From Deltaproteobacteria bacterium (lineage in GTDB: Bacteria > Myxococcota > JACRCW01): a stretch of DNA of 64,000 nt. The position numbers and the translations under genes are program-made. The notes beneath the pieces are model-generated. The model worked only from the letters and a program-made list of their open reading frames with translations. It did not search any database and was not told the DNA's origin. The DNA lies in the NCBI GenBank assembly GCA_016218805.1, contig JACRCW010000161.1, positions 1-64,000 on the forward strand, read 5' to 3'. Below, piece by piece: positions 1 to 64,000 of the stretch; position 1 is the first letter of the stretch, and the number at the start of each line of letters is the position of its first letter.

Positions 1-261
1 CCCACTTTCCCCCTCCATCATCATCCCCGCGTTCCCTTGCAGCCAATTCCCGGCCTTCCCCGCGCCCTCACGTGTCCGCGCGTTGGTCAAGACCGGGAAG
101 AAACACCCTCTGCCCTGGACTGCAGTGTGAGAGACAACACAGGGCGCCAGCACGTGGCGGATGCTCATGGTGCGCTTCCTAAGCTAAGTCCGGAGCTGAT
201 GGTGGGCATGGCCGGTTCGGGTGCAGGCGGCCTGAGTGAAGGGGATGGCGCCGGTACTTCG
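1..261. other. no gene recognised
   Basis: This is the stretch between the window edge and the end of the TOPRIM-like gene, which is read leftward. Open frames here have no recognisable domain or ribosome site and run antisense to each other. I see no RNA gene or clear terminator. Confidence 0.5.
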
Positions 262-825
262 TCAGCCGGACACGGCGCACGCTGAAAAGTTGCGCAGTTG
301 TTCCAGGGCGGGGCACCCGTTGAGGACGCATTGCCGCACACCCATGTCCGGCGCCCACGCAATCTTGTTGAGAACACCGTCCCGCTCAATCGGACTTGGC
401 TTGGCCTTCCTGCCCACAGGCAGGCCCGGCCAGCACCGACGGCACGCTTCAAGAAGACTCTCCATGTTGTTCTCAAGAACAACCGGGACGACCTTCTGTC
501 CATCCACCGGATGGCGCTTCAGGATCGCACGCCTGATGTCGCCCTCATTTCTTGGGTTATCCAACTGGGCGATCTCACGAAGCCGGTCGCCATCAATCAG
601 CACCAGGATCCAGGCGAAGTCGCACGCAAGGTTCTGAAGGTCTTCCAGCAGGCACCTGGCCACCTTCTCCTTGCCCTTCATCGGGCGGGGGACCAGGCGC
701 TTCTTGAGCTCATGCGGACTCTGCTCCAACAGATCCGCGACGCACTGGATGAGCAGGACGTGCGGGCCGAACTCGGTCACCTGCTGGCCGAGCTGGTCTT
801 CGTACAGGACAATGGATGGCACCAT
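262..825 (-). CDS. TOPRIM-like (DUF4276/OLD-type) partner protein
   Basis: 187 residues. The layout resembles a small TOPRIM-type metal-dependent nuclease domain: an acidic strand near the N-terminus (VLYEDQ, Glu9/Asp10), a strand ending in the DxD motif IDGD (Asp78/Asp80), then a strand followed by LENNMESLL with Glu118 and Glu122. This E / DxD / E arrangement is typical of TOPRIM proteins paired with AAA ATPases, such as DUF4276 and AriB-like effectors, but overall similarity is only motif-level. The ATG at 825 lies two bases beyond the TGA (828-830) of the ATPase gene upstream, so the pair should be translationally coupled. Inference: the ATPase senses or clamps and this protein cuts or modifies nucleic acid. 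It could also be a regulator without catalytic activity. Confidence 0.6.
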   Translation of the reverse strand: MVPSIVLYEDQLGQQVTEFGPHVLLIQCVADLLEQSPHELKKRLVPRPMKGKEKVARCLLEDLQNLACDFAWILVLIDGDRLREIAQLDNPRNEGDIRRAILKRHPVDGQKVVPVVLENNMESLLEACRRCWPGLPVGRKAKPSPIERDGVLNKIAWAPDMGVRQCVLNGCPALEQLRNFSACAVSG

Positions 826-827
826 GG

Positions 828-2006
828 TCACGGCCGCTTGAAAACGGCGCTTTGCAGGCCTTCCGCGCGAAGCTGGCCGATGCCGCGGTACTTGTCCCGC
901 CACCTGGCCAAGGCCTCTGGATCAGGCCGGACAAGCTGCGTGCCCTGCTCGCCGTCCGCGACGCAAAGGACGACTGACTTCTCTGGCTCGGAGAGCATGT
1001 CCAGCAGCCGGTCCGAATGCGTGGTGATGATCACGGGGCATCTTTCGCCAAGATCCTCAAGCATGGCCACGACGCGACCAAGGAGCGCCGGGTGGAGATG
1101 ATGTTCCGGCTCATCCAGCGCAAGTAGGCTGGGGGCCTTGGGCACCCGGGTGAGGGCCACGAACGCCAGGTAGGCGAGTTGCCCGTCAGAGAGCGTGAAC
1201 GCACGCACGTCCTGCCCGGCGATTCTCACCGAGAGCGCCGCTCTCCCCCCACCAGGGTCCGCGTGAATGTTGATGTCTTCCACGCTTTGACCCAGGCCCA
1301 TCCGGACCAGTTGCAGCGTCTCCTCCCAGGCTGGCCGATCGCCATTCTTGAGTGCGTGCAGCACGTTCACGAGGTTGGCGCCATACCGACTCAAACCCTC
1401 GGCTGGCTCGAACAGGGTGGAGCCGCGCATAGGAGATTCGCGCTGCATTTCACGGAGGGACCACGCCGCCCGGACTTCAAACGGCAGGTGGACGGCCAGC
1501 GCGCCAAGCCTCCCTGCCAGGCTGTCCGTCGGAGGGGGCTCGGTGGCGTCCAGTTGGGCTGCCACAGTCTTGTCGTGAGCAAACGAACTGGCGACCAGAT
1601 CCCCGCGTTCATCCACCATCCTCCCCTGGCGGTCGGTTCTTTCATCCAAGACGTCGCCAGCAACCATCAGTTTCTCGGAGGCGATGTACGCGCCACCGGG
1701 TCGTCTGCCGATCTCACAACTGTAGACGACTGGTGCCGGGCTCTTTCCGTCGTCAAACGAGACACTGAGCATGATGTTGGAACCGTCGGTCCTGCCCAGT
1801 TCCGCAAACCCGCCATGGATGCGGTGAAATTCCGAGATGAACTCCCGCCGCGGCGCCTTCCTCAGCAACTCAATGCCCTCAATGAAGGTGCTCTTGCCGG
1901 TGCCGTTTTCGCCTATCAGGACCGTGAGCCCGCTGTGCAGCGCGAGTTTCACGTCACGGAGGCAGCGCAGCCCGGCAAGCCGGATTTCCGAAATGCGGTC
2001 ACTCAT
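828..2006 (-). CDS. AAA/SMC-like ATPase (AAA_21 type)
   Basis: 392-residue ATPase of the RecF/SMC-like 'predicted ATP-binding protein' type. Walker A is GENGTGKST (residues 32-40), an ABC-type signature LSDGQ lies at 272-276, Walker B LLALDEPE at 294-301, and a switch TTHS at 328-331. No long coiled coil is visible between Walker A and the signature, which fits the compact AAA_15/AAA_21 class found in two-gene anti-phage modules (PARIS, OLD/Gabija-related, retron ATPases) and in other DNA-associated systems. It is followed after two bases by the TOPRIM-like gene. Its codon use is less biased than the housekeeping genes (ATA, AGG, CTT and GAA occur), consistent with an accessory origin. The fold call is safe; the defence role is inference. 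Confidence 0.8.
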   Translation of the reverse strand: MSDRISEIRLAGLRCLRDVKLALHSGLTVLIGENGTGKSTFIEGIELLRKAPRREFISEFHRIHGGFAELGRTDGSNIMLSVSFDDGKSPAPVVYSCEIGRRPGGAYIASEKLMVAGDVLDERTDRQGRMVDERGDLVASSFAHDKTVAAQLDATEPPPTDSLAGRLGALAVHLPFEVRAAWSLREMQRESPMRGSTLFEPAEGLSRYGANLVNVLHALKNGDRPAWEETLQLVRMGLGQSVEDINIHADPGGGRAALSVRIAGQDVRAFTLSDGQLAYLAFVALTRVPKAPSLLALDEPEHHLHPALLGRVVAMLEDLGERCPVIITTHSDRLLDMLSEPEKSVVLCVADGEQGTQLVRPDPEALARWRDKYRGIGQLRAEGLQSAVFKRP

Positions 2007-2251
2007 GACGCGTGTCTGCTAACGCAAGTTGGGGAACCTGTCACCGTGGAAACGGGTAGGCCGCCCATCCGGGTGACCCGCTGACCACACACCCCTTCGG
2101 CCCCGCAGAGCCGCCCGTCCGGCCTTCTGGAAACGCGTTGGTATGCATGCATCGGCCATCCCGGGCGGAAATCCTGCACCGCGGCACTCTTTTCGGCCAG
2201 CGGTACTCTGCGCGGGCCGGTGGTCCACGTCGTCATGCGTCTTTGTCGCGC

Positions 2252-2415
2252 TTACGCGGCGAAGTCCGGCGGCCCCATGGCGCGCGGGTGCACGGTGGTC
2301 TGCGCGGTATGTTCCAGATAGCGCGCGATCTCCTCCGGGTCCTCGATGATGGCGATCGCGGTCATCCGCGCGTAGCGCTTCGGGCGGTCGAGCGCGCTGA
2401 TGTCCCACACGCCGT
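2252..2415 (-). pseudogene. decayed C-terminal end of an IS91-family transposase
   Basis: The translation contains TAIAIIEDPEEIARYLEH, which closely resembles the C-terminal end of IS91-family (Y2) transposases, where a zinc-finger CPxCGxRM precedes a 'xIAxIEDPxVIxxILEHL' segment. Here the preceding residues read DRPKRYARM, so the expected Cys positions appear to have mutated to Arg and Tyr. Only about 50 codons are left; nothing of the HUH catalytic domain is present upstream, where the ATP-grasp gene begins at 2463. It has the look of a scar left beside the ATPase/TOPRIM pair. No inverted repeats are expected for IS91 elements and none were found. Confidence 0.6.
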
Positions 2416-2462
2416 TCTGACGGTGGTTGCGCCGGTGTGCACGCGGCGGCATATGGCCGGGC

Positions 2463-3740
2463 ATGAGCCGGGTTCTCGTCGTCGCCAGCAAGCGCACCTA
2501 CCGCCTGGATGACATCACTGCGGCCGGCGCCCGCCTGGGGTTGGCGCTGGTGCTTGCCACGGACCGCTGCCACGTGCTGGCCAGCGAATGGAAGGACGAC
2601 ATCCTCACGCTGCGCTCGCTCACCGACCGTGACGAGGCCTGCCGCGTCATCGCCGTGTCCCACGCGCTGGCCCCGTTCACCGCCATCGTCGGCACGTGTG
2701 ACCTGTCCACGGAGCTGGCCGCGTACGCGTCGCGCCGGCTGGGCCTGCCCACCAATCCGCCACAGGCCGCGGCGCTGGCGCGCCACAAGGGGCGCATGCG
2801 CCAGGTGCTGCAGGATGCGGGCGTGGCCGTGCCGCCGTTTCACGAGTTCAGCCTCCGCGCGGACGGCAGCGTGCCCGTTGCCGAGCTGGTGCGGGCGGCG
2901 GAGCAGGACCTGGGCTGGCCCGTGGTGGTGAAGCCGGTGCTGCTGTCCGGCAGCCGCGGCGTCATGCGCGTGGATGATGCGGCCGGCATGGAGGTGGCCG
3001 CGCGCCGGCTGGGCGCCATCCTGGCGGACCCGGAGCTGCGGGCCAGCGGTGAAGAGGGACACCGCCGCGTGCTGGTGGAGCGCTACGTGCCAGGGGACGA
3101 AGTGGCGGTGGAGGGACTGCTGCGCGACGGCGCGCTCAGCGTGCTGGCGTTCTTTGACAAGCCGGACCCGCTGACGGGGCCGTTCTTTGAGGAGACGCTG
3201 TACGTGACGCCGTCACGGCACCCGCCCGCGCGGCAGGCGGCGGTGGTGCGCGCGGTGCAGGACGCCGTGCGGGCCATGGGGCTGGTGCAGGGACCCGTGC
3301 ACGCGGAGGTGCGCATCACGCCGGAGGGCGTGCCGTTTGTGATTGAAGCGGCGGCGCGGTCCATCGGCGGGTTGTGTTCGCGGATGTTGCGCTTTGGCAC
3401 CGGGCGGACGCTGGACGAAGTGGTGCTGGGCGCCGCGGTGGACCGCGCGCTGGAACTGCCCGCACGGGAGGCGCAGGCGGCGGGCGTGATGATGATCCCC
3501 GTGCCGCGCGCGGGCACGCTGCACGGCTGGGAGGGTGAGGCGGAGGCGCGCGCCGTGGAGGGGGTGGTGGAGGTCACCATCACGGCGCGCCCGCATGAGG
3601 AACTGGTCCCGCTGCCGGAGGGGCAGAGCTATCTCGGGTTCATCTTTGCGCGCGCGCGCACGCCGGACGCGGTGGAAGCCGCCCTGCGCGAAGCGCACCG
3701 CCGCCTGCGCTTTGAGGTCACGCCGCGGTTGCTGGCTTGA
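2463..3740 (+). CDS. ATP-grasp ligase
   Basis: 425 residues. The N-terminus (SRVLVVASKRTYR) forms a pre-ATP-grasp fold and is followed by a full ATP-grasp domain: VVVKPVLLSGSRGV is the ATP-binding Lys/Gly-rich loop, VLVERYVPGDEVAVEG the central strand, and VPFVIEAAARSIGG takes the metal-binding E-x-N/A position. A C-terminal extension of about 100 residues resembles that of the L-amino-acid ligase/carboxylate-amine ligase branch. The family joins a carboxylate to an amine or amino acid with ATP. The substrate cannot be told. I chose the ATG at 2463, where the fold begins, rather than the in-frame start at 2427. It stands alone and converges on the peroxiredoxin gene. Confidence 0.8.
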   Translation: MSRVLVVASKRTYRLDDITAAGARLGLALVLATDRCHVLASEWKDDILTLRSLTDRDEACRVIAVSHALAPFTAIVGTCDLSTELAAYASRRLGLPTNPPQAAALARHKGRMRQVLQDAGVAVPPFHEFSLRADGSVPVAELVRAAEQDLGWPVVVKPVLLSGSRGVMRVDDAAGMEVAARRLGAILADPELRASGEEGHRRVLVERYVPGDEVAVEGLLRDGALSVLAFFDKPDPLTGPFFEETLYVTPSRHPPARQAAVVRAVQDAVRAMGLVQGPVHAEVRITPEGVPFVIEAAARSIGGLCSRMLRFGTGRTLDEVVLGAAVDRALELPAREAQAAGVMMIPVPRAGTLHGWEGEAEARAVEGVVEVTITARPHEELVPLPEGQSYLGFIFARARTPDAVEAALREAHRRLRFEVTPRLLA

Positions 3741-3812
3741 GGGGCCTCAACCCCGCACGTGCTTTCGGGCGCGTTTCCGGAAGGTGCCGCCCGCCGTCGC
3801 TGCCCAAATGCG

Positions 3813-4325
3813 TCACTTTGCCTTCCGGGGCACCAGCTTCTCCAGTTCCGCCAGCACTTCCTCATCATGGCCTTGCGGCTTGACGTCATCCCACGTCCGC
3901 ACCACGCGGCCATCCGGGCCAATGAGCACCGTCTTGCGGGACGCCCACAGGCCGTTCCAGAACCCGTACGCCTTCATCACCTTGCGGTCCGGGTCCACCA
4001 GCAGCGGGAAGTCCAGGCCGTATTTCGCCTTGAACTCGCGGTGGCTCTGCGCGTCCTGGCCGCTGATTCCCAGCACCACCGCGCCCAGCGCGTGCAAGCG
4101 GTCCCGCGCCGCGTTGAACTGCTTGGCCTCCACGGTGCACCCGGGCGTGTCGTCCTTGGGGTACGCGTAGAGAACCACCGGCATGCCGCGGAACTGCTCC
4201 AGGGACACTTTGTTCCCCTGTTCATCCACGGTGGTGAAGGGTGGCGCCGGCTGGCCCGGGGCGGGCAGGGCCCACGCCGGCCAGGAGCAGGCGGTCAGTG
4301 CAATGACGACGAACAGGCGCTTCAT
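3813..4325 (-). CDS. exported BCP-type peroxiredoxin
   Basis: 170 residues with an N-terminal export signal. The peroxidatic Cys63 sits in YPKDDTPGCTVEA, the thioredoxin-fold motif of bacterioferritin-comigratory (PrxQ) peroxiredoxins that reduce peroxides. The usual BCP resolving Cys five residues later is Lys here (TVEAKQF), so the protein should act as a 1-Cys enzyme relying on an external thiol. The signal contains LTAC (Cys13), a possible lipobox, and also a signal-peptidase-I-like site AWA-LP after residue 19, so it may be a lipoprotein or a free periplasmic protein. It is divergent from the HEAT-repeat gene, with 89 bp between the starts. Confidence 0.85.
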   Translation of the reverse strand: MKRLFVVIALTACSWPAWALPAPGQPAPPFTTVDEQGNKVSLEQFRGMPVVLYAYPKDDTPGCTVEAKQFNAARDRLHALGAVVLGISGQDAQSHREFKAKYGLDFPLLVDPDRKVMKAYGFWNGLWASRKTVLIGPDGRVVRTWDDVKPQGHDEEVLAELEKLVPRKAK

Positions 4326-4414
4326 GTCGGGTCCTCCAAGGAGCGCACGGAGCTAACGGGCTCGCCCGGTGCGGGCAACCGGGGGGTTGGCCGCACCCCG
4401 CCGCGCGATGCAGG

Positions 4415-6142
4415 ATGGCCGCGATGGGCGCGCTTGGCTTCGCACTGCTCCTTGCCGTCTCCGCCGCGGAGGCGGATGCGGGCGCCGGCCCAGACCCCGC
4501 AGCACCCGTTCCACCACCGTCCCCGACGATGGCCGCGCTACGTTCCGGCGCGGCGTCGGCGAGGATGCGCGCGGTGGTGGCCCTGACCCGCGCGGGAGAC
4601 CACGCGGCGGTGCCGGAGTTGGTGGACCTGTTGGCCACGGACCCAGACGCGGAAGTACGCGCGCGTGCGGCGTGGGCGCTGGGCGAACTCCACGCCGCGG
4701 ACGCCGAGGCAGCGCTGCTGCGCGCCCTTCGTGAGGATCCTGCGCGGCGGGTGAAGCGCGCCGCGGCGCTGTCACTGGGGACGCTGGACACGGCGCGCGG
4801 GCGCGCCGCGCTGACCGCGGCGCTGCAGGACGACGACCGGCAGGTGGCGGCCGCGGCGGTGGACGCCATGGCGCGGTCCCATGCGCCGGGAGCGCAGGCG
4901 TGGCTGGAGCGGGCGGCCGCAGACTGGCGCCCGCTGGTGCAGCTCACTGCCCGGCGCGCACTGGCCCGCCGGCGGGTGGAGGAACCGGCGTCCCAGGCGC
5001 GCCGTGCCACGCCCGCCTGGCCGGTCCCCGCCGCGCGCGCCTGCCGCGGTGACGAGCGCCCCCCCGACTGCGCCTGGCGCCCGCGCGGCGCGGGCGTCCC
5101 GCGCGCGGACCCGCTGTTCATTGGGAGTGGCGCGCTGCTGGGAGGTCTGGCCGGCGCGTTCCTGCCGGACGCCGTCCGGCCCTACCGGCGCGGCACGGTG
5201 ATGACCCCGCTGCGCTCCGCGCCCGCGGACAACACGCCCTCAGCGCTGGAGCGGGCCATTGCTGGCGCGGTGGGCGCGGCCGCCGGCGCGTCCGCCGCCG
5301 CGGCGTGGACGCTGGTTGACGACGTGTCGCTCACGCGCGTGGGCCTGGTGGGGCTGCTCACGGCGGAGGCGGTGGGCCTGGGCGCGGCCGTGGCGCTGGG
5401 GACCGCCGCGTCACGCCAACCCGCCGCGGGGGCCATGCTGGCGCTGGGTGGCGCTGGCGCGGTGGGCGCCACGCTGCTCACCTGGCCCATGCGGGACCTG
5501 GCCTTGGGTGACGTGGCCGCGGTGGGTGCGGCGGGTGCGCTGGGTTTTGCCAGCGGGTTTCTGGGCGCGTTGGTGGTCGTGCCGGCGGGCGCCGGCCGGC
5601 AGCGCGGGCGCGAAGGCTTTGTCGTCGACATTGCCGACCTGGTGGCGCTGGACCGGGACGTGTACCGGCTGCCGTGGGGCGCCGTGGGGCGGCTGCAGCT
5701 GGCCGCGGCCAGTGGCCTGGTGGGCGCGGCGGCATCCAGCGGCGGCGCGCTGCTGCTGCGGCCGCTGGTGGAGGTGGGCGTCACGCGGATGCTGCTCACC
5801 GTGGGGGCGGCGGCGCTGGCGGCGGGCGTGGTGGCCCTCCCGTTGCTGCTGTGGATGCCGGTCCCGCCGTCCCCGCTGCCCACGCCGGACCGGTTTGCCG
5901 CGGGCACAGCGCTGCTGGCCGGCGCGGGTGCGGGCACGGCCGCGTTTGTCCTGGCCCCCAATGACGACGGGCAGCGGCCGCTGCTGGGCCTGGAGTTCCC
6001 GCGCCTGGCGCGCCGCGGCGGGGCCCGCCCGGCGGTCGCGCTGCGCCCGCCCACCGCGGCGGTCCTCCCCCCCGTCCCCACAGCCACGGGTGCGCTGTCG
6101 TCGCCGGGTCTGTGGCTGGGCCTGGTGGACGCACGGTTCTGA
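4415..6142 (+). CDS. HEAT-repeat protein with C-terminal membrane region
   Basis: 575 residues. A short hydrophobic N-terminus and a Pro-rich linker are followed, at about residues 38-175, by three or four HEAT-like repeats (AVPELVDLLATDPDAEVRARAA and its neighbours). A Cys-containing linker leads to a Gly/Ala-rich hydrophobic region, about residues 235-500, that could form several transmembrane helices. HEAT repeats are protein-binding scaffolds; no catalytic motif is visible. The ATG at 4415 has only a weak ribosome site and ATG 4424 is an alternative. The kdsA frame stays open far into this gene on the same strand, which is a composition effect and not a fusion. Function unknown; probably an envelope scaffold. 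Confidence 0.7.
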   Translation: MAAMGALGFALLLAVSAAEADAGAGPDPAAPVPPPSPTMAALRSGAASARMRAVVALTRAGDHAAVPELVDLLATDPDAEVRARAAWALGELHAADAEAALLRALREDPARRVKRAAALSLGTLDTARGRAALTAALQDDDRQVAAAAVDAMARSHAPGAQAWLERAAADWRPLVQLTARRALARRRVEEPASQARRATPAWPVPAARACRGDERPPDCAWRPRGAGVPRADPLFIGSGALLGGLAGAFLPDAVRPYRRGTVMTPLRSAPADNTPSALERAIAGAVGAAAGASAAAAWTLVDDVSLTRVGLVGLLTAEAVGLGAAVALGTAASRQPAAGAMLALGGAGAVGATLLTWPMRDLALGDVAAVGAAGALGFASGFLGALVVVPAGAGRQRGREGFVVDIADLVALDRDVYRLPWGAVGRLQLAAASGLVGAAASSGGALLLRPLVEVGVTRMLLTVGAAALAAGVVALPLLLWMPVPPSPLPTPDRFAAGTALLAGAGAGTAAFVLAPNDDGQRPLLGLEFPRLARRGGARPAVALRPPTAAVLPPVPTATGALSSPGLWLGLVDARF

Positions 6143-6188
6143 CGGGGCGCTCTTGCCTCGCCGCGTGGCGGCTTCTAGGACCCACGCC

Positions 6189-7034
6189 ATGGTTGCCATC
6201 CCGCAGACGCAGGAAACGTTCATGGGCCCCGTCCCCGTCGGCGGGAACCACCCGCCGGTGTTCATTGCCGGCCCGTGCGTGGCCGAAGACGCCGCCATGG
6301 CCTTTGGCTACGCGCGCCGCCTCAAGGACATCACCGCGCGGCACGGCGTGCCGTTTGTGTTCAAGGCCAGCTACGACAAGGCCAACCGCACCAGCGGCCA
6401 GAGCTTCCGCGGTCCGGGGCTCAAGGAGGGCCTGGCGTTCCTGGGCGCCGCCGCGCGGGAGGTGGGCGTGCCGTTGTTGGTGGACGTGCATGAAACCGCG
6501 CAGGTGGGGCCCGCCGCGGCGGTGGCGGACGTGCTGCAGGTGCCCGCGTTCCTGTCGCGCCAGACGGACCTGGTGGAGGAATGCGCGCGTTCGGGCCGCG
6601 CGCTCAACGTCAAGAAGGGCCAGTTCCTGGCGCCGGATGACGTCACCCACATCCTGTCCAAAGCGCGCGAAGCCGGCGGGAAGAACCTCACCATCACGGA
6701 GCGCGGCACCACGTTTGGGTACCACAACCTGGTGGTGGACATGCGCGGGCTGTGGCTGATGCGGCAGTACGGCGCGCCGGTGATCTTTGATGCCACGCAT
6801 TCCGTGCAGCTGCCCGGCGGCGCCGGCGGCAAGAGCGGGGGCCAGCGGGAGATGGTGGCGCCGTTGGCGCGGGCCGCCGCGGCGGTGGGCGTGGACGGCT
6901 ACTACATGGAGGTCCACGAGAAGCCCGAGCTGGCCAAGAGCGACGGCCCCAATGCGCTGACGTTTGAAATGCTGGACGAGCTGGTGGGCGACCTGGTGCG
7001 CATCCACCGCGCGGTGGGCCGGGTGACGGCGTGA
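6189..7034 (+). CDS. kdsA: 3-deoxy-8-phosphooctulonate synthase
   Basis: 281 residues, normal length for KdsA, which condenses phosphoenolpyruvate with arabinose 5-phosphate to Kdo 8-phosphate for the LPS core. Characteristic motifs run in order: IAGPCV, FKASYDKANRTS, DVHE, LSRQTDL, KKGQF, ERGTTFGY, DATHSVQ and MEVHEKP. The Cys in AGPCV is the ligand typical of the metal-dependent class (as in Aquifex); E. coli has Asn there. The ATG at 6189 begins just before the conserved barrel. The stop overlaps the GTG of kdsC by 4 bp (GTGA), which indicates an operon kdsA-kdsC-acyltransferase. Confidence 0.96.
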   Translation: MVAIPQTQETFMGPVPVGGNHPPVFIAGPCVAEDAAMAFGYARRLKDITARHGVPFVFKASYDKANRTSGQSFRGPGLKEGLAFLGAAAREVGVPLLVDVHETAQVGPAAAVADVLQVPAFLSRQTDLVEECARSGRALNVKKGQFLAPDDVTHILSKAREAGGKNLTITERGTTFGYHNLVVDMRGLWLMRQYGAPVIFDATHSVQLPGGAGGKSGGQREMVAPLARAAAAVGVDGYYMEVHEKPELAKSDGPNALTFEMLDELVGDLVRIHRAVGRVTA

Positions 7035-7558
7035 CGCAGCGCCCGGCGCCCGAGCAGCTGGCGCGCGTGCGCATGCTCGCCTTTGACGTGGACGGCGTGC
7101 TGACGGACGCGCGGCTGTCCTACGACGACGGCGGCGGCACGGCGCACAGCTTCCACGTGCGTGACGGCCTGGCGCTGGTGCGCGCGGTCAAGGCCGGTCT
7201 CCCGCTGGCCGCCATCTCCGGCCGCCGCGCCGTGCAGGTGGCGCGCCGGCTGCGCGAGCTGCGCGTCCACCAGGTGCGGCAGGGCGTGGACGACAAAGAC
7301 GCGTGCCTGCGGTCGTTGTGCGGCCCGCGCGGCGTGGATCCGGCGGACGTGGCGTACATCGGTGACGACGTGGTGGACCTCCCCGTGTTTCGCATCGTCG
7401 GCGTGAGTGCGTGTCCGTGTGATGCGGATCCCGCGGTGCTGCGCTTCATGGAGGCGCACGGCGGCTGGGTGATCCCGCACAAGGGTGGGCGCGGCGCGGT
7501 GCGTGAGGTGGTGGAAGCAATCCTGCGCGCCCAGGGGCGCTGGCAGGAGGAGGGCTAG
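7031..7558 (+). CDS. kdsC: 3-deoxy-manno-octulosonate-8-phosphate phosphatase
   Basis: 175-residue HAD-superfamily phosphatase without a cap, the size of KdsC. Motif I is FDVDGVLTD (Asp19 nucleophile, Asp21), motif II ISGR, the later Lys lies in GVDDKD, and motif IV is IGDDVVD. The sequence HSFHVRDGLAL is also typical of KdsC, which hydrolyses Kdo 8-phosphate to Kdo and acts as a tetramer. It starts at a GTG overlapping the kdsA stop, so translation is probably coupled, and the next gene starts 3 bp after its stop. Gene order and motifs make the call firm. Confidence 0.95.
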   Translation: MTQRPAPEQLARVRMLAFDVDGVLTDARLSYDDGGGTAHSFHVRDGLALVRAVKAGLPLAAISGRRAVQVARRLRELRVHQVRQGVDDKDACLRSLCGPRGVDPADVAYIGDDVVDLPVFRIVGVSACPCDADPAVLRFMEAHGGWVIPHKGGRGAVREVVEAILRAQGRWQEEG

Positions 7559-7561
7559 CGC

Positions 7562-8524
7562 GTGACCGGCCCCCCGGTAGTGCAGCGCCCCCGGCGCGCG
7601 GCGGCCCGCCGCAAGCCGCTGCGCAAGCGCATCAAGCACGGGATTGCGTACGTGCTGCTCCGCGCGGTGTGGGGCACGCTGTCACTGCTGCCCGCCGGCC
7701 TGCTGGAGCGCCTGGCCCGCGTGCTGGGGACGCTGTTGGCCCTCACGCCGCTGCGCGCCGCGGCCGTCCGCAACATCACGCTGGCCTACGGCGCCGCGCC
7801 CCCGTCGGAGCGGTTCCCCACGGCGGACGCGCTGGCCCGCGCGTGCCTCACCCACTACGCGCTGACCCTGATGGAAGCCGTCTGCCTGGACCGCTGGCAG
7901 CCGCACCTGCTGCAGGCACACGCGTCCATCCCCGCGGGCATGCCGGAGCTGGGTCAGCAGATCATGCAGCGGGGCAGGGGGATCGTCGTCGCCACAGGAC
8001 ACATTGGGAACTGGGAGATGATGGGGCGTGGCATTGCAGCGGCCGGGTATGACGTGTGGTCATTGGCCAAGGCGCCGTTTGACGGGCGCGTGGCGCGGTG
8101 GCTGGAGGACTGGCGCCTGCGCGGGGGCGTGAAGATTGCCAACCGGGGTTCCCAGGCCACGCTGCGCGCGGTGAAGGAACACCTGGGGCGCGGTGGCGGC
8201 CTGGGCGCGCTGGTGGACGTGGACACGCCGGTGAAGAGCGCGTTCGTACCGTTCTTTGGCACACCCGCGCGCACACCCACCGCCGCGGCGGACCTGGCCC
8301 TGCGTTTTGACGCCACGCTCGTTGTCATGTGGTCCTGGCGCGAACGCTTTGGCGTCCACAGCGGCGCCCTGGTGGAACTGCCGCTTGGCCGCACGGGTGA
8401 TGACGACGCCGACGCGGTGCGCCTCACGCAACAGGTCACCGCCGTGCTGGAGCAGGCCATCCGCGCCCACCCGGAACAGTGGATTTGGACCCACCGCCGC
8501 TGGAAGACCCGCCCGCCTGCGTAG
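7562..8524 (+). CDS. LpxL/HtrB-type lipid A acyltransferase
   Basis: 320 residues of the lysophospholipid/late lipid A acyltransferase family. An N-terminal basic stretch and membrane anchor (about residues 28-62) precede the catalytic HxxxxE motif GHIGNWE (His147, Glu152). The C-terminal WIWTHRRWKTRP matches the conserved tail of the family (WxHRRWK). These enzymes transfer a secondary acyl chain to Kdo-lipid A at the inner membrane, which fits its place three bases after kdsC. It starts at GTG 7562. The acyl chain and acceptor position cannot be read from sequence. Confidence 0.9.
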   Translation: MTGPPVVQRPRRAAARRKPLRKRIKHGIAYVLLRAVWGTLSLLPAGLLERLARVLGTLLALTPLRAAAVRNITLAYGAAPPSERFPTADALARACLTHYALTLMEAVCLDRWQPHLLQAHASIPAGMPELGQQIMQRGRGIVVATGHIGNWEMMGRGIAAAGYDVWSLAKAPFDGRVARWLEDWRLRGGVKIANRGSQATLRAVKEHLGRGGGLGALVDVDTPVKSAFVPFFGTPARTPTAAADLALRFDATLVVMWSWRERFGVHSGALVELPLGRTGDDDADAVRLTQQVTAVLEQAIRAHPEQWIWTHRRWKTRPPA

Positions 8525-8654
8525 CCCGGTTCGCACTCAAACGGCGCCAGAGCGGGAGTTCTGCGTATCCGCCTTCGCACCCGCCCACGTTGTTTGATGA
8601 CATGCACAATTATTCCAGGCCGTATGGACGCGGAATTGGGTTTTCCACCGCCCT

Positions 8655-8670
8655 TGGCAGGCCGCTTGCT
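8655..8670 (+). promoter_or_regulatory. candidate sigma-54 (-24/-12) promoter
   Basis: TGGCAGG-CCGC-TTGCT matches the sigma-54 consensus TGGCAYR-N4-TTGCW well, with GG (8656-8657) and GC (8668-8669) separated by exactly ten bases. It points at the 66-residue gene starting at 8760 and would give a leader of about 80 nt. An AGGAG ribosome site lies at 8745-8749. No activator binding site was identified. Confidence 0.45.
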
Positions 8671-8759
8671 CAAACGCCGGCCGCCCGCCCGGGGGATTTG
8701 GAGACCCGGTTCGCAAGTTGGACCCAAGGTCGCGGCGGCAAACCAGGAGAGCCACACAC

Positions 8760-8960
8760 ATGTCACCGAGTCTGAAGCATGCGGTCAGCAACGGTAACCT
8801 GATGGGCAAGGCGGAGCTTGCGCGGGTGATGTACCAGGAGCTGCGCGCCAGCGGCTGCGGCACGGAGGACGTGCTGGCCATCTGCACGCAGATCATTGAC
8901 GAGATCACCAGCGAGCTGAGCGCCGACGCCGTGCGCGATGCCGAGGCCACTGCGGCCTGA
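8760..8960 (+). CDS. small acidic protein of unknown function
   Basis: 66 residues, probably all alpha-helical, acidic at the C-terminus, with no signal peptide or membrane segment. The core reads MGKAELARVMYQELRASGCG followed by a second amphipathic helix (IIDEITSELSADAVRD). I do not recognise the family. An AGGAG sequence ten bases upstream supports the ATG at 8760. It sits alone behind a possible sigma-54 promoter and is followed by two GC-rich hairpins, so it is likely an independent transcription unit. The two-helix shape could suit a small regulator or adaptor, but no function is shown. Confidence 0.65.
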   Translation: MSPSLKHAVSNGNLMGKAELARVMYQELRASGCGTEDVLAICTQIIDEITSELSADAVRDAEATAA

Positions 8961-8964
8961 GACC

Positions 8965-9034
8965 GGCGCCTGCGGGCGCCACCCCCCCCAACAACCCCAC
9001 ATTCCGACGAAGGGGGCGCCCCTGGAGGGCGCCC
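8965..9034 (+). terminator. two GC-rich hairpins after the 66-aa gene
   Basis: GGCGCC-TGCG-GGCGCC (8965-8980) begins directly after the stop codon. A stronger hairpin, GGGCGCCC-CTGGA-GGGCGCCC, lies at 9014-9034. Neither has a T tract, so they may stabilise the mRNA 3' end or act as weak terminators in this high-GC genome. Confidence 0.4.
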
Positions 9035-9106
9035 GGCCGCATACTTCCGCACGGGCGGGCCACCGTGCGCGGGCCATCCCCGCCGGATGCCCGCGTGCAC
9101 GCCCGG

Positions 9107-9137
9107 AAAAAGAAAGGGCCCGCTTGTCGCGGGCCCT
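9107..9137 (-). terminator. intrinsic terminator of tRNA-Asn
   Basis: A perfect 9-bp stem AGGGCCCGC / GCGGGCCCT with a 5-nt loop lies at 9115-9137. Read on the minus strand it is followed by TTTCTTTTT (9114-9107). It begins only a few bases after the 3' end of the tRNA, as expected for a single-gene tRNA transcript. Confidence 0.85.
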
Positions 9138-9145
9138 GCGTTGGT

Positions 9146-9221
9146 TGGCTCCGGAGGAGGGACTCGAACCCCCGACCCAGCGGTTAACAGCCGCTTGCTC
9201 TACCGGCTGAGCTACTCCGGA
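9146..9221 (-). tRNA. tRNA-Asn (GTT)
   Basis: Cloverleaf read on the minus strand: the acceptor stem TCCGGAG pairs with CTCCGGA, the D-arm contains AGCTCAGCCGGTAGAGC, the anticodon stem AGCGG/CCGCT encloses loop CTGTTAA with anticodon GTT, and the T-arm contains GGTTCGAGTCC. The discriminator base is G and CCA is encoded (9146-9148). A terminator follows. Confidence 0.97.
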
Positions 9222-9287
9222 ACATGACGCCTACGGCGGAGGTTAATCACCACGGCCGGCGTTGCGTGTCAACTGCGGGGGACTTCG

Positions 9288-9500
9288 TCACTGGAATTCG
9301 CAGCCGGTCTTGCACGCCCCGACGTTGAAGTTGCAGCTGTCCGCGCAGCCGCCCTTCTTCTTCTTGCACTTGGCCAGGCACTTCTTCTTGCGCGCCTCAC
9401 ACGCGTTGCGGCACGCCACCACCTTCTTGCGCGGCGCCGCCTCTGCCAGTGACGACGTCAACAGGCCCACTGCCAGCAACCCCGCCACCGCCACGCGCAT
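9288..9500 (-). CDS. small secreted Lys/Cys-rich peptide
   Basis: 70 residues. A clear signal peptide (MRVAVAGLLAVGLLTSSLAEAA) precedes a mature part of about 48 residues with eight Cys spaced as CxxxC, CxxxC and similar pairs, mixed with Lys runs (ARKKKCLAKCKKKKGGCADSC). The ATG at 9500 is preceded by GGAGGTGA, a strong ribosome site, so I prefer it to the in-frame start at 9524. The pattern predicts disulphides or metal binding in a small basic exported peptide. It does not match a family I know. It is divergent from arfB and lies upstream of nothing else on its strand. Confidence 0.7.
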   Translation of the reverse strand: MRVAVAGLLAVGLLTSSLAEAAPRKKVVACRNACEARKKKCLAKCKKKKGGCADSCNFNVGACKTGCEFQ

Positions 9501-9571
9501 GCTGTCACCTCCGCGCGGCTGCATAGCACGCGCGCTTGCGGCGGCGGCGCGCGCACGGGATGGTCCGGCGC

Positions 9572-10006
9572 ATGCCGGCTGCCGGTGACACCCTCGTCGT
9601 GGGCCACGTGCGCATCCCCGCGCACGAGCTGCACTTCAGCTACGCGCGCTCCTCAGCGCCCGGCGGGCAGAACGTGAACAAGGTCAACAGCAAGGCGATC
9701 CTGCACTTCAACGCGGTGGCCTCGCCGTCACTGCCGGCTGACGTCAAAGCGCGCTTCCTGGCGCGCTACGGCGCCCGCCTCACGGTGGAGGGTGAGGTTG
9801 TCATTGCCGCGGACACGCACCGTGATCAGCCACGCAACGCGGAAGCGTGCCTGGAGCGCCTGGCCGCGCTCATAGACGCGGTGCTCAAGCCGCCGCGGCC
9901 ACGCCGCCCCACGCGCCCCACGCGCGGCTCCGTGGAGCGGCGCCTGCGTGAGAAGAAGTCCCGGGCAACCAGGAAGGACCAGCGCCGCGGCTCCGGCTGG
10001 GACTGA
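9572..10006 (+). CDS. arfB: peptidyl-tRNA hydrolase ArfB (ribosome rescue)
   Basis: 144 residues, the size of ArfB/YaeJ. It carries the release-factor domain 3 motif SSAPGGQNVNKVNSKA, in which the GGQ hydrolyses peptidyl-tRNA. The C-terminal tail is Arg/Lys-rich (RRLREKKSRATRKDQRRG), as needed to enter the empty mRNA channel of stalled ribosomes. There is no codon-recognition domain, which separates it from RF1/RF2. The ATG at 9572 precedes the conserved start of the fold; ATG 9560 is a possible earlier start. Single gene. Confidence 0.93.
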   Translation: MPAAGDTLVVGHVRIPAHELHFSYARSSAPGGQNVNKVNSKAILHFNAVASPSLPADVKARFLARYGARLTVEGEVVIAADTHRDQPRNAEACLERLAALIDAVLKPPRPRRPTRPTRGSVERRLREKKSRATRKDQRRGSGWD

Positions 10007-10066
10007 TCTGCCCGCAGATCGCCCGGCGGCGCGGTTTTGTCATTTAGAAACATTGGATTGACGGAG

Positions 10067-10091
10067 TTTGTGCAAGTTGCGCTTGCACAAA
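10067..10091. promoter_or_regulatory. perfect inverted repeat upstream of the RHH-like gene
   Basis: TTTGTGCAAG-TTGCG-CTTGCACAAA is a perfect 10-bp inverted repeat with a 5-bp centre. It starts four bases after a -35-like TTGACG (10058-10063). Neither strand carries a T tract behind it, so an operator or mRNA structure in the leader is more likely than a terminator. It lies 110 bp before the start at 10201. Confidence 0.5.
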
Positions 10092-10200
10092 AACTTGGCT
10101 CCACCCGGAGCCTCCCATAGCGTGCGGGGCACAACCTCCCACATCGGTGACGCCCGGAGCCAACGGGTGCCAGCCGGAAAGAAGGACGGAGTCCACGCCC

Positions 10201-10398
10201 ATGAAGCACATTGAGAAGCGCAAGCAGAGCCTGTACTTCCCCGTCGAAATGCTCGACGAGATGCAGCGGGAGGCGGAGCGCCTGGAGCGCCCGGTCTCGT
10301 GGGTCATCCAGCAGGCATGGAAGCTTTCCAAGGACATCATCAGCGGCTATCCGGGCACCAGTGACCTTCCCTCGGTGCTCCCCACGCCCTCCATGTGA
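10201..10398 (+). CDS. small ribbon-helix-helix-like protein (TIGR04563 type)
   Basis: 65 residues. KRKQSLYFPVEMLDEMQREA forms a strand followed by a helix, and RLERPVSWVIQQAWKLSKD a second helix, the pattern of ribbon-helix-helix DNA-binding proteins. It closely resembles the small family I remember as TIGR04563, found in Myxococcales. ATG 10201 is chosen because the conserved part begins there. Members are thought to be regulators but no target is known to me. A strong palindrome 110 bp upstream is a candidate autoregulatory site. Confidence 0.75.
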   Translation: MKHIEKRKQSLYFPVEMLDEMQREAERLERPVSWVIQQAWKLSKDIISGYPGTSDLPSVLPTPSM

Positions 10399-10447
10399 CA
10401 CCGCGTCCACGGCGAGGGCGCCCACCCCCGCGCCCGCCGCCTGACGC

Positions 10448-11635
10448 ATGCTCCCCGCCTCCACCACCGCCGCGCCGGGCGTTGTCACGGTCCACCGCCG
10501 CGGCGTGGAGCGGCTGCAGCGCGGGGCGCCGTGGGTGTTCCGCGGGGACGTGCTGCAGGCCCCCGCGGCGGACGGTGACGTGGTGGAAATGCGGGACGGA
10601 CGGGGCAAACCGGTGGGCGTGGCGCTGTGGGCGGAGCGCGGTCCGTTGGCGTTGCGCCGCTGGGGTCCGCCCGGCAGCCGCGCTGACAACGAGACCCTGT
10701 GCGCGCGCCTGGACGCCGCCATGGCACTGCGGGAACGCGCGCTGCCGGGGGTGACCGCGGTGCGCCTGGTCCACGGCGAGGCGGACGCGCTGCCGGGGCT
10801 CTTTGTGGACCGCTACGGCGACGCGCTGTGCGTCCAGACCGCGTGCGCGGCCATGGAACGCCGTCTCCCCGCCGTGGTGGCGCGCCTGCGGGCGGCGTGT
10901 GCGCCCGCGCTGGTGGTGCGCCGTGATGACGGCAGCGCGCGCGACCTGGAACAGCTGCCGCGCGTGAAGGAAATCCTCCACGGCGGCCCGGGTACCGCGG
11001 CGCGCTACCGGGTGGGCGCACTCACGCTGGAAGCGGACCTGCTGCACGGTCCCAAGACGGGTGCGTACCTGGACCAGCGTGACAATCACCTGCTGGCGGG
11101 CCGCGTGGCGCGCGGCCGGTGCCTGGACGCGTTCAGTGCGCTCGGGGGATTCGGGCTGCAGATGGCGGCGCGCGCGCAGGCGGTGATCTGCCTGGAACAG
11201 GAGCCCCAGAGCGTGGACGCCATCCGGCGCAACGCCGCGGTCAACGGGCTGTTGGACCGCGTGGATGCGCGTGCGGCCAATGCGTTTGATGCGCTGCGGG
11301 CGCTGCATGACGCCCGCGAACGGTTTGACACCGTGGTGGTGGACCCGCCCGCGCTGGCCAAGCGCGCGGGGCCGCCGGAGGGCGCGCTGCGCGGCTACTT
11401 TGAACTCAACCGCCGCGCCATCCAGCTGTGCCGCCCGGGGGCGTTCCTGCTGAGCTTCTCCTGCAGCGGGCGGGTGACGGTGGACCTGCTGGAGGACGTG
11501 GTGCTGCAGGCCGCGCGCGCCACGCGCCGCTTCCCGCGGCTGCTGGCCCGGCTGGCCGCGGGGCCGGATCACCCGGGGCGGTCCGGCCTGCCGGAGGCCG
11601 AATACCTCAAGGGCGTCCTGCTGCAGGTCCCCTGA
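10448..11635 (+). CDS. RlmI-like 23S rRNA cytosine-C5 methyltransferase
   Basis: 395 residues: an N-terminal PUA-like RNA-binding domain (about 10-80), an EEHEE-like middle (about 85-170) and a Rossmann methyltransferase domain. LDAFSALGGFGL is the SAM-binding loop region, VVVDPPALAKR the DPP catalytic motif, and LLSFSCSGRVT corresponds to the 'SCS' segment of the RlmI family. E. coli RlmI methylates C1962 of 23S rRNA. The exact target here is inferred by family. Single gene, convergent with and abutting the ZIP transporter gene. Confidence 0.88.
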   Translation: MLPASTTAAPGVVTVHRRGVERLQRGAPWVFRGDVLQAPAADGDVVEMRDGRGKPVGVALWAERGPLALRRWGPPGSRADNETLCARLDAAMALRERALPGVTAVRLVHGEADALPGLFVDRYGDALCVQTACAAMERRLPAVVARLRAACAPALVVRRDDGSARDLEQLPRVKEILHGGPGTAARYRVGALTLEADLLHGPKTGAYLDQRDNHLLAGRVARGRCLDAFSALGGFGLQMAARAQAVICLEQEPQSVDAIRRNAAVNGLLDRVDARAANAFDALRALHDARERFDTVVVDPPALAKRAGPPEGALRGYFELNRRAIQLCRPGAFLLSFSCSGRVTVDLLEDVVLQAARATRRFPRLLARLAAGPDHPGRSGLPEAEYLKGVLLQVP

Positions 11636-12409
11636 TCACCCGCCGATGATCTCCGTACCCGCGGCAAACGCGACGCCCACCAGCAGCACCACCAGCCGCC
11701 GGCCCGCACCGCGGCGCCGGTCCATCAACGGCAACAGGTTGTGCGAGGCGACGTACAGGAACACGCCCGCGGCCACCGCCGCCAGCGCCTGCGTGGGGAC
11801 GTGCGCGCGCTCCGCCACCACCACACCCAGCACGGGCGTCAAGGACGCGCCGATCATGATGGGCCAGAAGGAGCGCACGCCGCCGCCCAGTTTCAGCAGC
11901 GCCGCACAGGAGACCGCCAGCGGCAGGTGGTGGACCAGCAGCGCCGCCGTGGTGGTCCACAAGCCGCCGGAGGCGCTGGATGCGTGCACCGCCACGCCGT
12001 CAATGACGCCGTGGAGCGAGAAACCCAGCACGGCGCTCACCGCCAGGTGCCGCTCGTGTGCGTCCACGCCCACGTGGTGCATGTGCGGCTGGTCGTCGTG
12101 TTCGTGGCCATGCGTGTGGTCGTGCGGGGGCTCCGGTGCGCCGTCTTCCGGCGTGATGCGCTGGATGAGCGCCTCCAGCAGCAGCACGCCCAGGAACCCG
12201 GCCAGTACGCCGTAGCCCAGGTGGCTCCCCAGCGGCGCCGCACCGGGCAGCATGTGGAGCGCGGCCGTGCCAATGAGCAGGCCCGCGCTCAGCGTCAGCA
12301 GCCCGTCCCGGTGGCGTTCCCACACGCCGGAGATGCCGGGTGCCAGCGCGCCCACCAGCGCGCCCACCGCCAGCAGACCCGCTCCCGCCAGGCATTGCGT
12401 TCCGTGCAT
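11636..12409 (-). CDS. ZIP-family metal transporter
   Basis: 257 residues with about seven or eight hydrophobic segments. A His-rich cytoplasmic loop (HDHTHGHEHDDQPHMHH) lies after the third helix. SLHGVIDGVAV and LLVHHLPLA are the metal-pathway helices IV and V with the conserved His residues of ZIP transporters for zinc and other divalent metals. ATG 12409 starts just before the first helix; the frame stays open further upstream without supporting sequence. It lies downstream of the PP2C gene on the same strand with 34 bp between them. Confidence 0.85.
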   Translation of the reverse strand: MHGTQCLAGAGLLAVGALVGALAPGISGVWERHRDGLLTLSAGLLIGTAALHMLPGAAPLGSHLGYGVLAGFLGVLLLEALIQRITPEDGAPEPPHDHTHGHEHDDQPHMHHVGVDAHERHLAVSAVLGFSLHGVIDGVAVHASSASGGLWTTTAALLVHHLPLAVSCAALLKLGGGVRSFWPIMIGASLTPVLGVVVAERAHVPTQALAAVAAGVFLYVASHNLLPLMDRRRGAGRRLVVLLVGVAFAAGTEIIGG

Positions 12410-12443
12410 GTGCCTTCCGCCGCCGTGCGGCGAACCCCGCCGT

Positions 12444-13208
12444 TCAGCTCTCCACCACCTTGACGAGCACGGCGGTGATGTTGTCCGGCCCGCCGTTCTC
12501 GTTGGCGCGCGCAATGAGCGCGTTGGCCGCTTCCACAATGTCCGGGTGCGCGCCCAGGATCTCCGTGATCTCCGCGTCCGGCACCGGGCCGCTGAGCCCG
12601 TCCGAGCACAGCACGTAGACGTCATTGGCCATGGGCTCCAGGCGGCTCACGTCCACCTGCACGCCCTCCTTCATCCCCAGCGCGCGGACAATGACGTTCT
12701 TGTGCGGGAACGCCTCAATCTCCTCCGGCGTGAGCTTGTTGGCGCGGATGTAGTCATTGAGCAGCGAGTGGTCCTCCGTCAGCTGCTCCAGCACGCCGCC
12801 GCGGAAGCGGTACGCGCGGCTGTCACCCACATGCCCGATGTACACCGTCCCGTCGGTGAACAGGCTCCCCACCACGGTGGTGCCCATGCCGCGGAAGCGC
12901 GAGTCCGAGGTGGAACTCTCAAAGATGCGCAGGTTGGCCAGCTTGATGGCCGTGACCAGGCGGTTCTCCTCGTAGCGCAGGCCCTTCTCTTCCTTGAAGG
13001 GCCAAGTCACCTCGTCGTTCTCGCTGGTCTCCTTGAAGAACTTGGCCAGGTTCTCCACCGCCATCTGGCTGGCCACTTCCCCGCAGGCATGCCCACCCAT
13101 GCCGTCCGCCACCACGTACAGACACTGGTCCTCCACCAGGAGGTAGTTGTCCTCGTTGTGGTTCCGCTTCATGCCGACATCCGTCCGGCCGACGGCGAAG
13201 ACTTTCAT
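12444..13208 (-). CDS. PP2C-family Ser/Thr protein phosphatase
   Basis: 254 residues, a bare bacterial PP2C (Stp1/PstP type) catalytic domain. Motifs: RNHNEDNY, VVADGMGGHACGEVAS (metal-binding DGMGG), GTTVVG, HVGDSRAYR, LTEDHS, VLCSDGLSG and NGGPDNIT. It removes phosphate from proteins phosphorylated by Hanks-type kinases; one such kinase lies at 17442-18446 but there is no operon link. No transmembrane segment, so cytoplasmic. It is divergent from lexA with a 224-bp intergenic region. Confidence 0.95.
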   Translation of the reverse strand: MKVFAVGRTDVGMKRNHNEDNYLLVEDQCLYVVADGMGGHACGEVASQMAVENLAKFFKETSENDEVTWPFKEEKGLRYEENRLVTAIKLANLRIFESSTSDSRFRGMGTTVVGSLFTDGTVYIGHVGDSRAYRFRGGVLEQLTEDHSLLNDYIRANKLTPEEIEAFPHKNVIVRALGMKEGVQVDVSRLEPMANDVYVLCSDGLSGPVPDAEITEILGAHPDIVEAANALIARANENGGPDNITAVLVKVVES

Positions 13209-13360
13209 GGCACTCCGGTGACACCCAACGTCCGGCCCCGCGGGGCCGCGAGTCCTTCAGAGAACGCCGGGATATCAAGCAGGGCCCGTCGCCTGTCAAT
13301 CTTGCACCGACCCGTCGGGTGGACGGTGTGGAAAAGTTGACCGCACGCCGGAACCCGGCC

Positions 13361-13390
13361 TTGACCGCACGGGGGTGACCTGCGCTATTG
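13361..13390 (+). promoter_or_regulatory. candidate lexA promoter
   Basis: TTGACC (13361-13366) is followed after 18 bp by CTATTG (13385-13390), a good -35 with a weak -10. It would start transcription within or next to the candidate LexA box at 13398-13414. No experimental support. Confidence 0.35.
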
Positions 13391-13397
13391 TTCAGTC

Positions 13398-13414
13398 CTG
13401 TAATCCCGTTCTGT
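13398..13414 (+). promoter_or_regulatory. candidate LexA operator
   Basis: CTGTAATCCCGTTCTGT lies 18 bp before the lexA start. It resembles the SOS box I recall for Myxococcus xanthus (CTRHAMRYBYGTTCAGS), sharing the CTGTA and GTTC halves, with a few mismatches. Its position suits autorepression of lexA. Confidence 0.45.
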
Positions 13415-13432
13415 ACTGCACGGAGGTTGCCC

Positions 13433-14101
13433 ATGCCGTTGGACCCCCTGACAGACCGCCAGCAGGAGATCCTGGATTTCATCCAGCATGAAACGATGAA
13501 GAACGGCTACGCGCCCACCATCCGTGAGATTGGCGAGCGGCTGGGCATCCGCTCCACCAACGGGGTGAATGACCATCTCAAAGCGCTGGAGCGCAAGGGC
13601 TACATCCGGCGGGACAAGGACAAGAGCCGCACGCTGCGCCTGACGCGCCACCCGGCGTCCACGCCGCCCGGTGCGGACGGTGCCATCCGGGCGCTCACGC
13701 CGCCTTCGCCGCTGCTGTCCATCCCCATCCTGGGGCGCGTGGCCGCCGGTGAGCCCATCCTGGCCGAAGAGCAGGCGCTGGGGCGCGTGCAGGTGGACAG
13801 CTTCTTTGTGGGCACCACCAAGAAGGTGTTTGCGCTCAAGGTGGTGGGTGACTCCATGATTGAGGACGGGATTCATGACGGTGACTACCTGTTCGTCAAG
13901 AAGCAGGCGCACGCCAACAAGGGTGAAATCGTCATTGCCATGATTGAGGGCGAAGCCACCTGCAAGCGCTTCTTCCCGGAGGGTGACCGGGTGCGGTTCC
14001 AGCCGGCCAACGCGCGGCTCAAGCCCATCTACGTGAGCCGTGACCAGTTCCGGGAGACGCAGATCCTGGGCGTGGTGTGCGGCGTCTACCGCCAGGTGTG
14101 A
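13433..14101 (+). CDS. lexA: LexA repressor
   Basis: 222 residues. The N-terminal winged helix (LTDRQQEILDFIQ to GYIRRDKDKSRTLRL) binds DNA and the C-terminal S24 domain self-cleaves. The cleavage bond is Ala105-Gly106 in GRVAAGEP, the nucleophile is Ser141 in VVGDSMIEDGI, and Lys178 in ATCKRF is the general base. RecA filaments stimulate cleavage and derepress DNA-damage genes. The linker between the domains is rather long and Pro/Ala-rich. ATG 13433 follows a GGAGG site at 13422-13426. A LexA-box-like sequence lies upstream. Confidence 0.96.
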   Translation: MPLDPLTDRQQEILDFIQHETMKNGYAPTIREIGERLGIRSTNGVNDHLKALERKGYIRRDKDKSRTLRLTRHPASTPPGADGAIRALTPPSPLLSIPILGRVAAGEPILAEEQALGRVQVDSFFVGTTKKVFALKVVGDSMIEDGIHDGDYLFVKKQAHANKGEIVIAMIEGEATCKRFFPEGDRVRFQPANARLKPIYVSRDQFRETQILGVVCGVYRQV

Positions 14102-14106
14102 CCCCT

Positions 14107-14646
14107 TCAGCTCCGCCGGCGGCGCGCCGGCGCGGGGCCCGGGGGGGCGTGCTCCTCAAAGAACATGGGCGGCGCGTCTTCGGCCAGGTCCGCCTTTTCC
14201 AGCCATTCCTGCAGGCCCACCGCCAGCGCCTGCCGGCGCTCCGTGGGCAGCGTGCCCAGCGCAGTGATGAGCTGGACCTGCAGGGGCGAAGGTTCCCGGG
14301 CAACCACGGAGCGGCCGCGGGGCGTGATGGACACCTCCACGCGGCGCCGGTCTTCCTCTGCGGGGCGGGTGGTGCACAGGCCGCGCTCCTTGAGGCGGGA
14401 CACCACCACCGACACGGACGACTGGTGCGTGCGGGTGGCGGCGGCCAGTTCGTTGATGGACAGGCTCTGCCCGGTGGCCAGCTGCTGCAGCACAAACAGC
14501 TGCGCCCCGCTGATCCCGTGGCGCGCTTCCGTGGCGTGGCTGAAGGCGCGGATGCGGCTGAACAGGACGCGGACGGCGTCCATGATCACGCGGGCATCCT
14601 GGTCACTGTCGGTGGCGCGGCGGGTCTTCCGGGAGGGGGTGGCCAT
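14107..14646 (-). CDS. MarR-family transcriptional regulator
   Basis: 179 residues with a winged helix-turn-helix: LSINELAAATRTHQSSVSVVVSR is the recognition region and DRRRVEVSITPRGR the wing. The family binds palindromic operators as dimers and usually responds to phenolic or oxidant ligands. The C-terminal tail is Pro/Arg-rich. It lies 17 bp after the GH3-family gene on the same strand (ATG 14646; a TTG at 14667 would overlap that gene's stop), so it may be cotranscribed with and regulate the GH3 gene, which is inference. Confidence 0.85.
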   Translation of the reverse strand: MATPSRKTRRATDSDQDARVIMDAVRVLFSRIRAFSHATEARHGISGAQLFVLQQLATGQSLSINELAAATRTHQSSVSVVVSRLKERGLCTTRPAEEDRRRVEVSITPRGRSVVAREPSPLQVQLITALGTLPTERRQALAVGLQEWLEKADLAEDAPPMFFEEHAPPGPAPARRRRS

Positions 14647-14663
14647 GGACGTGTCCGGGCGTC

Positions 14664-16325
14664 TCAAGGGCCCGTCTCCTGGGTGACGTGGAAGAGGTCC
14701 CGTACCGCGGCCTCGCGGATCAGCGCCAGCGGTTTGACGTGGTCCCCGGCGTGGCCTTGCCGCGCGCGTTCCGCCTGGACCTGCGCAAACCCGCCGGGTG
14801 CCACGCGGGACACCGTGAGTGCGGCGGCGCGTCCCCCTTCCAGCGCGCGGCGGTAGCCGGGATTGGACGCGCGCAGCGCGCCATCCAGCGCGCGCGCCAG
14901 CTCCGCGTCTGACGGCCCGCCTTCCGCGGCGCGCTCAACCAGAAAGGTGTAGCGCTTGACGCCCGCGGGCCCGCGCAGCGGTGACAGCGCCAGCGCCCAG
15001 CGCCCCAGCGGCCGCCCCAGGCTGCCCTGCACGTGCTCCACGGCAGCGCGCGCGTGGATCTCCGTGGTGGCGTCCCGGTGCACGTTGAGCGCGCCGCCCA
15101 GCTTGTGCAGGTAGCGGATGCGCGGGGCCCGGCCGCGGAAGCCCTCCACCGCCACCACGTCGTCCATGCGGTAGCGCGCCAGGCCCGTGGCGTTGGTCAC
15201 CACCATCGTGTAGCGGCCGCCGTCCTGCAGCTCGTGCGCCAGCACCGGCGCCCCGCGCGCCTCGCCGTTGTCGTCCACGGGGATGAACTCGTAGAAATCG
15301 TGCAGCACGTTGAGCACGCCGGGCGCGTCGCCGTCCTCCAGCGGCAGGGAGAACCAGCCTTCGCTGGCGGCGTACATGAAGCCGCGCACCGGCGCGCCGG
15401 GGATGGCGGCAGTGACCTCCGGGAGGAACGCGGCGCCGCCGCCGTGGGTCCAGCAGGACAGCAGCCGCAGGTCCGGCCAGGCGGCGCGCGGCGTCAGGCC
15501 GCCGGCGGACTGGGCGCGCTGCGCAATGCGGGCCGCGGCGTCCGGGTGCGGCCGCAGCCAGGGCGCCAGCGCACGGCGGATTTCAGAGGGCACCTCCACG
15601 CCCAGCGTGCCGTCCCTCAGATCCCGCAGCAGGTCATCCGCACGGGTGCGCAGGACTTCAATCACCTGGTGCAGCACGTGACTGGAGATGGCAAACAGCC
15701 AGCGCACCGGCCGCGCCAGCGCCACGCGCGCCACCACGTACGCGCGCGTTCCCGGATCGCGCACCTCAAACGCCTCCCACGGCGCGCCGTACCGCCGCTG
15801 CACCACCGTCGGCACGCGCCGGAACGTGTAGCCGCTCATGTTGCCAATGGGTGTGCCGTCGGTGGCCAGGTCCACGCGCGCCGGCGCCACAAAGTGGATC
15901 ACCTCGCCGTCAAGTACTGACGCGTGGTCCCGCCAGGTGGCGTCAAACCAGACGGACATGCCCGCCAGCAGCTCCTCCATGCGCTGATCGGTGATGGGGA
16001 ACACCTTGCGCCAGCCCGTGGTCCCCGCCGTGGCGCTCCAGAAGCGCACCGGCGCGGGGACCAGCACGTTGCGTTCACCGTGCAGCATCCGGTCAATGCG
16101 TGACGAGAAAAAATCATACCCCTCCATGGTCACGCGCTGCAGGAAGTCATCCACGCTGCGCACGGACGCATACCCGTGCTCACGGCCAAACTCCGTGTTC
16201 CGGTGCTGCTTCACCAGGCGCAGCAGGGTCCGCTCCTGCGCGGCGGCCAGGTCCCGGCACGCGGAGTCCAGCGCCGCCTTGACGCCCCATTGCGACAGGC
16301 GCCACATCGTGACGCGCGGGTCCAT
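14664..16325 (-). CDS. GH3-family acyl-adenylate-forming enzyme
   Basis: 553 residues, similar over most of its length to the GH3 family, ANL-superfamily enzymes that adenylate a carboxylic acid and conjugate it to an amino acid (plant JAR1 and GH3 auxin/jasmonate conjugases). Visible motifs: the ATP phosphate loop SATAGTTGWRKVFPIT (about 97-112), YAASEGWFSLPL (the GH3 'YASSE' motif), FYEFIPVDD, and the hinge region TNATGLARYRMDDVV. Bacterial GH3 substrates are mostly unknown. It is probably cotranscribed with the MarR regulator downstream and divergent from the OmpA-like gene. Confidence 0.85.
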   Translation of the reverse strand: MDPRVTMWRLSQWGVKAALDSACRDLAAAQERTLLRLVKQHRNTEFGREHGYASVRSVDDFLQRVTMEGYDFFSSRIDRMLHGERNVLVPAPVRFWSATAGTTGWRKVFPITDQRMEELLAGMSVWFDATWRDHASVLDGEVIHFVAPARVDLATDGTPIGNMSGYTFRRVPTVVQRRYGAPWEAFEVRDPGTRAYVVARVALARPVRWLFAISSHVLHQVIEVLRTRADDLLRDLRDGTLGVEVPSEIRRALAPWLRPHPDAAARIAQRAQSAGGLTPRAAWPDLRLLSCWTHGGGAAFLPEVTAAIPGAPVRGFMYAASEGWFSLPLEDGDAPGVLNVLHDFYEFIPVDDNGEARGAPVLAHELQDGGRYTMVVTNATGLARYRMDDVVAVEGFRGRAPRIRYLHKLGGALNVHRDATTEIHARAAVEHVQGSLGRPLGRWALALSPLRGPAGVKRYTFLVERAAEGGPSDAELARALDGALRASNPGYRRALEGGRAAALTVSRVAPGGFAQVQAERARQGHAGDHVKPLALIREAAVRDLFHVTQETGP

Positions 16326-16421
16326 GCCGGCCTCTCCGGGGCGCCTGGAAACGCGACGCCACGTCGGGCGTCTATCAGACGCGCCGGGTGGCGGGCAGCC
16401 CGGCTGAACGGAGGCAGAACC

Positions 16422-17438
16422 ATGAGCGCAGTCCCGAGCACCTTCCTGATGCTGGTGGGCATGGCGGCGCAGGCGCCGGGCGTGGAGGTGGGCCTCCGGG
16501 GCGTGGTGCCCGTGGGGCAGAAGCCCGCGGTGGTGGTGCGTGCACAGCAGCCGGTGGTCAACGCGTGGGTGGTGCTCAAGCGGTCAGACGGCCGCGAGGT
16601 GAAGCTGCAGACGGGCCGGCTCAAGCCCGGCCAGGAGAAGGCGCTGACCATGGACCAGCCGGAAGGCGTGTTCCATTACGAGGGCACGCTGTCCGCGCGC
16701 TATGCGGGCGCGGAGGAGGAGCAGTCCATGCCGCTGTCCTTTGACGGCGTGGTGCTGCCGCCGCCGGTGCTCTCCGTGGCGCCGGAGGATGTGCACCTGG
16801 AGGATCACCGCGCGGAGGTCACCCTCAGCCGGCCCGCGCGCCGGGTGACCTTCACCGTCTGGGGTGATGACGGCACCGTGGTGGACCGCGGTGACGCCAG
16901 CTACAAGGACGCACCCGCCGGCGAAAAGCTCCCCGTGGTGTGGCAGGTCACCGACGCCAAGGTGCTGCGCATTGACATCATCGGGCATGACCAGCACGGC
17001 TACTTCAGCCCCACGCTCAGCCTGTTCCCCTGGTCCCTGGAGATCCCGCACGAGGACGTGAACTTCCCCACGGGCCAGTCCGTGATTCCTCCCGCGGAGT
17101 TGCCCAAGGTGCAGGCGGCCGTGGGCGAGATCCAGCAGGCGTGCCGGCGCTACGGGAAGGTGGTGAAGATCCGTCTGTTTGTGGCGGGGCACACCGACAC
17201 GGTGGGCAGCCCGGAGAGCAACCGCACGCTCAGCGAAGCGCGCGCGCAGTCCATTGCGCGTGCATTCCGCAAGGGCGGCATCAGCGTGCCCATCCTCTAT
17301 CGCGGCTTTGGGGAGGACAGCCCGCTGGTGGTGACGCCGGATGACACCGACGAGCCGCGCAACCGGCGCGCCGCGTACATCCTGTCGGTGGAGGAGCCGG
17401 CGGTGACGGGCGGCACGGGGCCGTGGCGGCCGCTGTGA
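16422..17438 (+). CDS. OmpA-like C-terminal domain protein
   Basis: 338 residues. The start at 16422 follows GGAGGC. The N-terminus is only weakly hydrophobic and not a convincing signal. Residues 1-215 hold beta-rich segments resembling repeated Ig-like or FlgD-like modules (VTFTVWGDDGTVVDRGD, VLRIDIIGHDQHG). Residues about 215-325 form an OmpA-like peptidoglycan-binding domain: LFVAGHTDTVGSPESNRTLS and the D/R positions in DEPRNRRAAYIL. It probably links the envelope to peptidoglycan. It ends three bases before the convergent kinase gene. Confidence 0.82.
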   Translation: MSAVPSTFLMLVGMAAQAPGVEVGLRGVVPVGQKPAVVVRAQQPVVNAWVVLKRSDGREVKLQTGRLKPGQEKALTMDQPEGVFHYEGTLSARYAGAEEEQSMPLSFDGVVLPPPVLSVAPEDVHLEDHRAEVTLSRPARRVTFTVWGDDGTVVDRGDASYKDAPAGEKLPVVWQVTDAKVLRIDIIGHDQHGYFSPTLSLFPWSLEIPHEDVNFPTGQSVIPPAELPKVQAAVGEIQQACRRYGKVVKIRLFVAGHTDTVGSPESNRTLSEARAQSIARAFRKGGISVPILYRGFGEDSPLVVTPDDTDEPRNRRAAYILSVEEPAVTGGTGPWRPL

Positions 17439-17441
17439 GGT

Positions 17442-18446
17442 TCACGTCGTCGGCAGGGTGACGCGGCCCTGGCGGTAGTCCAGCCAGAAGAAGTCCTTGA
17501 GGAAGTCGGCCAGCAGGGCGCGTTCATTGCTGCGCGCAAAGGCCAGCTCATCCAGCGCGGCCAGGAACCGGGCGGCGGTGGGGAAGCGGTTGCGCGGTTT
17601 GCGCTCCAGCGCGGTGAGGAGGATCTTCTCCAGGTCCCGCGGGAACGCCGGGTCCACCTTGGTGGGCCGCGCCACGCGGCCGTCCAGCAGGCGCTCCAGG
17701 ACCGCCTCGTCGGGCTCGCCCGCGGCGCGCGGAAAGGCCGGCTGGCCCACGCACAGCTCGTAGAGGATGCAACCCACCGCAAACAGGTCCGTCCGCCCGT
17801 CCAGCGGCTGGCGCAGCACCTGCTCCGGGGCCAGGTAGCCCAGCTTGCCCACCGCGGGCTCTTCGCCCTGCAGCTCAATGCCGTTGAGCAGCGCCACCCC
17901 AAAGTCCGTCAGCGCCACGCTCCCGTCATACCCAAGCAGCACGTTCTCCGGCGTCACGTCCCGGTGCACCACGTTGAGCATCTGGCCGGCCGGGCTGCGC
18001 AGCTGGTGGACGTGGTCCAACCCGCGCAGCAGTTCCATGACAATGTAGACCCCGTGCGCCGTGTCCAGCACGTGGAAGCGTTCGCGCAGCTCCCGCAGCA
18101 CCGCGCCCAGGTCCCGCCCGTCCACGTAGTCAATGGTCACGTACGGCTGGCCGTCCAGCAGGCCCACCTCGTGACCGCCGGCCACGTTGGGGTGGTGCAG
18201 CATCTGCAGCAGGTCCGCCTCCGCGTGGAAGCGCTCTGAGAAGAACGGGTTTTGCGCGGCCTCCTGGCGCATCTTCTTGACCACCACCAGGTCCGGGGCG
18301 GCGCCGGGGCGGCGGCGGATGGCGCGGAACACTTCAGCCACGCCGCCCACGCCCAGCCGGTCCAGAATCTCCAGCGAAGACCCCTTGGAGGCCACGGCTG
18401 CGAGGGCCGCCGGGGTGCGGCGCGGGGGTTGCTGCCCGGGGTTCAT
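17442..18446 (-). CDS. Hanks-type Ser/Thr protein kinase
   Basis: 334 residues, essentially one kinase domain. The Gly-rich loop is LGVGGVAEVF (31-40), the ATP Lys is Lys57 in VVVKKM, the helix C Glu is Glu76, the catalytic loop HRDVTPENVLL has Asp163 and Asn168, DFG has Asp181, and GYLAPEQ is the P+1 region. No transmembrane helix or PASTA domain follows, so it is cytoplasmic. All catalytic residues are present. The ATG at 18446 is inside a longer open frame but is the first credible start. It is divergent from a small membrane-protein gene. Substrates unknown. Confidence 0.93.
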   Translation of the reverse strand: MNPGQQPPRRTPAALAAVASKGSSLEILDRLGVGGVAEVFRAIRRRPGAAPDLVVVKKMRQEAAQNPFFSERFHAEADLLQMLHHPNVAGGHEVGLLDGQPYVTIDYVDGRDLGAVLRELRERFHVLDTAHGVYIVMELLRGLDHVHQLRSPAGQMLNVVHRDVTPENVLLGYDGSVALTDFGVALLNGIELQGEEPAVGKLGYLAPEQVLRQPLDGRTDLFAVGCILYELCVGQPAFPRAAGEPDEAVLERLLDGRVARPTKVDPAFPRDLEKILLTALERKPRNRFPTAARFLAALDELAFARSNERALLADFLKDFFWLDYRQGRVTLPTT

Positions 18447-18542
18447 GTGAGGCCCGCACTGGACCACACGACGCACGCGCGGCGCAACGCGATCCTGCGG
18501 GAAGCTGGCGACCAGTCCCGTCCCCGGGGTAGCTTTCGGCGC

Positions 18543-18908
18543 ATGGATCGCGTGCGCGGCGTGTACCTGCCGGTGGTGCTGGTGGTCATTGCCGTCCTGC
18601 TGGCACTGCTGGGCAGCCTCTCGGTGGACGACGGGCGGATGCTGGCTGCGCGCGCGCAGCAGATGGGATCCATGGAGTTGATCGGCCCGGCACCCAAGGC
18701 GCAGGCAGAGGCGCGCAAGCGCGTGGCGCTCAAGCGCGCCCACGCCGCATCCACCGAAGGCCTGGCGCTGTACGGCGCGGCCATGCTGCTGGGCGCCGCC
18801 GCGGCGCTGTTGCTCCTGTTCCACCTCCGTTACTTCCGCCCCGAGGAGGAGGTCGCCCTGGTGGCCCCGCCCACGGGCGCGGGTCCCGCGGGTCCGCCCG
18901 GCTCGTGA
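18543..18908 (+). CDS. small membrane protein, two helices
   Basis: 121 residues with one hydrophobic helix near the N-terminus (VYLPVVLVVIAVLLALLGSL) and another at about 76-95 (YGAAMLLGAAAALLLLFHL), separated by a basic, Ala/Lys-rich stretch, and a Pro/Gly-rich tail. No family recognised. Its TGA overlaps the GTG of the Rsm22-like gene (GTGA), so the two are probably an operon. Confidence 0.65.
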   Translation: MDRVRGVYLPVVLVVIAVLLALLGSLSVDDGRMLAARAQQMGSMELIGPAPKAQAEARKRVALKRAHAASTEGLALYGAAMLLGAAAALLLLFHLRYFRPEEEVALVAPPTGAGPAGPPGS

Positions 18909-20044
18909 GCCTGCCTTCCCAGCAGCAGTCCCTGGTGGACGCGGTGTGCGCCGCCGCGTTGGCTGAGGCGCGCGCGCACCTGGCCGCGCGCCTGGGCCGG
19001 GCCGCGTCACAGGCAGCGCTGGACGCGCGGCTGGCGGACGGCCTGCGCGAGCTCAATGCCCTGCTGACGAGCCACCGCGCGGAGCGCCACCGGGACTATC
19101 TGTCCGACCCGCGGCTGCAGCTGGCATACCTGGCGCACCACCTGCCCATGCATGCCGCCAAGGTGGCGCTGCTGGTGCAGGAGAATATTGGGCCGCGGCC
19201 GGAGGGGGAGCTGCGCATCCTGGACGTGGGGGCGGGCCCGCTGTCCGGGGCGCTGGGCGTGGGGGCCGCGCTGGGCCAGCCCGCGCGCGTGGTGGCCCTG
19301 GACCGCGTGGGGGCCATGATGCGCGTGGGCGCCGGGGTGCTGGCGCGGTTGGCGCCGGGGGTGCGCGCAGAGCTGGTGGTGGAGGGGGTACAGGCGGCGG
19401 CGGGGCTGGCGCGCCGGCACCGGCCGCACGTGGTGGTGCTGGCCAACGTGGTGGGGGAGCTGGGCACCGGTGGCCGCGCGCTGGATGAGCGGGCGGCGCT
19501 GCTGCGCGGGCTGCTGGAGGCGCTGGAGCCCTCCGCGCACCTGCTGGTGCTGGAGCCCGGCACGCGCATCCATGCAGGGGAACTGGTGGCGGTGCGCGAG
19601 CGCCTGTTGCGGACAGCCGGGGTCCACGTGCATGCGCCCTGCGTGGGCGTGCCGGCCTGCCCCCTGGCCGGTGGGCGGGACTGGTGCCACGCCGACCGGT
19701 GGGTCCAGTGGCCGGCGGACTACGCCGCGCTGGCCGCGCGCGCGGGCATCCGCGCCGCCGCGCTCAAGTTCTCCTTCCTCTGGCTGTCGCGCTCACCGGC
19801 GCCGGCGCGGCCGGGGCTGCTGCGGCTCATTGGCGGGCCCATGTCACCGCGGCCGGCAACCACGCTGCGCTACGCCTGCGGCCCGCGCGGCCGCGTCACG
19901 CTGTCCGCCCGCGACCCCGCCGCCCAACGCCTCCTGGCGGCCCCCCCCCGTGGCGCGCTGTTCGCCCCCGGGGCCAACGTCGAGCAGACCGTGGAAGGCC
20001 CACCCCAGCCTACACGCGGGCGCAGGCGGCGGCGGCCGTCTTGA
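18905..20044 (+). CDS. Rsm22/METTL17-family ribosome-associated methyltransferase-like protein
   Basis: 379 residues. The Rossmann SAM-binding motif ILDVGAGPLSGALG and the following segments match the Rsm22 family, which includes the mitochondrial ribosome assembly factor METTL17. HAPCVGVPACPLAGGRDWCHADR contains the three Cys of the family's iron-sulphur signature (C-x5-C-x8-C with WCH), and a further Cys in LRYACGPRG could be the fourth ligand. Bacterial members are poorly studied. The C-terminus is basic. Start GTG 18905, overlapping the upstream stop. Confidence 0.8.
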   Translation: MSLPSQQQSLVDAVCAAALAEARAHLAARLGRAASQAALDARLADGLRELNALLTSHRAERHRDYLSDPRLQLAYLAHHLPMHAAKVALLVQENIGPRPEGELRILDVGAGPLSGALGVGAALGQPARVVALDRVGAMMRVGAGVLARLAPGVRAELVVEGVQAAAGLARRHRPHVVVLANVVGELGTGGRALDERAALLRGLLEALEPSAHLLVLEPGTRIHAGELVAVRERLLRTAGVHVHAPCVGVPACPLAGGRDWCHADRWVQWPADYAALAARAGIRAAALKFSFLWLSRSPAPARPGLLRLIGGPMSPRPATTLRYACGPRGRVTLSARDPAAQRLLAAPPRGALFAPGANVEQTVEGPPQPTRGRRRRRPS

Positions 20045-20097
20045 TGGTGCGGTCCGGCGTGGTTAGCATCGCCCCAGACGCGGCGTGATCCCATGCC

Positions 20098-23000
20098 GTG
20101 CATGACCAGCTTCGGCCGCCCGGCCGCGGGATTATCGTGCCATACGGCTCCTCCACACGTTCGCGCCTCGGGCGCTTCTTCGCGGTCCTTTCGCGCCTGG
20201 GGGTGCTGGCGCTGCTGCTGGGCGCGGCGGCGGGCGTGCGCACCCAGGCGTCCCTGGAGCATTCGCTGGCGGAAGGCGGCCTGGGCGGGCCCGCGCTGGG
20301 CGGTGCGTCCGACGCAGACGACGACGATGGGGAGTACAAGCTCTCCAGTCTGCGCATCCTCAACCGCGCGGTGCTCCACATCAAGGAGCAGTACGTGGAC
20401 CCCAAGCGCGTGGTCCCGCGGGACATGCTGCTGTCCGGGTTGGAGGCCATTGAGAAGCAGGTGGCCGAAGTGATGGTGGAGGAATCCGCCGCCAAGGACG
20501 CGGTGCTGGTGTCCGTGGGGGCGGAGCAGAAGTCATTTGACATCAAGAACGTGGACAGCCTGTGGGAGATGAGCTTCAAGCTGCGTGACGTGCTGCGCTT
20601 TGTGGAGCCGCGCCTGCAGCCGGACCAGGACAAGCGCGACGTGGAGTACGCCACCATCAACGGCATGCTGTCCACGCTGGACCCGCATTCCGTGCTGCTC
20701 CCGCCCAGCGTCTTTGAAGAGATGAAGATGACCACCCAGGGCGAGTTTGGCGGCCTGGGCATTGTCATTGGCCTGCGTGACGGCGCGCTCACCATCATCA
20801 GCCCCATGGACGGGACCCCCGCGGCCGAGGTGGGCCTGGAGGCCAAGGACCAGATCACCAAGATTGGGGACGAGTCCACCATCAACATGGCGCTGGACGA
20901 GGCGGTCAAGCGCCTGCGCGGCAAGCCCGGGACGCAGGTCACCATCTGGGTGCTGCGCAAGGGGTGGACGGAACCGCGCCGGTTCGCCATCACGCGCGCC
21001 ATCATCAAGATCGTCAACGTGACGCACAAGCTGCTGCCGGACAACGTGGGCTGGGTGAAGGTCAAGAACTTCCAGCAGGACACCGCCAGTGACGTGCAGG
21101 ACGCCATCCGCACCATGCGCACCGCCGCGGGCGGCGCGCTGGCCGGCCTCATCCTGGACCTGCGCAACAACCCCGGCGGCCTGTTGGAGCAGGCGGTGGA
21201 CCTGTCTGACCTGTTCCTGGACACCGGCGTGATTGTCAGCACCGTGGGCGAGGGTGACCGCGTCCGCGAGGAGAAGACCGCGCGCTGGGCGGGCACCGAG
21301 CGCGACCTCCCCGTGGTGGTGCTGGTCAATGGCGGCAGCGCGTCGGCGTCAGAGATTGTGGCCGGGGCGCTCAAGAACAATGACCGGGCGCTGGTGGCGG
21401 GCACCACAACGTTTGGCAAGGGAAGCGTGCAGACGCTGCTCAACTTCAAGGACAACAGCGCGCTGAAGCTGACCATTGCGCAGTACCTGACGCCCGGTGA
21501 CATCTCCATCCAGTCCATTGGCATCACGCCGGACGTGGAGCTGGCGCCGGTCAGCGTGGGCAAGGAGTCCGTGGACCTGTTCCCGGACACCTCCGGCGGC
21601 CGCGAGAAAGACCTGGACAAGCACCTGGAGGACGCCCGCACGCGGACCTCCAAGCCCTCGCTGGTGGTGCGCCACCTGGAAGACCCGCCCGGCGAGGACG
21701 ACGAGAAGGACGCCCGCGAGGTGGGCGACAAGTTCAAGAGCGACTTTGAGATTGAGTTTGCGCGCGGGACGCTGCTGCGCGGCGGTGCCGAGGGCCGGAC
21801 GCGCAAGGCGCTGCTGGAAGCGGCCGAGCAGTTTGCCGCAGGCGCGGTGGCGGAGCAGGAAGGCAAGCTGGTGGAGGTGCTCAAGGGTCTGGGCGTGGAC
21901 TGGACCGCGCCGGCGCCGCTGGAGGGCCGCGAGCCCGCCCGCCTCACCGCGCGCGTGCTGGGACCCGTCACCGCCACGGCGGGCGAGAGCCTGGAACTGC
22001 GCGTGGAGGTGCAGAATGATGGGCCGGGCACGGTCCACCGCCTGCGCGCGGCCACGGAGAGCGACAACACCTTCTACGCGGACCGCGAGTTGTTGTTCGG
22101 GCGGCTGGCTCCGGGCGAGAAGCGCGAGTGGACCGTCAAGGTGAAGCTGCCCAAGGACATGCCGGCGCGCGCGGACGAGGTGAAGGTGGTGTTCCACGAG
22201 GCGGGCGACCGGGTGCCCGCACCGCTGGAGGTCCGCACGCTGGTGAAGGACCTGCCGCGGCCGGCGTTCCGCTACACGGTGTTCCTGGATGACGGGAAGG
22301 GCAACGGGGACGGACAGCTGCAGCCGGGTGAGTCCGCGGACCTGGTGCTCACGGTCACCAACGACGGGCCGGGCGTGGCCGAGGAACCGCTGGTCCTCCT
22401 CAAGAACATGGGTGGCCGGGAGCTGTTCATCAAGGAGGGCCGCGCCAAGCTGGAGAAGCTGGCGGCGGGACAGTCCGTGACGGCGCACGTGGCCTTTGAG
22501 GCGCAGCCGGACGTGAAGCGCCAGGTGGAGATGCGGCTGACCGTGATGGACAGCGCCATGGCGGAGTACCTGAGCGAGAAGTTTGTGTTCCCCGTGGTGG
22601 ACAGCCGCCCGCCGGTGAAGCCGGGGCGCCAGGGTGCCACGGTGACCGCGGACACCCCCCTGCTGGCGGCGGCCGTGCCCTCCGCGGCGCCGGTGGCGCG
22701 GCTGCGCAAGGGCGCGCACGTGGCGGTGGACCGGATGGTGGCGGAATACGCGCGCGTGGACCTGGGCGAGGGCCGGTTTGGGTTCCTCCCGTTCTCCGCG
22801 CTGCGCCTGGGCGGCGCCAAGGACGCGCCCAAGGGTGCGCCCCCCGGGGTCACCTGGCTGGTGCACCACCGCGCGCCGGACGTCAGCGTCATGGGACCGC
22901 CGCCCGGCACCACCACGGCCAAGGGCGCCCTGGCGCTGTCCGCCAGCGTGGCGGACCCGCGGGGACTCAAGGACACCTACGTGTTTGTGAATGACCAGAA

Positions 23001-23220
23001 GGTCTTCTACCGCTCGCTGGCGGGCGCGGCGGGGCAGCCCGCCTCCACGCAGGCGCGCCTGGAAGCGCAGCTGCCACTGAAGAAGGGCACCAACTACGTG
23101 AGCCTGGTGGTGCGCGTGGACAATGAGCTGACCGCGCGGCGCATCCTGGTCATCCACCGGGACCAGGAACCGGAGACAGCGCAGCGGCCCGCGCAGGACA
23201 ACGGGCTCCGGCACCGCTGA
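20098..23220 (+). CDS. S41 C-terminal-processing protease with long Ig-like extension
   Basis: 1040 residues. An N-terminal signal anchor (about 24-47) is followed by a helical cap, a PDZ domain (about 220-300, GEFGGLGIVIGLRDG) and an S41 peptidase core with VLVNGGSASASEIVAGALK (catalytic Ser) and FGKGSVQT (catalytic Lys), as in CtpA/Prc. After the core, about residues 560-850 hold two CARDB/Ig-like repeats (LELRVEVQNDGPGTV and LVLTVTNDGPGVA), then an SH3-like and a beta-rich tail. Periplasmic tail-specific proteolysis is expected; the extensions probably bind substrates or partners. GTG 20098 is the likely start; GTG 20137 is possible. Confidence 0.9.
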   Translation: MHDQLRPPGRGIIVPYGSSTRSRLGRFFAVLSRLGVLALLLGAAAGVRTQASLEHSLAEGGLGGPALGGASDADDDDGEYKLSSLRILNRAVLHIKEQYVDPKRVVPRDMLLSGLEAIEKQVAEVMVEESAAKDAVLVSVGAEQKSFDIKNVDSLWEMSFKLRDVLRFVEPRLQPDQDKRDVEYATINGMLSTLDPHSVLLPPSVFEEMKMTTQGEFGGLGIVIGLRDGALTIISPMDGTPAAEVGLEAKDQITKIGDESTINMALDEAVKRLRGKPGTQVTIWVLRKGWTEPRRFAITRAIIKIVNVTHKLLPDNVGWVKVKNFQQDTASDVQDAIRTMRTAAGGALAGLILDLRNNPGGLLEQAVDLSDLFLDTGVIVSTVGEGDRVREEKTARWAGTERDLPVVVLVNGGSASASEIVAGALKNNDRALVAGTTTFGKGSVQTLLNFKDNSALKLTIAQYLTPGDISIQSIGITPDVELAPVSVGKESVDLFPDTSGGREKDLDKHLEDARTRTSKPSLVVRHLEDPPGEDDEKDAREVGDKFKSDFEIEFARGTLLRGGAEGRTRKALLEAAEQFAAGAVAEQEGKLVEVLKGLGVDWTAPAPLEGREPARLTARVLGPVTATAGESLELRVEVQNDGPGTVHRLRAATESDNTFYADRELLFGRLAPGEKREWTVKVKLPKDMPARADEVKVVFHEAGDRVPAPLEVRTLVKDLPRPAFRYTVFLDDGKGNGDGQLQPGESADLVLTVTNDGPGVAEEPLVLLKNMGGRELFIKEGRAKLEKLAAGQSVTAHVAFEAQPDVKRQVEMRLTVMDSAMAEYLSEKFVFPVVDSRPPVKPGRQGATVTADTPLLAAAVPSAAPVARLRKGAHVAVDRMVAEYARVDLGEGRFGFLPFSALRLGGAKDAPKGAPPGVTWLVHHRAPDVSVMGPPPGTTTAKGALALSASVADPRGLKDTYVFVNDQKVFYRSLAGAAGQPASTQARLEAQLPLKKGTNYVSLVVRVDNELTARRILVIHRDQEPETAQRPAQDNGLRHR

Positions 23221-23271
23221 GGTTCCATGCTATGGCTGGGCGGTCGTCCGCACAGCCCAGGAGGCACGGAC

Positions 23272-23754
23272 ATGAGCGCGGCGCTGTTCTCGGTGCTTCT
23301 TCTCGTCGTAGACAGTCAGGCCCCCGTGGCCGCTCCGCCGCCGCCGCCCGCGGCGGCTCCGGCACCTGAGCCCGCACCGCCCCCGGCCGCCGCGCCCGCG
23401 GAGAGTTCCTCCCCCAAGCAGGCCGCCCCGCCGGTGCCCTGGAAGCTGATCACCAAGATCACATCGGTGGTGGCCTATGGCGTGTGGGTGGGGCTGTGGA
23501 CGCTGGCCGTGCCGGTGGGCGCCGTGGGGTTGGTGCTCATTGGCCTGGCGCGCGGGTCCGGGGACGCGGGACCGGGCGCGGGCGGCGCCGTGCTGCTGGT
23601 GGCATCCGCCGCGCTGGGCTTGATTGGCGTGGGGGCATTGGCCGCGGGTGCCGGGTTTGGCGTGGGCACCACGGTGTTCCAGCTGCTCAAGCCGGACCAC
23701 GAGGCCGCCGACGCCATGCTGACCATGTTCCTGCCGCGCACCATCCTATTGTGA
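23272..23754 (+). CDS. Pro/Ala-rich membrane protein
   Basis: 160 residues: a hydrophobic N-terminus (SAALFSVLLLVVD), a Pro/Ala-rich linker of about 45 residues and two hydrophobic Gly/Ala-rich segments (about 80-105 and 110-140). It follows the S41 gene by 51 bp on the same strand and may be cotranscribed. A ribosome site GGAGG precedes ATG 23272. Linker and membrane part look like a small envelope protein; no function can be assigned. Confidence 0.6.
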   Translation: MSAALFSVLLLVVDSQAPVAAPPPPPAAAPAPEPAPPPAAAPAESSSPKQAAPPVPWKLITKITSVVAYGVWVGLWTLAVPVGAVGLVLIGLARGSGDAGPGAGGAVLLVASAALGLIGVGALAAGAGFGVGTTVFQLLKPDHEAADAMLTMFLPRTILL

Positions 23755-24924
23755 TCAGTCGCGGCACAATGCGCGCGCAATGACCAGGTGTTGCACCTCG
23801 CTGGTGCCTTCATAGATGCGCAGCGCGCGCACCTCCCGGTACAGCCGCTCCACCACGCTGCCTGCCATCACCCCCTCACCGCCGTGGATCTGCACGGCGT
23901 CATCCACAATGCGGCCCGCCGCCTCCGTGGCAAACAGCTTGGCCTGGCTCACCGCGCCGGTGGCGTCTCCGCCCGCGTCCACCTCCGCGCACGCGCGCGC
24001 CGCCAGCAGCTGCGCCGCCGCCAGGTCCGTGGCCATGCGCGCCAGCTTCTGCCCAATGAGCTGGTGCTCCCACAGCGGCTTGCCAAACTGCTTGCGCGTC
24101 CGCGCCCGCGTGATGGATTCGGCCAGCGCGCGGCGGGCCATGCCACAGGCGGCCGCCGCCACCGACGGACGGCAGACGTCCAGCGCCCGCAACGCCGTCC
24201 GCATCCCCGTGCCCTCCTCCCCCAGGCGGTGCGCCGCGGGGACCCGCACGCCGTCCAGGTGCACTTCGCCCAGCGGGTGGGGTGCCATGGGCGCCTGCGG
24301 CACCACGGACAGGCCCGGCGCGCTGCGCTCCACCGCAAACGCTGAGATGCCGCGCGCGCCGTCCCCGCCCGTGCGCGCAAACACGACGAGCAGGTCCGCC
24401 ACCGTGGCCTGGCTGATGAAGCGCTTGTGCCCGTGCAGGACGTAGGCGTCACCCGTGCGCGTGGCGCGGGTGGCCAGCGCCGCCACGTCACTGCCGGCCT
24501 CCGGTTCCGTGAGCGCAAACGCCGTGATGGTCCGCCCCGCGGCCACCCCGGGCAGCCAGCGCGCGCACTGCTCCGGCGTCCCGGCCAGGCTGATGGGCAG
24601 GCTCCCCAGCGCCTGCATCACGAGCACCAGGTCCGCCACGCCGCAGGCGCCTGCCAGGGATTCGCGCAGGACCGCCAGCGCGCGCGTGTCCAGCGCCGCG
24701 CGTGTCTCCACCGCCAGGCCGCCGTGGACCACCGGCACGCAGTAACGGGTGAACCCCGCGCCGGAGATGAGGCCCAGCAGCGCGCGCGCGTCGTCGTCGG
24801 TGCGGGCATCCGCGCGGGGCGCCACCTCGCGCGTGACAAACTCCTCCACAGTCCGTGCAAACGCCCGGTGGCCGTCGGCCAGGTAGGGCGTGTCCGTGAT
24901 GCGGGGCAGCGCCGCGGGGCTCAC
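23755..24924 (-). CDS. acyl-CoA dehydrogenase
   Basis: 389 residues with the full acyl-CoA dehydrogenase layout: helical N-domain, FAD-binding beta-domain (FALTEPEAGSD, KRFISQ), and helical C-domain with RKQFGKPL and QIHGGEGVM. The catalytic base is the Glu in RIYEGTSEVQ near the C-terminus, the position used by short/medium-chain enzymes. It oxidises acyl-CoA to enoyl-CoA, passing electrons to ETF. The GTG start overlaps the stop of the upstream gene (24921) by 4 bp. Chain-length preference cannot be told. Confidence 0.93.
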   Translation of the reverse strand: MSPAALPRITDTPYLADGHRAFARTVEEFVTREVAPRADARTDDDARALLGLISGAGFTRYCVPVVHGGLAVETRAALDTRALAVLRESLAGACGVADLVLVMQALGSLPISLAGTPEQCARWLPGVAAGRTITAFALTEPEAGSDVAALATRATRTGDAYVLHGHKRFISQATVADLLVVFARTGGDGARGISAFAVERSAPGLSVVPQAPMAPHPLGEVHLDGVRVPAAHRLGEEGTGMRTALRALDVCRPSVAAAACGMARRALAESITRARTRKQFGKPLWEHQLIGQKLARMATDLAAAQLLAARACAEVDAGGDATGAVSQAKLFATEAAGRIVDDAVQIHGGEGVMAGSVVERLYREVRALRIYEGTSEVQHLVIARALCRD

Positions 24925-26024
24925 TCGTCCTCTTCCTCGTCGTCGTCGGCGGCGGCGGACGCGCCCTTCTTCTTGCGCGCGGGGGGATCATCCTCCACGT
25001 CACCGCCGCCACCGCCGCCGCCACCACGCAGGAAGAACAGCGCACCGGTCACCCCACCCCCGATGAGCAGCGAGACCAGGGACCCGCACCCCACCGCGAA
25101 GCAGGGCGCGGAACAACAGAACATGCCCGCCAGCGCGGCATAGCCGTTGTTGTTGCTGGCCGCGCCGCCAATCAGCATGCCCACCGGCAGGCCCACCACG
25201 CCTCCCAGGCACCCCAGCGCGGTGCCGCACGCGGCCACGCCGTTGGCCGCAGCGGAGGCGATCCACCCAAAGCGTCTGCCCGCACTCGGGGTCTGGCCGT
25301 CGTCGTCCGCGCTCTTCTTCTTGGGGGCCTTCTTCGCCTTGGTCTTCTTCTTCTTGGGCTGGTCTTCGTCGTCCTCGTCCTCATCATCTGACGCCTTGGA
25401 GCCGTGACCCGCCGGCTCCAGGTGGGCCGCGGGCTCCTCCGCCGGTGCCGCAGCCGCGGGGTCCGCCGCGGGTGGCGGGGGCTGCCCCTCCGCCGTGGGC
25501 CAGTTGCTCACGCGCCCCAGCTGGATGCCCACCGCCCGGCCAAACCGCGTGGCCAGCCGCTGCACGGCCTCCAGCAGCTTGCGCTCATCCTTCCCCGGCA
25601 CCGTCTCCTGGTCCGCCGCCACCGGCACGCCGCCAGCGGTGACGTCCACCAGCTTCACCAGGATGAGAAACGCGGAGCCCACCTTGGCAAACCGCGTGGT
25701 GATGAGGTGCCTGACCCCCAGCGCGCCGCCCAGTTCCGCCAGGCAACTCCCGCTTTCACACCCCACCAGCTGCTTCTGCTTTTCAAAGCCCACCGTGGCG
25801 GCCAGGTCAGACTGGGACACCGTGTTGAGCATGCTGGCCCGGGCAAACGACACTTGGAAGCTGTCCAGCAGCGTCTCCGCCATCTTGGGGTCCAGGCCCG
25901 CCGCGTCCACCAGGACAATGGCTACGTCCGCCGTTGCGGCCCGCGCCCCGGGCGCTCCTCCCAACATCAGGAGCAACGCCACCCAGAACCGCCAGAGTCC
26001 AGCCACACCCCGGGACCCGCCCAT
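24921..26024 (-). CDS. secreted CsgG/TolB-like protein with acidic linker and C-terminal membrane segments
   Basis: 367 residues. GGAGG precedes ATG 26024, and a signal peptide ends near GARAAT. Residues about 30-170 resemble the N-terminal domain of myxobacterial CsgG-like proteins (SQSDLAATVGFEKQKQ, GCESGSCLAELGGALGVRHL), known in families that bind other envelope components. The middle has a highly charged linker (DDEDEDDEDQPKKKKTKAKK), then two hydrophobic segments and an acidic C-terminus. It overlaps the acyl-CoA dehydrogenase start by 4 bp, but the functional connection is unclear. Confidence 0.65.
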   Translation of the reverse strand: MGGSRGVAGLWRFWVALLLMLGGAPGARAATADVAIVLVDAAGLDPKMAETLLDSFQVSFARASMLNTVSQSDLAATVGFEKQKQLVGCESGSCLAELGGALGVRHLITTRFAKVGSAFLILVKLVDVTAGGVPVAADQETVPGKDERKLLEAVQRLATRFGRAVGIQLGRVSNWPTAEGQPPPPAADPAAAAPAEEPAAHLEPAGHGSKASDDEDEDDEDQPKKKKTKAKKAPKKKSADDDGQTPSAGRRFGWIASAAANGVAACGTALGCLGGVVGLPVGMLIGGAASNNNGYAALAGMFCCSAPCFAVGCGSLVSLLIGGGVTGALFFLRGGGGGGGGDVEDDPPARKKKGASAAADDDEEEDE

Positions 26025-26095
26025 GCCACCTCCGCAGGGGAGGCATTCTCCGGTGCAGACCCGCGGTCGCACAACTGCCCGGGGGGCCGGTGACC

Positions 26096-27595
26096 TTAGC
26101 GCCCCTTCCAGTGGCGGATGGCTTCGCGGTCCGGCCCGAACCGGAACTGCGGCGTCAGCTCCCGCGTGTGGCAGTTGCGGCACAGCCGCTCACCCGCACC
26201 GCGCTCAATGTTGTCCCGCCCGCCCTGCTCAGCCACGTGGTTGCGGCCGGGACCGTGGCAGGCTTCGCACTGCACTTCAGCAAAGCCGCCCATGCGCGCC
26301 GGGTCCCGGAAGCCCCCCGCCGTGCCAAACGCTGTGGAGTGGCAGCCCACGCATTCGCGGTCCATGTCCTGCGCGGTCTTGCGCAGGCTGGCCATGGCGC
26401 GGCTGTGGCGCGTGTTGAGCCACGAAGTGAACTCCTGCTCATGGCAGGACGTGCACGCGCGGCTGCCGGCAAACGGGCTGCCCGGCGGCGGCTCCCCCTG
26501 CGGGGTCATCTGGTCCAGCAGCTGGCTTTCGCGCTCCGCGTTGCGGCGCTGGTAGGCCGCCACTTCCGCCGCCACCACGGGGTCCTCCGGCAGGGAGAGC
26601 TCCATGGCCACCGGTTCAAAGTCCAGGCGGGACCGCGCCTGGTCCGCCGTGATCTGCGCTTCCAGCGCCTGGAGCTCCGCACGCAGGCGCGCGTCCTCGC
26701 CGGACTGCAGCTTCCGGCGCAGGTTCTCCGCCCCCACGCGCGTGCGCTGGTAGTCCTCACCGCCCAGCAGGGTCCGCTCTCCCGCGCGCACGTGCACCGT
26801 GGCCCGCGCCAGGTACTTGCCGCCCTTGCCACCGCTGAGCACCACGCTGGCCGCCGGCTCCCCGTTCAGCACCACCCGCCGGGGCGCAAACATCAGGTGC
26901 CCGCCGTGGCCCGTGACAACCAGCGAGAACCCACCCGCTTCAGCGGCCCACGCCGCGGCGGTGTCCACCGTGGTGTGGGCCAGCAGGATGGCCAGGTCAT
27001 GCGCCTGCGCGCGCGCCAGCGCCTCCCGCAGCGCCGGCACCGCCGGCGTGGCGTTCAATGACAGGCCCGCGGGCCACAGCGCCGGGTCGGTGGCCCCCAC
27101 AAGCAGCACGCGCAGCCCCGCAACCTCCCGCACCGCGTGCGGCGGAAAAGCGGGCTTGCCCTCCTTGTCCACCAGGTTGGCCGCAATGGCCGGCAGCGCG
27201 TTGCGCGCCACCACGTCACGCATCCAGCGCGCGTTGTCGCCCGCGTCCAGGTCACCCGGCACAAACGCGTCCAGGAACCGCCCGTAGGACCGCGCCACCA
27301 CCTCCGCCTTGTCGCCGTACTGCTGGCGCACCGGCGCGGGGATGGGCAGCCCCTTGAGAAACGCGTCTCCCACGTCCAGGGCCAGCGTGGGGCCCCGGCG
27401 CCGTTCGTCCTCCACCAACCTTGCGTGCCTGGCCAGACCGCCAAGCGGGCGCTTGGGTCAACCGCAGGGGGCCAGCTCACCGTCCCGGCTGCTGGACAGG
27501 ATGATGCTGAACACCTTCAGGTCATTGACCGGTGCGCCCGCTGACGTTGCCGAAACCACCAGGGCCAGTGCAGCGAGCCGTGACGCGTTGTTCAT
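26096..27595 (-). CDS. UshA-like multihaem cytochrome with in-frame UGA (candidate selenoprotein)
   Basis: 499 residues if the TGA at 27458-27460 is read as selenocysteine (residue 46); otherwise it is a 45-residue stub plus a separate 440-residue frame with no good start. The frame is continuous from ATG 27595 to 26096. A signal peptide (residues 1-20) leads to RDGELAPCG-UGA-PKRPLGGLAR, where related proteins, as I remember them, have Cys. The N-terminal domain (to about 270) resembles a UshA/5'-nucleotidase metallophosphatase (LALDVGDAFL, ILLAHTT, VVTGHGGH). The C-terminal part carries four CxxCH haem sites (381-385, 415-419, 443-447, 472-476) and HSRAMASL, like cytochrome c554-type proteins. 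No Shine-Dalgarno is visible. It would be a periplasmic multihaem redox protein. Confidence 0.75.
27428..27445 (-). promoter_or_regulatory. candidate bacterial SECIS hairpin
   Basis: Read on the minus strand, CTTGGC-GGTCTG-GCCAGG forms a 6-bp stem (one G-U pair) with apical loop GGUCUG. The loop begins 18 nt after the UGA (27460-27458), the spacing and loop start (GGUCU) I recall for the E. coli fdhF SECIS. The same bases encode LGGLAR, a conserved protein motif, so part of the match may be coding-driven. A competing hairpin, CCAAGC-GCCC-GCTTGG (27456-27441), overlaps it. Confidence 0.5.
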
Positions 27596-27952
27596 GGCCG
27601 CGCAGTCTACGCAGGCCCCGGGCGGTGTGGGAAGCGGCACCGCTTGCCCGGGGCGGCGTCGCCGCGAGGAACCTCGCCTTTCAATGGGGAACCACTGGCG
27701 AGCACGCCGTTACCAGAACCCACCACCCCGCGACGCGCACGGCTCGCCGCCAGGGCTGGCATGGTGCGAGGGCGGCGGCTCGCGGGTTCGGCTTGGGCAG
27801 GGATGGCGAGGGACCGGCCGGAAACGCGCCGCACCGCTGCCGGCAGGACCTGGTCACCCGGCTTTGGGCAGAAAGTGTCTCGAATTATGAGACACTCGTG
27901 CGCGGACAGGGCTGAAGGCCCGTCCCGGTAGGGTGGCGGACATTCATTCAGT
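27596..27952. other. 357-bp intergenic region with two inverted repeats
   Basis: No convincing gene. It holds a short hairpin AAGCGG-CA-CCGCTT (27632-27645) and the strong palindrome at 27874-27896. It serves as the upstream region of the UshA-like gene (leftward) and lies after the membrane-protein gene ending at 27953. Confidence 0.5.
27874..27896. promoter_or_regulatory. operator-like palindrome AGTGTCTC-N7-GAGACACT
   Basis: A perfect 8-bp inverted repeat around an AT-rich 7-bp centre (GAATTAT), in an otherwise GC-rich region. Read leftward the centre contains CATAAT, a -10-like hexamer, so a regulator bound here could control a promoter for the UshA-like gene 280 bp away. The size and AT-rich centre suit a dimeric regulator. 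Confidence 0.5.
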
Positions 27953-28966
27953 TCAGTGCACGCGCTCCGGGTCCGTGAACACCTGGTCATCCGCGGCAGG
28001 CGCATCAAACGGCGCGGGTGCCGCGCGCGGGGCCGGCAACAGCGTGACGTCATCCACCAGCGGGAGCTCCGCGGACGCGCGCGCCAGCGCCGGGGCGGGC
28101 AGCGCCTCAATCTCCGGGGCCACCAGTGCCTCCAGCGAGCCCATCACCGGCAACACCATCTGCGCCGCCCGCGGGTGCGCCTCCGCGGGGCGGAAGCGGT
28201 GGAACAACGCCTCCTCCATCATGCCCGCCGCAATGGTGGCCACCAGGAACACGGCCAGCGCGGTCACCGCGGGACCGCCGCGCCACAGGTGCCACGCCGC
28301 CACGGCGGCCCAAGACGCCAGCGTGAGGCTTCGCGTGCGCCAGCCAAAGCTGCGGAACACGCGCCACCGCACCGGCAGCGCCACCAGCGCCGCCAGCGCG
28401 GCCACCGTGGTTGCCACGGCTTTCACGGACGCCGGCCCGGCGCGTTCCGCCACGGCGGCCGCGGACAGCGCCAGCACGGCGCCCGCGCCCATGGACAGCG
28501 GCAGGCCCAGGTTGTCCCGCAGGCCGGCGCGCGCCAGCACGCGGGCGCGCAACGCGCGGTAGAGCACCACGGCCACCCAGCCGGCCACCAGCAGCGCCCC
28601 GGCCGGCTGGATGCCGCCCACCGCACGGCGCAGCGCCATGGCGGGCACCAGCCCCGCCACCACGAGCCACACCACCAGGCCCAGGTCACGGATGACTTCG
28701 GCCCCGGCGCGGTTGGTGCGCGAGCCGCCTTCCGAGAAGCCCTCCAGCAGCAGCCCCAGGCACCCGGCCCATGCGGCCCATTGGGTGGCCTGCACGTCGG
28801 TGCTGTCACCCAGCGCCAGCGCGGTGACGCCCAGTGCCACCGCGGACGCCAGCCACACGCCGGGCGCGCCGAACACGACGGCCAACGCCAGGTGCGCTTC
28901 GCGCGCTTTCAGGGCGGTCCCGCGTTCCTTCTGCAGCCTGAGTGAACCGATCTCGTGGTGGGGCAT
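27953..28966 (-). CDS. multi-pass membrane protein of unknown function
   Basis: 337 residues with about nine hydrophobic segments between residues 25 and 270 and a Pro/Ala-rich soluble C-terminus. No catalytic or transport motif recognised. ATG 28966 is the first credible start in a longer open frame. It follows the ATP-grasp gene (start 29972) by 70 bp on the same strand, so the three minus-strand genes from 32454 to 27953 may be one unit. Function unknown. Confidence 0.6.
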   Translation of the reverse strand: MPHHEIGSLRLQKERGTALKAREAHLALAVVFGAPGVWLASAVALGVTALALGDSTDVQATQWAAWAGCLGLLLEGFSEGGSRTNRAGAEVIRDLGLVVWLVVAGLVPAMALRRAVGGIQPAGALLVAGWVAVVLYRALRARVLARAGLRDNLGLPLSMGAGAVLALSAAAVAERAGPASVKAVATTVAALAALVALPVRWRVFRSFGWRTRSLTLASWAAVAAWHLWRGGPAVTALAVFLVATIAAGMMEEALFHRFRPAEAHPRAAQMVLPVMGSLEALVAPEIEALPAPALARASAELPLVDDVTLLPAPRAAPAPFDAPAADDQVFTDPERVH

Positions 28967-29036
28967 CAGCTTGCCTCCGCGTCCCGTGGGGTGATCGGTA
29001 ACAGGTGGGGCCGCCGCGCGTGGCCGGGCGGGTGAC

Positions 29037-29972
29037 CTACGACGATCGCCCGGTGGGGGCGGGTGCGAGCCACGCGGCGACGGCCGCGGTGACGCTGTCA
29101 CCGGTCTTCTCTTCCTGGTCCAGCCAGATGGGCGAGGAGTTGCACTCCAGGAACACCAGGCGCCCGCGCGGCGTCCGCCGCAGGTCCACGCCGGCCAGGA
29201 CCAGGCCATTGGCGCGCGCCCACGCCACCGCCGCGCGGCGGATGTCCGCGGGGAGGCGCACCGGTTCATAGGTGGCGCGGCCGGCCTGGTAGGCGGCGCT
29301 ACCGCGGAAATCCACCACGGGCGCGCCCGGCAGGCGCAGCGCGCGGCAGGACAGCACGCGGCCGCCCAGCAGGAACAGGCGCACGTCGTCGCCGGGGATG
29401 CGCTCCTGCAGGATGACCGGGGAGGCGCGCAGCGCGTGCAGCGGCTCACGCGGGCCCACCACGCGGGCCAGCGCGCCACCCGAAGCGGGCTTGGCAATGA
29501 CCTGCCGGTGGCGCCGGATGAAGGCCCGCGCCGCGGCGGGGTCATTGGTGACCCGCGTGCGCGGCAACGGGACGCCCAGGCGCTGACCGCACAGCAGTTG
29601 CTGCAGCTTGTTCTGGGCAAACCCGCCGGGCCCCGGCGGGTTCAGCAGCCGCACGCCGCGCGCGTGCCATTCCAGCAGCAGGCCGGTGACCACGTCCGCG
29701 CGTTCGCGCGCCAGCATGAACGGGGTAAGCCACCGCTCCGCCACCAGTGCACGCCCGTCAGCGCCGGGACGCAGCGGCGGGAAGGTGGAGGGGAGGGCGC
29801 GCACATAGACGGCGGCGGGGAGCGGCGGGCGCGCGGGGTCCAAGGTGAACGGTTCACCGTGGGCCAGCGCGGAGACATCCAGCAGTTCCGCCCGGCCGCC
29901 CAGCGCGCGCGTGACGGCGCGGACCTGGGCGTCACCCGGCGGACCCACCAGGACCACGCGTCCCGGGCGCAC
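29037..29972 (-). CDS. RimK-like ATP-grasp ligase
   Basis: 311 residues. The ATP-grasp core reads VIAKPASGGALARVVG (nucleotide loop), VILQERIPGDDVRLFLLGGR, VLAGVDLRR and FLECNSSPIW, where the Glu/Asn pair is the metal site. NPPGPGGFAQNKLQQLLCGQRLG also matches the RimK-type ligase layout, which adds amino acids or activates carboxylates with ATP. GTG 29972 lies seven bases after the stop of the upstream membrane protein (29980), suggesting an operon. Substrate unknown. Confidence 0.8.
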   Translation of the reverse strand: MRPGRVVLVGPPGDAQVRAVTRALGGRAELLDVSALAHGEPFTLDPARPPLPAAVYVRALPSTFPPLRPGADGRALVAERWLTPFMLARERADVVTGLLLEWHARGVRLLNPPGPGGFAQNKLQQLLCGQRLGVPLPRTRVTNDPAAARAFIRRHRQVIAKPASGGALARVVGPREPLHALRASPVILQERIPGDDVRLFLLGGRVLSCRALRLPGAPVVDFRGSAAYQAGRATYEPVRLPADIRRAAVAWARANGLVLAGVDLRRTPRGRLVFLECNSSPIWLDQEEKTGDSVTAAVAAWLAPAPTGRSS

Positions 29973-29979
29973 GCGCGGC

Positions 29980-32454
29980 TCAGGCCACGGCGGGGTGGCG
30001 CTTGCGGTCGCGCCAGACCCACCACAGGCCCAGCGCGGTCAGCGCCCAGCCCAGCCACGTACTGAAGCTCAACCACCGCGTGTAGAACGCGCTGGCCTGG
30101 TCGGACTTGGGCAGCAGCGCCATGCGGTCACCGCTCATGCGGAACAGCGTGCCGTCAAAGGTGTGCCAGTACGGGAAGTACGAATAGTTCAAGCGGTACA
30201 GCTGACCCGGCTGCAGTCCGCTCACGGAGAAGGACTGGTTGTTGCTGCCCCAGCTGAACGCGGGGCTGGCGGCAGCGGCAGGCGGCGCGGCGGTGTCCGG
30301 GAACTTCTTGACCAGTTCCAGCTTGTTGAGGAACTTGCCCACGTCGTCAAAGTCGTCAATTTCCGGGTTGTGCTGGTACCAGGTGCCGTAGTGCCGCATG
30401 GGGTAGGGCGCGTAGTAGTCAAAGGAGACCAGCCGCGGTGGGGCGCCGCCGGCGGCCACCACGGACGCCTTCATCTTCTCAAACGCGGACTCCACGGAAG
30501 ACGCCGAGCCGTGCAGCAGCACCACCTCCACCTGCGGGGGCAGGTCGTCACCCGGCTTCACGGCCAGCACTTCGTAGTTGGGGCTGAGTTGCTGCTTGGC
30601 GTAGAAGTACAGTTCCACGTACTTGAAGGGGACGTTCCCCTTGAGGTCCGCGTAGGCCACCACGTGCTTGTGGACGGGCGTGACCACGGGCGTGGGGTGC
30701 TCCTGCAGCTTGAGGATCTTGTACAGCCCAATGACGACGGGTTCGCCGATGGAATACGGCTTCATCTTGTTGAAGAACTCATCCCCGCCGGCCACCACCC
30801 AGCTGATGCCGTATTCCTTCATCTGCGCCACGCGCGCGTCATCCGTCAGGTCCGTCACCGACGGGTAGAGCAGCGGGCCGTTGTAGCTGTTGGCTTTCAG
30901 CTGGTTCGCCGCGCCCATGGGGAAGTGGTAGGCTAGGCTGGACTGCACAAACAGGCCATTGATGGCCTCATGCCCGGTCTCCCGCCACAAGGACGTGGAC
31001 ATGAAGTGACAGGAGAGGAACGGGTAACGGCCGTAGTCGCTGAAGTACTCAAACAGCACGCGGCCCTTTTCGGGCTGGTTCCGGAAGAAATCCAGCACTT
31101 TGTATTCATTGGACAGGTACGCCTTGTTGGCGGTGGCCATCACCTTGTCGCGCTCATTGTGCGGGAGCGCTGCGGTGGTGATCCAGCACAGCGCCATGAG
31201 TCCGCCGAACACGACCTGGTAGGCCGGCAGCATCCAATCCGGGCGCCCCGGTGCCAGCGCGCTGCGCAGGTAGAACACGGTGGCGGGCGTCAGCACCACC
31301 AGGGCGAACAGCATCATGTACGCCATGAACCGGTAGTAGTGGAAACCCATGGGCACGCTGGTGGCGATGAACCCGCTGGTCAGGATGCACAGTCCCAGCG
31401 CCAGGAACGCGGCAAAGGTGACCAGCGTGGTGGAGCGGTGCGCGTGCCGGTGCGCCACCAGGCTGGTGGCCAGGAACACCAGCGTGGGTTCGGTGGCGCC
31501 AATGAGGACAAACTGCCCGTGGAACACGTCCCGCAGCACGCGGAAGTACGCAAAGAACGGGTAGCGGAAGAAGACCTCAAAGAAGTCACCCTGCGGGCGG
31601 TGGATGTCCAGGCCGGTGTAGGAGGTCAGGAACGCCGCCATGGGCAGCACCCAGAATGCCATCAACAGCGCGGCGATGGCGTGCGCCTTGATGATGTCCC
31701 AGCGGCGCTCGCGGTACCAAAGCAACGCCATGAACGCGATGTAGAAGCTGAACACCGCCGTCATGGTGTGCGTGAGCAGCAGGATGGCAAACCAGATGGC
31801 GGTCCAGCGCACCTCGTGCGGGCGGCCGTTGCGCAGCAGGCGCGTCAGGCTGCCAATGTGCATGATCATGAAGTGCCAGCCAAACGCCTGGCTGAACAGC
31901 CCAATGTTCATGACGGCGGCGGCGCCGATGCCCCACCACTGGTAGTCATGGTTGATGAACCAGAACGAGAACGCGCAGGCGGTGAGCGCCGTCCACCAGC
32001 GCGCGCGCTGCACGTGCTCCGGGCGGTGCTCCATGATCTCTTCCACCCACGGCCGCACCGCCCAGATCCACGGCAGCGGCAGGGTCATCATGGCCAGCAC
32101 CAGCAGCAGGTGGGAGGACAGGCGCACCGGGTCCGACGAAATCAGCGTCAGCGGAACGGAGAGGATGGCCCCCGCCCAGTGCACCAGGAACGAGTAGAAC
32201 TGGAAGGCGGCATATCCGGTGAAACAGCTGATGTCATAGAACGTGTAGCCCAGCGTGAGCAGGTTGCTGCGCAGCCCGTGCATGGCCTGGATGTGGCCCG
32301 GCAGGTCCACCGCGGCAATGGGCTCCGTGGAGAAGTAGATGCGGAACCACCACGCCATGAAGGCTACGTAGACGAGGTACACCACCGGGGTGGGGTCCCA
32401 CGGGAGGCGGGAGGAGGGCCCGGCGGCAGCCGGCGTGCTGGGTTCTGCGCTCAT
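29980..32454 (-). CDS. large multi-pass membrane protein (GT-C/PTPS-related type)
   Basis: 824 residues. After a short Pro-rich start, about ten transmembrane helices run to residue 445, with aromatic and His-rich loops (AAVDLPGHIQAMHGL, FWFINHDYQWWG). This resembles the GT-C-like 'PTPS-related' membrane glycosyltransferase group that uses lipid-linked sugars. A soluble periplasmic part (about 445-780) and a last helix (about 795-813) follow. The acidic AVDLPGH motif could be the catalytic loop. The call is tentative; no sugar or acceptor can be named. Followed by the ATP-grasp gene after seven bases. Confidence 0.6.
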   Translation of the reverse strand: MSAEPSTPAAAGPSSRLPWDPTPVVYLVYVAFMAWWFRIYFSTEPIAAVDLPGHIQAMHGLRSNLLTLGYTFYDISCFTGYAAFQFYSFLVHWAGAILSVPLTLISSDPVRLSSHLLLVLAMMTLPLPWIWAVRPWVEEIMEHRPEHVQRARWWTALTACAFSFWFINHDYQWWGIGAAAVMNIGLFSQAFGWHFMIMHIGSLTRLLRNGRPHEVRWTAIWFAILLLTHTMTAVFSFYIAFMALLWYRERRWDIIKAHAIAALLMAFWVLPMAAFLTSYTGLDIHRPQGDFFEVFFRYPFFAYFRVLRDVFHGQFVLIGATEPTLVFLATSLVAHRHAHRSTTLVTFAAFLALGLCILTSGFIATSVPMGFHYYRFMAYMMLFALVVLTPATVFYLRSALAPGRPDWMLPAYQVVFGGLMALCWITTAALPHNERDKVMATANKAYLSNEYKVLDFFRNQPEKGRVLFEYFSDYGRYPFLSCHFMSTSLWRETGHEAINGLFVQSSLAYHFPMGAANQLKANSYNGPLLYPSVTDLTDDARVAQMKEYGISWVVAGGDEFFNKMKPYSIGEPVVIGLYKILKLQEHPTPVVTPVHKHVVAYADLKGNVPFKYVELYFYAKQQLSPNYEVLAVKPGDDLPPQVEVVLLHGSASSVESAFEKMKASVVAAGGAPPRLVSFDYYAPYPMRHYGTWYQHNPEIDDFDDVGKFLNKLELVKKFPDTAAPPAAAASPAFSWGSNNQSFSVSGLQPGQLYRLNYSYFPYWHTFDGTLFRMSGDRMALLPKSDQASAFYTRWLSFSTWLGWALTALGLWWVWRDRKRHPAVA

Positions 32455-32507
32455 GAGGGGCGGGACATGAATGCGGCGGGGCGCGGCATGTCAAGAGGGC
32501 CGGGCCG

Positions 32508-35500
32508 TCAGAACTCCCAGCGGTACCGCAGGTCCCCCCCGGCATCCCCGTACTGCTGCAGCGACGAGGCGCGGTCCCAGACCAGCCGGCCGGAGAAGTG
32601 CTCGCTCCAGCGCTTCTCCAACTCCACGCTCTGGTCATTGGTGTTGCCGGATGGGTCCAGGATGGTGCTGGTGAGGCGCAGCCGAGTGCCCGGCCACAGC
32701 TCCGTCCCCACCACCAGCGCGGGCACGCTGCCCTGCGCCGCGCCGGACGCGCGGCGGGGCGTGCGGCTGGTCAAATAGAACTCGTCCACCACCTGCTTGG
32801 GCAGCGCGCGCCGCACCTCCTTGTCCACGCCGGTGGCGCGGGTGACAAAGTCCAGCCCGCCCGCCATGGCCACCGCCCCGGACGCGCTGGTCCCCTGGTT
32901 CACATCTCCCTGCGTGAAGCCAAACAGCACCAGCGACAGCACGTCCACCGCGGGCAGGTCCGGGCGGGACCACATGCGGATCCCGCGCTCGGCGGACAGC
33001 TGCTCCACCGGTCCCTGAACCTCCACCCACACGTCATAGCCCTTGATGCGCGAGCGGGCCTCCACGTCCACGTTGACGGCTATGCGGGTGCGCTCCGTGA
33101 AATCCGCGGAGGTGCGCCCCAGCTCAAACTGGTTGTTGCGGTACCAGGCCTGGCCGCCCAACGCGGTGAGCGTGCCAATGAGGCCGGGGCGCTCGTTGGA
33201 GCCGGTCAGGTGCAGGTCCCCGCGGAACTCGGCGTCCATCTGGTCATTCTTGACAAAGATCTTGTCATCCGCGCGCAGGTGCACGTCAAAGCTCAGCCAC
33301 TCCTTGTCCTTGGCAAACACCTTGGGGGCCAGGCGGCGGCGGCGCAGCTCCACGCCAATGCGTTCCCACTCCCAGGCGTCTGTGTAACGCGCTTCCAGCA
33401 CGTCCACGTCACCCACCAGGAGCATGTCATTGGAGGTGCCGGTCATGGTGATGGCGCCGCTCAGGCGGCTGGGCAGGTAGTCCGGCACGCGGAACCTCAG
33501 GTCCTGGAAGCGCGCGGTGAGCGTGATGTTCCCCAAGGAGAAACCGTTGAGCGCCACGTCTGCGTGGCCGCGCACCGGGCTGTCATCCAGCGTGCACACC
33601 AGCGGGTCCAGGACCACGCGGTCACGCAGGAAGCTGATGGAGGTGTCCAGGTTGCGGAACTTGTGCGGGAACCCCTCCACCACCAGCAGGCCGCCGCTCA
33701 GGCGCCCCTGTCCCACCAGCACCGGCTGGGACGCGGTACCGGAGACGGTCAGCTTGAGAGTGAGCGGGCCGTAGGCTTCACGCACGCTGTCCACAAACAG
33801 GCGGGACGAGGACAGGTCCCCGGCGAGTTCCAAGTCCAGGTCCAGGTTGCTGCCCTGCACACCGCCGCGTGCGTCCAGCCGCGCGCCCTCATCGGTGGTG
33901 AGCGCCAGTTGCTGCAGCGTGACGCGGTCCCCCGCGAACCGGAACCGGACGTCTCCGTCGGAGTGGGCGGCCAGCCGGTTGTACCCCAGCGCCACCTGCG
34001 TGAGCGTGACCTGCCCGCGGGTGCGGGAGGCTTCGCTCAGCGCGCCCTCAGCGTGGACCCGGCCGCCAAAGGTGAGCGACAGCAGGCGCGGCAGCGTGTC
34101 CCGCCCGATGAGATCCTGCGCGGGCCCGCGCTCCACGCGGCCGTCCGCGGAAAACTGCCAGGGCGGTTCCAGCTTCATGTTCCAGTCCAGCGCCGCCCGC
34201 CCGTCAAAGATGGGCCCGGTGCCGCGGATGCGCCCGCCGCCCATCACCAGGTCCAGGCCGCCGGTGCCCACCGGGATGTCCCCCACGGCCACCTCACGCA
34301 CGTCCAACCGCACCGGGCCCTGCCAGTCACCAATGGCGCCGCGCACGTTGGCATCCACGTCAAAGGTACCGGCCAGTGCCATGGGCACGTCACTGAGCGC
34401 GTCCAGGTGCGCCACCGGCATGTCCCGGATGGCCACGTCCAGTTTCACCGCGCCGTCCTTGCGGGCAATCCACCCCGCGGTGCGCCAGGAGGAGCCGGCG
34501 CGCCGCAGGTCCACGTCGTCAAAGTACACGCGCTGCCGGTCCATGTGCGCGCTGACGTGGTGGCCGTCAAACGCCTGGCCGTACAGGTCCACGGCGCCCA
34601 CGTTGAACTCCGTCTCAAACGTCAGGTCCTCCACCGTCCCGTCACCCACCGCGCCGCGCGCGTCCGCCCACCCGGAGACCCACCCGTTGACGGGCACCGT
34701 GCGCAGGTACTCCATCACTTCGCCCCAGCCGGGAGGGATGATGGCCCGGATGTCCTCCGCGCGGCCGGTGATGTTGCGCGCGGCCACGTCCACAAACAGC
34801 GTGTCCCGCTTGGTGCGCGGGCGTTTGAGCGGCTTTCCGTCCGGGCCCTGCCCCAGGTAAGCGCGCCAATTCAGGTCCGCACGTCCCTCCCACACCGTCT
34901 CCTGCTTCTTGCCCTTCACGTCGATGAACTTGACCAGCAGGTTGCGGTAGTCCACCCGTCCTTCGGCGTCACCCAGGTGGTAGCCCTCAATGGACACGTT
35001 GTTGACCTTGGCCTCCGCCCACACGTGCGGGTCCCAGTACAGCCCGCGCACGTGCACCTTTCCTGGCCCGCGGCAGGTGAGGTGGACCGGCCCAATGGGC
35101 GAGAACGTCTCGCAGTCCGCCATGCCCCCCTCCGCGGGGTCTGCGCGGCCCTCCACCCAGAACTCGTTGTCGGGGAGGTAGGGGAGGAACACGTCGCCGT
35201 GGACGGTGGTCTTGCCGTCGGTGAGCATGCCCTGGAGGAAGGAGAAGTGCTCCAGGTCAAACTCCATGCGGCTGTGGCCGGTGACCGGGGCCAGCGCCAT
35301 GACCAGGTCCTCCGGCGGCGCCACCGCGGCGTCCTGCGAATACACACGGAAGTTGGTGCACAGCGCGTCCCCGACGCCGGTGAAGAAGACCTTGGGATAC
35401 AGCGTGCCGCGGAAGTCCACGGTGGCGTCAATGTTGAAGTCCACCCAGCTGCCGGGGATGCGGATGTTGGCCATGCCCGCGGCAAACGACGCGTGGCTGC

Positions 35501-36599
35501 CCTGCGCCTGGAAGTGCGCGGTCACCTCATCACCAAACTCCACGCGGCCCGCCCCGCGGATGTCCCCGCTGGCAAAGTCACTGCGCACGTCCGTGAAGTC
35601 CACGCCCGTCAGGTCCGCCACAAACGCCCCCGCCCAGTTGCCAATGACAAAGTCGTTCATGGTGATGCCCTTGAGTTCGCCGGCACCGGTGAGCGTGGGG
35701 TGCCGCGCCCCAAACGCGGAGCGCAGATTGGCGTTGAACTCCACCGTGCCGCGGACCGGGACCAGGTCCGGGACCCAGGCGTTCACCACCGTGAGGGGGA
35801 TGTACGCGGCAATGGCCAGGTCCGCGGCGGGGATGAGCCCGGTGTGCAGCGGGGCAAAGCGCACGGCGCCGTGCAGCGTGCCGCGGATGTCGTCCAGCGC
35901 CAGGCGCGCGCCGTCAATGTCCAGTTGTTCGGGGCGCAACAGGCCTTCGCCGTGCAGCACCGCGCGGCCGTCCACGCCGTCCAGGTGCGCCTGCCGCCCC
36001 GTGGGCAGGTCAATGGTCCCGTCCTCCAGCGCAAACACGCCCTCATGCGTTTCCATGTCGCGCGCGTGGAGCACGGCGCGCGCGCCGCGCAGGCGGATGT
36101 CAAAGGGGTGCTTGGCGTCCACCTTCACCCGCACGTCCAGCCCGGACATGGCAAAGTGCTCCACGTAGAAACGGAAGAACAGGTCTTCTGAGAGCGGTTC
36201 TGCGGGGCCATCCCGGGGCGGCGGGCGCGGCACGCCCACCATCCACCCGTCCCGGATGGTGAGGTTCACGTAGGGGTCCCCCACCTCCAGCGCCGCCACC
36301 ACCACCGTGCCGGACAGCAGTTGCAGCGGTGCCAGGCTCACCCGCACGCTGGCGGCGCCCGCCAGCCGCGGCGCTCCGTTGCCGTCCACGCGGACGTCCA
36401 GCAGTTCCACTTCAGACAGCCAGGGGTGCACCTCCACGTCACCAATGCCCACGCGCAGCCCCGTGGCGCGCTCCAACTCATCCTGCACCAGCGAGATGAT
36501 GACCGCCTTGCCCTCCGGCGTGTCCGCCAGCATGACCACGCCCGCCGCGGCCGACAGGATGGCCCCGAGGAACAGCAGGATGGCCAGCTTCCGGATCAT
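32508..36599 (-). CDS. tamB: TamB-like translocation/assembly protein (AsmA/DUF490)
   Basis: 1363 residues. ATG 36599 follows GGAGG and begins a signal anchor (KLAILLFLGAILSAAAGVVML). An AsmA-like N-terminus and long runs of beta-strand repeats (LEARYTDAWEWERIGVELRR and many others) fill the middle. The end holds the DUF490 signature region (RPDLPAVDVLSLVLFGFTQG) and a terminal Trp/Phe strand (GDLRYRWEF). TamB spans the periplasm and works with the Omp85 protein TamA or moves lipids to the outer membrane. No tamA is next to it. The frame stays open 800 codons upstream as an antisense artefact of the tandem paralogue gene. Confidence 0.88.
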   Translation of the reverse strand: MIRKLAILLFLGAILSAAAGVVMLADTPEGKAVIISLVQDELERATGLRVGIGDVEVHPWLSEVELLDVRVDGNGAPRLAGAASVRVSLAPLQLLSGTVVVAALEVGDPYVNLTIRDGWMVGVPRPPPRDGPAEPLSEDLFFRFYVEHFAMSGLDVRVKVDAKHPFDIRLRGARAVLHARDMETHEGVFALEDGTIDLPTGRQAHLDGVDGRAVLHGEGLLRPEQLDIDGARLALDDIRGTLHGAVRFAPLHTGLIPAADLAIAAYIPLTVVNAWVPDLVPVRGTVEFNANLRSAFGARHPTLTGAGELKGITMNDFVIGNWAGAFVADLTGVDFTDVRSDFASGDIRGAGRVEFGDEVTAHFQAQGSHASFAAGMANIRIPGSWVDFNIDATVDFRGTLYPKVFFTGVGDALCTNFRVYSQDAAVAPPEDLVMALAPVTGHSRMEFDLEHFSFLQGMLTDGKTTVHGDVFLPYLPDNEFWVEGRADPAEGGMADCETFSPIGPVHLTCRGPGKVHVRGLYWDPHVWAEAKVNNVSIEGYHLGDAEGRVDYRNLLVKFIDVKGKKQETVWEGRADLNWRAYLGQGPDGKPLKRPRTKRDTLFVDVAARNITGRAEDIRAIIPPGWGEVMEYLRTVPVNGWVSGWADARGAVGDGTVEDLTFETEFNVGAVDLYGQAFDGHHVSAHMDRQRVYFDDVDLRRAGSSWRTAGWIARKDGAVKLDVAIRDMPVAHLDALSDVPMALAGTFDVDANVRGAIGDWQGPVRLDVREVAVGDIPVGTGGLDLVMGGGRIRGTGPIFDGRAALDWNMKLEPPWQFSADGRVERGPAQDLIGRDTLPRLLSLTFGGRVHAEGALSEASRTRGQVTLTQVALGYNRLAAHSDGDVRFRFAGDRVTLQQLALTTDEGARLDARGGVQGSNLDLDLELAGDLSSSRLFVDSVREAYGPLTLKLTVSGTASQPVLVGQGRLSGGLLVVEGFPHKFRNLDTSISFLRDRVVLDPLVCTLDDSPVRGHADVALNGFSLGNITLTARFQDLRFRVPDYLPSRLSGAITMTGTSNDMLLVGDVDVLEARYTDAWEWERIGVELRRRRLAPKVFAKDKEWLSFDVHLRADDKIFVKNDQMDAEFRGDLHLTGSNERPGLIGTLTALGGQAWYRNNQFELGRTSADFTERTRIAVNVDVEARSRIKGYDVWVEVQGPVEQLSAERGIRMWSRPDLPAVDVLSLVLFGFTQGDVNQGTSASGAVAMAGGLDFVTRATGVDKEVRRALPKQVVDEFYLTSRTPRRASGAAQGSVPALVVGTELWPGTRLRLTSTILDPSGNTNDQSVELEKRWSEHFSGRLVWDRASSLQQYGDAGGDLRYRWEF

Positions 36600-36848
36600 C
36601 CCCGACGACGCCTCCAGGAACGGACATCCTCCCGCGCGTTCACGGACGTAGCAAACTCCCCGCCATTCACAATGGCCATGAAGTTCCGCGGCCCCCCGCG
36701 CGGGTGGGACGGAGGCCCACAGCCGGATGGGGCAGGATGACCCACCCCACGCGTTGCCACGGGGGCACACCGGGTGAAACCTCCGGAACGACCGGCCGTT
36801 GAAAGGTGTCCGCTGCTGGGGCCCCGGGGGGCCCGGAGGAGGTCGTCC

Positions 36849-39269
36849 ATGTTCGCGCCGTGGTTGTTGCTGGTGTCCGCTGCGCCGCCGCCGCCGGCGC
36901 CGCCGGGGGGCGAGGTGGTGATGCCGTTGCCCGCGTACGAGCAGTTGCTGGAGGCGGCTGCAGGAGGCGCTCCCCGGGCGCCGGAGCCGCCGGTGCACGC
37001 CACGGTGCGCCAGGCGAAGTATTCGGTGAACGTGACGGGGACGCTGGCGCGGGTGCAGATGACCGCGCGGGTGGATGTGCTGGGCACCGAGCGGCAGGTG
37101 CAGCCGTTGCTGGGAAGCGCGGGTGCGCTGCTGGGCGCGCGCGTGGACGGCAAGCCCGCGGGTGCGTCGCTGGCGGGGGACCGTTACGCGGTGGCGCTGG
37201 CGCCGGGCAGCCACGTGGTGGAGATGGAGGTGGTGGTGCCCGTGGCCAGCGAGGGCCCGTCTGAGCTGGCGCTGGCCGTGCCCTCCGCCGTGGCGGCGCA
37301 GCTCACCGCGGAGCTGCCGGGGCGCGGCTGGCAGGTGCAGGTGGGCGGCGCGCCGGACGTGGCGGTCAGGGCGGAGGGCGCGCGCACCACGGTGAGCACC
37401 GCGCTGGGCGTGACGGAGACGCTGAGCATGAGCTGGGTCCGCGGTGAGGGCGAGGCGCCTGACGAAGAGCTCCCCGACGAGAAGCCCGATGGGGCGGCGG
37501 CGCAGCCGGGCAAGGCGCGCGCCACGGTGCTGCACGAGGTGGCGGTGGACGAGACGGTACTGCGTGGCACGGTGCGGGTGACGGCGACGATCCAGAAGGG
37601 CACGCGGACCTCCATGGTGGTGGCGCTGCCCTCCGGCGTGGAGGTGCTGGACGTCACCGCTCCGGATCTCCGCGAATGGAACGCGGCCCAGGACGGGGAC
37701 CGCAAGCGGGTGAACGTGGTGTTCCGCTACGGGCGCACCGGCGAGGTGCCCCTCACGCTGCGCTACGAGCAGGCCATCAAGGAGGCGGGTGACAAGGCCA
37801 CCGTGCAGGTCCCCGAGCCGGTGGTGGAGGAGATGGAGAGCGAGCGCGGCTTTGTGGGCGTGGAGGCGGCGCCCGGCGTGGAGGTGTCCCTGAGCCGCGT
37901 GGAGGGCGGCGAAGCGATGGACGGCCGCGACCTCCCGTCCGACCTGTGGAGCATGGCGGGCACGCCGCTGGTGCTGGGCGTGAAGTACCTGGAACACCCC
38001 GTCAGCGTGGCGCTGGGCGTGTCCCGCCGGGCCAAGGTGGCGGTGGCGGACACCACGGTGGACCGGGCGGTGTTTGAAACGGTGGTGAACGCCGAGGGGC
38101 GCAGCGTGAGCGCGGTGACCTGGCACGTGCGCAACCACCAGCGGCAATTCCTGGAGGTGAAGATGCCCGCCAAGGCCGCCGTGCTGACCTGCTTTGTGGG
38201 CGGCAAGCCGGTGCGCCCGGCCCGCGGCGCTGACGACGCGCTGTTCATCCCGCTGGACCGCTCCACCGCGGCGGAGGGCGCGGGCGCGGCGTTTCCCGTG
38301 GAGCTCGTGTTCGCGCGTGAGATGGGGAAGCTGTGGCCCGTCTCCAGCCTGGCCCTGGAGATGCCCGCCACGGGTGTGCAGGCCATGGAGCTCACCTGGC
38401 GGGTGTTCGTCCCGTCCACGCATGTGGGCGTGCTGTTTGGGGGCAACTTCAGCGTGTATCCGGACCCGCGGCGCATGGAACGGTGGCTGGCATCCGTGCT
38501 GTCCACCGCGCCGGACGCCCAGGCGGGTGAACTGCTCAAGACCTCCAAGGCGCTGGAAGGGTATGACATGAGCCAGGGCGTGAAAGCGCGCTGGGCCCCG
38601 CGCCCGGTGGCCGAACAGGCTGCCGCCGCGGTGCGCGTGTCCCGCCCGCTCGTCGGACGCGCGTATGACTTCCGCGCCAACCTGCTGCGCGCGGAGGCGC
38701 CGCGCCTGCGCATGGGCCTGGTGAAGTTTGCCGCGCTGGAGAGCCTGGGCACCATCCTGGCGCTGCTGGCGCTGATGGGGGCCTGGGGGCTGGCGGAGCG
38801 CTTCCGGCGCCGCCGCGCGGACCTGCGGTTGGCGCCGCCGCCGGACGTTGGCGACGACCGCTTGGGCGGGCTGCCCGCATGGGTGCTGCCGTCCATGGTG
38901 GGCGGGGCGCTGCTGCTGGCGCTGCCCGTGGGGCTGATTGTGGATGGGGTGGTGGGGGACGTGGTGTTGGCCGCGGTGGCCGCGCCCGCCTGGCTGGTGG
39001 GGGTACACCTGCGCGTCAGCCTGCGCCCGGGCAACCGCTGGTGGGGCTGGCCCGTGTGGGCCGTGGCGGACCTGTTGCTTGTCGGCGCGGTGGTGAGCGG
39101 CGTCGCGGCGCGCTCCCCCATGGGGGCGCTCATGCTGCTGGGGCCCGCCGCGGTGTGCGCGTGGGCCGCGCGCCGCGCGCTGTGGAAGCCGGTGTCCACC
39201 ACCGCGCCGCCCTCAGGGACGCCGGTGGCCGCTGCCTCGTCCGCGGAGCCGGCGGGAGGTGCAGCATGA
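36849..39269 (+). CDS. membrane-anchored beta-rich protein, first of a tandem paralogue pair
   Basis: 806 residues. A signal peptide-like start (MFAPWLLLVSAAPPPPAPP) is preceded by GGAGG. Several beta-rich regions follow (residues about 40-620), with strand patterns like VRNHQRQFLEVKMPAKA. Three or four transmembrane helices near the C-terminus (about 655-770) and a Thr/Pro/Ala-rich tail follow. It is paralogous to the next gene: both share the VRN-x-QRQFL segment, a Pro-rich 'VKYLEHPV / FKFLEPPV' segment and C-terminal helices. Its stop overlaps the next start (ATGA), so they form an operon, divergent from tamB. Function unknown; probably an envelope complex. Confidence 0.75.
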   Translation: MFAPWLLLVSAAPPPPAPPGGEVVMPLPAYEQLLEAAAGGAPRAPEPPVHATVRQAKYSVNVTGTLARVQMTARVDVLGTERQVQPLLGSAGALLGARVDGKPAGASLAGDRYAVALAPGSHVVEMEVVVPVASEGPSELALAVPSAVAAQLTAELPGRGWQVQVGGAPDVAVRAEGARTTVSTALGVTETLSMSWVRGEGEAPDEELPDEKPDGAAAQPGKARATVLHEVAVDETVLRGTVRVTATIQKGTRTSMVVALPSGVEVLDVTAPDLREWNAAQDGDRKRVNVVFRYGRTGEVPLTLRYEQAIKEAGDKATVQVPEPVVEEMESERGFVGVEAAPGVEVSLSRVEGGEAMDGRDLPSDLWSMAGTPLVLGVKYLEHPVSVALGVSRRAKVAVADTTVDRAVFETVVNAEGRSVSAVTWHVRNHQRQFLEVKMPAKAAVLTCFVGGKPVRPARGADDALFIPLDRSTAAEGAGAAFPVELVFAREMGKLWPVSSLALEMPATGVQAMELTWRVFVPSTHVGVLFGGNFSVYPDPRRMERWLASVLSTAPDAQAGELLKTSKALEGYDMSQGVKARWAPRPVAEQAAAAVRVSRPLVGRAYDFRANLLRAEAPRLRMGLVKFAALESLGTILALLALMGAWGLAERFRRRRADLRLAPPPDVGDDRLGGLPAWVLPSMVGGALLLALPVGLIVDGVVGDVVLAAVAAPAWLVGVHLRVSLRPGNRWWGWPVWAVADLLLVGAVVSGVAARSPMGALMLLGPAAVCAWAARRALWKPVSTTAPPSGTPVAAASSAEPAGGAA

Positions 39270-41581
39270 AGACGCTCCCGGTGATGTCCCTGTTACTGGC
39301 GGCCGCATTCGCAAACGCGGACCCCGATTTCACCGACGGCCAGGTGCGCATTCCGCTGGCCACCTACCTGGAACTGAAAGCCCGGGCCGCGCGCGCCACC
39401 GAGGCCGACAGCCAGGAGGAGGACCTGCAGCAGGACGAGCAGGAAGGGGCCGGCACCGCGCCCATGGTGCTGGAAGCGCGCATCAGCGGGCGGCTCACGC
39501 GCCGGGCGCTGGAGCTGACGGTGCAAGCCACGGTGGAAGGCACCCGCAATGACTGGCACCTCCAGCCGCTGCTGCCTGACGACGTGGCGCTGGCGGAACT
39601 CACCACGGACGCGGGTGCCACCGTGCTCTCCATGGACGGGCGGCGCTACCTGGCGTTTGCCGGGACCGGGCGGCACACCGTGACCATGAAGCTGGTCACC
39701 TCCGGCGGCGAAAGCGGGTCCTCGCGCCAGGTGGACCTGGCCATCCTGCCGGGCGCCAGCCGCCAGCTGGCGTTGGAGGTGCCCCCGCGGCTGGACGTGG
39801 AAGTCACGCCGTCTGACCTGGTGACGACGGACCGCAGCGGTGGCAAGCGCGTGCTGCGCGGGTACGTCCCCGCGGGACAGGAGACGCTGTCCATCCGCTG
39901 GGACACGGACGCCGTGGCGGAGGATGCCGCGCCGGAGCCCGCGGTCCGCCCGCCCACCTCCACCAGCAAGGAGCCGCCGCGCCTCAACGTCACGGCGTCC
40001 ATGCTCGCCAGCGTGGGCGAACGCCTGCTCACCGTTTACACGACGCTGCGATACGCCATCTTCCACGCGCCGGTGAGCCGCTTTGAATGGACAGTGCCCG
40101 CCGGCGTGGAGGTCATTGGCGTGCAGGGCCGCGGCGTGACGGAGTGGAACTGCGCCCCGGGCCAGGCCGGCCTGCTGTGCAGCGTGGAGCTGCCCTTCCC
40201 GGTGCAGCGCACCTACGAACTGTCCATCCAGCTGGAACAGGCGCTGCCCAAGGACCTCTCGCAGCTGGTGGTGCCCGCGCCCACCGCGCGCGGCGTGCAG
40301 CGGCAATCCGGACACGTGGCCGTGGAGGTGGTGGGCAGCGCGGAGGTCAAACCGGCGGACGGCACCACCGCCGTGCGCGAAGACGTGCGGGAGTTGCCGC
40401 CTGACCTCTTCGCCGGCCAGAGCACGCCCATCCTGCTGGCCTTCAAGTTCCTGGAGCCCCCTGTGGTCCTGGCCCTGGACGTCAAGCGCCGCGAATCCGT
40501 GGAACTGTCCCCCATCTCCGTGGACGACGCGGCGTACACCACCGTGTGGACGACGGAGGGGCGCACCATCACCGAGGGCACCTTCCAGGTGCGCAACCGC
40601 CAGCGCCAGTTCCTGGCCATGCGCCTGCCTGAAGGCGCGGTCATCCAGAGCGCGTTTGTGGCGGACGCGCCGGTGAAGCCGTCCACCGGGGATGACGGTC
40701 GCCTGCGCATCCCATTGCGCAGCGGGCGCGGCGCGGAGGGCGAGTCTTTTGTGGTCCAGGTGGTGTACGCGCTGGATGATCAGCCGCTCCCCGCCGTGGG
40801 CCGCATGGAGACGCTGCTGCCGACCATGGACGCCGAGGTGGGCGCGCTGCACCACACGCTCATCCTGCCGGAACACCAGCAGCTGTGGGCGTTTGACGGT
40901 GACCTGTCCACCGAACCCCCCGCGATGATCGAGCCGGGCCGGGTTGATGGCGTCTCGTTTGGACTGGGCATGGCCAAGCGGGACGTGATGATGGCGCCGC
41001 CCGCGGCGCCGCCCATGCAGATGGCCATGGAGCGCGCGGACCTGGACGAGGAGCTGGCGCTGAAGACGGAGGACCGCCGCGAGCAGGCCCGGGCGCGTGT
41101 GCCCCGGCAGAGCAACATTGGCGCGCTGCGGATGTCCGCGCTGATGGGAGCAGGTCCCGGCGGCGGCGGCATGAATGCGGCGGTGGTGCAGCAGGGCGTG
41201 CTCCCCGTACGCATCCAGATCCCGCAAGCGGGCGAACGCTACACGGCGCACGCCTTCTACATCCCACCGGACCGCGCGCTGCGTTGGGCGTCGCGCGTGG
41301 CGTCGGAAGGGAGCCTGGGCGTGCTGTGGGTGCTGCTGGCGCTGTTGGGCCTGGCGTTGGGCGTGCTGGCGTTCCGCCAGGGTGCGCGCCTGCTGGTCCT
41401 GGAGGGCATGGACCGGGACCGCGTGCTGCTGCTGGCGGGGATGGTGGTGGCCGTGGTGCTCACCGCCTACTTCCGGCGGCACGTGGCCATCCTGCCGCTG
41501 TTTGTCCTGGCTGGCGCGCTGGCGGCCTGGCTCACCGCGCGGCTGCGCAGCCCGCGTCCGCCGCCCGCACCCGCCGCCTGA
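39266..41581 (+). CDS. membrane-anchored beta-rich protein, second of a tandem paralogue pair
   Basis: 771 residues, beginning with a signal peptide (MKTLPVMSLLLAAAFANA). The beta-rich domain shares with the upstream gene FQVRNRQRQFLAMRLP, FKFLEPPVVLALDVKR and the 'GRLTRRALELTV' start of the fold. Acidic/Gln linkers (EADSQEEDLQQDEQEG) and a Met-rich loop (PPMQMAMERAD) are its own. Three transmembrane helices end the protein (about 670-760). No catalytic motif. The pair looks like products of one duplication that have diverged and may act together. Confidence 0.75.
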   Translation: MKTLPVMSLLLAAAFANADPDFTDGQVRIPLATYLELKARAARATEADSQEEDLQQDEQEGAGTAPMVLEARISGRLTRRALELTVQATVEGTRNDWHLQPLLPDDVALAELTTDAGATVLSMDGRRYLAFAGTGRHTVTMKLVTSGGESGSSRQVDLAILPGASRQLALEVPPRLDVEVTPSDLVTTDRSGGKRVLRGYVPAGQETLSIRWDTDAVAEDAAPEPAVRPPTSTSKEPPRLNVTASMLASVGERLLTVYTTLRYAIFHAPVSRFEWTVPAGVEVIGVQGRGVTEWNCAPGQAGLLCSVELPFPVQRTYELSIQLEQALPKDLSQLVVPAPTARGVQRQSGHVAVEVVGSAEVKPADGTTAVREDVRELPPDLFAGQSTPILLAFKFLEPPVVLALDVKRRESVELSPISVDDAAYTTVWTTEGRTITEGTFQVRNRQRQFLAMRLPEGAVIQSAFVADAPVKPSTGDDGRLRIPLRSGRGAEGESFVVQVVYALDDQPLPAVGRMETLLPTMDAEVGALHHTLILPEHQQLWAFDGDLSTEPPAMIEPGRVDGVSFGLGMAKRDVMMAPPAAPPMQMAMERADLDEELALKTEDRREQARARVPRQSNIGALRMSALMGAGPGGGGMNAAVVQQGVLPVRIQIPQAGERYTAHAFYIPPDRALRWASRVASEGSLGVLWVLLALLGLALGVLAFRQGARLLVLEGMDRDRVLLLAGMVVAVVLTAYFRRHVAILPLFVLAGALAAWLTARLRSPRPPPAPAA

Positions 41582-41660
41582 GCCGCTTGCGTCCCCACTT
41601 CCGGCACCGCGCGGACTCCCGCATCCGGGACGCGGAGCGTCGGCGCGGACCTGCGCTAGG

Positions 41661-43232
41661 ATGCGCGCACGGATGCCCGGAGCCGCTGCGTGGGTACTGT
41701 CGTCGTGGGTGGCGGCGCAGGCGGTGACGCCGGCGGGCGCCACGGATGCGCGGCCGCGCACCTCCGCCGGGGAGTACGCCAGCGCGCTGGGCATCTCCGG
41801 CCTCCCCCGCCGCGCGGTGGAAGACCCCTTTGGCCTGTTCACCGGCATCCCGGACAACGTCCGCTACCAGACGTGGGGCTTTGTCCTCACCGTGCAGAAC
41901 ATCCCCATCCTGGAGACCGGCTACTGGGACCGCGCCATTGGCGGGCCGTATGACCTCAACCGTTCCACCAACGTGAAGCTGCGGCAGCTGCCCGCCGTGC
42001 TGCGGATGGTGTTCTATGACAACTACATGCGGTCGCTGGGCGTGTTTGCGCTGGACCGCAGCCCGGACGCCGCCTACCGCGCCGGCGGCCTGGAGAACGC
42101 GTGGACCTCCGTGCACCTGGGGCTGACCGGTCCGGACAGCCAGGCGCTGTTCAGCCAGGTGAGCGGCGCCCTGTCCTCCCGGTTCAGTCCGGAAGAGATG
42201 GCAGACCTGGCGGTGTGGCTGCTGGCCCAGGCGCTGCCGCACAAGTTCACCCGTGACGAATGGCGCCATGCCCAGCACGTGGCCTTCTACAACGCCGCGT
42301 GGGTGGGCGCGGCGTTCTTTGGCTACCAGTTCAGCCAGAACAACGCGCAGCTGCGCGGCGGGCGGTGGTTCCAGCTGTCCAACTTCTCCGTCGGAACGTT
42401 TGCCACGGTGCGCCGCCTGGGCGTGCGCTGGCGCCCGGACTACGCGGCGGACCTGCGCTTTTCGGTGCCGGGCATGGAGACCTCGTTCACCGTGGGGGGG
42501 CGGTTGGACGACCGGCCGGAGACGGAGCTGTTGGGCCTGGACGCCGGCGTGCGGGTGAACTGGCTCAACTACTTTGCCCGCTCCATGGGCTGGGACCTGT
42601 TTGCCGCGGCCCGCGCGCACCACACGCTGCTGCACACCACCGCCGCGCGCGAGCGTGACCTCACCACGGAAGGCCGGCTGAGCGGGCGCCGCGAGAACCT
42701 GGGAGACCTGGACGGGCTGGCGCTGGGCGTGGACGGCGCCGTGCGCACGGACTGGTACCGCACCGCCGCGGTGGAGGGCAGCGTGGCCGTGGAGCACGTC
42801 CCCGCCGAGGCCGCCGCCGGCATGCGCCTGTCCACGGTGGGCTACCGTGACAAGCGCTCGGAGTTTGCCTGGGCGTTCTTCCTGGCCGCGCCGTTCCGGC
42901 CGCCCACGGAACGGCCGTTGGAGCGCGACTACCAGCTGCACGCCCGCCTGATGCGCGAGCAGGCCCTGGTGGTGCAGCGCCTGCTGGAGGGCGAGGCGCG
43001 GGCCCGCCGGCGGGACGCGCGCGCGCGCGGCGCGGAGGTGCCCGCTGGCACGGCCCATTCGCTGGAGCTGGCGCGCCGGTCCCTGTTGCAGCGTGTGGAC
43101 GCCACCCAGGACGCGCGTGACAAATGGCGCGCCTCCCTGCGCGGGCGGGACCGGCCGCTGGAAGGCTACGTGACGGAGGAAGAGCTGGCCGCCGCCCGCG
43201 CGCTGGCCGGGGAGCGCGCGGAGGCGCCGTGA
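41661..43232 (+). CDS. exported protein of unknown function, possibly outer-membrane
   Basis: 523 residues. A weak export signal (residues 1-20) is followed by a helical part to about 240, then alternating-polarity strands rich in Phe, Tyr and Arg (GGRWFQLSNFSVGTFATVRR, ADLRFSVPGMETSFTVGGRL) with aromatic turns, which could form a barrel-like outer-membrane structure, and a charged helical C-terminus (ARARRRDARARGAEV). I do not recognise a family. It follows the paralogue pair by 79 bp on the same strand, so an envelope role is plausible. Confidence 0.6.
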   Translation: MRARMPGAAAWVLSSWVAAQAVTPAGATDARPRTSAGEYASALGISGLPRRAVEDPFGLFTGIPDNVRYQTWGFVLTVQNIPILETGYWDRAIGGPYDLNRSTNVKLRQLPAVLRMVFYDNYMRSLGVFALDRSPDAAYRAGGLENAWTSVHLGLTGPDSQALFSQVSGALSSRFSPEEMADLAVWLLAQALPHKFTRDEWRHAQHVAFYNAAWVGAAFFGYQFSQNNAQLRGGRWFQLSNFSVGTFATVRRLGVRWRPDYAADLRFSVPGMETSFTVGGRLDDRPETELLGLDAGVRVNWLNYFARSMGWDLFAAARAHHTLLHTTAARERDLTTEGRLSGRRENLGDLDGLALGVDGAVRTDWYRTAAVEGSVAVEHVPAEAAAGMRLSTVGYRDKRSEFAWAFFLAAPFRPPTERPLERDYQLHARLMREQALVVQRLLEGEARARRRDARARGAEVPAGTAHSLELARRSLLQRVDATQDARDKWRASLRGRDRPLEGYVTEEELAAARALAGERAEAP

Positions 43233-43269
43233 CTTGACGGGCGCGCGCGCGCCTGCCCCAATCTGCTGC

Positions 43270-44334
43270 ATGAGCCAGTTCAAACTTCCCGCACACAACA
43301 GCACGGGCAACCTGGCGCAGGCGGCGGCGCAGGCCCGCGCCCTGGCACAGGGCGTCCAACGCCAGAGCGCCCGCCAGGCCAAGGACGCGGAAAAATCCGG
43401 CGAAGCCAAGGCCGGCGAGCAGGCGCAGGCCAAGGGCCCGGCGGGTTCGTCGCCAACCGCCTCCAAGGGTGAGCCCAAGGCCCCGCCGGCCCCTTTGGCG
43501 CGGCCGGGCGCGGGCGCGCGGCCGCTCACCACGCAGAAGGCACCCACCCAGCAGGGCGGCAAGGCGCAGCAGGCCAAGGGCGGCGCCAAGGCCACGGATG
43601 AAGCGGAGCTCAGCAAGCTCAAGGCGCACGAGGCCGCTGAACTGGACAGCCACTCCGGGGACAGCTTCCAGGCGGACAGCTCCATCACGGACATGCGGCG
43701 CTTCTGGGGCGAGGAGGGCACCGGCAGCCACGTGGCCGTCAAGGACCTGGACCTGTTTGACCCCAACCTGTCACCGGCGGAAGTGGAGCAGCTGGGGAGC
43801 CTGCGCGGTGCCGTCCACGTGGCGCGCCTGCTGCAGCACTGGGGCAACAGCGGCATGGACCAGGGCCAGGCCACCCACGACGCGGCGCAGATGCTGCTGG
43901 CGTTTGCCCGGCCGGAGCAGGCCCGCGGCGTCATGCGTGAGCTGGAACGCGCGCCCATCACGCACGTCTACCCCATGCAGATCCAGCTGCAGATCATGGA
44001 GGAGCACCCGGAGTTCTGGCCCAACGTGTCCCGCGGGCCGGTGGTGGAGAACAAGGACGCCCTGGCCCAGGGCGACCGGGTCATGGCCGGCCACAACTTC
44101 CGCGTGCACGTCCCCACCACCATGAAGCTCAAGGCGTTTGCGCTGCTGGGACCGGAGAAGCCCGGCTATGAATTCGAGCCCGTGCGCTCCGGCGTCTACC
44201 GCATGCTGGTGGACACGCCGGGGTCCTACACGTTTGCCGTGCGCGGCGAGGTGGCGGGCAAGCAGCTGCTGGACACTTTCCAAGTCACCGTCCACCAACC
44301 GGGCAGCCTGCCGGAGCCCACCGAAGAGCTCTGA
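43270..44334 (+). CDS. unknown protein with Ala/Lys/Gln-rich N-terminus
   Basis: 354 residues. The first 115 are low-complexity (AAQARALAQGVQRQSARQAK and similar), apparently disordered. The remaining 240 contain a helical middle (FARPEQARGVMRELERAPI) and a beta-rich Ig-like end (YRMLVDTPGSYTFAVRGEVA). No signal peptide or membrane helix. ATG 43270 starts the readable part. It runs 37 bp after the previous gene and ends convergent with the TPR gene. No function can be assigned. Confidence 0.6.
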   Translation: MSQFKLPAHNSTGNLAQAAAQARALAQGVQRQSARQAKDAEKSGEAKAGEQAQAKGPAGSSPTASKGEPKAPPAPLARPGAGARPLTTQKAPTQQGGKAQQAKGGAKATDEAELSKLKAHEAAELDSHSGDSFQADSSITDMRRFWGEEGTGSHVAVKDLDLFDPNLSPAEVEQLGSLRGAVHVARLLQHWGNSGMDQGQATHDAAQMLLAFARPEQARGVMRELERAPITHVYPMQIQLQIMEEHPEFWPNVSRGPVVENKDALAQGDRVMAGHNFRVHVPTTMKLKAFALLGPEKPGYEFEPVRSGVYRMLVDTPGSYTFAVRGEVAGKQLLDTFQVTVHQPGSLPEPTEEL

Positions 44335-44340
44335 CGGCCA

Positions 44341-45546
44341 TCAGCTGGCCGCCGCCAGCGCGGCTTCCGCCAGCCGGCGCGTGTGCGTGCCGGCCTCCGC
44401 CTCCGCCGCCTGCTGCCAGGCCGCGCGCGCCTCTTCCCGGCGGCCCAGTGCCAGCAGCGCGTTGCCCCGGTGCAGCGCCGCCACCTTGGCCGTGTAGGGG
44501 GCGGGGTTCCCTGACAGCGCGTCCTCCAGCGCCGCCAGCGCGTCCGCCGGGCGCCCCGCCTCCGCCAGCGCACGCCCCCGCGCCAGCAGCAGCTCCACCC
44601 GAAGGCTGCGGCTGGCGGTGATGCGCCCCGCCATGTCCGCCGCCGCCGCCAGGTCCTTCTCCATGGGCGCCACGTCCCCGCGTTGCGCCGCGCAGCGCGC
44701 CCGCGTGGCAAAAAAATGCATGCCCACGGCCGGGTGATGGCCCAGCACCGCCGCCGCCCGGCTCAGGTGGAACTCCGCCGCCCGCACGTCACCGCGCTCC
44801 AGGTGCACCATGGCGGCCTGGATGTGCGGCGCCGGCTGCACCACCTGCCCGCGCTCCGCCTCCTGCGCTGCCAGCAGCTCCTGGCCCTGCTCATCCGCCT
44901 GCAGGCGTGCGCGGTCCCGCTCCGCCAGCTGCGGCAGCCCCGCCCGCGGCGTGTGCTCCAACTCGGTGAGCGCTTCGTCAAACCGGCCCAGCTCCGCCAG
45001 CGCCGCGGAGGCCGCCAGGTGCGAGGCCTCGTCCGCCGGGTCCCGCGCCAGCACCTCCCGCGCGGTGGCCAGCCCGTCCGCAATGCGGCCCTCCGCCAGC
45101 GCGGCGGTGGTGCCGGACGCCAACAGCGCCGCGGGGGCCGCCGGCATGGCCCGCAGCGCGTCAAACATGGTGCGCGCTTCATCAAACCGGTGCAGCCCGG
45201 ACAGCGCCAGCACGGCGGTGGCGCGCGCCGCCGCCAGGATGGCGGGCTTGTGGGCGGACAGCTCCAGCGCGCGCTGGCTCAGCGCCCACGCCCGGTCATG
45301 CAGCCCCATGTTGTAGAAATGCAGCGAACAGGACGCCTCGGTGGCGCCGGGAATCAGCAGGTGCTGCACCAGGCGCCAGAATGGGCGGCGCTGGCGCAGG
45401 CCGGCTTCACAGTGCTCCGCCAGCAGGTCAAAGCGCCCCGCCGCCGCCAGCACGCTGAGGTCCGTGTTCCACCGCATCATCGCGCGCACGTCGGACCACA
45501 GCCACGCAAACAACCCCACCCCAGTCAGCGAGATGACCCAGCCCAC
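44341..45546 (-). CDS. membrane-anchored TPR protein
   Basis: 401 residues. One N-terminal transmembrane helix (MGWVISLTGVGLFAWLW) is followed by helical TPR-like repeats over about residues 100-390 (HDRAWALSQRALELSAHKPA, ADALAALEDALSGNPAPYTA, AALHRGNALLALGRREEA). TPRs bind partner proteins; no catalytic residues. GTG 45546 follows the PduL-like gene by 12 bp, so it likely belongs to the adenosine deaminase operon. Confidence 0.75.
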   Translation of the reverse strand: MGWVISLTGVGLFAWLWSDVRAMMRWNTDLSVLAAAGRFDLLAEHCEAGLRQRRPFWRLVQHLLIPGATEASCSLHFYNMGLHDRAWALSQRALELSAHKPAILAAARATAVLALSGLHRFDEARTMFDALRAMPAAPAALLASGTTAALAEGRIADGLATAREVLARDPADEASHLAASAALAELGRFDEALTELEHTPRAGLPQLAERDRARLQADEQGQELLAAQEAERGQVVQPAPHIQAAMVHLERGDVRAAEFHLSRAAAVLGHHPAVGMHFFATRARCAAQRGDVAPMEKDLAAAADMAGRITASRSLRVELLLARGRALAEAGRPADALAALEDALSGNPAPYTAKVAALHRGNALLALGRREEARAAWQQAAEAEAGTHTRRLAEAALAAAS

Positions 45547-45558
45547 GCCGCCTCCCCC

Positions 45559-46167
45559 TCACGCGCCGTCCACCGGGGTCAGGCGCGCCGTCACCGTGGC
45601 GCCGGGCCCACCCAGGCGGTCCTGCACCGCGCCGTCCAGGACCACCACCGCATCGCGCAGGCCCGCGGGGCACTCCAGGGTCACCGGTCCGCCCAGCGCC
45701 TCCGCCCAGCTGGAGACCTCCAGCGCGTAGGCCGCGCCGGGTACCAACGACAAACGCCGCGCCACGCCCTCCGGCAGCAGGATGCGTGGCGCCGCCCGGC
45801 TCACCCCGTCCGCCAGCACCACCGTGCCCCGCGGTCCGGACAGCGCCGCCCCGGGCCCGGGCCCGCGCGCGGGCACCCGCAGGTCCAGTTGCTGCAGCGC
45901 CTGCGCCGTGAGCGCCAGGCGTGACACCGGTGTGGCCACCGCCACCACGCGCGCCCGCGCTTCGCGGCGGTTGCCGCCCACCACGCCCACGCGCTCCAGG
46001 CACAGCGGCTCCGCCAGCAGCCCCGCCCAGCACGGCACCGGCCGGTGCCCCGCCCCAAACACCGCCTCCAGGTGCGCCGCGGACAGATAGGCGCGGTTGC
46101 CCGCCCGCACCGCGCGCACCGTGACCGACCGCGTGGCCGCAACCGGCTCGGTGGTGGTGGTGGTCAT
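45559..46167 (-). CDS. degenerate PduL-like protein
   Basis: 202 residues with the two-barrel layout of phosphate propanoyltransferase PduL: the start VTVRAVRAGNRAYLSAAHLE corresponds to the PduL strand with NRHVHLS, and the second barrel has GVSRAAPRILLPEGV where PduL has a GVIRAxRHIHM segment. Both metal-binding His pairs (HVH and HIH) appear to be replaced (AYL, RIL), so zinc binding and acyl transfer are unlikely. It overlaps the adenosine deaminase stop (ATGA). Inference: a structural paralogue that lost catalysis, perhaps binding a nucleotide or CoA-like ligand. It could also be an unrelated beta-barrel with chance similarity. Confidence 0.5.
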   Translation of the reverse strand: MTTTTTEPVAATRSVTVRAVRAGNRAYLSAAHLEAVFGAGHRPVPCWAGLLAEPLCLERVGVVGGNRREARARVVAVATPVSRLALTAQALQQLDLRVPARGPGPGAALSGPRGTVVLADGVSRAAPRILLPEGVARRLSLVPGAAYALEVSSWAEALGGPVTLECPAGLRDAVVVLDGAVQDRLGGPGATVTARLTPVDGA

Positions 46168-47186
46168 GGGATGAAGGTCGCCTTCTCCGCCACGCGGAAG
46201 GCCTCCGCCACGTCCTCCTGGCTGAGGATCCCCGCATCCATCAGCATGGTGCATTCGCGCGCCATGTTGGTGTCCAGCAGGTAGGGGCCGTCCGTGTTGA
46301 GTGTGAAGGGCACGCGCGCCTGCTTGAAGGTGCGCAGCACGTGGCCCAGTTCACTGAGGTCCTGCACCGCGTGCGTGGCCAGGTTGGAGGACGGGCAGAT
46401 CTCCAGCACGGTGCCGGACTCGCGCAGCATCTCCAGCGCCTCGGTGTTGTACGCCGCCCGGATGCCGTGCCCAATGCGGTCCGGTTTCAGATAGCGCAGC
46501 ACCGCAATGACCCCCTCCCCGGAAGTGTGCGGCGTTTCCCCGGTGTGCACCGTGGTGCGCAGGCCCGCCTCCCGCGCCTTGCGGAACAGCGCCTCGTAGC
46601 GGGCCGCGTCCCCCACGCGCAGCTCCAGGTTCATGCTCTCCGGCCCGGCCAGGTCAATGCCCACCACGCCACGGTCACGGTAGCGGATGGCCTTGTTCAC
46701 CATGATCTCGTTGAGCTCAAAGCTGAACTCGCGCGCCAGGCAGAAGATGAGCGCGCAGCGCGTGCCGTACTCCAGGCACGCGTCATCCATGCCGTGCACC
46801 GCGGCCTGGATGATGTGGTCCAGATCGCGTTCGCCCTGCAGGTTGCGTTTCATGGGATTGAAGCGCAGCTCCATCCTGGTCACGCGGCTGCCGCGGTATT
46901 CCTTGCCAATGACCTCATAGACGCTGCGCTGGATGGCGGCGGGACTGGATTGGATCTTCTCGGTCCACTCGTGCATCACCTTGAGGTAGTCCTCCAGGTT
47001 CTTGGTCTTCTCCGGTTTGACCGTCACCATCTCCACAAACGACCAGTAGTCCCGCACCGGCAGCTTGAAGCCCGCCTGGTGCGCAATGCTGAACAGGATG
47101 TGCGGGGCGACCGCACCACCCACGTGGATGTGCAGGTCCGTCAACTCGGAGGGGAGCCGGGCGTCCCAGGGCGGCTTGATGGACAT
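46164..47186 (-). CDS. adenosine deaminase-family enzyme
   Basis: 340 residues of the metal-dependent adenosine/AMP deaminase family. Zinc ligands sit in DLHIHVGGAV (His19, His21); HTGE (214-217) and RIGHGI (His240) carry further active-site residues, and SSNLATH follows. The usual C-terminal NTDDP is NTDGP here: Asp299, the zinc ligand, is kept, but the second Asp, which contacts the purine in true adenosine deaminases, is Gly300. The substrate may therefore differ. Probable first gene of a three-gene operon with the PduL-like and TPR genes. Confidence 0.85.
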   Translation of the reverse strand: MSIKPPWDARLPSELTDLHIHVGGAVAPHILFSIAHQAGFKLPVRDYWSFVEMVTVKPEKTKNLEDYLKVMHEWTEKIQSSPAAIQRSVYEVIGKEYRGSRVTRMELRFNPMKRNLQGERDLDHIIQAAVHGMDDACLEYGTRCALIFCLAREFSFELNEIMVNKAIRYRDRGVVGIDLAGPESMNLELRVGDAARYEALFRKAREAGLRTTVHTGETPHTSGEGVIAVLRYLKPDRIGHGIRAAYNTEALEMLRESGTVLEICPSSNLATHAVQDLSELGHVLRTFKQARVPFTLNTDGPYLLDTNMARECTMLMDAGILSQEDVAEAFRVAEKATFIP

Positions 47187-47630
47187 GTACGGGTGGCTAC
47201 CACGCCGGCCGCGGGGGCGTCAGGCCGCGTGGCCGGGGCGGTAGGCATGCTGGGAGGGCAGGCTCGCCGCCGCGTCCATGCCGGGCGCCGCGCGGGGGGG
47301 GGCGTCTGCGCGGCCAGCGCGTGCCGCCGGCTGTTGGAAACCCGTGCCTTCCCCCGAACTCCGCCCGGGCCGCCCGGAGAGGGGTTGTTCCCCGCGGCGG
47401 ATGTTCGTGCACGATATTTCGGGCGGGGCGAGGGGTGGCTTCGGACGCGGGCCGACGCGGAAGACACGGCGTGAACCGCGATGCTGGCCTGCCGAGTCCC
47501 GCGCTCGCCATGCCCGGCGGCTCCCGTGCTGGTGCACGGTGGAACTTCGGGACCCTAGGACTCCCCCGGCCTCCCGGCCGCGTTGGATGGCCGAGGAGAC
47601 CGGGATCGCTGGCGCAGTTGGGCGAACGAG
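47187..47630. other. 444-bp intergenic region
   Basis: No convincing gene; open frames here overlap on both strands and have no recognisable domain. It lies upstream of the leftward adenosine deaminase operon and downstream of a leftward lipoprotein gene. No clear palindrome or terminator was found by eye. Confidence 0.45.
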
Positions 47631-48440
47631 TCAGTGAGCGACGAACCCAATCACCATGCCCGCATTGCCGTAGACGACGGGGCTCGACTGGAGGTTCGCC
47701 TGCAAGGTGAGAGACACCTGGCCCGCCTGGATGTCGGCCGCCGTCGCGAATCCACCCCCGACGCACCCCGCGATGTCGTCCGTCGTCGCATCCTCGTCGT
47801 AGAGGCAGATGCAGAAGGCCGACGACGTGTTCATGAGGGTGGAGGCGGTGATGGAGCTCGCGAGGGTGGTGTTGAATGTCGCGGAGAACGCGTCGCTGGT
47901 CACTGCGGTGCATGCCGACCCAGTGCCCGCAGCACAGTTGTCGAACCAGCAGATGAAGCCGTCAGGCGCACCACCGAGGGCATCCCAGGATTCGCCGCCG
48001 CCCTGGGTCGTCTGGAACGTCGCCGAGCGCGCGATGACGTCCCACGTCGAGTTGGGATTGGTCTGCAGGCACTCCACCGTGGCTCCGGTCGCCGAACAAC
48101 CACCGGGGCACGTCTGGGACGTCCACGCCCCCGACGTGCACCTCAGCATCGCCGTCGAGGAGCTGCACGTGGCGGTGCCCTCGCTCGACCTCGGACACGC
48201 CTCACCGGCCGAGTTCCCGGATGCGTCACACCGCACGATGTCGTTGTTGGAAGTGCATCCCCCGGCACCCTTGCACGCGTAGGGCTTGAAGACCCCGTCT
48301 TCGCACACGAGCGATGCGCTGCTCCCGTCGCACTTGGCACCCCCTTCGGGGCTGCACTTGTCGCCTTCGCTCCCACCGCCAGTGCAGCCGACCCACGCCG
48401 AGCCCATGAGGCCTACGAGAACAACCAGTCCCTGGTTCAT
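47631..48440 (-). CDS. Cys-rich lipoprotein, probably acquired
   Basis: 269 residues. ATG 48440 follows AAGGAGGG seven bases upstream. A lipoprotein-like signal (GLMGSAWVGC) precedes two Cys modules of about 40 residues each, both with a C...C...LxC..G.W/F....C pattern (KCDGSSASLVCEDGVFKPYAC and TCSSSTAMLRCTSGAWTSQTC, partly read). The C-terminal half is Ser/Thr/Ala-rich. Codon context (TTC and ATC before G) differs from the housekeeping genes, suggesting acquisition. Function unknown. Confidence 0.65.
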   Translation of the reverse strand: MNQGLVVLVGLMGSAWVGCTGGGSEGDKCSPEGGAKCDGSSASLVCEDGVFKPYACKGAGGCTSNNDIVRCDASGNSAGEACPRSSEGTATCSSSTAMLRCTSGAWTSQTCPGGCSATGATVECLQTNPNSTWDVIARSATFQTTQGGGESWDALGGAPDGFICWFDNCAAGTGSACTAVTSDAFSATFNTTLASSITASTLMNTSSAFCICLYDEDATTDDIAGCVGGGFATAADIQAGQVSLTLQANLQSSPVVYGNAGMVIGFVAH

Positions 48441-48547
48441 GAACACCCTCCTTGCTGTCGCCCGCCGCCACCGTGGGTGGCATGGGATGAGTGCTCACCG
48501 TGAACTAAAGTTCATGACGGAAGTCAAGGCTCTGGTCTGCTGGCCGT

Positions 48548-48760
48548 GTGGATGCGACTCACCAGGCCTTCACGGCCCGCCTGCGCGCCCTGATGGCGAA
48601 GAAGGGTTGGTCGGCCAACAGGCTCGGCGATCTCTCCGGCCTGACGGGAAGCGCCGTCGCCGCGATGCTCCGCGGCGAGAAGTCCCCCACCCTGCGCAGC
48701 ATGAAGAAGTTGGCGGAGGCCCTGGGCGTACGCGTCACGGACCTGCTCGATGGCCAGTAG
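48548..48760 (+). CDS. small XRE-type helix-turn-helix regulator
   Basis: 70 residues, almost entirely one HTH_3 domain: LRALMAKKGWSANRLGDLSG, then GSAVAAMLRGEKSPTLRSMKK as turn and recognition helix, ending LGVRVTDLLDG. Starts at GTG 48548. Divergent from the lipoprotein gene with 107 bp between starts, so it may regulate that gene. Its codon context (TCG and CTC before G) also looks foreign. Confidence 0.75.
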   Translation: MDATHQAFTARLRALMAKKGWSANRLGDLSGLTGSAVAAMLRGEKSPTLRSMKKLAEALGVRVTDLLDGQ

Positions 48761-48878
48761 CAGTACCTGGCCGGCTGCGGCTTGAGCGTTTCTGGCGCGC
48801 CCGCGGTCCGCGCCAAAGCCAGCGGGCTGCCCCGCACTGGCGTGCCAAGCGGCCCCGGGGCCCCGGGGGGGCGGGGCA

Positions 48879-48900
48879 GCGGGCGGGCCGGCCCGCCCGC
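48879..48900. repeat. 22-bp perfect GC-only palindrome
   Basis: Eleven bases (GCGGGCGGGCC) are followed directly by their exact reverse complement. It lies 119 bp after the XRE stop. It can form a very stable hairpin but has no T tract; it may terminate or pause transcription, or be a simple GC-rich palindrome. Confidence 0.4.
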
Positions 48901-49007
48901 CCGCCACCCGTGACAGGCGACTGGCGGCGTCCGGGATTACCGAACCCCCACGGACCAGAATGTGTGGGGGTTGCCGCCACACAGCGGGCTGGCTACAGGA
49001 CGACATC

Positions 49008-49469
49008 ATGGTCACCGCTCGCGTGTTGCGCAGTCCCCACGAGATGGACGGTCAGCTCTCCGGCTTTTGGGTGGGGCCGGGCGACGATTTGAGAGTGCGG
49101 CCCACCTATGGGCCCACCGGTGCCATCCTTCCCCGTCCTGGTGCGCCGGTTCTGGGCGAGTTCCTCTGTCTGGACCTGGTGACGGTGGACGAGTTCTGGT
49201 GCCCGCTGTCAGAGGCGGGGCAGTACACCTACGCGCACTCCAGTGGTCTGCTGCGCGGGCAGCCGTGGCGTTTTTTCCGCTGGCCGCTGCAGGCGACCTC
49301 AACGTCGCCCCTGACCACGCCGCCGGAGAAGTACGTGGTGACGCTGGCGCCGCCGTTGCCGCCGGACGCGGTGGCGGGAGCCTACGGACAGCGTGCGGGC
49401 GAGTTGTGCCGCCCGGACCGCAAGGCGGTCCAGCTGCGGGTGTTGAGGCTGCCACCGCTGGCGCCATGA
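49008..49469 (+). CDS. unknown protein, first gene of a two-gene unit
   Basis: 153 residues, beta-rich, no signal peptide. It reads like a short domain with repeated aromatic and Pro positions (GEFLCLDLVTVDEFWCPLS, QPWRFFRWPLQ). No family recognised. Its stop overlaps the next start (ATGA), so the two are cotranslated. The codon context resembles the neighbouring accessory genes. Confidence 0.55.
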   Translation: MVTARVLRSPHEMDGQLSGFWVGPGDDLRVRPTYGPTGAILPRPGAPVLGEFLCLDLVTVDEFWCPLSEAGQYTYAHSSGLLRGQPWRFFRWPLQATSTSPLTTPPEKYVVTLAPPLPPDAVAGAYGQRAGELCRPDRKAVQLRVLRLPPLAP

Positions 49470-50023
49470 GGTCCTGGAACGAGCAGTTTGCCCAGACCTG
49501 GCTCACGCCGGGAGAGGCCCGCGCCCAAATGGACGCGTGGGTGCGAACTCGCCTGCGGGGACATCGGGTACATGCGGCGCCCAGCTTGGAAAGCGTCGCG
49601 GCGTGGAGCGTTGACCTCCTCGCCGACGACATCCAGCGCTTCGGAAACGGGTGCCAGTGGCTGTGGTGCACCACTGCAGTGGGGCTGGCTGCCGAATTGA
49701 TCTTCGGCTCCATCGCGGGGGGCACGTTCCCCAAGGACACTCCCTTCAGGTACGACCTCAAGCGCGTCGTCGACGCATTGAGGGAGATCAGGAACGCCAC
49801 GGTTCATCCCGCGTTCCAGAACGCGGCCGCAGGCCAGGGAGTGCCGCCGGTGGAACGGCTCTATGACATCCTTGACCAGGACGATGACGCGGCGGTGAAG
49901 GAACTGGCGTTGCGTCTCACGGAGGACTGGTCGCTCCTGGCGGACAGACCGCTTTCCACATTTGCGCTTCGGCAGCTGGATGCCGCGGGGCGCCTGCTGG
50001 CCGAGGAGTACAGCATCTGGTGA
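49466..50023 (+). CDS. unknown helical protein, second gene of a two-gene unit
   Basis: 185 residues, mainly helical, with a short hydrophobic stretch (TAVGLAAELIFGSIAGG) and charged helices (RYDLKRVVDALREIRNATVHP, EERLYDILDQDDD-like segment). The 'REIRNATVHP' segment is of the kind seen in proteins annotated as HEPN/abortive-infection-like (R-x4-6-H), but the match is short. Coupled to the upstream gene. Function unknown. Confidence 0.5.
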   Translation: MRSWNEQFAQTWLTPGEARAQMDAWVRTRLRGHRVHAAPSLESVAAWSVDLLADDIQRFGNGCQWLWCTTAVGLAAELIFGSIAGGTFPKDTPFRYDLKRVVDALREIRNATVHPAFQNAAAGQGVPPVERLYDILDQDDDAAVKELALRLTEDWSLLADRPLSTFALRQLDAAGRLLAEEYSIW

Positions 50024-50053
50024 GCCGCCTCAGTCTGGGTTGCGCCGCGGGAT

Positions 50054-51130
50054 TCAGTACCCAATGGCCAGGTAGGTGAAGTTCTCCGTGCCATCCACCG
50101 CGTCCGCCCGGTCCATGGTGAACCCCGCGGTGGTGCAGGAGATGGGGTCAAACGGGTTGGCCGTCCCCGCCGTCAGGCGGTTGGCGTAGACGCCCAGGCA
50201 CGCCGTGGTGAAGGGCCGGAGGAAGGTGAAGACCTGCTGGGTATCCAGGTTGGAGACGCCCGTGCCCCAGTACAGTGACAGCGGGCTGCCGGGGATGCGC
50301 GCGTAGCCATTGGTGTTCATGCTGGTGGCGGCGGCCGCGTCCGTCACCGTGAGCGAGCCCGCGGTGACCTGGGTGGACGCGGTGACGGTGGGCGCGGTGA
50401 CGGAGCTGGCGGTGATGGCGGCCGCGGTGAGCGTGCCCGCCTGGGTGGTGGTGCTGGTCAGTGAGGTGGTGGTCACGCTGTTGGCGGTCAGCGCGCCGGT
50501 CACCTGGAAGTCCTCCGCCTGGGCCGCGTAACCGGCGCGCACCGCATAGGGGACGGGCACCAGCAGCTGCCGGTTGGCGAGTTGCTGGCCGTTCACACTG
50601 ACATCCAGAAACGCCTCATGGCGGTCCAGGAACAGGCGGCCAGGCAGCGGGGTGCCCGCACCACCCAGCACCACCGAGAACCGTCCCGCCGTGACCGGCA
50701 CGTCCTGCTGCCCGGAGTTCCACAGCTCGGCGCCGCCGCTGGCCGCGTCGTACAGCGCAAACGTCATGGGCGTGCTGCCGTTCACCGGCAGGCCGTCGCT
50801 CTCCAGCACGCCTTGGTACGGGATGAGCGCGGGGATGCCCGCCACCAGGGTGGCGTTGAGGTAGTTGGCGCGCACCTGCCAGGCGAGACCCAGCGCCAGC
50901 GCCACCGCAGCGCCCATCACCGCCACGCGCGTGCGCGGCGCCATCCGCGCCGCCGGCAGGCCGCGGCTGCCCCGGCGCGCCAGGAACGCGTCCAGGTCCG
51001 CACGCGTGAACAGCAGGTGGTCAGCCAGCCGAGCCGCGGTCAGCTCCCCGCGGTCCACCAGCGCCGCCACCTCCCCCGGCGTCAGGCGCAGCAGGTCAGC
51101 GGCATCGGCAAGCGTGAGAACAGGTCTCAT
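50054..51130 (-). CDS. excisionase-like HTH, membrane helix and tail-fibre-like surface domain in one protein
   Basis: 358 residues. Residues 1-52 (LTLADAADLLRLTPGEVAAL, LLFTRADLDAFL) form an excisionase/MerR-type DNA-binding helix-turn-helix. A transmembrane helix (about 68-86) follows. Residues about 95-205 resemble a beta-rich module found in myxobacterial surface proteins (PMTFALYDAASGGAELW). Residues 206-285 are Ser/Thr/Ala/Val repeats that look like a fibre shaft (TANSVTTTSLTS, TAAAITASSVTA). The end (TTACLGVYANRL to TYLAIGY) resembles phage tail-fibre C-terminal (gp53-like) domains. A single protein joining DNA binding and a surface fibre is unusual. Confidence 0.65.
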   Translation of the reverse strand: MRPVLTLADAADLLRLTPGEVAALVDRGELTAARLADHLLFTRADLDAFLARRGSRGLPAARMAPRTRVAVMGAAVALALGLAWQVRANYLNATLVAGIPALIPYQGVLESDGLPVNGSTPMTFALYDAASGGAELWNSGQQDVPVTAGRFSVVLGGAGTPLPGRLFLDRHEAFLDVSVNGQQLANRQLLVPVPYAVRAGYAAQAEDFQVTGALTANSVTTTSLTSTTTQAGTLTAAAITASSVTAPTVTASTQVTAGSLTVTDAAAATSMNTNGYARIPGSPLSLYWGTGVSNLDTQQVFTFLRPFTTACLGVYANRLTAGTANPFDPISCTTAGFTMDRADAVDGTENFTYLAIGY

Positions 51131-51210
51131 GGGACCCCCGTTGGGTGTGTGCGTGGTGGGACGTTACGTAGAAACCCCGTCACGCCCTGTCCAGTGGCGC
51201 CCTGATACCG

Positions 51211-52509
51211 TCAGTTCTTGATGAGGACCTTGCCGCCCGCGCCCACCACGATGACGCGTGACGGCGGCGGTCCCGCCTCCGGGGTGGCCAGGCCGCCGTC
51301 GTAATCCAGCCGGGCGCCGCCCACCGCGCGCAGGTGCTCCACCACGCCGCTAGGCAGTTCCTCGTCAAACCAGCCCACGCCGGCGTCCGTCATGGGGTAG
51401 CCGTCATAGCGCAGCACCACGCCGGAGAAGCCCACCGCGTAGATGTCACGGCCACCCGTGCCCCACATGCCCTGCACAAAAGCCGGCGTGGGAATGGTGG
51501 TGGGCTCCCACGCGCCAGAGCGCTTGCGCATCAGCCGCCCGTCCTGGCCCGCGCAGTACACGTTGCCTGGTCCGGTGCCCCACGCCGTGGACAGCGCGTC
51601 GCGCGTGTAGGGGACGTTGTCGGCCAGTTCGCTGCGGGTCCACTGGGCCGCCGTGGCGTCAAACTCAAAGATGGACCCGCCGGCGCCGCACGCCACCGCG
51701 TAGTCCCCGCTGGCCCACACGCTCTTGAGGTCCGCGTCCACGCCCACGCGGCCAAACATGGGGCCGCCGTCGGCTTCGCAGCGCTGCGGGTAGCAGCAGA
51801 AGCCGCCCTGCGTGGCAAACGGGCAGCACTCCGCCGGCGTGCCACATCCCGCGTAGCGGTCCGGCCCGAACACCAGCCCGCCGTCCGGCGTGTCATGCGC
51901 CACCAGCTGCGTGGTGCACACCGGGACGGCTTCCTCAATGTTGTTGACGCGCGTTTCACAGACGGGGAAGCGCTGCAGCGTGGTCTCCGCGGCCATCAGG
52001 CGCACACCGCCGTCGGGCGGGTCGCGCGTGGCAATCTCGCCGCGTTCGCCCACCATGTAGACGCGGTCACCGCTGCCGTGGACTGAGAAGAAGGACCGCG
52101 TGGTCAGCCGCTCACCGCCGTCCGGACCTTGCTGCGTGACCTCCGTGAACACGCCGTCCACGCCGTGCAGGATGACGCCGTACAGGCCCACGGCCCACAG
52201 CTCCGTCTCATCCCGGCCCCAGATGGCCTCCAGCGTCTCCGTGGTGGGCGAGGAAACCTGGGACCAATGCACCCCGTCCCAGCGCATGATCCGGCCGTGG
52301 TCACCCACGATGTACGCCAGGTCATGCCGCCCGACCCACACGCCGTGCCAGTTGGCAACGGACGGGTCCGGCACCTCCACGCGCCAGGCGGGGCGGCCGG
52401 CGTCACGGAAGGGGGAGACCTGTTCGGGGATCGCGTTCTTGATGGCCTCGCACGCACCCAGGAGTGCCACCAGGCCCAGCAGCAGCGCCGCAACGCGGGG
52501 AGTGGACAT
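51211..52509 (-). CDS. lipoprotein with beta-propeller-like repeats
   Basis: 432 residues. A lipobox (LVALLGAC) and 'VWG/GRDE/AWGTGP' repeats (GVWVGRHDLAYIVGDHGRI, AIWGRDETELWAVGLYGVIL, VWASGDYAVACGAGG, MWGTGGRDIYAVGFSG) indicate a propeller of myxobacterial lipoproteins. A Cys-rich insertion (about 228-255; CCPFATQGGFCCYPQRC) is present. ATG 52509 is chosen over the in-frame start at 52527 because the signal begins there. Function unknown. Confidence 0.75.
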   Translation of the reverse strand: MSTPRVAALLLGLVALLGACEAIKNAIPEQVSPFRDAGRPAWRVEVPDPSVANWHGVWVGRHDLAYIVGDHGRIMRWDGVHWSQVSSPTTETLEAIWGRDETELWAVGLYGVILHGVDGVFTEVTQQGPDGGERLTTRSFFSVHGSGDRVYMVGERGEIATRDPPDGGVRLMAAETTLQRFPVCETRVNNIEEAVPVCTTQLVAHDTPDGGLVFGPDRYAGCGTPAECCPFATQGGFCCYPQRCEADGGPMFGRVGVDADLKSVWASGDYAVACGAGGSIFEFDATAAQWTRSELADNVPYTRDALSTAWGTGPGNVYCAGQDGRLMRKRSGAWEPTTIPTPAFVQGMWGTGGRDIYAVGFSGVVLRYDGYPMTDAGVGWFDEELPSGVVEHLRAVGGARLDYDGGLATPEAGPPPSRVIVVGAGGKVLIKN

Positions 52510-52541
52510 GGAGCGGAACCTTAGCACGCCCGCGCGCAGCG

Positions 52542-52964
52542 TCAGTTCTTGCGTTCCATCTTGAGGTCACAGCGGATGGTGCCCTGGAAGTTCCAGAACG
52601 TGGCGACGATCTCGACGTCACCCTCCATGGCGGTGGGGCCGGCGTTCTTCAGATCCACCGTCCAGCGCTCAGTGGCGCCGTTGAAGTCGTAAAACGCCTC
52701 GTACTGGATGCCCACCATCCCGCCCGAGCTGTCGTCAATCTCCGTCATGACCCAGGTGTCGCGGTCGTTGGGTTCGGCGGTGCCCGCCCAGCCGGTGGGG
52801 GAGGGCGCGCGCGGGAGATCCACGCGCAGGAGCACCTGCTGGTCTTCAAAGCCGTTGTTGTCACAACGGGAGAGCGTGCCCTCCCAGTGTTCCTGAGCAA
52901 TGCCGCAACCCGACGCCAGCAGCGCAAGAACGGAACCCAGCACCAGCGCGGTTGCACGCACCAT
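52542..52964 (-). CDS. small lipoprotein, paralogue of the divergent gene
   Basis: 140 residues with a signal and lipobox (LALLASGC, Cys20) and a beta-rich mature domain with two internal Cys (LSRCDNNG and TIRCDLKM). It is clearly related to the divergently read gene at 53122: both share W-E-G, R-C, TGWAG/TGWWG, R-W-T/K-V-x-L-K, EGDVEI and IRCD-K. It lies 32 bp upstream of the propeller lipoprotein on the same strand. Function unknown. Confidence 0.7.
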   Translation of the reverse strand: MVRATALVLGSVLALLASGCGIAQEHWEGTLSRCDNNGFEDQQVLLRVDLPRAPSPTGWAGTAEPNDRDTWVMTEIDDSSGGMVGIQYEAFYDFNGATERWTVDLKNAGPTAMEGDVEIVATFWNFQGTIRCDLKMERKN

Positions 52965-53056
52965 GAATCACCTCCCACGCCTGAATGGCACCCCGTGAAA
53001 TCATGCAACCGGGATGCCCCCGTCAAGGCGGGATGCGGCTTGACGGATGGCGTTCG

Positions 53057-53075
53057 GCACCCGGATAACGGGTGC
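53057..53075. promoter_or_regulatory. inverted repeat GCACCCG-N5-CGGGTGC
   Basis: A perfect 7-bp inverted repeat around GATAA, in the intergenic region between the two divergent paralogous lipoprotein genes. It could be a shared operator or a hairpin; no matching site was seen elsewhere in the window. Confidence 0.35.
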
Positions 53076-53121
53076 TCACACGCAAACGGTGACCCGGCAA
53101 GTCCGGGGTGGCAGGTGCGGC

Positions 53122-53520
53122 ATGCGGATGATGCGTCTGGCTGCGGGGCTGGCGTTGTGCCTGGGGATGGCGGGGTGCCTGTCGGACCAGCGCTGGGAGG
53201 GGCGCGCGGACCGCTGTTCGGGTGGCGTGGAGTGGAACCTCATCATGCTGTTGGACTGGCCGGTAGGTCCGGTGGTCACGGGCTGGTGGGGCATTGCACT
53301 CAATGGGCGGCAGGACGTGTTTCAGATGGCGCCCATCGAGTCGTCGACCAACATGTTCGGGACGCTGAAGTTTGACTCAGTGTTCCAGAGCGGGAACTCC
53401 ACCACGCGGTGGAAGGTGGAACTCAAGCACGGTCCCATGGGCGGTGATTACGAAGGCGACGTGGAGATCCTGGGGTCCAGCAGCACCATCCGCTGCGACG
53501 CCAAGCTGTCCGCCGAGTAG
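53122..53520 (+). CDS. small lipoprotein, paralogue of the divergent gene
   Basis: 132 residues with signal and lipobox (CLGMAGC). The mature domain shares the pattern of 52542-52964 (QRWEGRADRC, VTGWWGIAL, TRWKVELKH, EGDVEIL, TIRCDAKL). Head-to-head arrangement with a 157-bp shared region suggests an inverted duplication. It ends six bases before mutM. Confidence 0.65.
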   Translation: MRMMRLAAGLALCLGMAGCLSDQRWEGRADRCSGGVEWNLIMLLDWPVGPVVTGWWGIALNGRQDVFQMAPIESSTNMFGTLKFDSVFQSGNSTTRWKVELKHGPMGGDYEGDVEILGSSSTIRCDAKLSAE

Positions 53521-53526
53521 CCCGCC

Positions 53527-54399
53527 GTGCCGGAACTCCCCGAGGTGGAACTGCACCGGCGGCACCTGCGCGGCTGGCTGTGCGGGCGCGTGGTGGTGCG
53601 CGCGGTGGTCCGTCCGGCGGGGTTGCTCAAGGGGAGCACGGCCGGCTCCATGACGCGCGCCCTGCGGCGGGTCCGCTTCCTGGAGCCCACGCGCCTGGGC
53701 AAGCACCTGCTGCTTCCCACGGACGGAGGCGCGGCGCTGTACGTGCACCTGGGCATGACGGGGCACCTGTCACGCCGGCGCGCCGCGGAGCCCGCGCCGC
53801 GGTACGCGGTGATGTCCCTGGAACTGGATGACGGGCACGTGGTGGATCTCACGGACCCGCGGCGGTTCTCCGTGGTGGGGATGTTTGCGGCGGGCTGCCT
53901 GCCGCCGCCCATGGCCAAACTGGGGCCGGACCTGCTGGACGCGCCTCCCACGGCGGCGGAGCTGGTACAGATCCTGTCGCGTACGGGTAAGGCGATCAAA
54001 GTGGCGCTGATGGAGCAGGAGCGCGTGGCGGGGCTGGGGAACATCCACGCCGCCGAAGCGCTGTGGCGTGCGCGCATCCACCCGGACCTGCCGGCGCGCG
54101 CGTTGACCCTGCCGCAGGCGCGCGCGCTGTTGCGCGGCATCCGCGGCACGCTGGACCTGGTGCTGCAGGACGACGACGGCGAGGCGGTCTACTACGTGGA
54201 GGTGGCCGGGAACCCCAACCCGTTCCGGCTGTATGACCGCGAAGGTGAACCCTGTCCGCGGTGCCGCGGTCCCATTGCGCGGGACGTGCACGGCGGGCGC
54301 AGCACCTACTGGTGCCCGCGCTGCCAGCCGCTCAGTTCTCCTCCACCAGCTCCCCGGTCACGTCGTAGTCGTGCGCCTGGGTCACGCGCACGCGGATGA
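53527..54399 (+). CDS. mutM: formamidopyrimidine-DNA glycosylase
   Basis: 290 residues. PELPEVE at the N-terminus (Pro2 catalytic after Met removal, Glu3), a Lys in RLGKHLLL, the helix-two-turn-helix with VAGLGNIHAAEALW, and a zinc finger CPRC to WCPRC (from about 240) place it in Fpg/MutM, which removes 8-oxoguanine and Fapy bases. The start is GTG. A Ser/Pro/Arg-rich tail of about 23 residues follows the zinc finger and overlaps the convergent rimO end by 68 bp. Confidence 0.93.
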   Translation: MPELPEVELHRRHLRGWLCGRVVVRAVVRPAGLLKGSTAGSMTRALRRVRFLEPTRLGKHLLLPTDGGAALYVHLGMTGHLSRRRAAEPAPRYAVMSLELDDGHVVDLTDPRRFSVVGMFAAGCLPPPMAKLGPDLLDAPPTAAELVQILSRTGKAIKVALMEQERVAGLGNIHAAEALWRARIHPDLPARALTLPQARALLRGIRGTLDLVLQDDDGEAVYYVEVAGNPNPFRLYDREGEPCPRCRGPIARDVHGGRSTYWCPRCQPLSSPPPAPRSRRSRAPGSRARG

Positions 54400-55768
54400 G
54401 GTCCCCCGGCGTGAGCGGCTGGTCTGACGAGATGTAACAGACCCCGTCCACTTCCGGCGCCTGGCTCCACAGCCGGCCCTGCAGCAGCAGCGGGTGCTCC
54501 GGGCTGGGGCCCTCCACCAGGCACTCATGTTCCGTGCCCAGCAGCGCCTCCTGCTGCGCGCGCGAAATGCGGCGCTGCCGGCGCATCAGTTTCTCCCAGC
54601 GGGCGCGCTTCACCTTGGCCGGCACGCGGTCCGGGAAGTCGTACGCCGGGGTGTTCTCCTCGTCGGAATAGCGGAACGCGCCCAGGCGCTCAAACCGGAT
54701 TTCCTCGACGAAGTCCAGCAGTTCCTCAAAGTCCCGCTCCGTCTCACCGGGGAAGCCAACGATCACCGTGCTGCGCAGCACCAGGCGCGGAATGCGGTCA
54801 CGCAGCCCCAGCAGGATCTTCCGCAGCTTCCCGGTGTCCCGCCCGCGGCGCATCAGCTTGAGCACGCGGTCACTGCCGTGCTGCACCGGGATGTCCAGGT
54901 ACGGCAGCACGGCGGGCACGTCGGTGAAGGCGGTGATGACGTGCTCGTTGAAGGTGCGCGGGTAGGCGTACATGCAGCGGATCCAGCGGATGCCCTTGAC
55001 GCCGCCCAGCGCGCGCAGCAGGTGGCCCAGGTTGGGGCGGCCTGGGAGGTCGTGGCCCCACGCCGTGAGATCCTCGGCAATGAGCGTGAGTTCCTTGACG
55101 CCTGAGGCGGCCAGCTGCTCCGCCTCGCGCACCAGGTCCTCCGCGGTGCGGCTGCGCTGTGTGCCGCGCAACTTGGGGATGATGCAGAACGCGCAGTCGT
55201 TGTCGCAGCCCTCGCTGATCTTCAGGTACGCGGCGGCCTGGTGCAGCGTGTTGACGCGCGGCAGGTCGTAGCGGGCCAGGAACTCCAGCTCGTGGGTGAC
55301 CAGGTCTTTCGCCTCGTGGTGCTCCCCGCGGCCGAGGTCATCCTGCAGCACCTCCGCAATGCGCGTGTAGTCACCGGTCCCCAGGAAGTGATCCACCTCC
55401 GGAATCTCCGTGCCCAGGTCCGTGGAATACCGCTGCGCCAGGCACCCGGTGACGACGAGGCTCCTGAGCGCGCCTTTCTGCCGCAGGTCACAGAACTGCA
55501 GGATGGCATCCACGGATTCCTGCTTGGCCTCGCCAATGAACGAGCACGTGTTCACGACGACGGCGTCGGCGCCCTCGGCCCGCTCCGTGAGATCAAACCC
55601 CGCTTCCTGGGCAAGCCCCAGCATGTGCTCCGCGTCCACGCGGTTGCGCGCGCAGCCCAGTGACACAAAGTGCACGCGGGGCCGGCGGCCGCGGCGGCCC
55701 GGTCCCTTCCCAGCGGCGGGACGGGCGGTGGGGGCGTCGGACAGGACGGGGAGCCTCAAGCTGGACAC
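54332..55768 (-). CDS. rimO: ribosomal protein S12 methylthiotransferase
   Basis: 478 residues. MTTase N-domain Cys motifs are SLGCARNRVD, VNTCSFIGEA and TGCLAQRY; the radical SAM motif is ISEGCDNDCAFCIIPKLRG; a TRAM domain ends the protein (VRVTQAHDYDVTGELVEE). RimO adds a methylthio group to Asp88 of S12. GTG 55768 follows GAGGT at a good spacing; the frame stays open upstream because of the antisense kinase gene. Its 3' end overlaps mutM by 68 bp. Confidence 0.94.
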   Translation of the reverse strand: MSSLRLPVLSDAPTARPAAGKGPGRRGRRPRVHFVSLGCARNRVDAEHMLGLAQEAGFDLTERAEGADAVVVNTCSFIGEAKQESVDAILQFCDLRQKGALRSLVVTGCLAQRYSTDLGTEIPEVDHFLGTGDYTRIAEVLQDDLGRGEHHEAKDLVTHELEFLARYDLPRVNTLHQAAAYLKISEGCDNDCAFCIIPKLRGTQRSRTAEDLVREAEQLAASGVKELTLIAEDLTAWGHDLPGRPNLGHLLRALGGVKGIRWIRCMYAYPRTFNEHVITAFTDVPAVLPYLDIPVQHGSDRVLKLMRRGRDTGKLRKILLGLRDRIPRLVLRSTVIVGFPGETERDFEELLDFVEEIRFERLGAFRYSDEENTPAYDFPDRVPAKVKRARWEKLMRRQRRISRAQQEALLGTEHECLVEGPSPEHPLLLQGRLWSQAPEVDGVCYISSDQPLTPGDLIRVRVTQAHDYDVTGELVEEN

Positions 55769-55861
55769 GGTGGACCTCGGTGTGACGGGACGGGGTCTAT
55801 GGCGTTCGTGATCATCGCCGTCAAGCGCGGGGGGCCGCGGGCGTGCTAGCCCTTCACCGCC

Positions 55862-56917
55862 ATGGACGAGGAACAACAGAACGCTGCGTACACCGCAGCG
55901 GCGTGGGACCTGGGGGCGCCCCCGAGCGTGGAGCCCATCCCCGGCGGACTCATCAACCGCACCTACCTGGTGACGGCGGGCCCGCGCCGCGCGGTGCTGC
56001 AGCGCGTGAACGCCATCTTCAAGCCCGCCGTGCACCGCGACATTGACGCCATCACCGCGCACCTGGAGGCGGGCGGGATGCGCACACCGCGGCTGCTGCC
56101 CACGCGCGCGGGCGCGCTGTGGCATGAGTCCGCCGACGGCACCGTGTGGCGGATGCTCACCTGGCTGGAGGGCCGCGTCGTTGACAAGGTGGGTTCGCCC
56201 GCGCTGGCCACGGCCGCCGGCGCGCTGGTGGCGCGGTTCCACCGCGTGGTGTCCACCCTGCAGCACGCCTTCCACTTCAGCCGTCCCGGTGCGCATGACA
56301 CGCCGGCGCACATGGCGCGGCTGGAGCGTGCGCTGGCGGAGCACACCGGGCATGCGCAGTACGCGCGCGTGGCCCCGCTGGCCGAAGCAATCCTGGACGA
56401 GTGGCGCCACCTGGAGCGCCTCCCCGTCCTGCCCACGCGCATCATCCACGGCGACCTGAAGATCTCCAACCTGCTGTTCAACGCCGCGCTCGACGAGGGA
56501 ATTGCGCTGCTGGACCTGGACACCATGGCGCACGGGGTGATCCCCGTGGAACTGGGGGACGCGTTCCGGTCATGGTGCAACCCCGCGGGTGAAGACGCGG
56601 AAGCGGCGCGCGTGCAGCCGGAGCTGTTTGCCGCGGCGGTGGCGGGCTACGCGCGCGCGGCCCAGGGGTTGCTCACGCCCGACGAGGCGGCCGGACTGGT
56701 GCTGGGTACGCAGACCATTGCGCTGGAGTTGTCCGCGCGCTTCTGCGCGGATGCGCTGCTGGAGACGTACTTTGGGTGGAACAGCCGCAAGTACGCCACG
56801 CGCAGCGAACACAACCGGGTCCGCGCCACCAGCCAGCTGGCGGTCAGCCGGAGCGCCGGGGCGCAGCGCGCCGCGCTGGAGTCCGCAACCCGGGTTGCTC
56901 TTTCCGCGGTCCGGTGA
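55862..56917 (+). CDS. APH/NahK-like sugar or choline kinase
   Basis: 351 residues of the aminoglycoside/choline kinase-like superfamily. PGGLINRTYLVT is the nucleotide strand, IIHGDLKISNLLF the catalytic loop (H-G-D-x4-N) and LLDLDTMAHG the metal site. Overall length and the 'NRTY' start resemble N-acetylhexosamine kinase (NahK) relatives. It phosphorylates a small hydroxylated substrate, probably a sugar. Single gene, divergent from rimO. Confidence 0.78.
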   Translation: MDEEQQNAAYTAAAWDLGAPPSVEPIPGGLINRTYLVTAGPRRAVLQRVNAIFKPAVHRDIDAITAHLEAGGMRTPRLLPTRAGALWHESADGTVWRMLTWLEGRVVDKVGSPALATAAGALVARFHRVVSTLQHAFHFSRPGAHDTPAHMARLERALAEHTGHAQYARVAPLAEAILDEWRHLERLPVLPTRIIHGDLKISNLLFNAALDEGIALLDLDTMAHGVIPVELGDAFRSWCNPAGEDAEAARVQPELFAAAVAGYARAAQGLLTPDEAAGLVLGTQTIALELSARFCADALLETYFGWNSRKYATRSEHNRVRATSQLAVSRSAGAQRAALESATRVALSAVR

Positions 56918-57016
56918 CGACGTCACCCCTGCGCTCCTCCGCCACCTGCCGGATGGACGGGTGGACGATGCCCAGCGCGCCGCTCCGGGGGTACGACATG
57001 TGTGGCGGAGGTGTTT

Positions 57017-59152
57017 ATGCGTCCCACATGGTTCAGTGCGTGGTTGTTGGCGGCGGTGGTGGTTCCCAGCGCGGCGCGGGCGGCGGTGGGTGACAACACG
57101 GTGGGCGTGAACATCCACGTGGGTTACCCGTCATTCATTGCGGCGGCGGCGGACCTGGGCGTGGCGTGGGTGCGCGTGGATGGGAACTGGGACGCGCTCA
57201 ACCCGGCCAACGGTTCCTACAACTGGGGCTGGATGGATGAGACGGTGAACCGCGCCCACGCGGCCGGTCTCAAGGTGTTCATGTCGTTGGGGTATGGGCC
57301 CGCGTGGGTGCCGCGGCACGGGGACACCGACGGGCGCGCGGGCAATGACGTGCCGGACAGCAGCGCGGAGTGGGCGGCGTTTGTGACCGCGGCGGTGCAG
57401 CACTACCGGGCGCTGGGCGTGACGCACTTTGGGCTGTGGAATGAGGCCAACCTGGAGAGTTTCTTTGAGGGCACACCGCAGGAGTACGTGGACCTCATTG
57501 CGGTGCCGGGGGCGGCGGCCCTCCGCGCGGCGTGCGCGGACTGCAAGGTGCTGGGCCCGGAGGCCGCCAACGTGGGCGAGTGCGACGACTGGCTGGAAGC
57601 GGTGCTCACGCGCGCGCCGATCACGACGTGGGACATCATCACCCACCACAGCTACAACGGGTTTGCGGACATGGGGACCAACATCTGGGACGGGGACACG
57701 TTTATCAACGCGTTGGAGGAGCAGCGGTTCTTCTTCACGCGGCGCTCGCTGCGGCAGATCCTGGACCTGGCCGGATGGAACGGCGAAGTGTGGATCACGG
57801 AGACCGGCTACCGCGCCAACCCGATTGGCGACGCGGGCGAGGAGGGGCGGCAGGCGACGTACGTGCGGCGCGTGCTGGAGGAGCAGTTGGCGCGGGCCTG
57901 GTACACCAACACGTTCTTCTACGAGATTGAGGACTGCGGACCCGCCCAGCCCGCGTGCGACATTGACGGGTTTGGGCTCATGCACGCGACCTCCAGCGGT
58001 GACGAGGGCACCAAGACGTTCCCGGGCGACTACCGGCGCAAGCCCGCGTTCCAGGCCATCAAGGATTTCATTGCCGCGCACCCGGCCATCACCGGGCAGA
58101 CGCCGCCGCCGCAGTGTGGCGACGGCGACGACAACGACGGGGACGGCCGCACCGACGGGGCGGACCGCGGGTGCTCCGGCGCGCTGGATGACAATGAGGC
58201 GGATGACCCGCCGCGCCGCACGCTGTCCGCGTACGTGACGCCGGGGCTCAACGTGGACGGCGAGTTCACCGACTGGGGCGCGGAGGGTTGGGTGACGCTG
58301 GGGGCGGCGGACTGGCATGGCACGGAGCCGCTGGGCGCGGGGGACCAGGAGGTGCGTGTGGCGGCGCGGTGGTCCTCCGCAGGGTTGGCGCTGGCGTTGG
58401 AGGTCACGGATGACACGCAGGAGAACGGCCACGCGGACGCGGACCTGTGGCAGGGTGACAGCGTGCAGCTGGCGTTTGACACGGGGCGCAACGGTGGCAC
58501 GGGATACGACGCCACCGACGACCACGAGATCAATTTCGCGCGGGTGGCGGGGCAGCCGCGCAGCTACCGCTTCAAGGGCCCGGCGGGCGCCACGTCGGAC
58601 TGGCAGTTCGCGGTGCAGCGCGCGGGCACCGTCACCCGGTACGAAATACAACTACCGCCGCCCGCCGTGCCGGGCCTCCCCACCAGCGCGGGGAACGAGA
58701 CGGGGTTCTCGTTCCTGGTCAATGACGCCGATGGATCGGGGCGCGCGGGCTGGACGGAATGGACGGCGGGCATTGGTGTGGGGAAGGTGCCGGAGTTGTT
58801 CGGGCGCATCCACTACGAGTCGCAGTCCGCCGGCGGCGGCGTCGCCTCGTCCAGCGGACCGGCGCCGCAGTCGTCGTCCTCGGTGGCGGGCGCGTCCTCG
58901 TCCGCGGGCGGTGGCGGGAGCAGCGCGGCGGTGGGCACGTCCTCCACCGCCGGCGGAGGGAGCTCGGGAACCGCGCCAGGCTCGTCCGCGGCGGGGGTGA
59001 GCGGCGGTGGCGCGGGCAGGGCGTCGTCGGGTGACGCGTCAGATGACGTGCCGCCGGATGCGTGCGCGTGCAGCGACGTTCCACGCCGCACGCCGCTGGC
59101 GGGGCTGGTCCTGCTGGGCGCGCTCGCGACGTTCCGGCGGCGGCGGCACTGA
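57017..59152 (+). CDS. secreted clan-A glycoside hydrolase with MYXO-CTERM tail
   Basis: 711 residues. GGAGG precedes ATG 57017. A signal peptide (to about 22) leads to a clan GH-A barrel (about 25-355) with acid/base Glu143 in GLWNEANL and nucleophile Glu262 in VWITETGY, as in GH39- or GH5-type enzymes. A Ca-binding-like segment (CGDGDDNDGDGRTDGADRGC), a CBM9-like domain (about 405-600), a Ser/Gly linker (about 610-680) and a C-terminal Cys (ACAC), helix and Arg run (FRRRRH) follow. The tail matches MYXO-CTERM, which myxosortases cut to anchor proteins at the cell surface. Substrate likely a polysaccharide. Confidence 0.85.
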   Translation: MRPTWFSAWLLAAVVVPSAARAAVGDNTVGVNIHVGYPSFIAAAADLGVAWVRVDGNWDALNPANGSYNWGWMDETVNRAHAAGLKVFMSLGYGPAWVPRHGDTDGRAGNDVPDSSAEWAAFVTAAVQHYRALGVTHFGLWNEANLESFFEGTPQEYVDLIAVPGAAALRAACADCKVLGPEAANVGECDDWLEAVLTRAPITTWDIITHHSYNGFADMGTNIWDGDTFINALEEQRFFFTRRSLRQILDLAGWNGEVWITETGYRANPIGDAGEEGRQATYVRRVLEEQLARAWYTNTFFYEIEDCGPAQPACDIDGFGLMHATSSGDEGTKTFPGDYRRKPAFQAIKDFIAAHPAITGQTPPPQCGDGDDNDGDGRTDGADRGCSGALDDNEADDPPRRTLSAYVTPGLNVDGEFTDWGAEGWVTLGAADWHGTEPLGAGDQEVRVAARWSSAGLALALEVTDDTQENGHADADLWQGDSVQLAFDTGRNGGTGYDATDDHEINFARVAGQPRSYRFKGPAGATSDWQFAVQRAGTVTRYEIQLPPPAVPGLPTSAGNETGFSFLVNDADGSGRAGWTEWTAGIGVGKVPELFGRIHYESQSAGGGVASSSGPAPQSSSSVAGASSSAGGGGSSAAVGTSSTAGGGSSGTAPGSSAAGVSGGGAGRASSGDASDDVPPDACACSDVPRRTPLAGLVLLGALATFRRRRH

Positions 59153-59207
59153 CTTGTGGGGGATGTCGGGCGGCGGCTAGCGTCGGCCCACCTCAACGGA
59201 GGTGGGC

Positions 59208-61115
59208 ATGAGTCCACGTCGGGTAGCGTTGTTCATCGCGTCGGCATGGCTGAGCGCCTGTCCCCTCCCCGCCAGCGAATGCGCCGACGGCGGCACCGAC
59301 TGCGCAGACGGCGGTGCCGCGCACGGGAGCACCGGTGACGTGGGGCAGGCGTGTTCGCCCGGTGGCAGCGGTTGCACCAACGTCTGCCTGGAGCTGCAGA
59401 GCGGCGCGGGGGTGTGCATTGACACGTGTGGTCCGCAGGGCCGCGTGGACTGCCCGTCCGGTTACGTGTGCAATACGCGCCCGCTGGACAGCGGGGACAC
59501 CGTGGACATCTGCCTGCCCAATGGCAGCTGCGGCAGCCTCACCTACCAGGGCTATTGTGACGGGGCCACGCTGCATTACTGCGGCAATGAGGGCCCGCTC
59601 GTCGTGGATTGCGCGCAGGTCACCGGACAGAACGGGCAGGCCATGCAGTGCGCGGTGGTGAACCCGTCCATTGGCAGCAACTGCGTGTCCAGCGAGTTCA
59701 GCAGCGGCTGTGGTGCGGAGACGGAGAACGGGCGGTGTGACGGCAACGCCGTGGTGTTCTGCCAGTCGCTGGCCAGCGGCAATGTGGTGCGGCAGGACTG
59801 CACCGGCGGGCAGCAGTGCGTGGTGTCCCCGGACGGGCATGCCGGGTGCGTGACGTCGGGTGCCACCGGCTGCGGGAGCGTCACCTACCAGGGCTACTGC
59901 GAAGGCGCGACGCTGGTCTACTGCCTCAACGACAACGTGACCCGCCTGGATTGCACCAACGGCCGGGAGTGCGCGTTTGTGAGCAATGAGATCGGGTACG
60001 ACTGCGTGCAGCCCATCACGGCGGGTACGGGGAGCAAGCGCGCGCGGGGGAGTTTCTCGTTTGAGAAGCGGCCTCTGACGCTCAGCGGGTTGGGCTCGGT
60101 CCAGCAGCACCCGGTGCGCCAGGCCATCGTGCGGGTGCTGCGGTCGTCGGACAACCAGATTCTGTCGTCGGGATACACCGGGACGGATGGCCGGTTTGAC
60201 CTGCTGTTTGAGGAAACCGGTGAGGTGTACGTGGCGGTGTTTGCCGCGGCGGACAATGACCAGTTTGCCGTGGCGGTGCGGGATTGCCCGCTGGATGACT
60301 GCGGCGGCGCTGGCAACGTGTACGCCATCCGCTCCGCGGGTTTCACGCCGTCCGCGGACACGGACGTGGGCGGCCTGCTGGTGGGCGAGGCCAACGGGGC
60401 GGGCGCCTTCAACGTGTTTGACGTCTTTGTGACGGGGCAGGCGTACGCCACGCAGAACTACGGCCAGCGGCCCCCGGCGCTGACCGCGCAATGGAGCCGC
60501 GGGTCCAACACGCGCTGCAACACGTCCTGTTTCTCCGGCCGCAGCAACACCATCTACGTGCTCTCCACGTCGGAAGACACGGACGAGTACGACGACCCGG
60601 TGCTGCTGCACGAGTTCGGGCACTACATGGAGTCCGCGTTCTCGCATTCGGACAGCCCTGGCGGCGCGCATGACGGCAGCCCCACGGACCCGCGCCTGGC
60701 GTGGGGCGAGGGCTACGGCACCTGGGTGGGCTGCTCCATTGCGGGTTCACCGCTGTACGTGGACTCGCGGCCGGGTGGCGCTTCCGTCACCGACGTCAGC
60801 GACACGGGAATCCACGCCAGCGGCGGCGGTGGCATGCTGCAGTTGATGAGCGAGTACACCGTCTCCGAGGCGCTGTGGCACCTGTCCGTCTCCCACAACG
60901 GCACGCAGGGCACGGGCACGCAGCCCGTGTTTGACGTCCTGGGCCACTACTTCACCGGCGGGTCGTTCCAGGACCGCGGCGTGGGCGGGGTGGATTTCGT
61001 GGACTTCCTGGACGGCTGGTATTGCCGCGCCCACGGCAATGATGCGTACGTACGCTCCGTCGTCAGCTACGTCTCCTTCCCGTACGACTACAACGGCCCC
61101 ACCTCCTGCCCGTGA
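59208..61115 (+). CDS. zinc metalloprotease-like lipoprotein with Cys modules
   Basis: 635 residues. GGAGG precedes ATG 59208; the lipobox is WLSAC (Cys18). Three Cys modules (108-159, 168-214, 222-266) share CGSxTYQGYCxGATLxYC. The middle is beta-rich (about 275-420), resembling a Cna-B/CarboxypepD-like fold (GYTGTDGRFDLLFEETGEVYV). HEFGH at 468-472 (LLHEFGHYME) is a gluzincin-type zinc site, and the Glu in WGEGYGTW is a likely third ligand. Surface-bound protease activity is plausible. The GTG of the next gene overlaps its stop. Confidence 0.75.
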   Translation: MSPRRVALFIASAWLSACPLPASECADGGTDCADGGAAHGSTGDVGQACSPGGSGCTNVCLELQSGAGVCIDTCGPQGRVDCPSGYVCNTRPLDSGDTVDICLPNGSCGSLTYQGYCDGATLHYCGNEGPLVVDCAQVTGQNGQAMQCAVVNPSIGSNCVSSEFSSGCGAETENGRCDGNAVVFCQSLASGNVVRQDCTGGQQCVVSPDGHAGCVTSGATGCGSVTYQGYCEGATLVYCLNDNVTRLDCTNGRECAFVSNEIGYDCVQPITAGTGSKRARGSFSFEKRPLTLSGLGSVQQHPVRQAIVRVLRSSDNQILSSGYTGTDGRFDLLFEETGEVYVAVFAAADNDQFAVAVRDCPLDDCGGAGNVYAIRSAGFTPSADTDVGGLLVGEANGAGAFNVFDVFVTGQAYATQNYGQRPPALTAQWSRGSNTRCNTSCFSGRSNTIYVLSTSEDTDEYDDPVLLHEFGHYMESAFSHSDSPGGAHDGSPTDPRLAWGEGYGTWVGCSIAGSPLYVDSRPGGASVTDVSDTGIHASGGGGMLQLMSEYTVSEALWHLSVSHNGTQGTGTQPVFDVLGHYFTGGSFQDRGVGGVDFVDFLDGWYCRAHGNDAYVRSVVSYVSFPYDYNGPTSCP

Positions 61116-61618
61116 GCACACCCACCATGCGCCACCTCACTGCCGCCCTGCTCCTCCCCGCGCTGTTGGCCTGCTCGTCCGGCAGCAGCAGCACGCGCTC
61201 CTCCCCGCCTTCCGCGGTCCAGAACAAGGCGGAGGCGCCCCTGGACCTGGTGTTGTCCACCGCATCCGTGGGTGACGGTGAAGTGCAGGTCGCCCTGGTC
61301 ATCCGCGCGCGCGCCGATGTCCCGCGCGCGGTGGCGCGCTTTGTCCCGCCGGAGGGGTGCACGCTCAAGGACGGCGCGGTGGAGACGGACCTGGGCGCGC
61401 TGCACGCCGGTGAGGAACGCACCCTGGTGGCCACGCTGCGGGTCCCGGCCCGCGAGGGGCTGGTGCTGGCCGCCGGCGTGGATGTGCACCTGGCCACGGG
61501 CGTGAAGCTCAACGCATCCCGCACGGCGGCGCTGGGCGCGGCCGCACCCGCCGCACCGGCAGGCAAGGTCATCCAACTGCCCAACGGCGAATCCGTCCGC
61601 ATGCAGAACGCGCAATGA
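61112..61618 (+). CDS. small lipoprotein
   Basis: 168 residues. A lipobox LPALLAC follows a short signal; Ser/Thr-rich linker; then a beta-rich Ig-like domain (LDLVLSTASVGDGEVQVALV). The GTG at 61112 overlaps the metalloprotease stop (GTGA), so they are likely an operon; ATG 61127 is also possible. Function unknown. Confidence 0.65.
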   Translation: MSTPTMRHLTAALLLPALLACSSGSSSTRSSPPSAVQNKAEAPLDLVLSTASVGDGEVQVALVIRARADVPRAVARFVPPEGCTLKDGAVETDLGALHAGEERTLVATLRVPAREGLVLAAGVDVHLATGVKLNASRTAALGAAAPAAPAGKVIQLPNGESVRMQNAQ

Positions 61619-61778
61619 CCGCCCGGTCAGTGTGACCCACCAGTCAGATTCCTCGTCGAGGTCTGGGCCGGAAGCGATGCCGCGCCGCGGCACGGCAGGC
61701 CTTGTGGATCACGTGCCGGCGGTGGATGGTCAACGCCGCTTGACGTGGCGCGGGGGACGCGCCGGACGGGGTGCACGG

Positions 61779-62324
61779 ATGCACGGTGTGGATGTGGCGG
61801 GCCTCCTGGCGGAGCTCCGGGGGCATTTTGGGCGCGCCAACGCGTCCAAGTTTGACGGGGGCGTTCCGCAGGCCACGGTGGTGGTGAACCCGCGGTTGCG
61901 CGCGCTGGTGGGGCGCGTGGTGTTTGCTGAGCGGCGCATTGAGCTCAGCGGATATCACCTGGCGCAGGAGTACGCGCGGCACGTGGCGTTCAAGACGCTG
62001 GAGCATGAGATGCTCCACCTGTGGCTGGACGCGCGCGGCCTGCCGTCCGGACACACGTCGCTGTTCAAGGAGATGGCGCGTGACCGGGCCATCCCGGTAT
62101 GGCACGCGCTGCCCTACCCCAAGAACCAGTTCCGCCCGCGCACGCACGTCTATGAATGTCCCGCGTGCGAACGCCGCGTGGAGCGCGCGCGCCGCCTCAG
62201 CCTCACGCAGCGCAGCGCATGCGGCGCGTGCTGCCGGTTGCACAACGGTGGCCGGTTTGATGAGCGGTTCGTGATGCGGTGGGTGGAGACGGTGGAGCCG
62301 CTGCCGCTGCGGCGGGTGGCCTGA
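61779..62324 (+). CDS. SprT-like zinc metalloprotease-domain protein
   Basis: 181 residues. HEMLH in TLEHEMLHLW is the HExxH site of the SprT/Spartan-like family, followed by a HTSLF segment (third His) and a C-terminal zinc ribbon (CPAC ... CGAC). SprT-like proteins are thought to act on DNA-protein crosslinks in eukaryotes; bacterial roles are unclear. Start at ATG 61779 is uncertain; GTG 61770 and earlier in-frame codons are possible. Confidence 0.7.
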   Translation: MHGVDVAGLLAELRGHFGRANASKFDGGVPQATVVVNPRLRALVGRVVFAERRIELSGYHLAQEYARHVAFKTLEHEMLHLWLDARGLPSGHTSLFKEMARDRAIPVWHALPYPKNQFRPRTHVYECPACERRVERARRLSLTQRSACGACCRLHNGGRFDERFVMRWVETVEPLPLRRVA

Positions 62325-62331
62325 GGGACGG

Positions 62332-63156
62332 TCAGTCCTCGTCGGCGGCGGGGGGATCTCCCAGCACCACCGCCTGGATGGACAGGTTCACGTAGCCCAG
62401 CGTCATCAGCGCCCACACCAGGAACGCGCCGGGGATTGCCACGTCCATGGCGTCCAGGAACGCGTTGGCCAGCAGGGCGGGGGTCATGGCCACGGCGGTC
62501 AGGCGCATGGCCACGTCATACGTGAGCCCCATGTCCAGGCGCGCGGCCAGCATGCGCGTGATGAAGCCCATGATGGCCGCCTGCAGCACGTGCAGCAGCC
62601 AGCCCAGCACCACGGCCAGCAGGAAGAACATGACCGCGCCCCAGTTGCGCAGCAGGAGCATGGCGGCGGTGACCAGCGGCCCGTCCACGGACATGCCTTC
62701 CAGCGGGGCCAGCGGGGTGGACTCCACGGTGCCGTCCGGCTGCCGTGTGAGCACGTGGTCCTTGAGCAGGAGCATCCGCACGGAGGACCCATCCAGCGTC
62801 GTGAGCGTCCCGGTGGTGTCCACCACGATCACCGGCGTGGCATCGTCTCCTGCGCCCTCCTGCAGCAGCGTGAGCGGTTGGGTGGCCTCCAGGCGCAGCT
62901 GGCCGCCCTCCACCCGCAGCGGCGGTATGCGGGAGACCTGGGCCAGCACGTCATCCGTGATGCCGGCCCGCGCAGCCACGTGGACGCGCAGCGCCTGGGG
63001 CAGCGTCACCAGCGCCGCCACCAGCAACAGGTAGGCGGCGCCGTAGCCCCGCCAGTGGTGCGCCACGTCCCGGTAAAGCGGCCGCGAGTAGAACGCCAGG
63101 ATGGGCGCGTGCAGGAACGCGTACTCGCGCTGCGGCGTGGGGGCGGGGGCGGTCAT
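62332..63156 (-). CDS. DUF1189-like membrane protein
   Basis: 274 residues with four or five membrane helices (YGAAYLLLVAALVTL near the start; AVMFFLLAVVLGWLLHVLQ; a long C-terminal hydrophobic part) around a soluble domain that contains LLLKDHVLTRQPDG. Resembles DUF1189. Its start overlaps the trmB stop by 4 bp. Function unknown. Confidence 0.65.
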   Translation of the reverse strand: MTAPAPTPQREYAFLHAPILAFYSRPLYRDVAHHWRGYGAAYLLLVAALVTLPQALRVHVAARAGITDDVLAQVSRIPPLRVEGGQLRLEATQPLTLLQEGAGDDATPVIVVDTTGTLTTLDGSSVRMLLLKDHVLTRQPDGTVESTPLAPLEGMSVDGPLVTAAMLLLRNWGAVMFFLLAVVLGWLLHVLQAAIMGFITRMLAARLDMGLTYDVAMRLTAVAMTPALLANAFLDAMDVAIPGAFLVWALMTLGYVNLSIQAVVLGDPPAADED

Positions 63157-63830
63157 GCCGGGCTCCCGGTGCGCCGGAACAGCAGGCGCCAGATGCGGTG
63201 GCCGCGTGCGGCGTGGTCCGCTTCGCGGCCGCTGCGCGCGCCCAGGACCGCGTGCGGCGCGTACCGTCCCGGGCCCATTTCATTGCGCAACCCGTCGGTA
63301 GCGGTGAGCAGCTCCATGATCTCGGCCGCCAGCATCTGCTGGTCGGTGGCGACGTGCAGCAAGCCGCCCGGGCGCAGCACCCGCACCAGCAGGCCGCGCG
63401 TGGTGGCGTTGATGATGCGCCGCTTGTGGTGGCGCTTCTTGAACCACGGATCCGGGAAGTAGACCACAACGTGGCGCAGGCTGGCGGGGGCCAGCCATTC
63501 GCGCAGGCACAGGGTGCCCTCCGCGTGCAGGAAGTGCAGGTGCGGCAGCGGGCGGTCCAGGCGGGCCAGCGCTTCCCGGCAGCGCTCCACGTAGGCCCAG
63601 CGCACGTCAATCCCCAGGATGCGCGCGGAGGGACGCATGGCTGCGCGGGCCAGCAGCAGCTCCCCCAGCCCAAAGCCAATCTCCAGCTCCTCCGGCGGCC
63701 CGCCCATCACGGCGTGCCAGTCCGGCGGCTCCCGCGCCCCCTGGAAGGCCAGCGGGTTGGTGTGTTGCCGCAAGCGGCGGGGCCGCGGACGGCTTTCGCG
63801 CGGGTCCGGGCGGGCAACGGGAAGGCTCAT
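63153..63830 (-). CDS. trmB: tRNA (guanine-N7)-methyltransferase
   Basis: 225 residues. LEIGFGLGELLL is the SAM loop, GIDVRWAYVERC the second motif, and VVYFPDPWFKKRHHKRR the TrmB signature. It makes m7G46 in tRNA. ATG 63830 is chosen; a short basic N-terminus precedes the core. Overlaps the DUF1189-like gene by 4 bp, an operon. Confidence 0.92.
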   Translation of the reverse strand: MSLPVARPDPRESRPRPRRLRQHTNPLAFQGAREPPDWHAVMGGPPEELEIGFGLGELLLARAAMRPSARILGIDVRWAYVERCREALARLDRPLPHLHFLHAEGTLCLREWLAPASLRHVVVYFPDPWFKKRHHKRRIINATTRGLLVRVLRPGGLLHVATDQQMLAAEIMELLTATDGLRNEMGPGRYAPHAVLGARSGREADHAARGHRIWRLLFRRTGSPA

Positions 63831-63905
63831 GGGCGCGGGCAACCTAGGCGCTTGTGCCTGTCCGCGCCACACGCGCGCTGCCCATCCTGCGCTATGGTCC
63901 CGGCC

Positions 63906-64000
63906 ATGGCGACGGATCCGAGGGCGATGCGCATGCGTGGCACAATGGGACTGCTGGTGGCGGCGGTGATGACGGCGGGATGCCCGCAGAAGGCCGAATG
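63906..64000 (+). CDS. start of a lipoprotein gene (partial)
   Basis: The window ends 31 codons into this frame. It shows a basic start, a hydrophobic core (GLLVAAVMTAGC) and a Cys that could be lipidated, followed by PQKAE. ATG 63906 or ATG 63927 may be the start. Nothing further can be said. Confidence 0.5.
   Translation, partial: MATDPRAMRMRGTMGLLVAAVMTAGCPQKAE

Follow-up and report, generated by a model that had tools for sequence, protein, structure and literature searches.

The window analysed here, a stretch of 64,000 nucleotides from a Myxococcota genome (Deltaproteobacteria bacterium), encodes on its minus strand a predicted selenoprotein in which an UshA-like domain is followed by four putative c-type haem sites (Table 1). 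Judging from its sequence, this gene appears to belong, as a real and well-supported although divergent member, to a selenoprotein family that is already known, and the UGA at its codon 46 is very probably decoded as selenocysteine (Sec). The frame that extends from ATG 27595 to TAA 26096 (minus strand, 500 codons in total) is interrupted by a single stop, the TGA at 27460-27458 (codon 46), and is open throughout the rest of its length; translation across the TGA yields PCG-U-PKRPLGGLAR. An earlier note on this DNA had described this frame and its reading, with a signal peptide encoded upstream of the TGA and the rest of the UshA-like domain and four CxxCH sites downstream; the read-through translation likewise has a signal-peptide-like N-terminus, an UshA-like domain and four CxxCH. 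Third-position G+C is elevated before the TGA (0.78) as well as after it (0.88-0.92) and is not elevated 5' of the ATG (0.68). With the single TGA as the sole lesion, the possibilities of a frameshift and of a pseudogene were rejected. Reassignment of TGA was rejected as well because TGA terminates 6 of the 7 neighbouring ORFs checked and thus serves as a normal stop codon in this genome. A gene caller reading every TGA as a terminator would place the start at TTG 27418 (26096-27418, minus strand), with the loss of the signal peptide and of the CxU motif and active site.

Table 1. Features of the predicted selenoprotein gene in the window
Feature	Coordinates	Strand	Basis and remarks
Predicted UshA-like selenoprotein coding sequence	26096..27595	minus	499 aa, Sec at residue 46, TAA stop; read-through translation
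Probable signal peptide (MNNASRLAALALVVSATSAG)	27536..27595	minus	sequence only; model shows helix 4-15
UshA/5'-nucleotidase-like N-terminal domain, most metal ligands replaced	26501..27523	minus	model, Foldseek, profile alignment
UGA codon for probable Sec46	27458..27460	minus	CxU with Cys44 (codon 27466-27464); Cys in Cys homologues
SECIS-type hairpin of bacterial kind (7 bp; GGUCUG loop, 27439-27434)	27427..27446	minus	fold and covariation
Haem c site 1, CTSCH, residue 381	26441..26455	minus	CxxCH motif; Pfam Cytochrome_C554
Haem c site 2, CVGCH, residue 415	26339..26353	minus	CxxCH motif
Haem c site 3, CEACH, residue 443	26255..26269	minus	CxxCH motif
Haem c site 4, CRNCH, residue 472	26168..26182	minus	CxxCH motif

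The protein matches the NCBIfam family NF041198, 'UshA-like (seleno)protein' (UshA_like_PCGU), with E=2.9e-66 and 224.1 bits; the earlier note had named this family correctly. The score does not reach the curated cut-off of 275 bits, so that the protein is best viewed as a divergent member. Two TGA-bearing relatives likewise fall short (L126, 257.8 bits; L166, 248.6 bits), and three others (L124, L129 and L146) pass. The signature PCG-[U/C] followed by GGLAR is present in the UshA-like N-terminal domain at residues 43-56, and the aligned columns P43, C44, G45, (C/U)46, P50, G52, G53 and A55 are invariant, with the CxC/CxU pair conserved without exception across alignments of 14 and 42 sequences. 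The C-terminal CxxCH region is also covered, residues 294-486 matching profile positions 320-518. The family was listed in 2008 in the GOS (ocean) selenoproteome as 'COG0737, UshA-like, CxU' (PMC2398784), and NF041198 with its CxU motif is listed in a 2026 review (PMC13188914). The family is widespread, among myxobacteria as well as in further phyla. Over 20 relatives with the TGA (80 read among at least 118) also have four CxxCH motifs, and this, together with the listing since 2008, means that the combination of Sec with four haems is not new; as predicted from these sequences, it is common in the family.

The N-terminus suggests that the protein is probably exported to the periplasm, and the four CxxCH motifs in a protein with predicted export are the features of a multihaem c-type cytochrome. 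In particular, the Pfam domain Cytochrome_C554 is found at residues 380-448 with E=9.9e-15, above the gathering score. In the AlphaFold model, the N-terminal domain is predicted with a mean pLDDT mostly above 90 and the haem tail is poorly modelled; Foldseek matches of the model include CD73 and the E. coli 5'-nucleotidase, with E-values down to 1.9e-18. Profile alignment to 5'-nucleotidases shows that the first DxH is changed to SxD and GNH to GDL in the window protein, whereas D77, H207 and H230 are retained near the ligand motifs. Of the dinuclear metal ligands generally assigned to UshA-type enzymes (DxH, GD, GNHE, H, GHxQ/H), only the Asp of GD and some His residues are kept. In nearly all family members of the alignment, the first DxH and the GNHE motif have given way to other residues. 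Cys44-x-Sec46 comes immediately after the strand-loop element on which UshA carries its first two ligands.

In the preferred scenario, UGA46 would be read as Sec through tRNA-Sec and through SelB docked on the hairpin that follows the codon, and the product would be an exported protein carrying four c-type haems. Its N-terminal domain, of the 5'-nucleotidase/SoxB metallophosphatase fold with most of the dinuclear-metal ligands replaced, could then use Cys44-x-Sec46, placed where the active site used to be, as a redox centre of the selenenyl-sulfide type. The haems of the C-terminal part might exchange electrons with this pair and in this way link it to quinol-linked multihaem cytochromes. The redox mechanism is a hypothesis that we consider, on balance, somewhat favoured because the CxC/CxU pair is invariant, the metal ligands are replaced, haem tails are present and cytochrome genes adjoin. 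Specifically, genes for NapC/NirT-type multihaem or cytochrome b561-linked cytochromes are adjacent to the Sec-tetrahaem gene in six loci (L124, L126, L127, L136, L180 and L200); within the window, no cytochrome partner is encoded next to the gene. Many Sec members lack any haem tail, so that the haem wiring cannot be the universal mode of the family. Alternatively, the CxU (CxC) pair might bind metal or take part in metal-dependent hydrolysis, such that the protein would still be a phosphoesterase with Sec as a ligand. The fold, which is clearly that of 5'-nucleotidases, and the three residues retained near the ligand motifs are compatible with this possibility. Nevertheless, we regard it as unlikely given the near-universal replacement of the first DxH and GNHE and the fact that many members are fused to haem domains or encoded beside multihaem cytochromes, which points to redox work.

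The assignment of Sec46 draws on the comparison with homologues, which carry either Cys or TGA at this position. The expectation in the earlier note that the TGA would occupy a Cys column proved correct: Cys homologues have PCG-C, and the TGA-bearing sequences align there. A search across 195 genomes of the phylum produced many matches with exactly one internal TGA; among the phylum loci read, the haem-bearing forms mostly have PCG-C (TGC/TGT) and the haem-less forms PCG-U. A DNA pattern scan for the TGA form in 84,980 species genomes yielded at least 118 stretches, of which 80 were read. All 80 are open through the TGA, and they come from Myxococcota, Neomarinimicrobiota, Acidobacteriota, Deferrisomatales and others. 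Two of the records, L140 (Comamonas sp. KCTC 72670) and L171 (a Thermoplasmata archaeon MAG), have genes nested among myxobacterial or deltaproteobacterial ones and are likely to reflect contamination or misbinning. In a quick tree of 95 N-terminal domains, which includes several long branches, the closest partner of the window protein is encoded by a gene with TGA in G001, the only other genome of the same class in the comparison set (SH-aLRT 95). On this tree, the Cys members require two state changes, and the haem tail about nine gains or losses. An intact Cys tetrahaem paralogue (PCGC) is encoded on another contig of the same genome (C59:20612-22117, minus strand) and groups with the Cys members, indicating that the Sec and Cys forms coexist in one genome.

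The UGA is followed directly 3' by a conserved hairpin, which, together with its location at the Cys position of homologues, is the arrangement seen in bacterial selenoproteins. Positions +12 to +18 after the UGA pair with +25 to +31, with one G.U pair, and the GGUCUG loop starts 18 nt after the UGA (from +19). The earlier note had placed the loop correctly and had given the stem as 6 bp; the fold extends it to 7 bp. Its comparison with the fdhF SECIS, which has a GGUCU loop at the same distance from the UGA, gains support from the fold and from covariation among homologues. The loop partly encodes the conserved Gly-Gly-Leu, and for this reason Cys homologues and synonymous recoding were employed as controls. 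When the window gene was recoded synonymously with its own codons, a stem of this length appeared in 5.2% of the draws, a GGUCU loop in 19.7%, and both in 1.0%; taken alone, this hairpin is only mildly unusual (p ~0.05 to 0.10). The longer folds around the UGA (49 and 76 nt) are unremarkable (z -0.21 and +1.60), and the Rfam scan of the hairpin gave no match at E<=1.

Once homologues are compared, the hairpin signal appears to be far more than chance would produce. The mean z of the hairpin energy under synonymous recoding is -1.62 in 88 Sec genes vs -0.10 in 18 Cys genes. The loop Gly (the second Gly) is encoded by GGU in 70 of 80 Sec genes and in 2 of 18 Cys homologues (Fisher p 7e-10), against a background of 18% of the Gly codons elsewhere in the Sec genes. 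The scan pattern was TGA-specific and selected GG.GG.[CT]T.GC, so that the invariance of these letters is partly forced; this constraint does not extend to the third codon positions or to the stem letters on either side. Across 68 Sec sequences aligned without gaps, 87.4% of the stem cells are paired, and pairing falls to 43% when the partner is slid by one column. The number of compensatory cells in the same alignment is 56, compared with a shuffled mean of 19.9 and with none of 500 shuffles as high, although these counts include related sequences rather than independent events and are inflated by kinship. The pattern is common to phyla from the AT-rich Neomarinimicrobiota to the GC-rich Myxococcota. 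In G001, the TGA and an identical stem (with the loop GGACUG) are kept despite protein branches of about 1.5 changes per site.

These comparisons bear on the possibility that the TGA is a true stop, either in a decayed gene copy or through a sequencing or assembly error for TGC. Such a reading would be in line with the failure to find SelA and SelB in the assembly (see below), with the reliance on a single assembly without reads, and with the intact Cys paralogue in the same genome. However, the 500 codons contain no lesion apart from the TGA, which falls on the Cys/Sec column, is common to G001 and the 80 other loci read among the at least 118, and precedes a conserved hairpin missing from the Cys copies. 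We therefore consider a true stop or an error highly improbable and retain the decoding of UGA46 as Sec.

The Sec machinery is represented in the genome by two components. A tRNA-Sec gene scores 72.7 bits and is also identified by ARAGORN (tRNA-SeC, tca), and SelD is encoded at C28:1894-2829 (minus strand; 299 bits). The selD gene itself contains an in-frame TGA at the catalytic position (LTACASSGG-U-AAKVGPGG), which suggests that SelD is probably a selenoprotein too; SelD of most relatives likewise contains one TGA. The machinery search proposed in the earlier note thus succeeded for selC and selD and failed for selA and selB: in the window's own draft assembly (92% complete, 170 contigs), there is no match to SelA and none to SelB above the cut-off, also with the SelB of a relative as the query. 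The best matches to the SelB model in this genome are other translation GTPases such as IF-2. Among 18 other genomes tested, SelA and SelD are encoded in every one that carries a TGA form, and SelB exceeds the cut-off in each of these except G008; the two genomes with only Cys forms among the matches listed (G012 and G014) have neither SelA nor SelD, and none of their SelB matches reaches the cut-off. In one relative (G157:C147:88223-89684), selA is split between two frames, by a frameshift or an assembly error. Formate dehydrogenase was considered as a further selenoprotein of the window's genome and rejected, the best match (420 bits) being below the cut-off and free of TGA.

The most likely cause of the missing SelA and SelB is an assembly gap, given that the completeness of the draft is 92% and that EF-Tu, too, is present only as stubs at the ends of contigs C66 and C68. 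The selA and selB genes are adjacent in G171, G192 and G193, and a single gap could therefore remove both. They are far apart in others such as G060, including several complete relatives, and in such an arrangement chance gaps would have to occur twice. This fact, along with the absence of selA and selB in the presence of tRNA-Sec and SelD, could be taken to mean that the lineage lost SelA and SelB, that the UGA is read by another route or inefficiently, and that tRNA-Sec and SelD are remnants. We deem such a loss, if anything, still less probable than a true stop, in view of the incompleteness of the assembly, the sufficiency of one gap where the genes are adjacent, the good score of the tRNA-Sec, and the retention of both the SelD TGA and the hairpin of the UshA-like gene. 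Least credible is the compound proposal that a dead nucleotidase site was rebuilt as a haem-wired Cys-x-Sec centre and that SelA and SelB were replaced by an unrecognised Sec route.

With Sec decoding and an assembly gap as the preferred reading, the window gene adds a deep-branching, class-level member to the UshA-like selenoprotein family. The comparison provides several leads, namely the covarying SECIS at a fixed distance, the largely lost metal site beside the CxU, the repeated gain or loss of the haem tail, and the quinol-linked cytochromes encoded next to the gene in several genomes. With NF041198, the window protein shares an order of domains that spans the entire profile, from the UshA-like domain at the N-terminus to the haem region at the C-terminus, as well as PCG-U and the SECIS-type hairpin directly after the UGA, at about 20-35% identity to the other aligned members. 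In Myxococcaceae, Archangiaceae and Neomarinimicrobiota, haem-less UshA-like Sec proteins (e.g., L132 and L163) have the same Sec motif and hairpin and a similar N-terminal domain but lack the four CxxCH. Conversely, Cys tetrahaem homologues such as the paralogue in the same genome (L019) have the architecture of the window protein with PCG-C at the same site, and differ in the TGC/TGT in place of TGA, in the lack of the hairpin excess and in their separate tree branch. The UshA-like (seleno)protein family 2 (NF049981) has a related UshA-like fold but a CxxU motif, and the NCBIfam profile search did not report the window protein for it at E<=0.001. The ExtKL multihaem c-type cytochrome (seleno)protein family (NF040886) likewise consists of haem-bearing selenoproteins; the match to it is weak (E=9.9e-5) and is confined to the haem part, with the UshA-like domain outside. 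Finally, the UshA/CD73 5'-nucleotidases and SoxB have the same fold as the N-terminal domain of the window protein, which differs from them in the mostly replaced metal ligands, the CxU motif and the haem tail.
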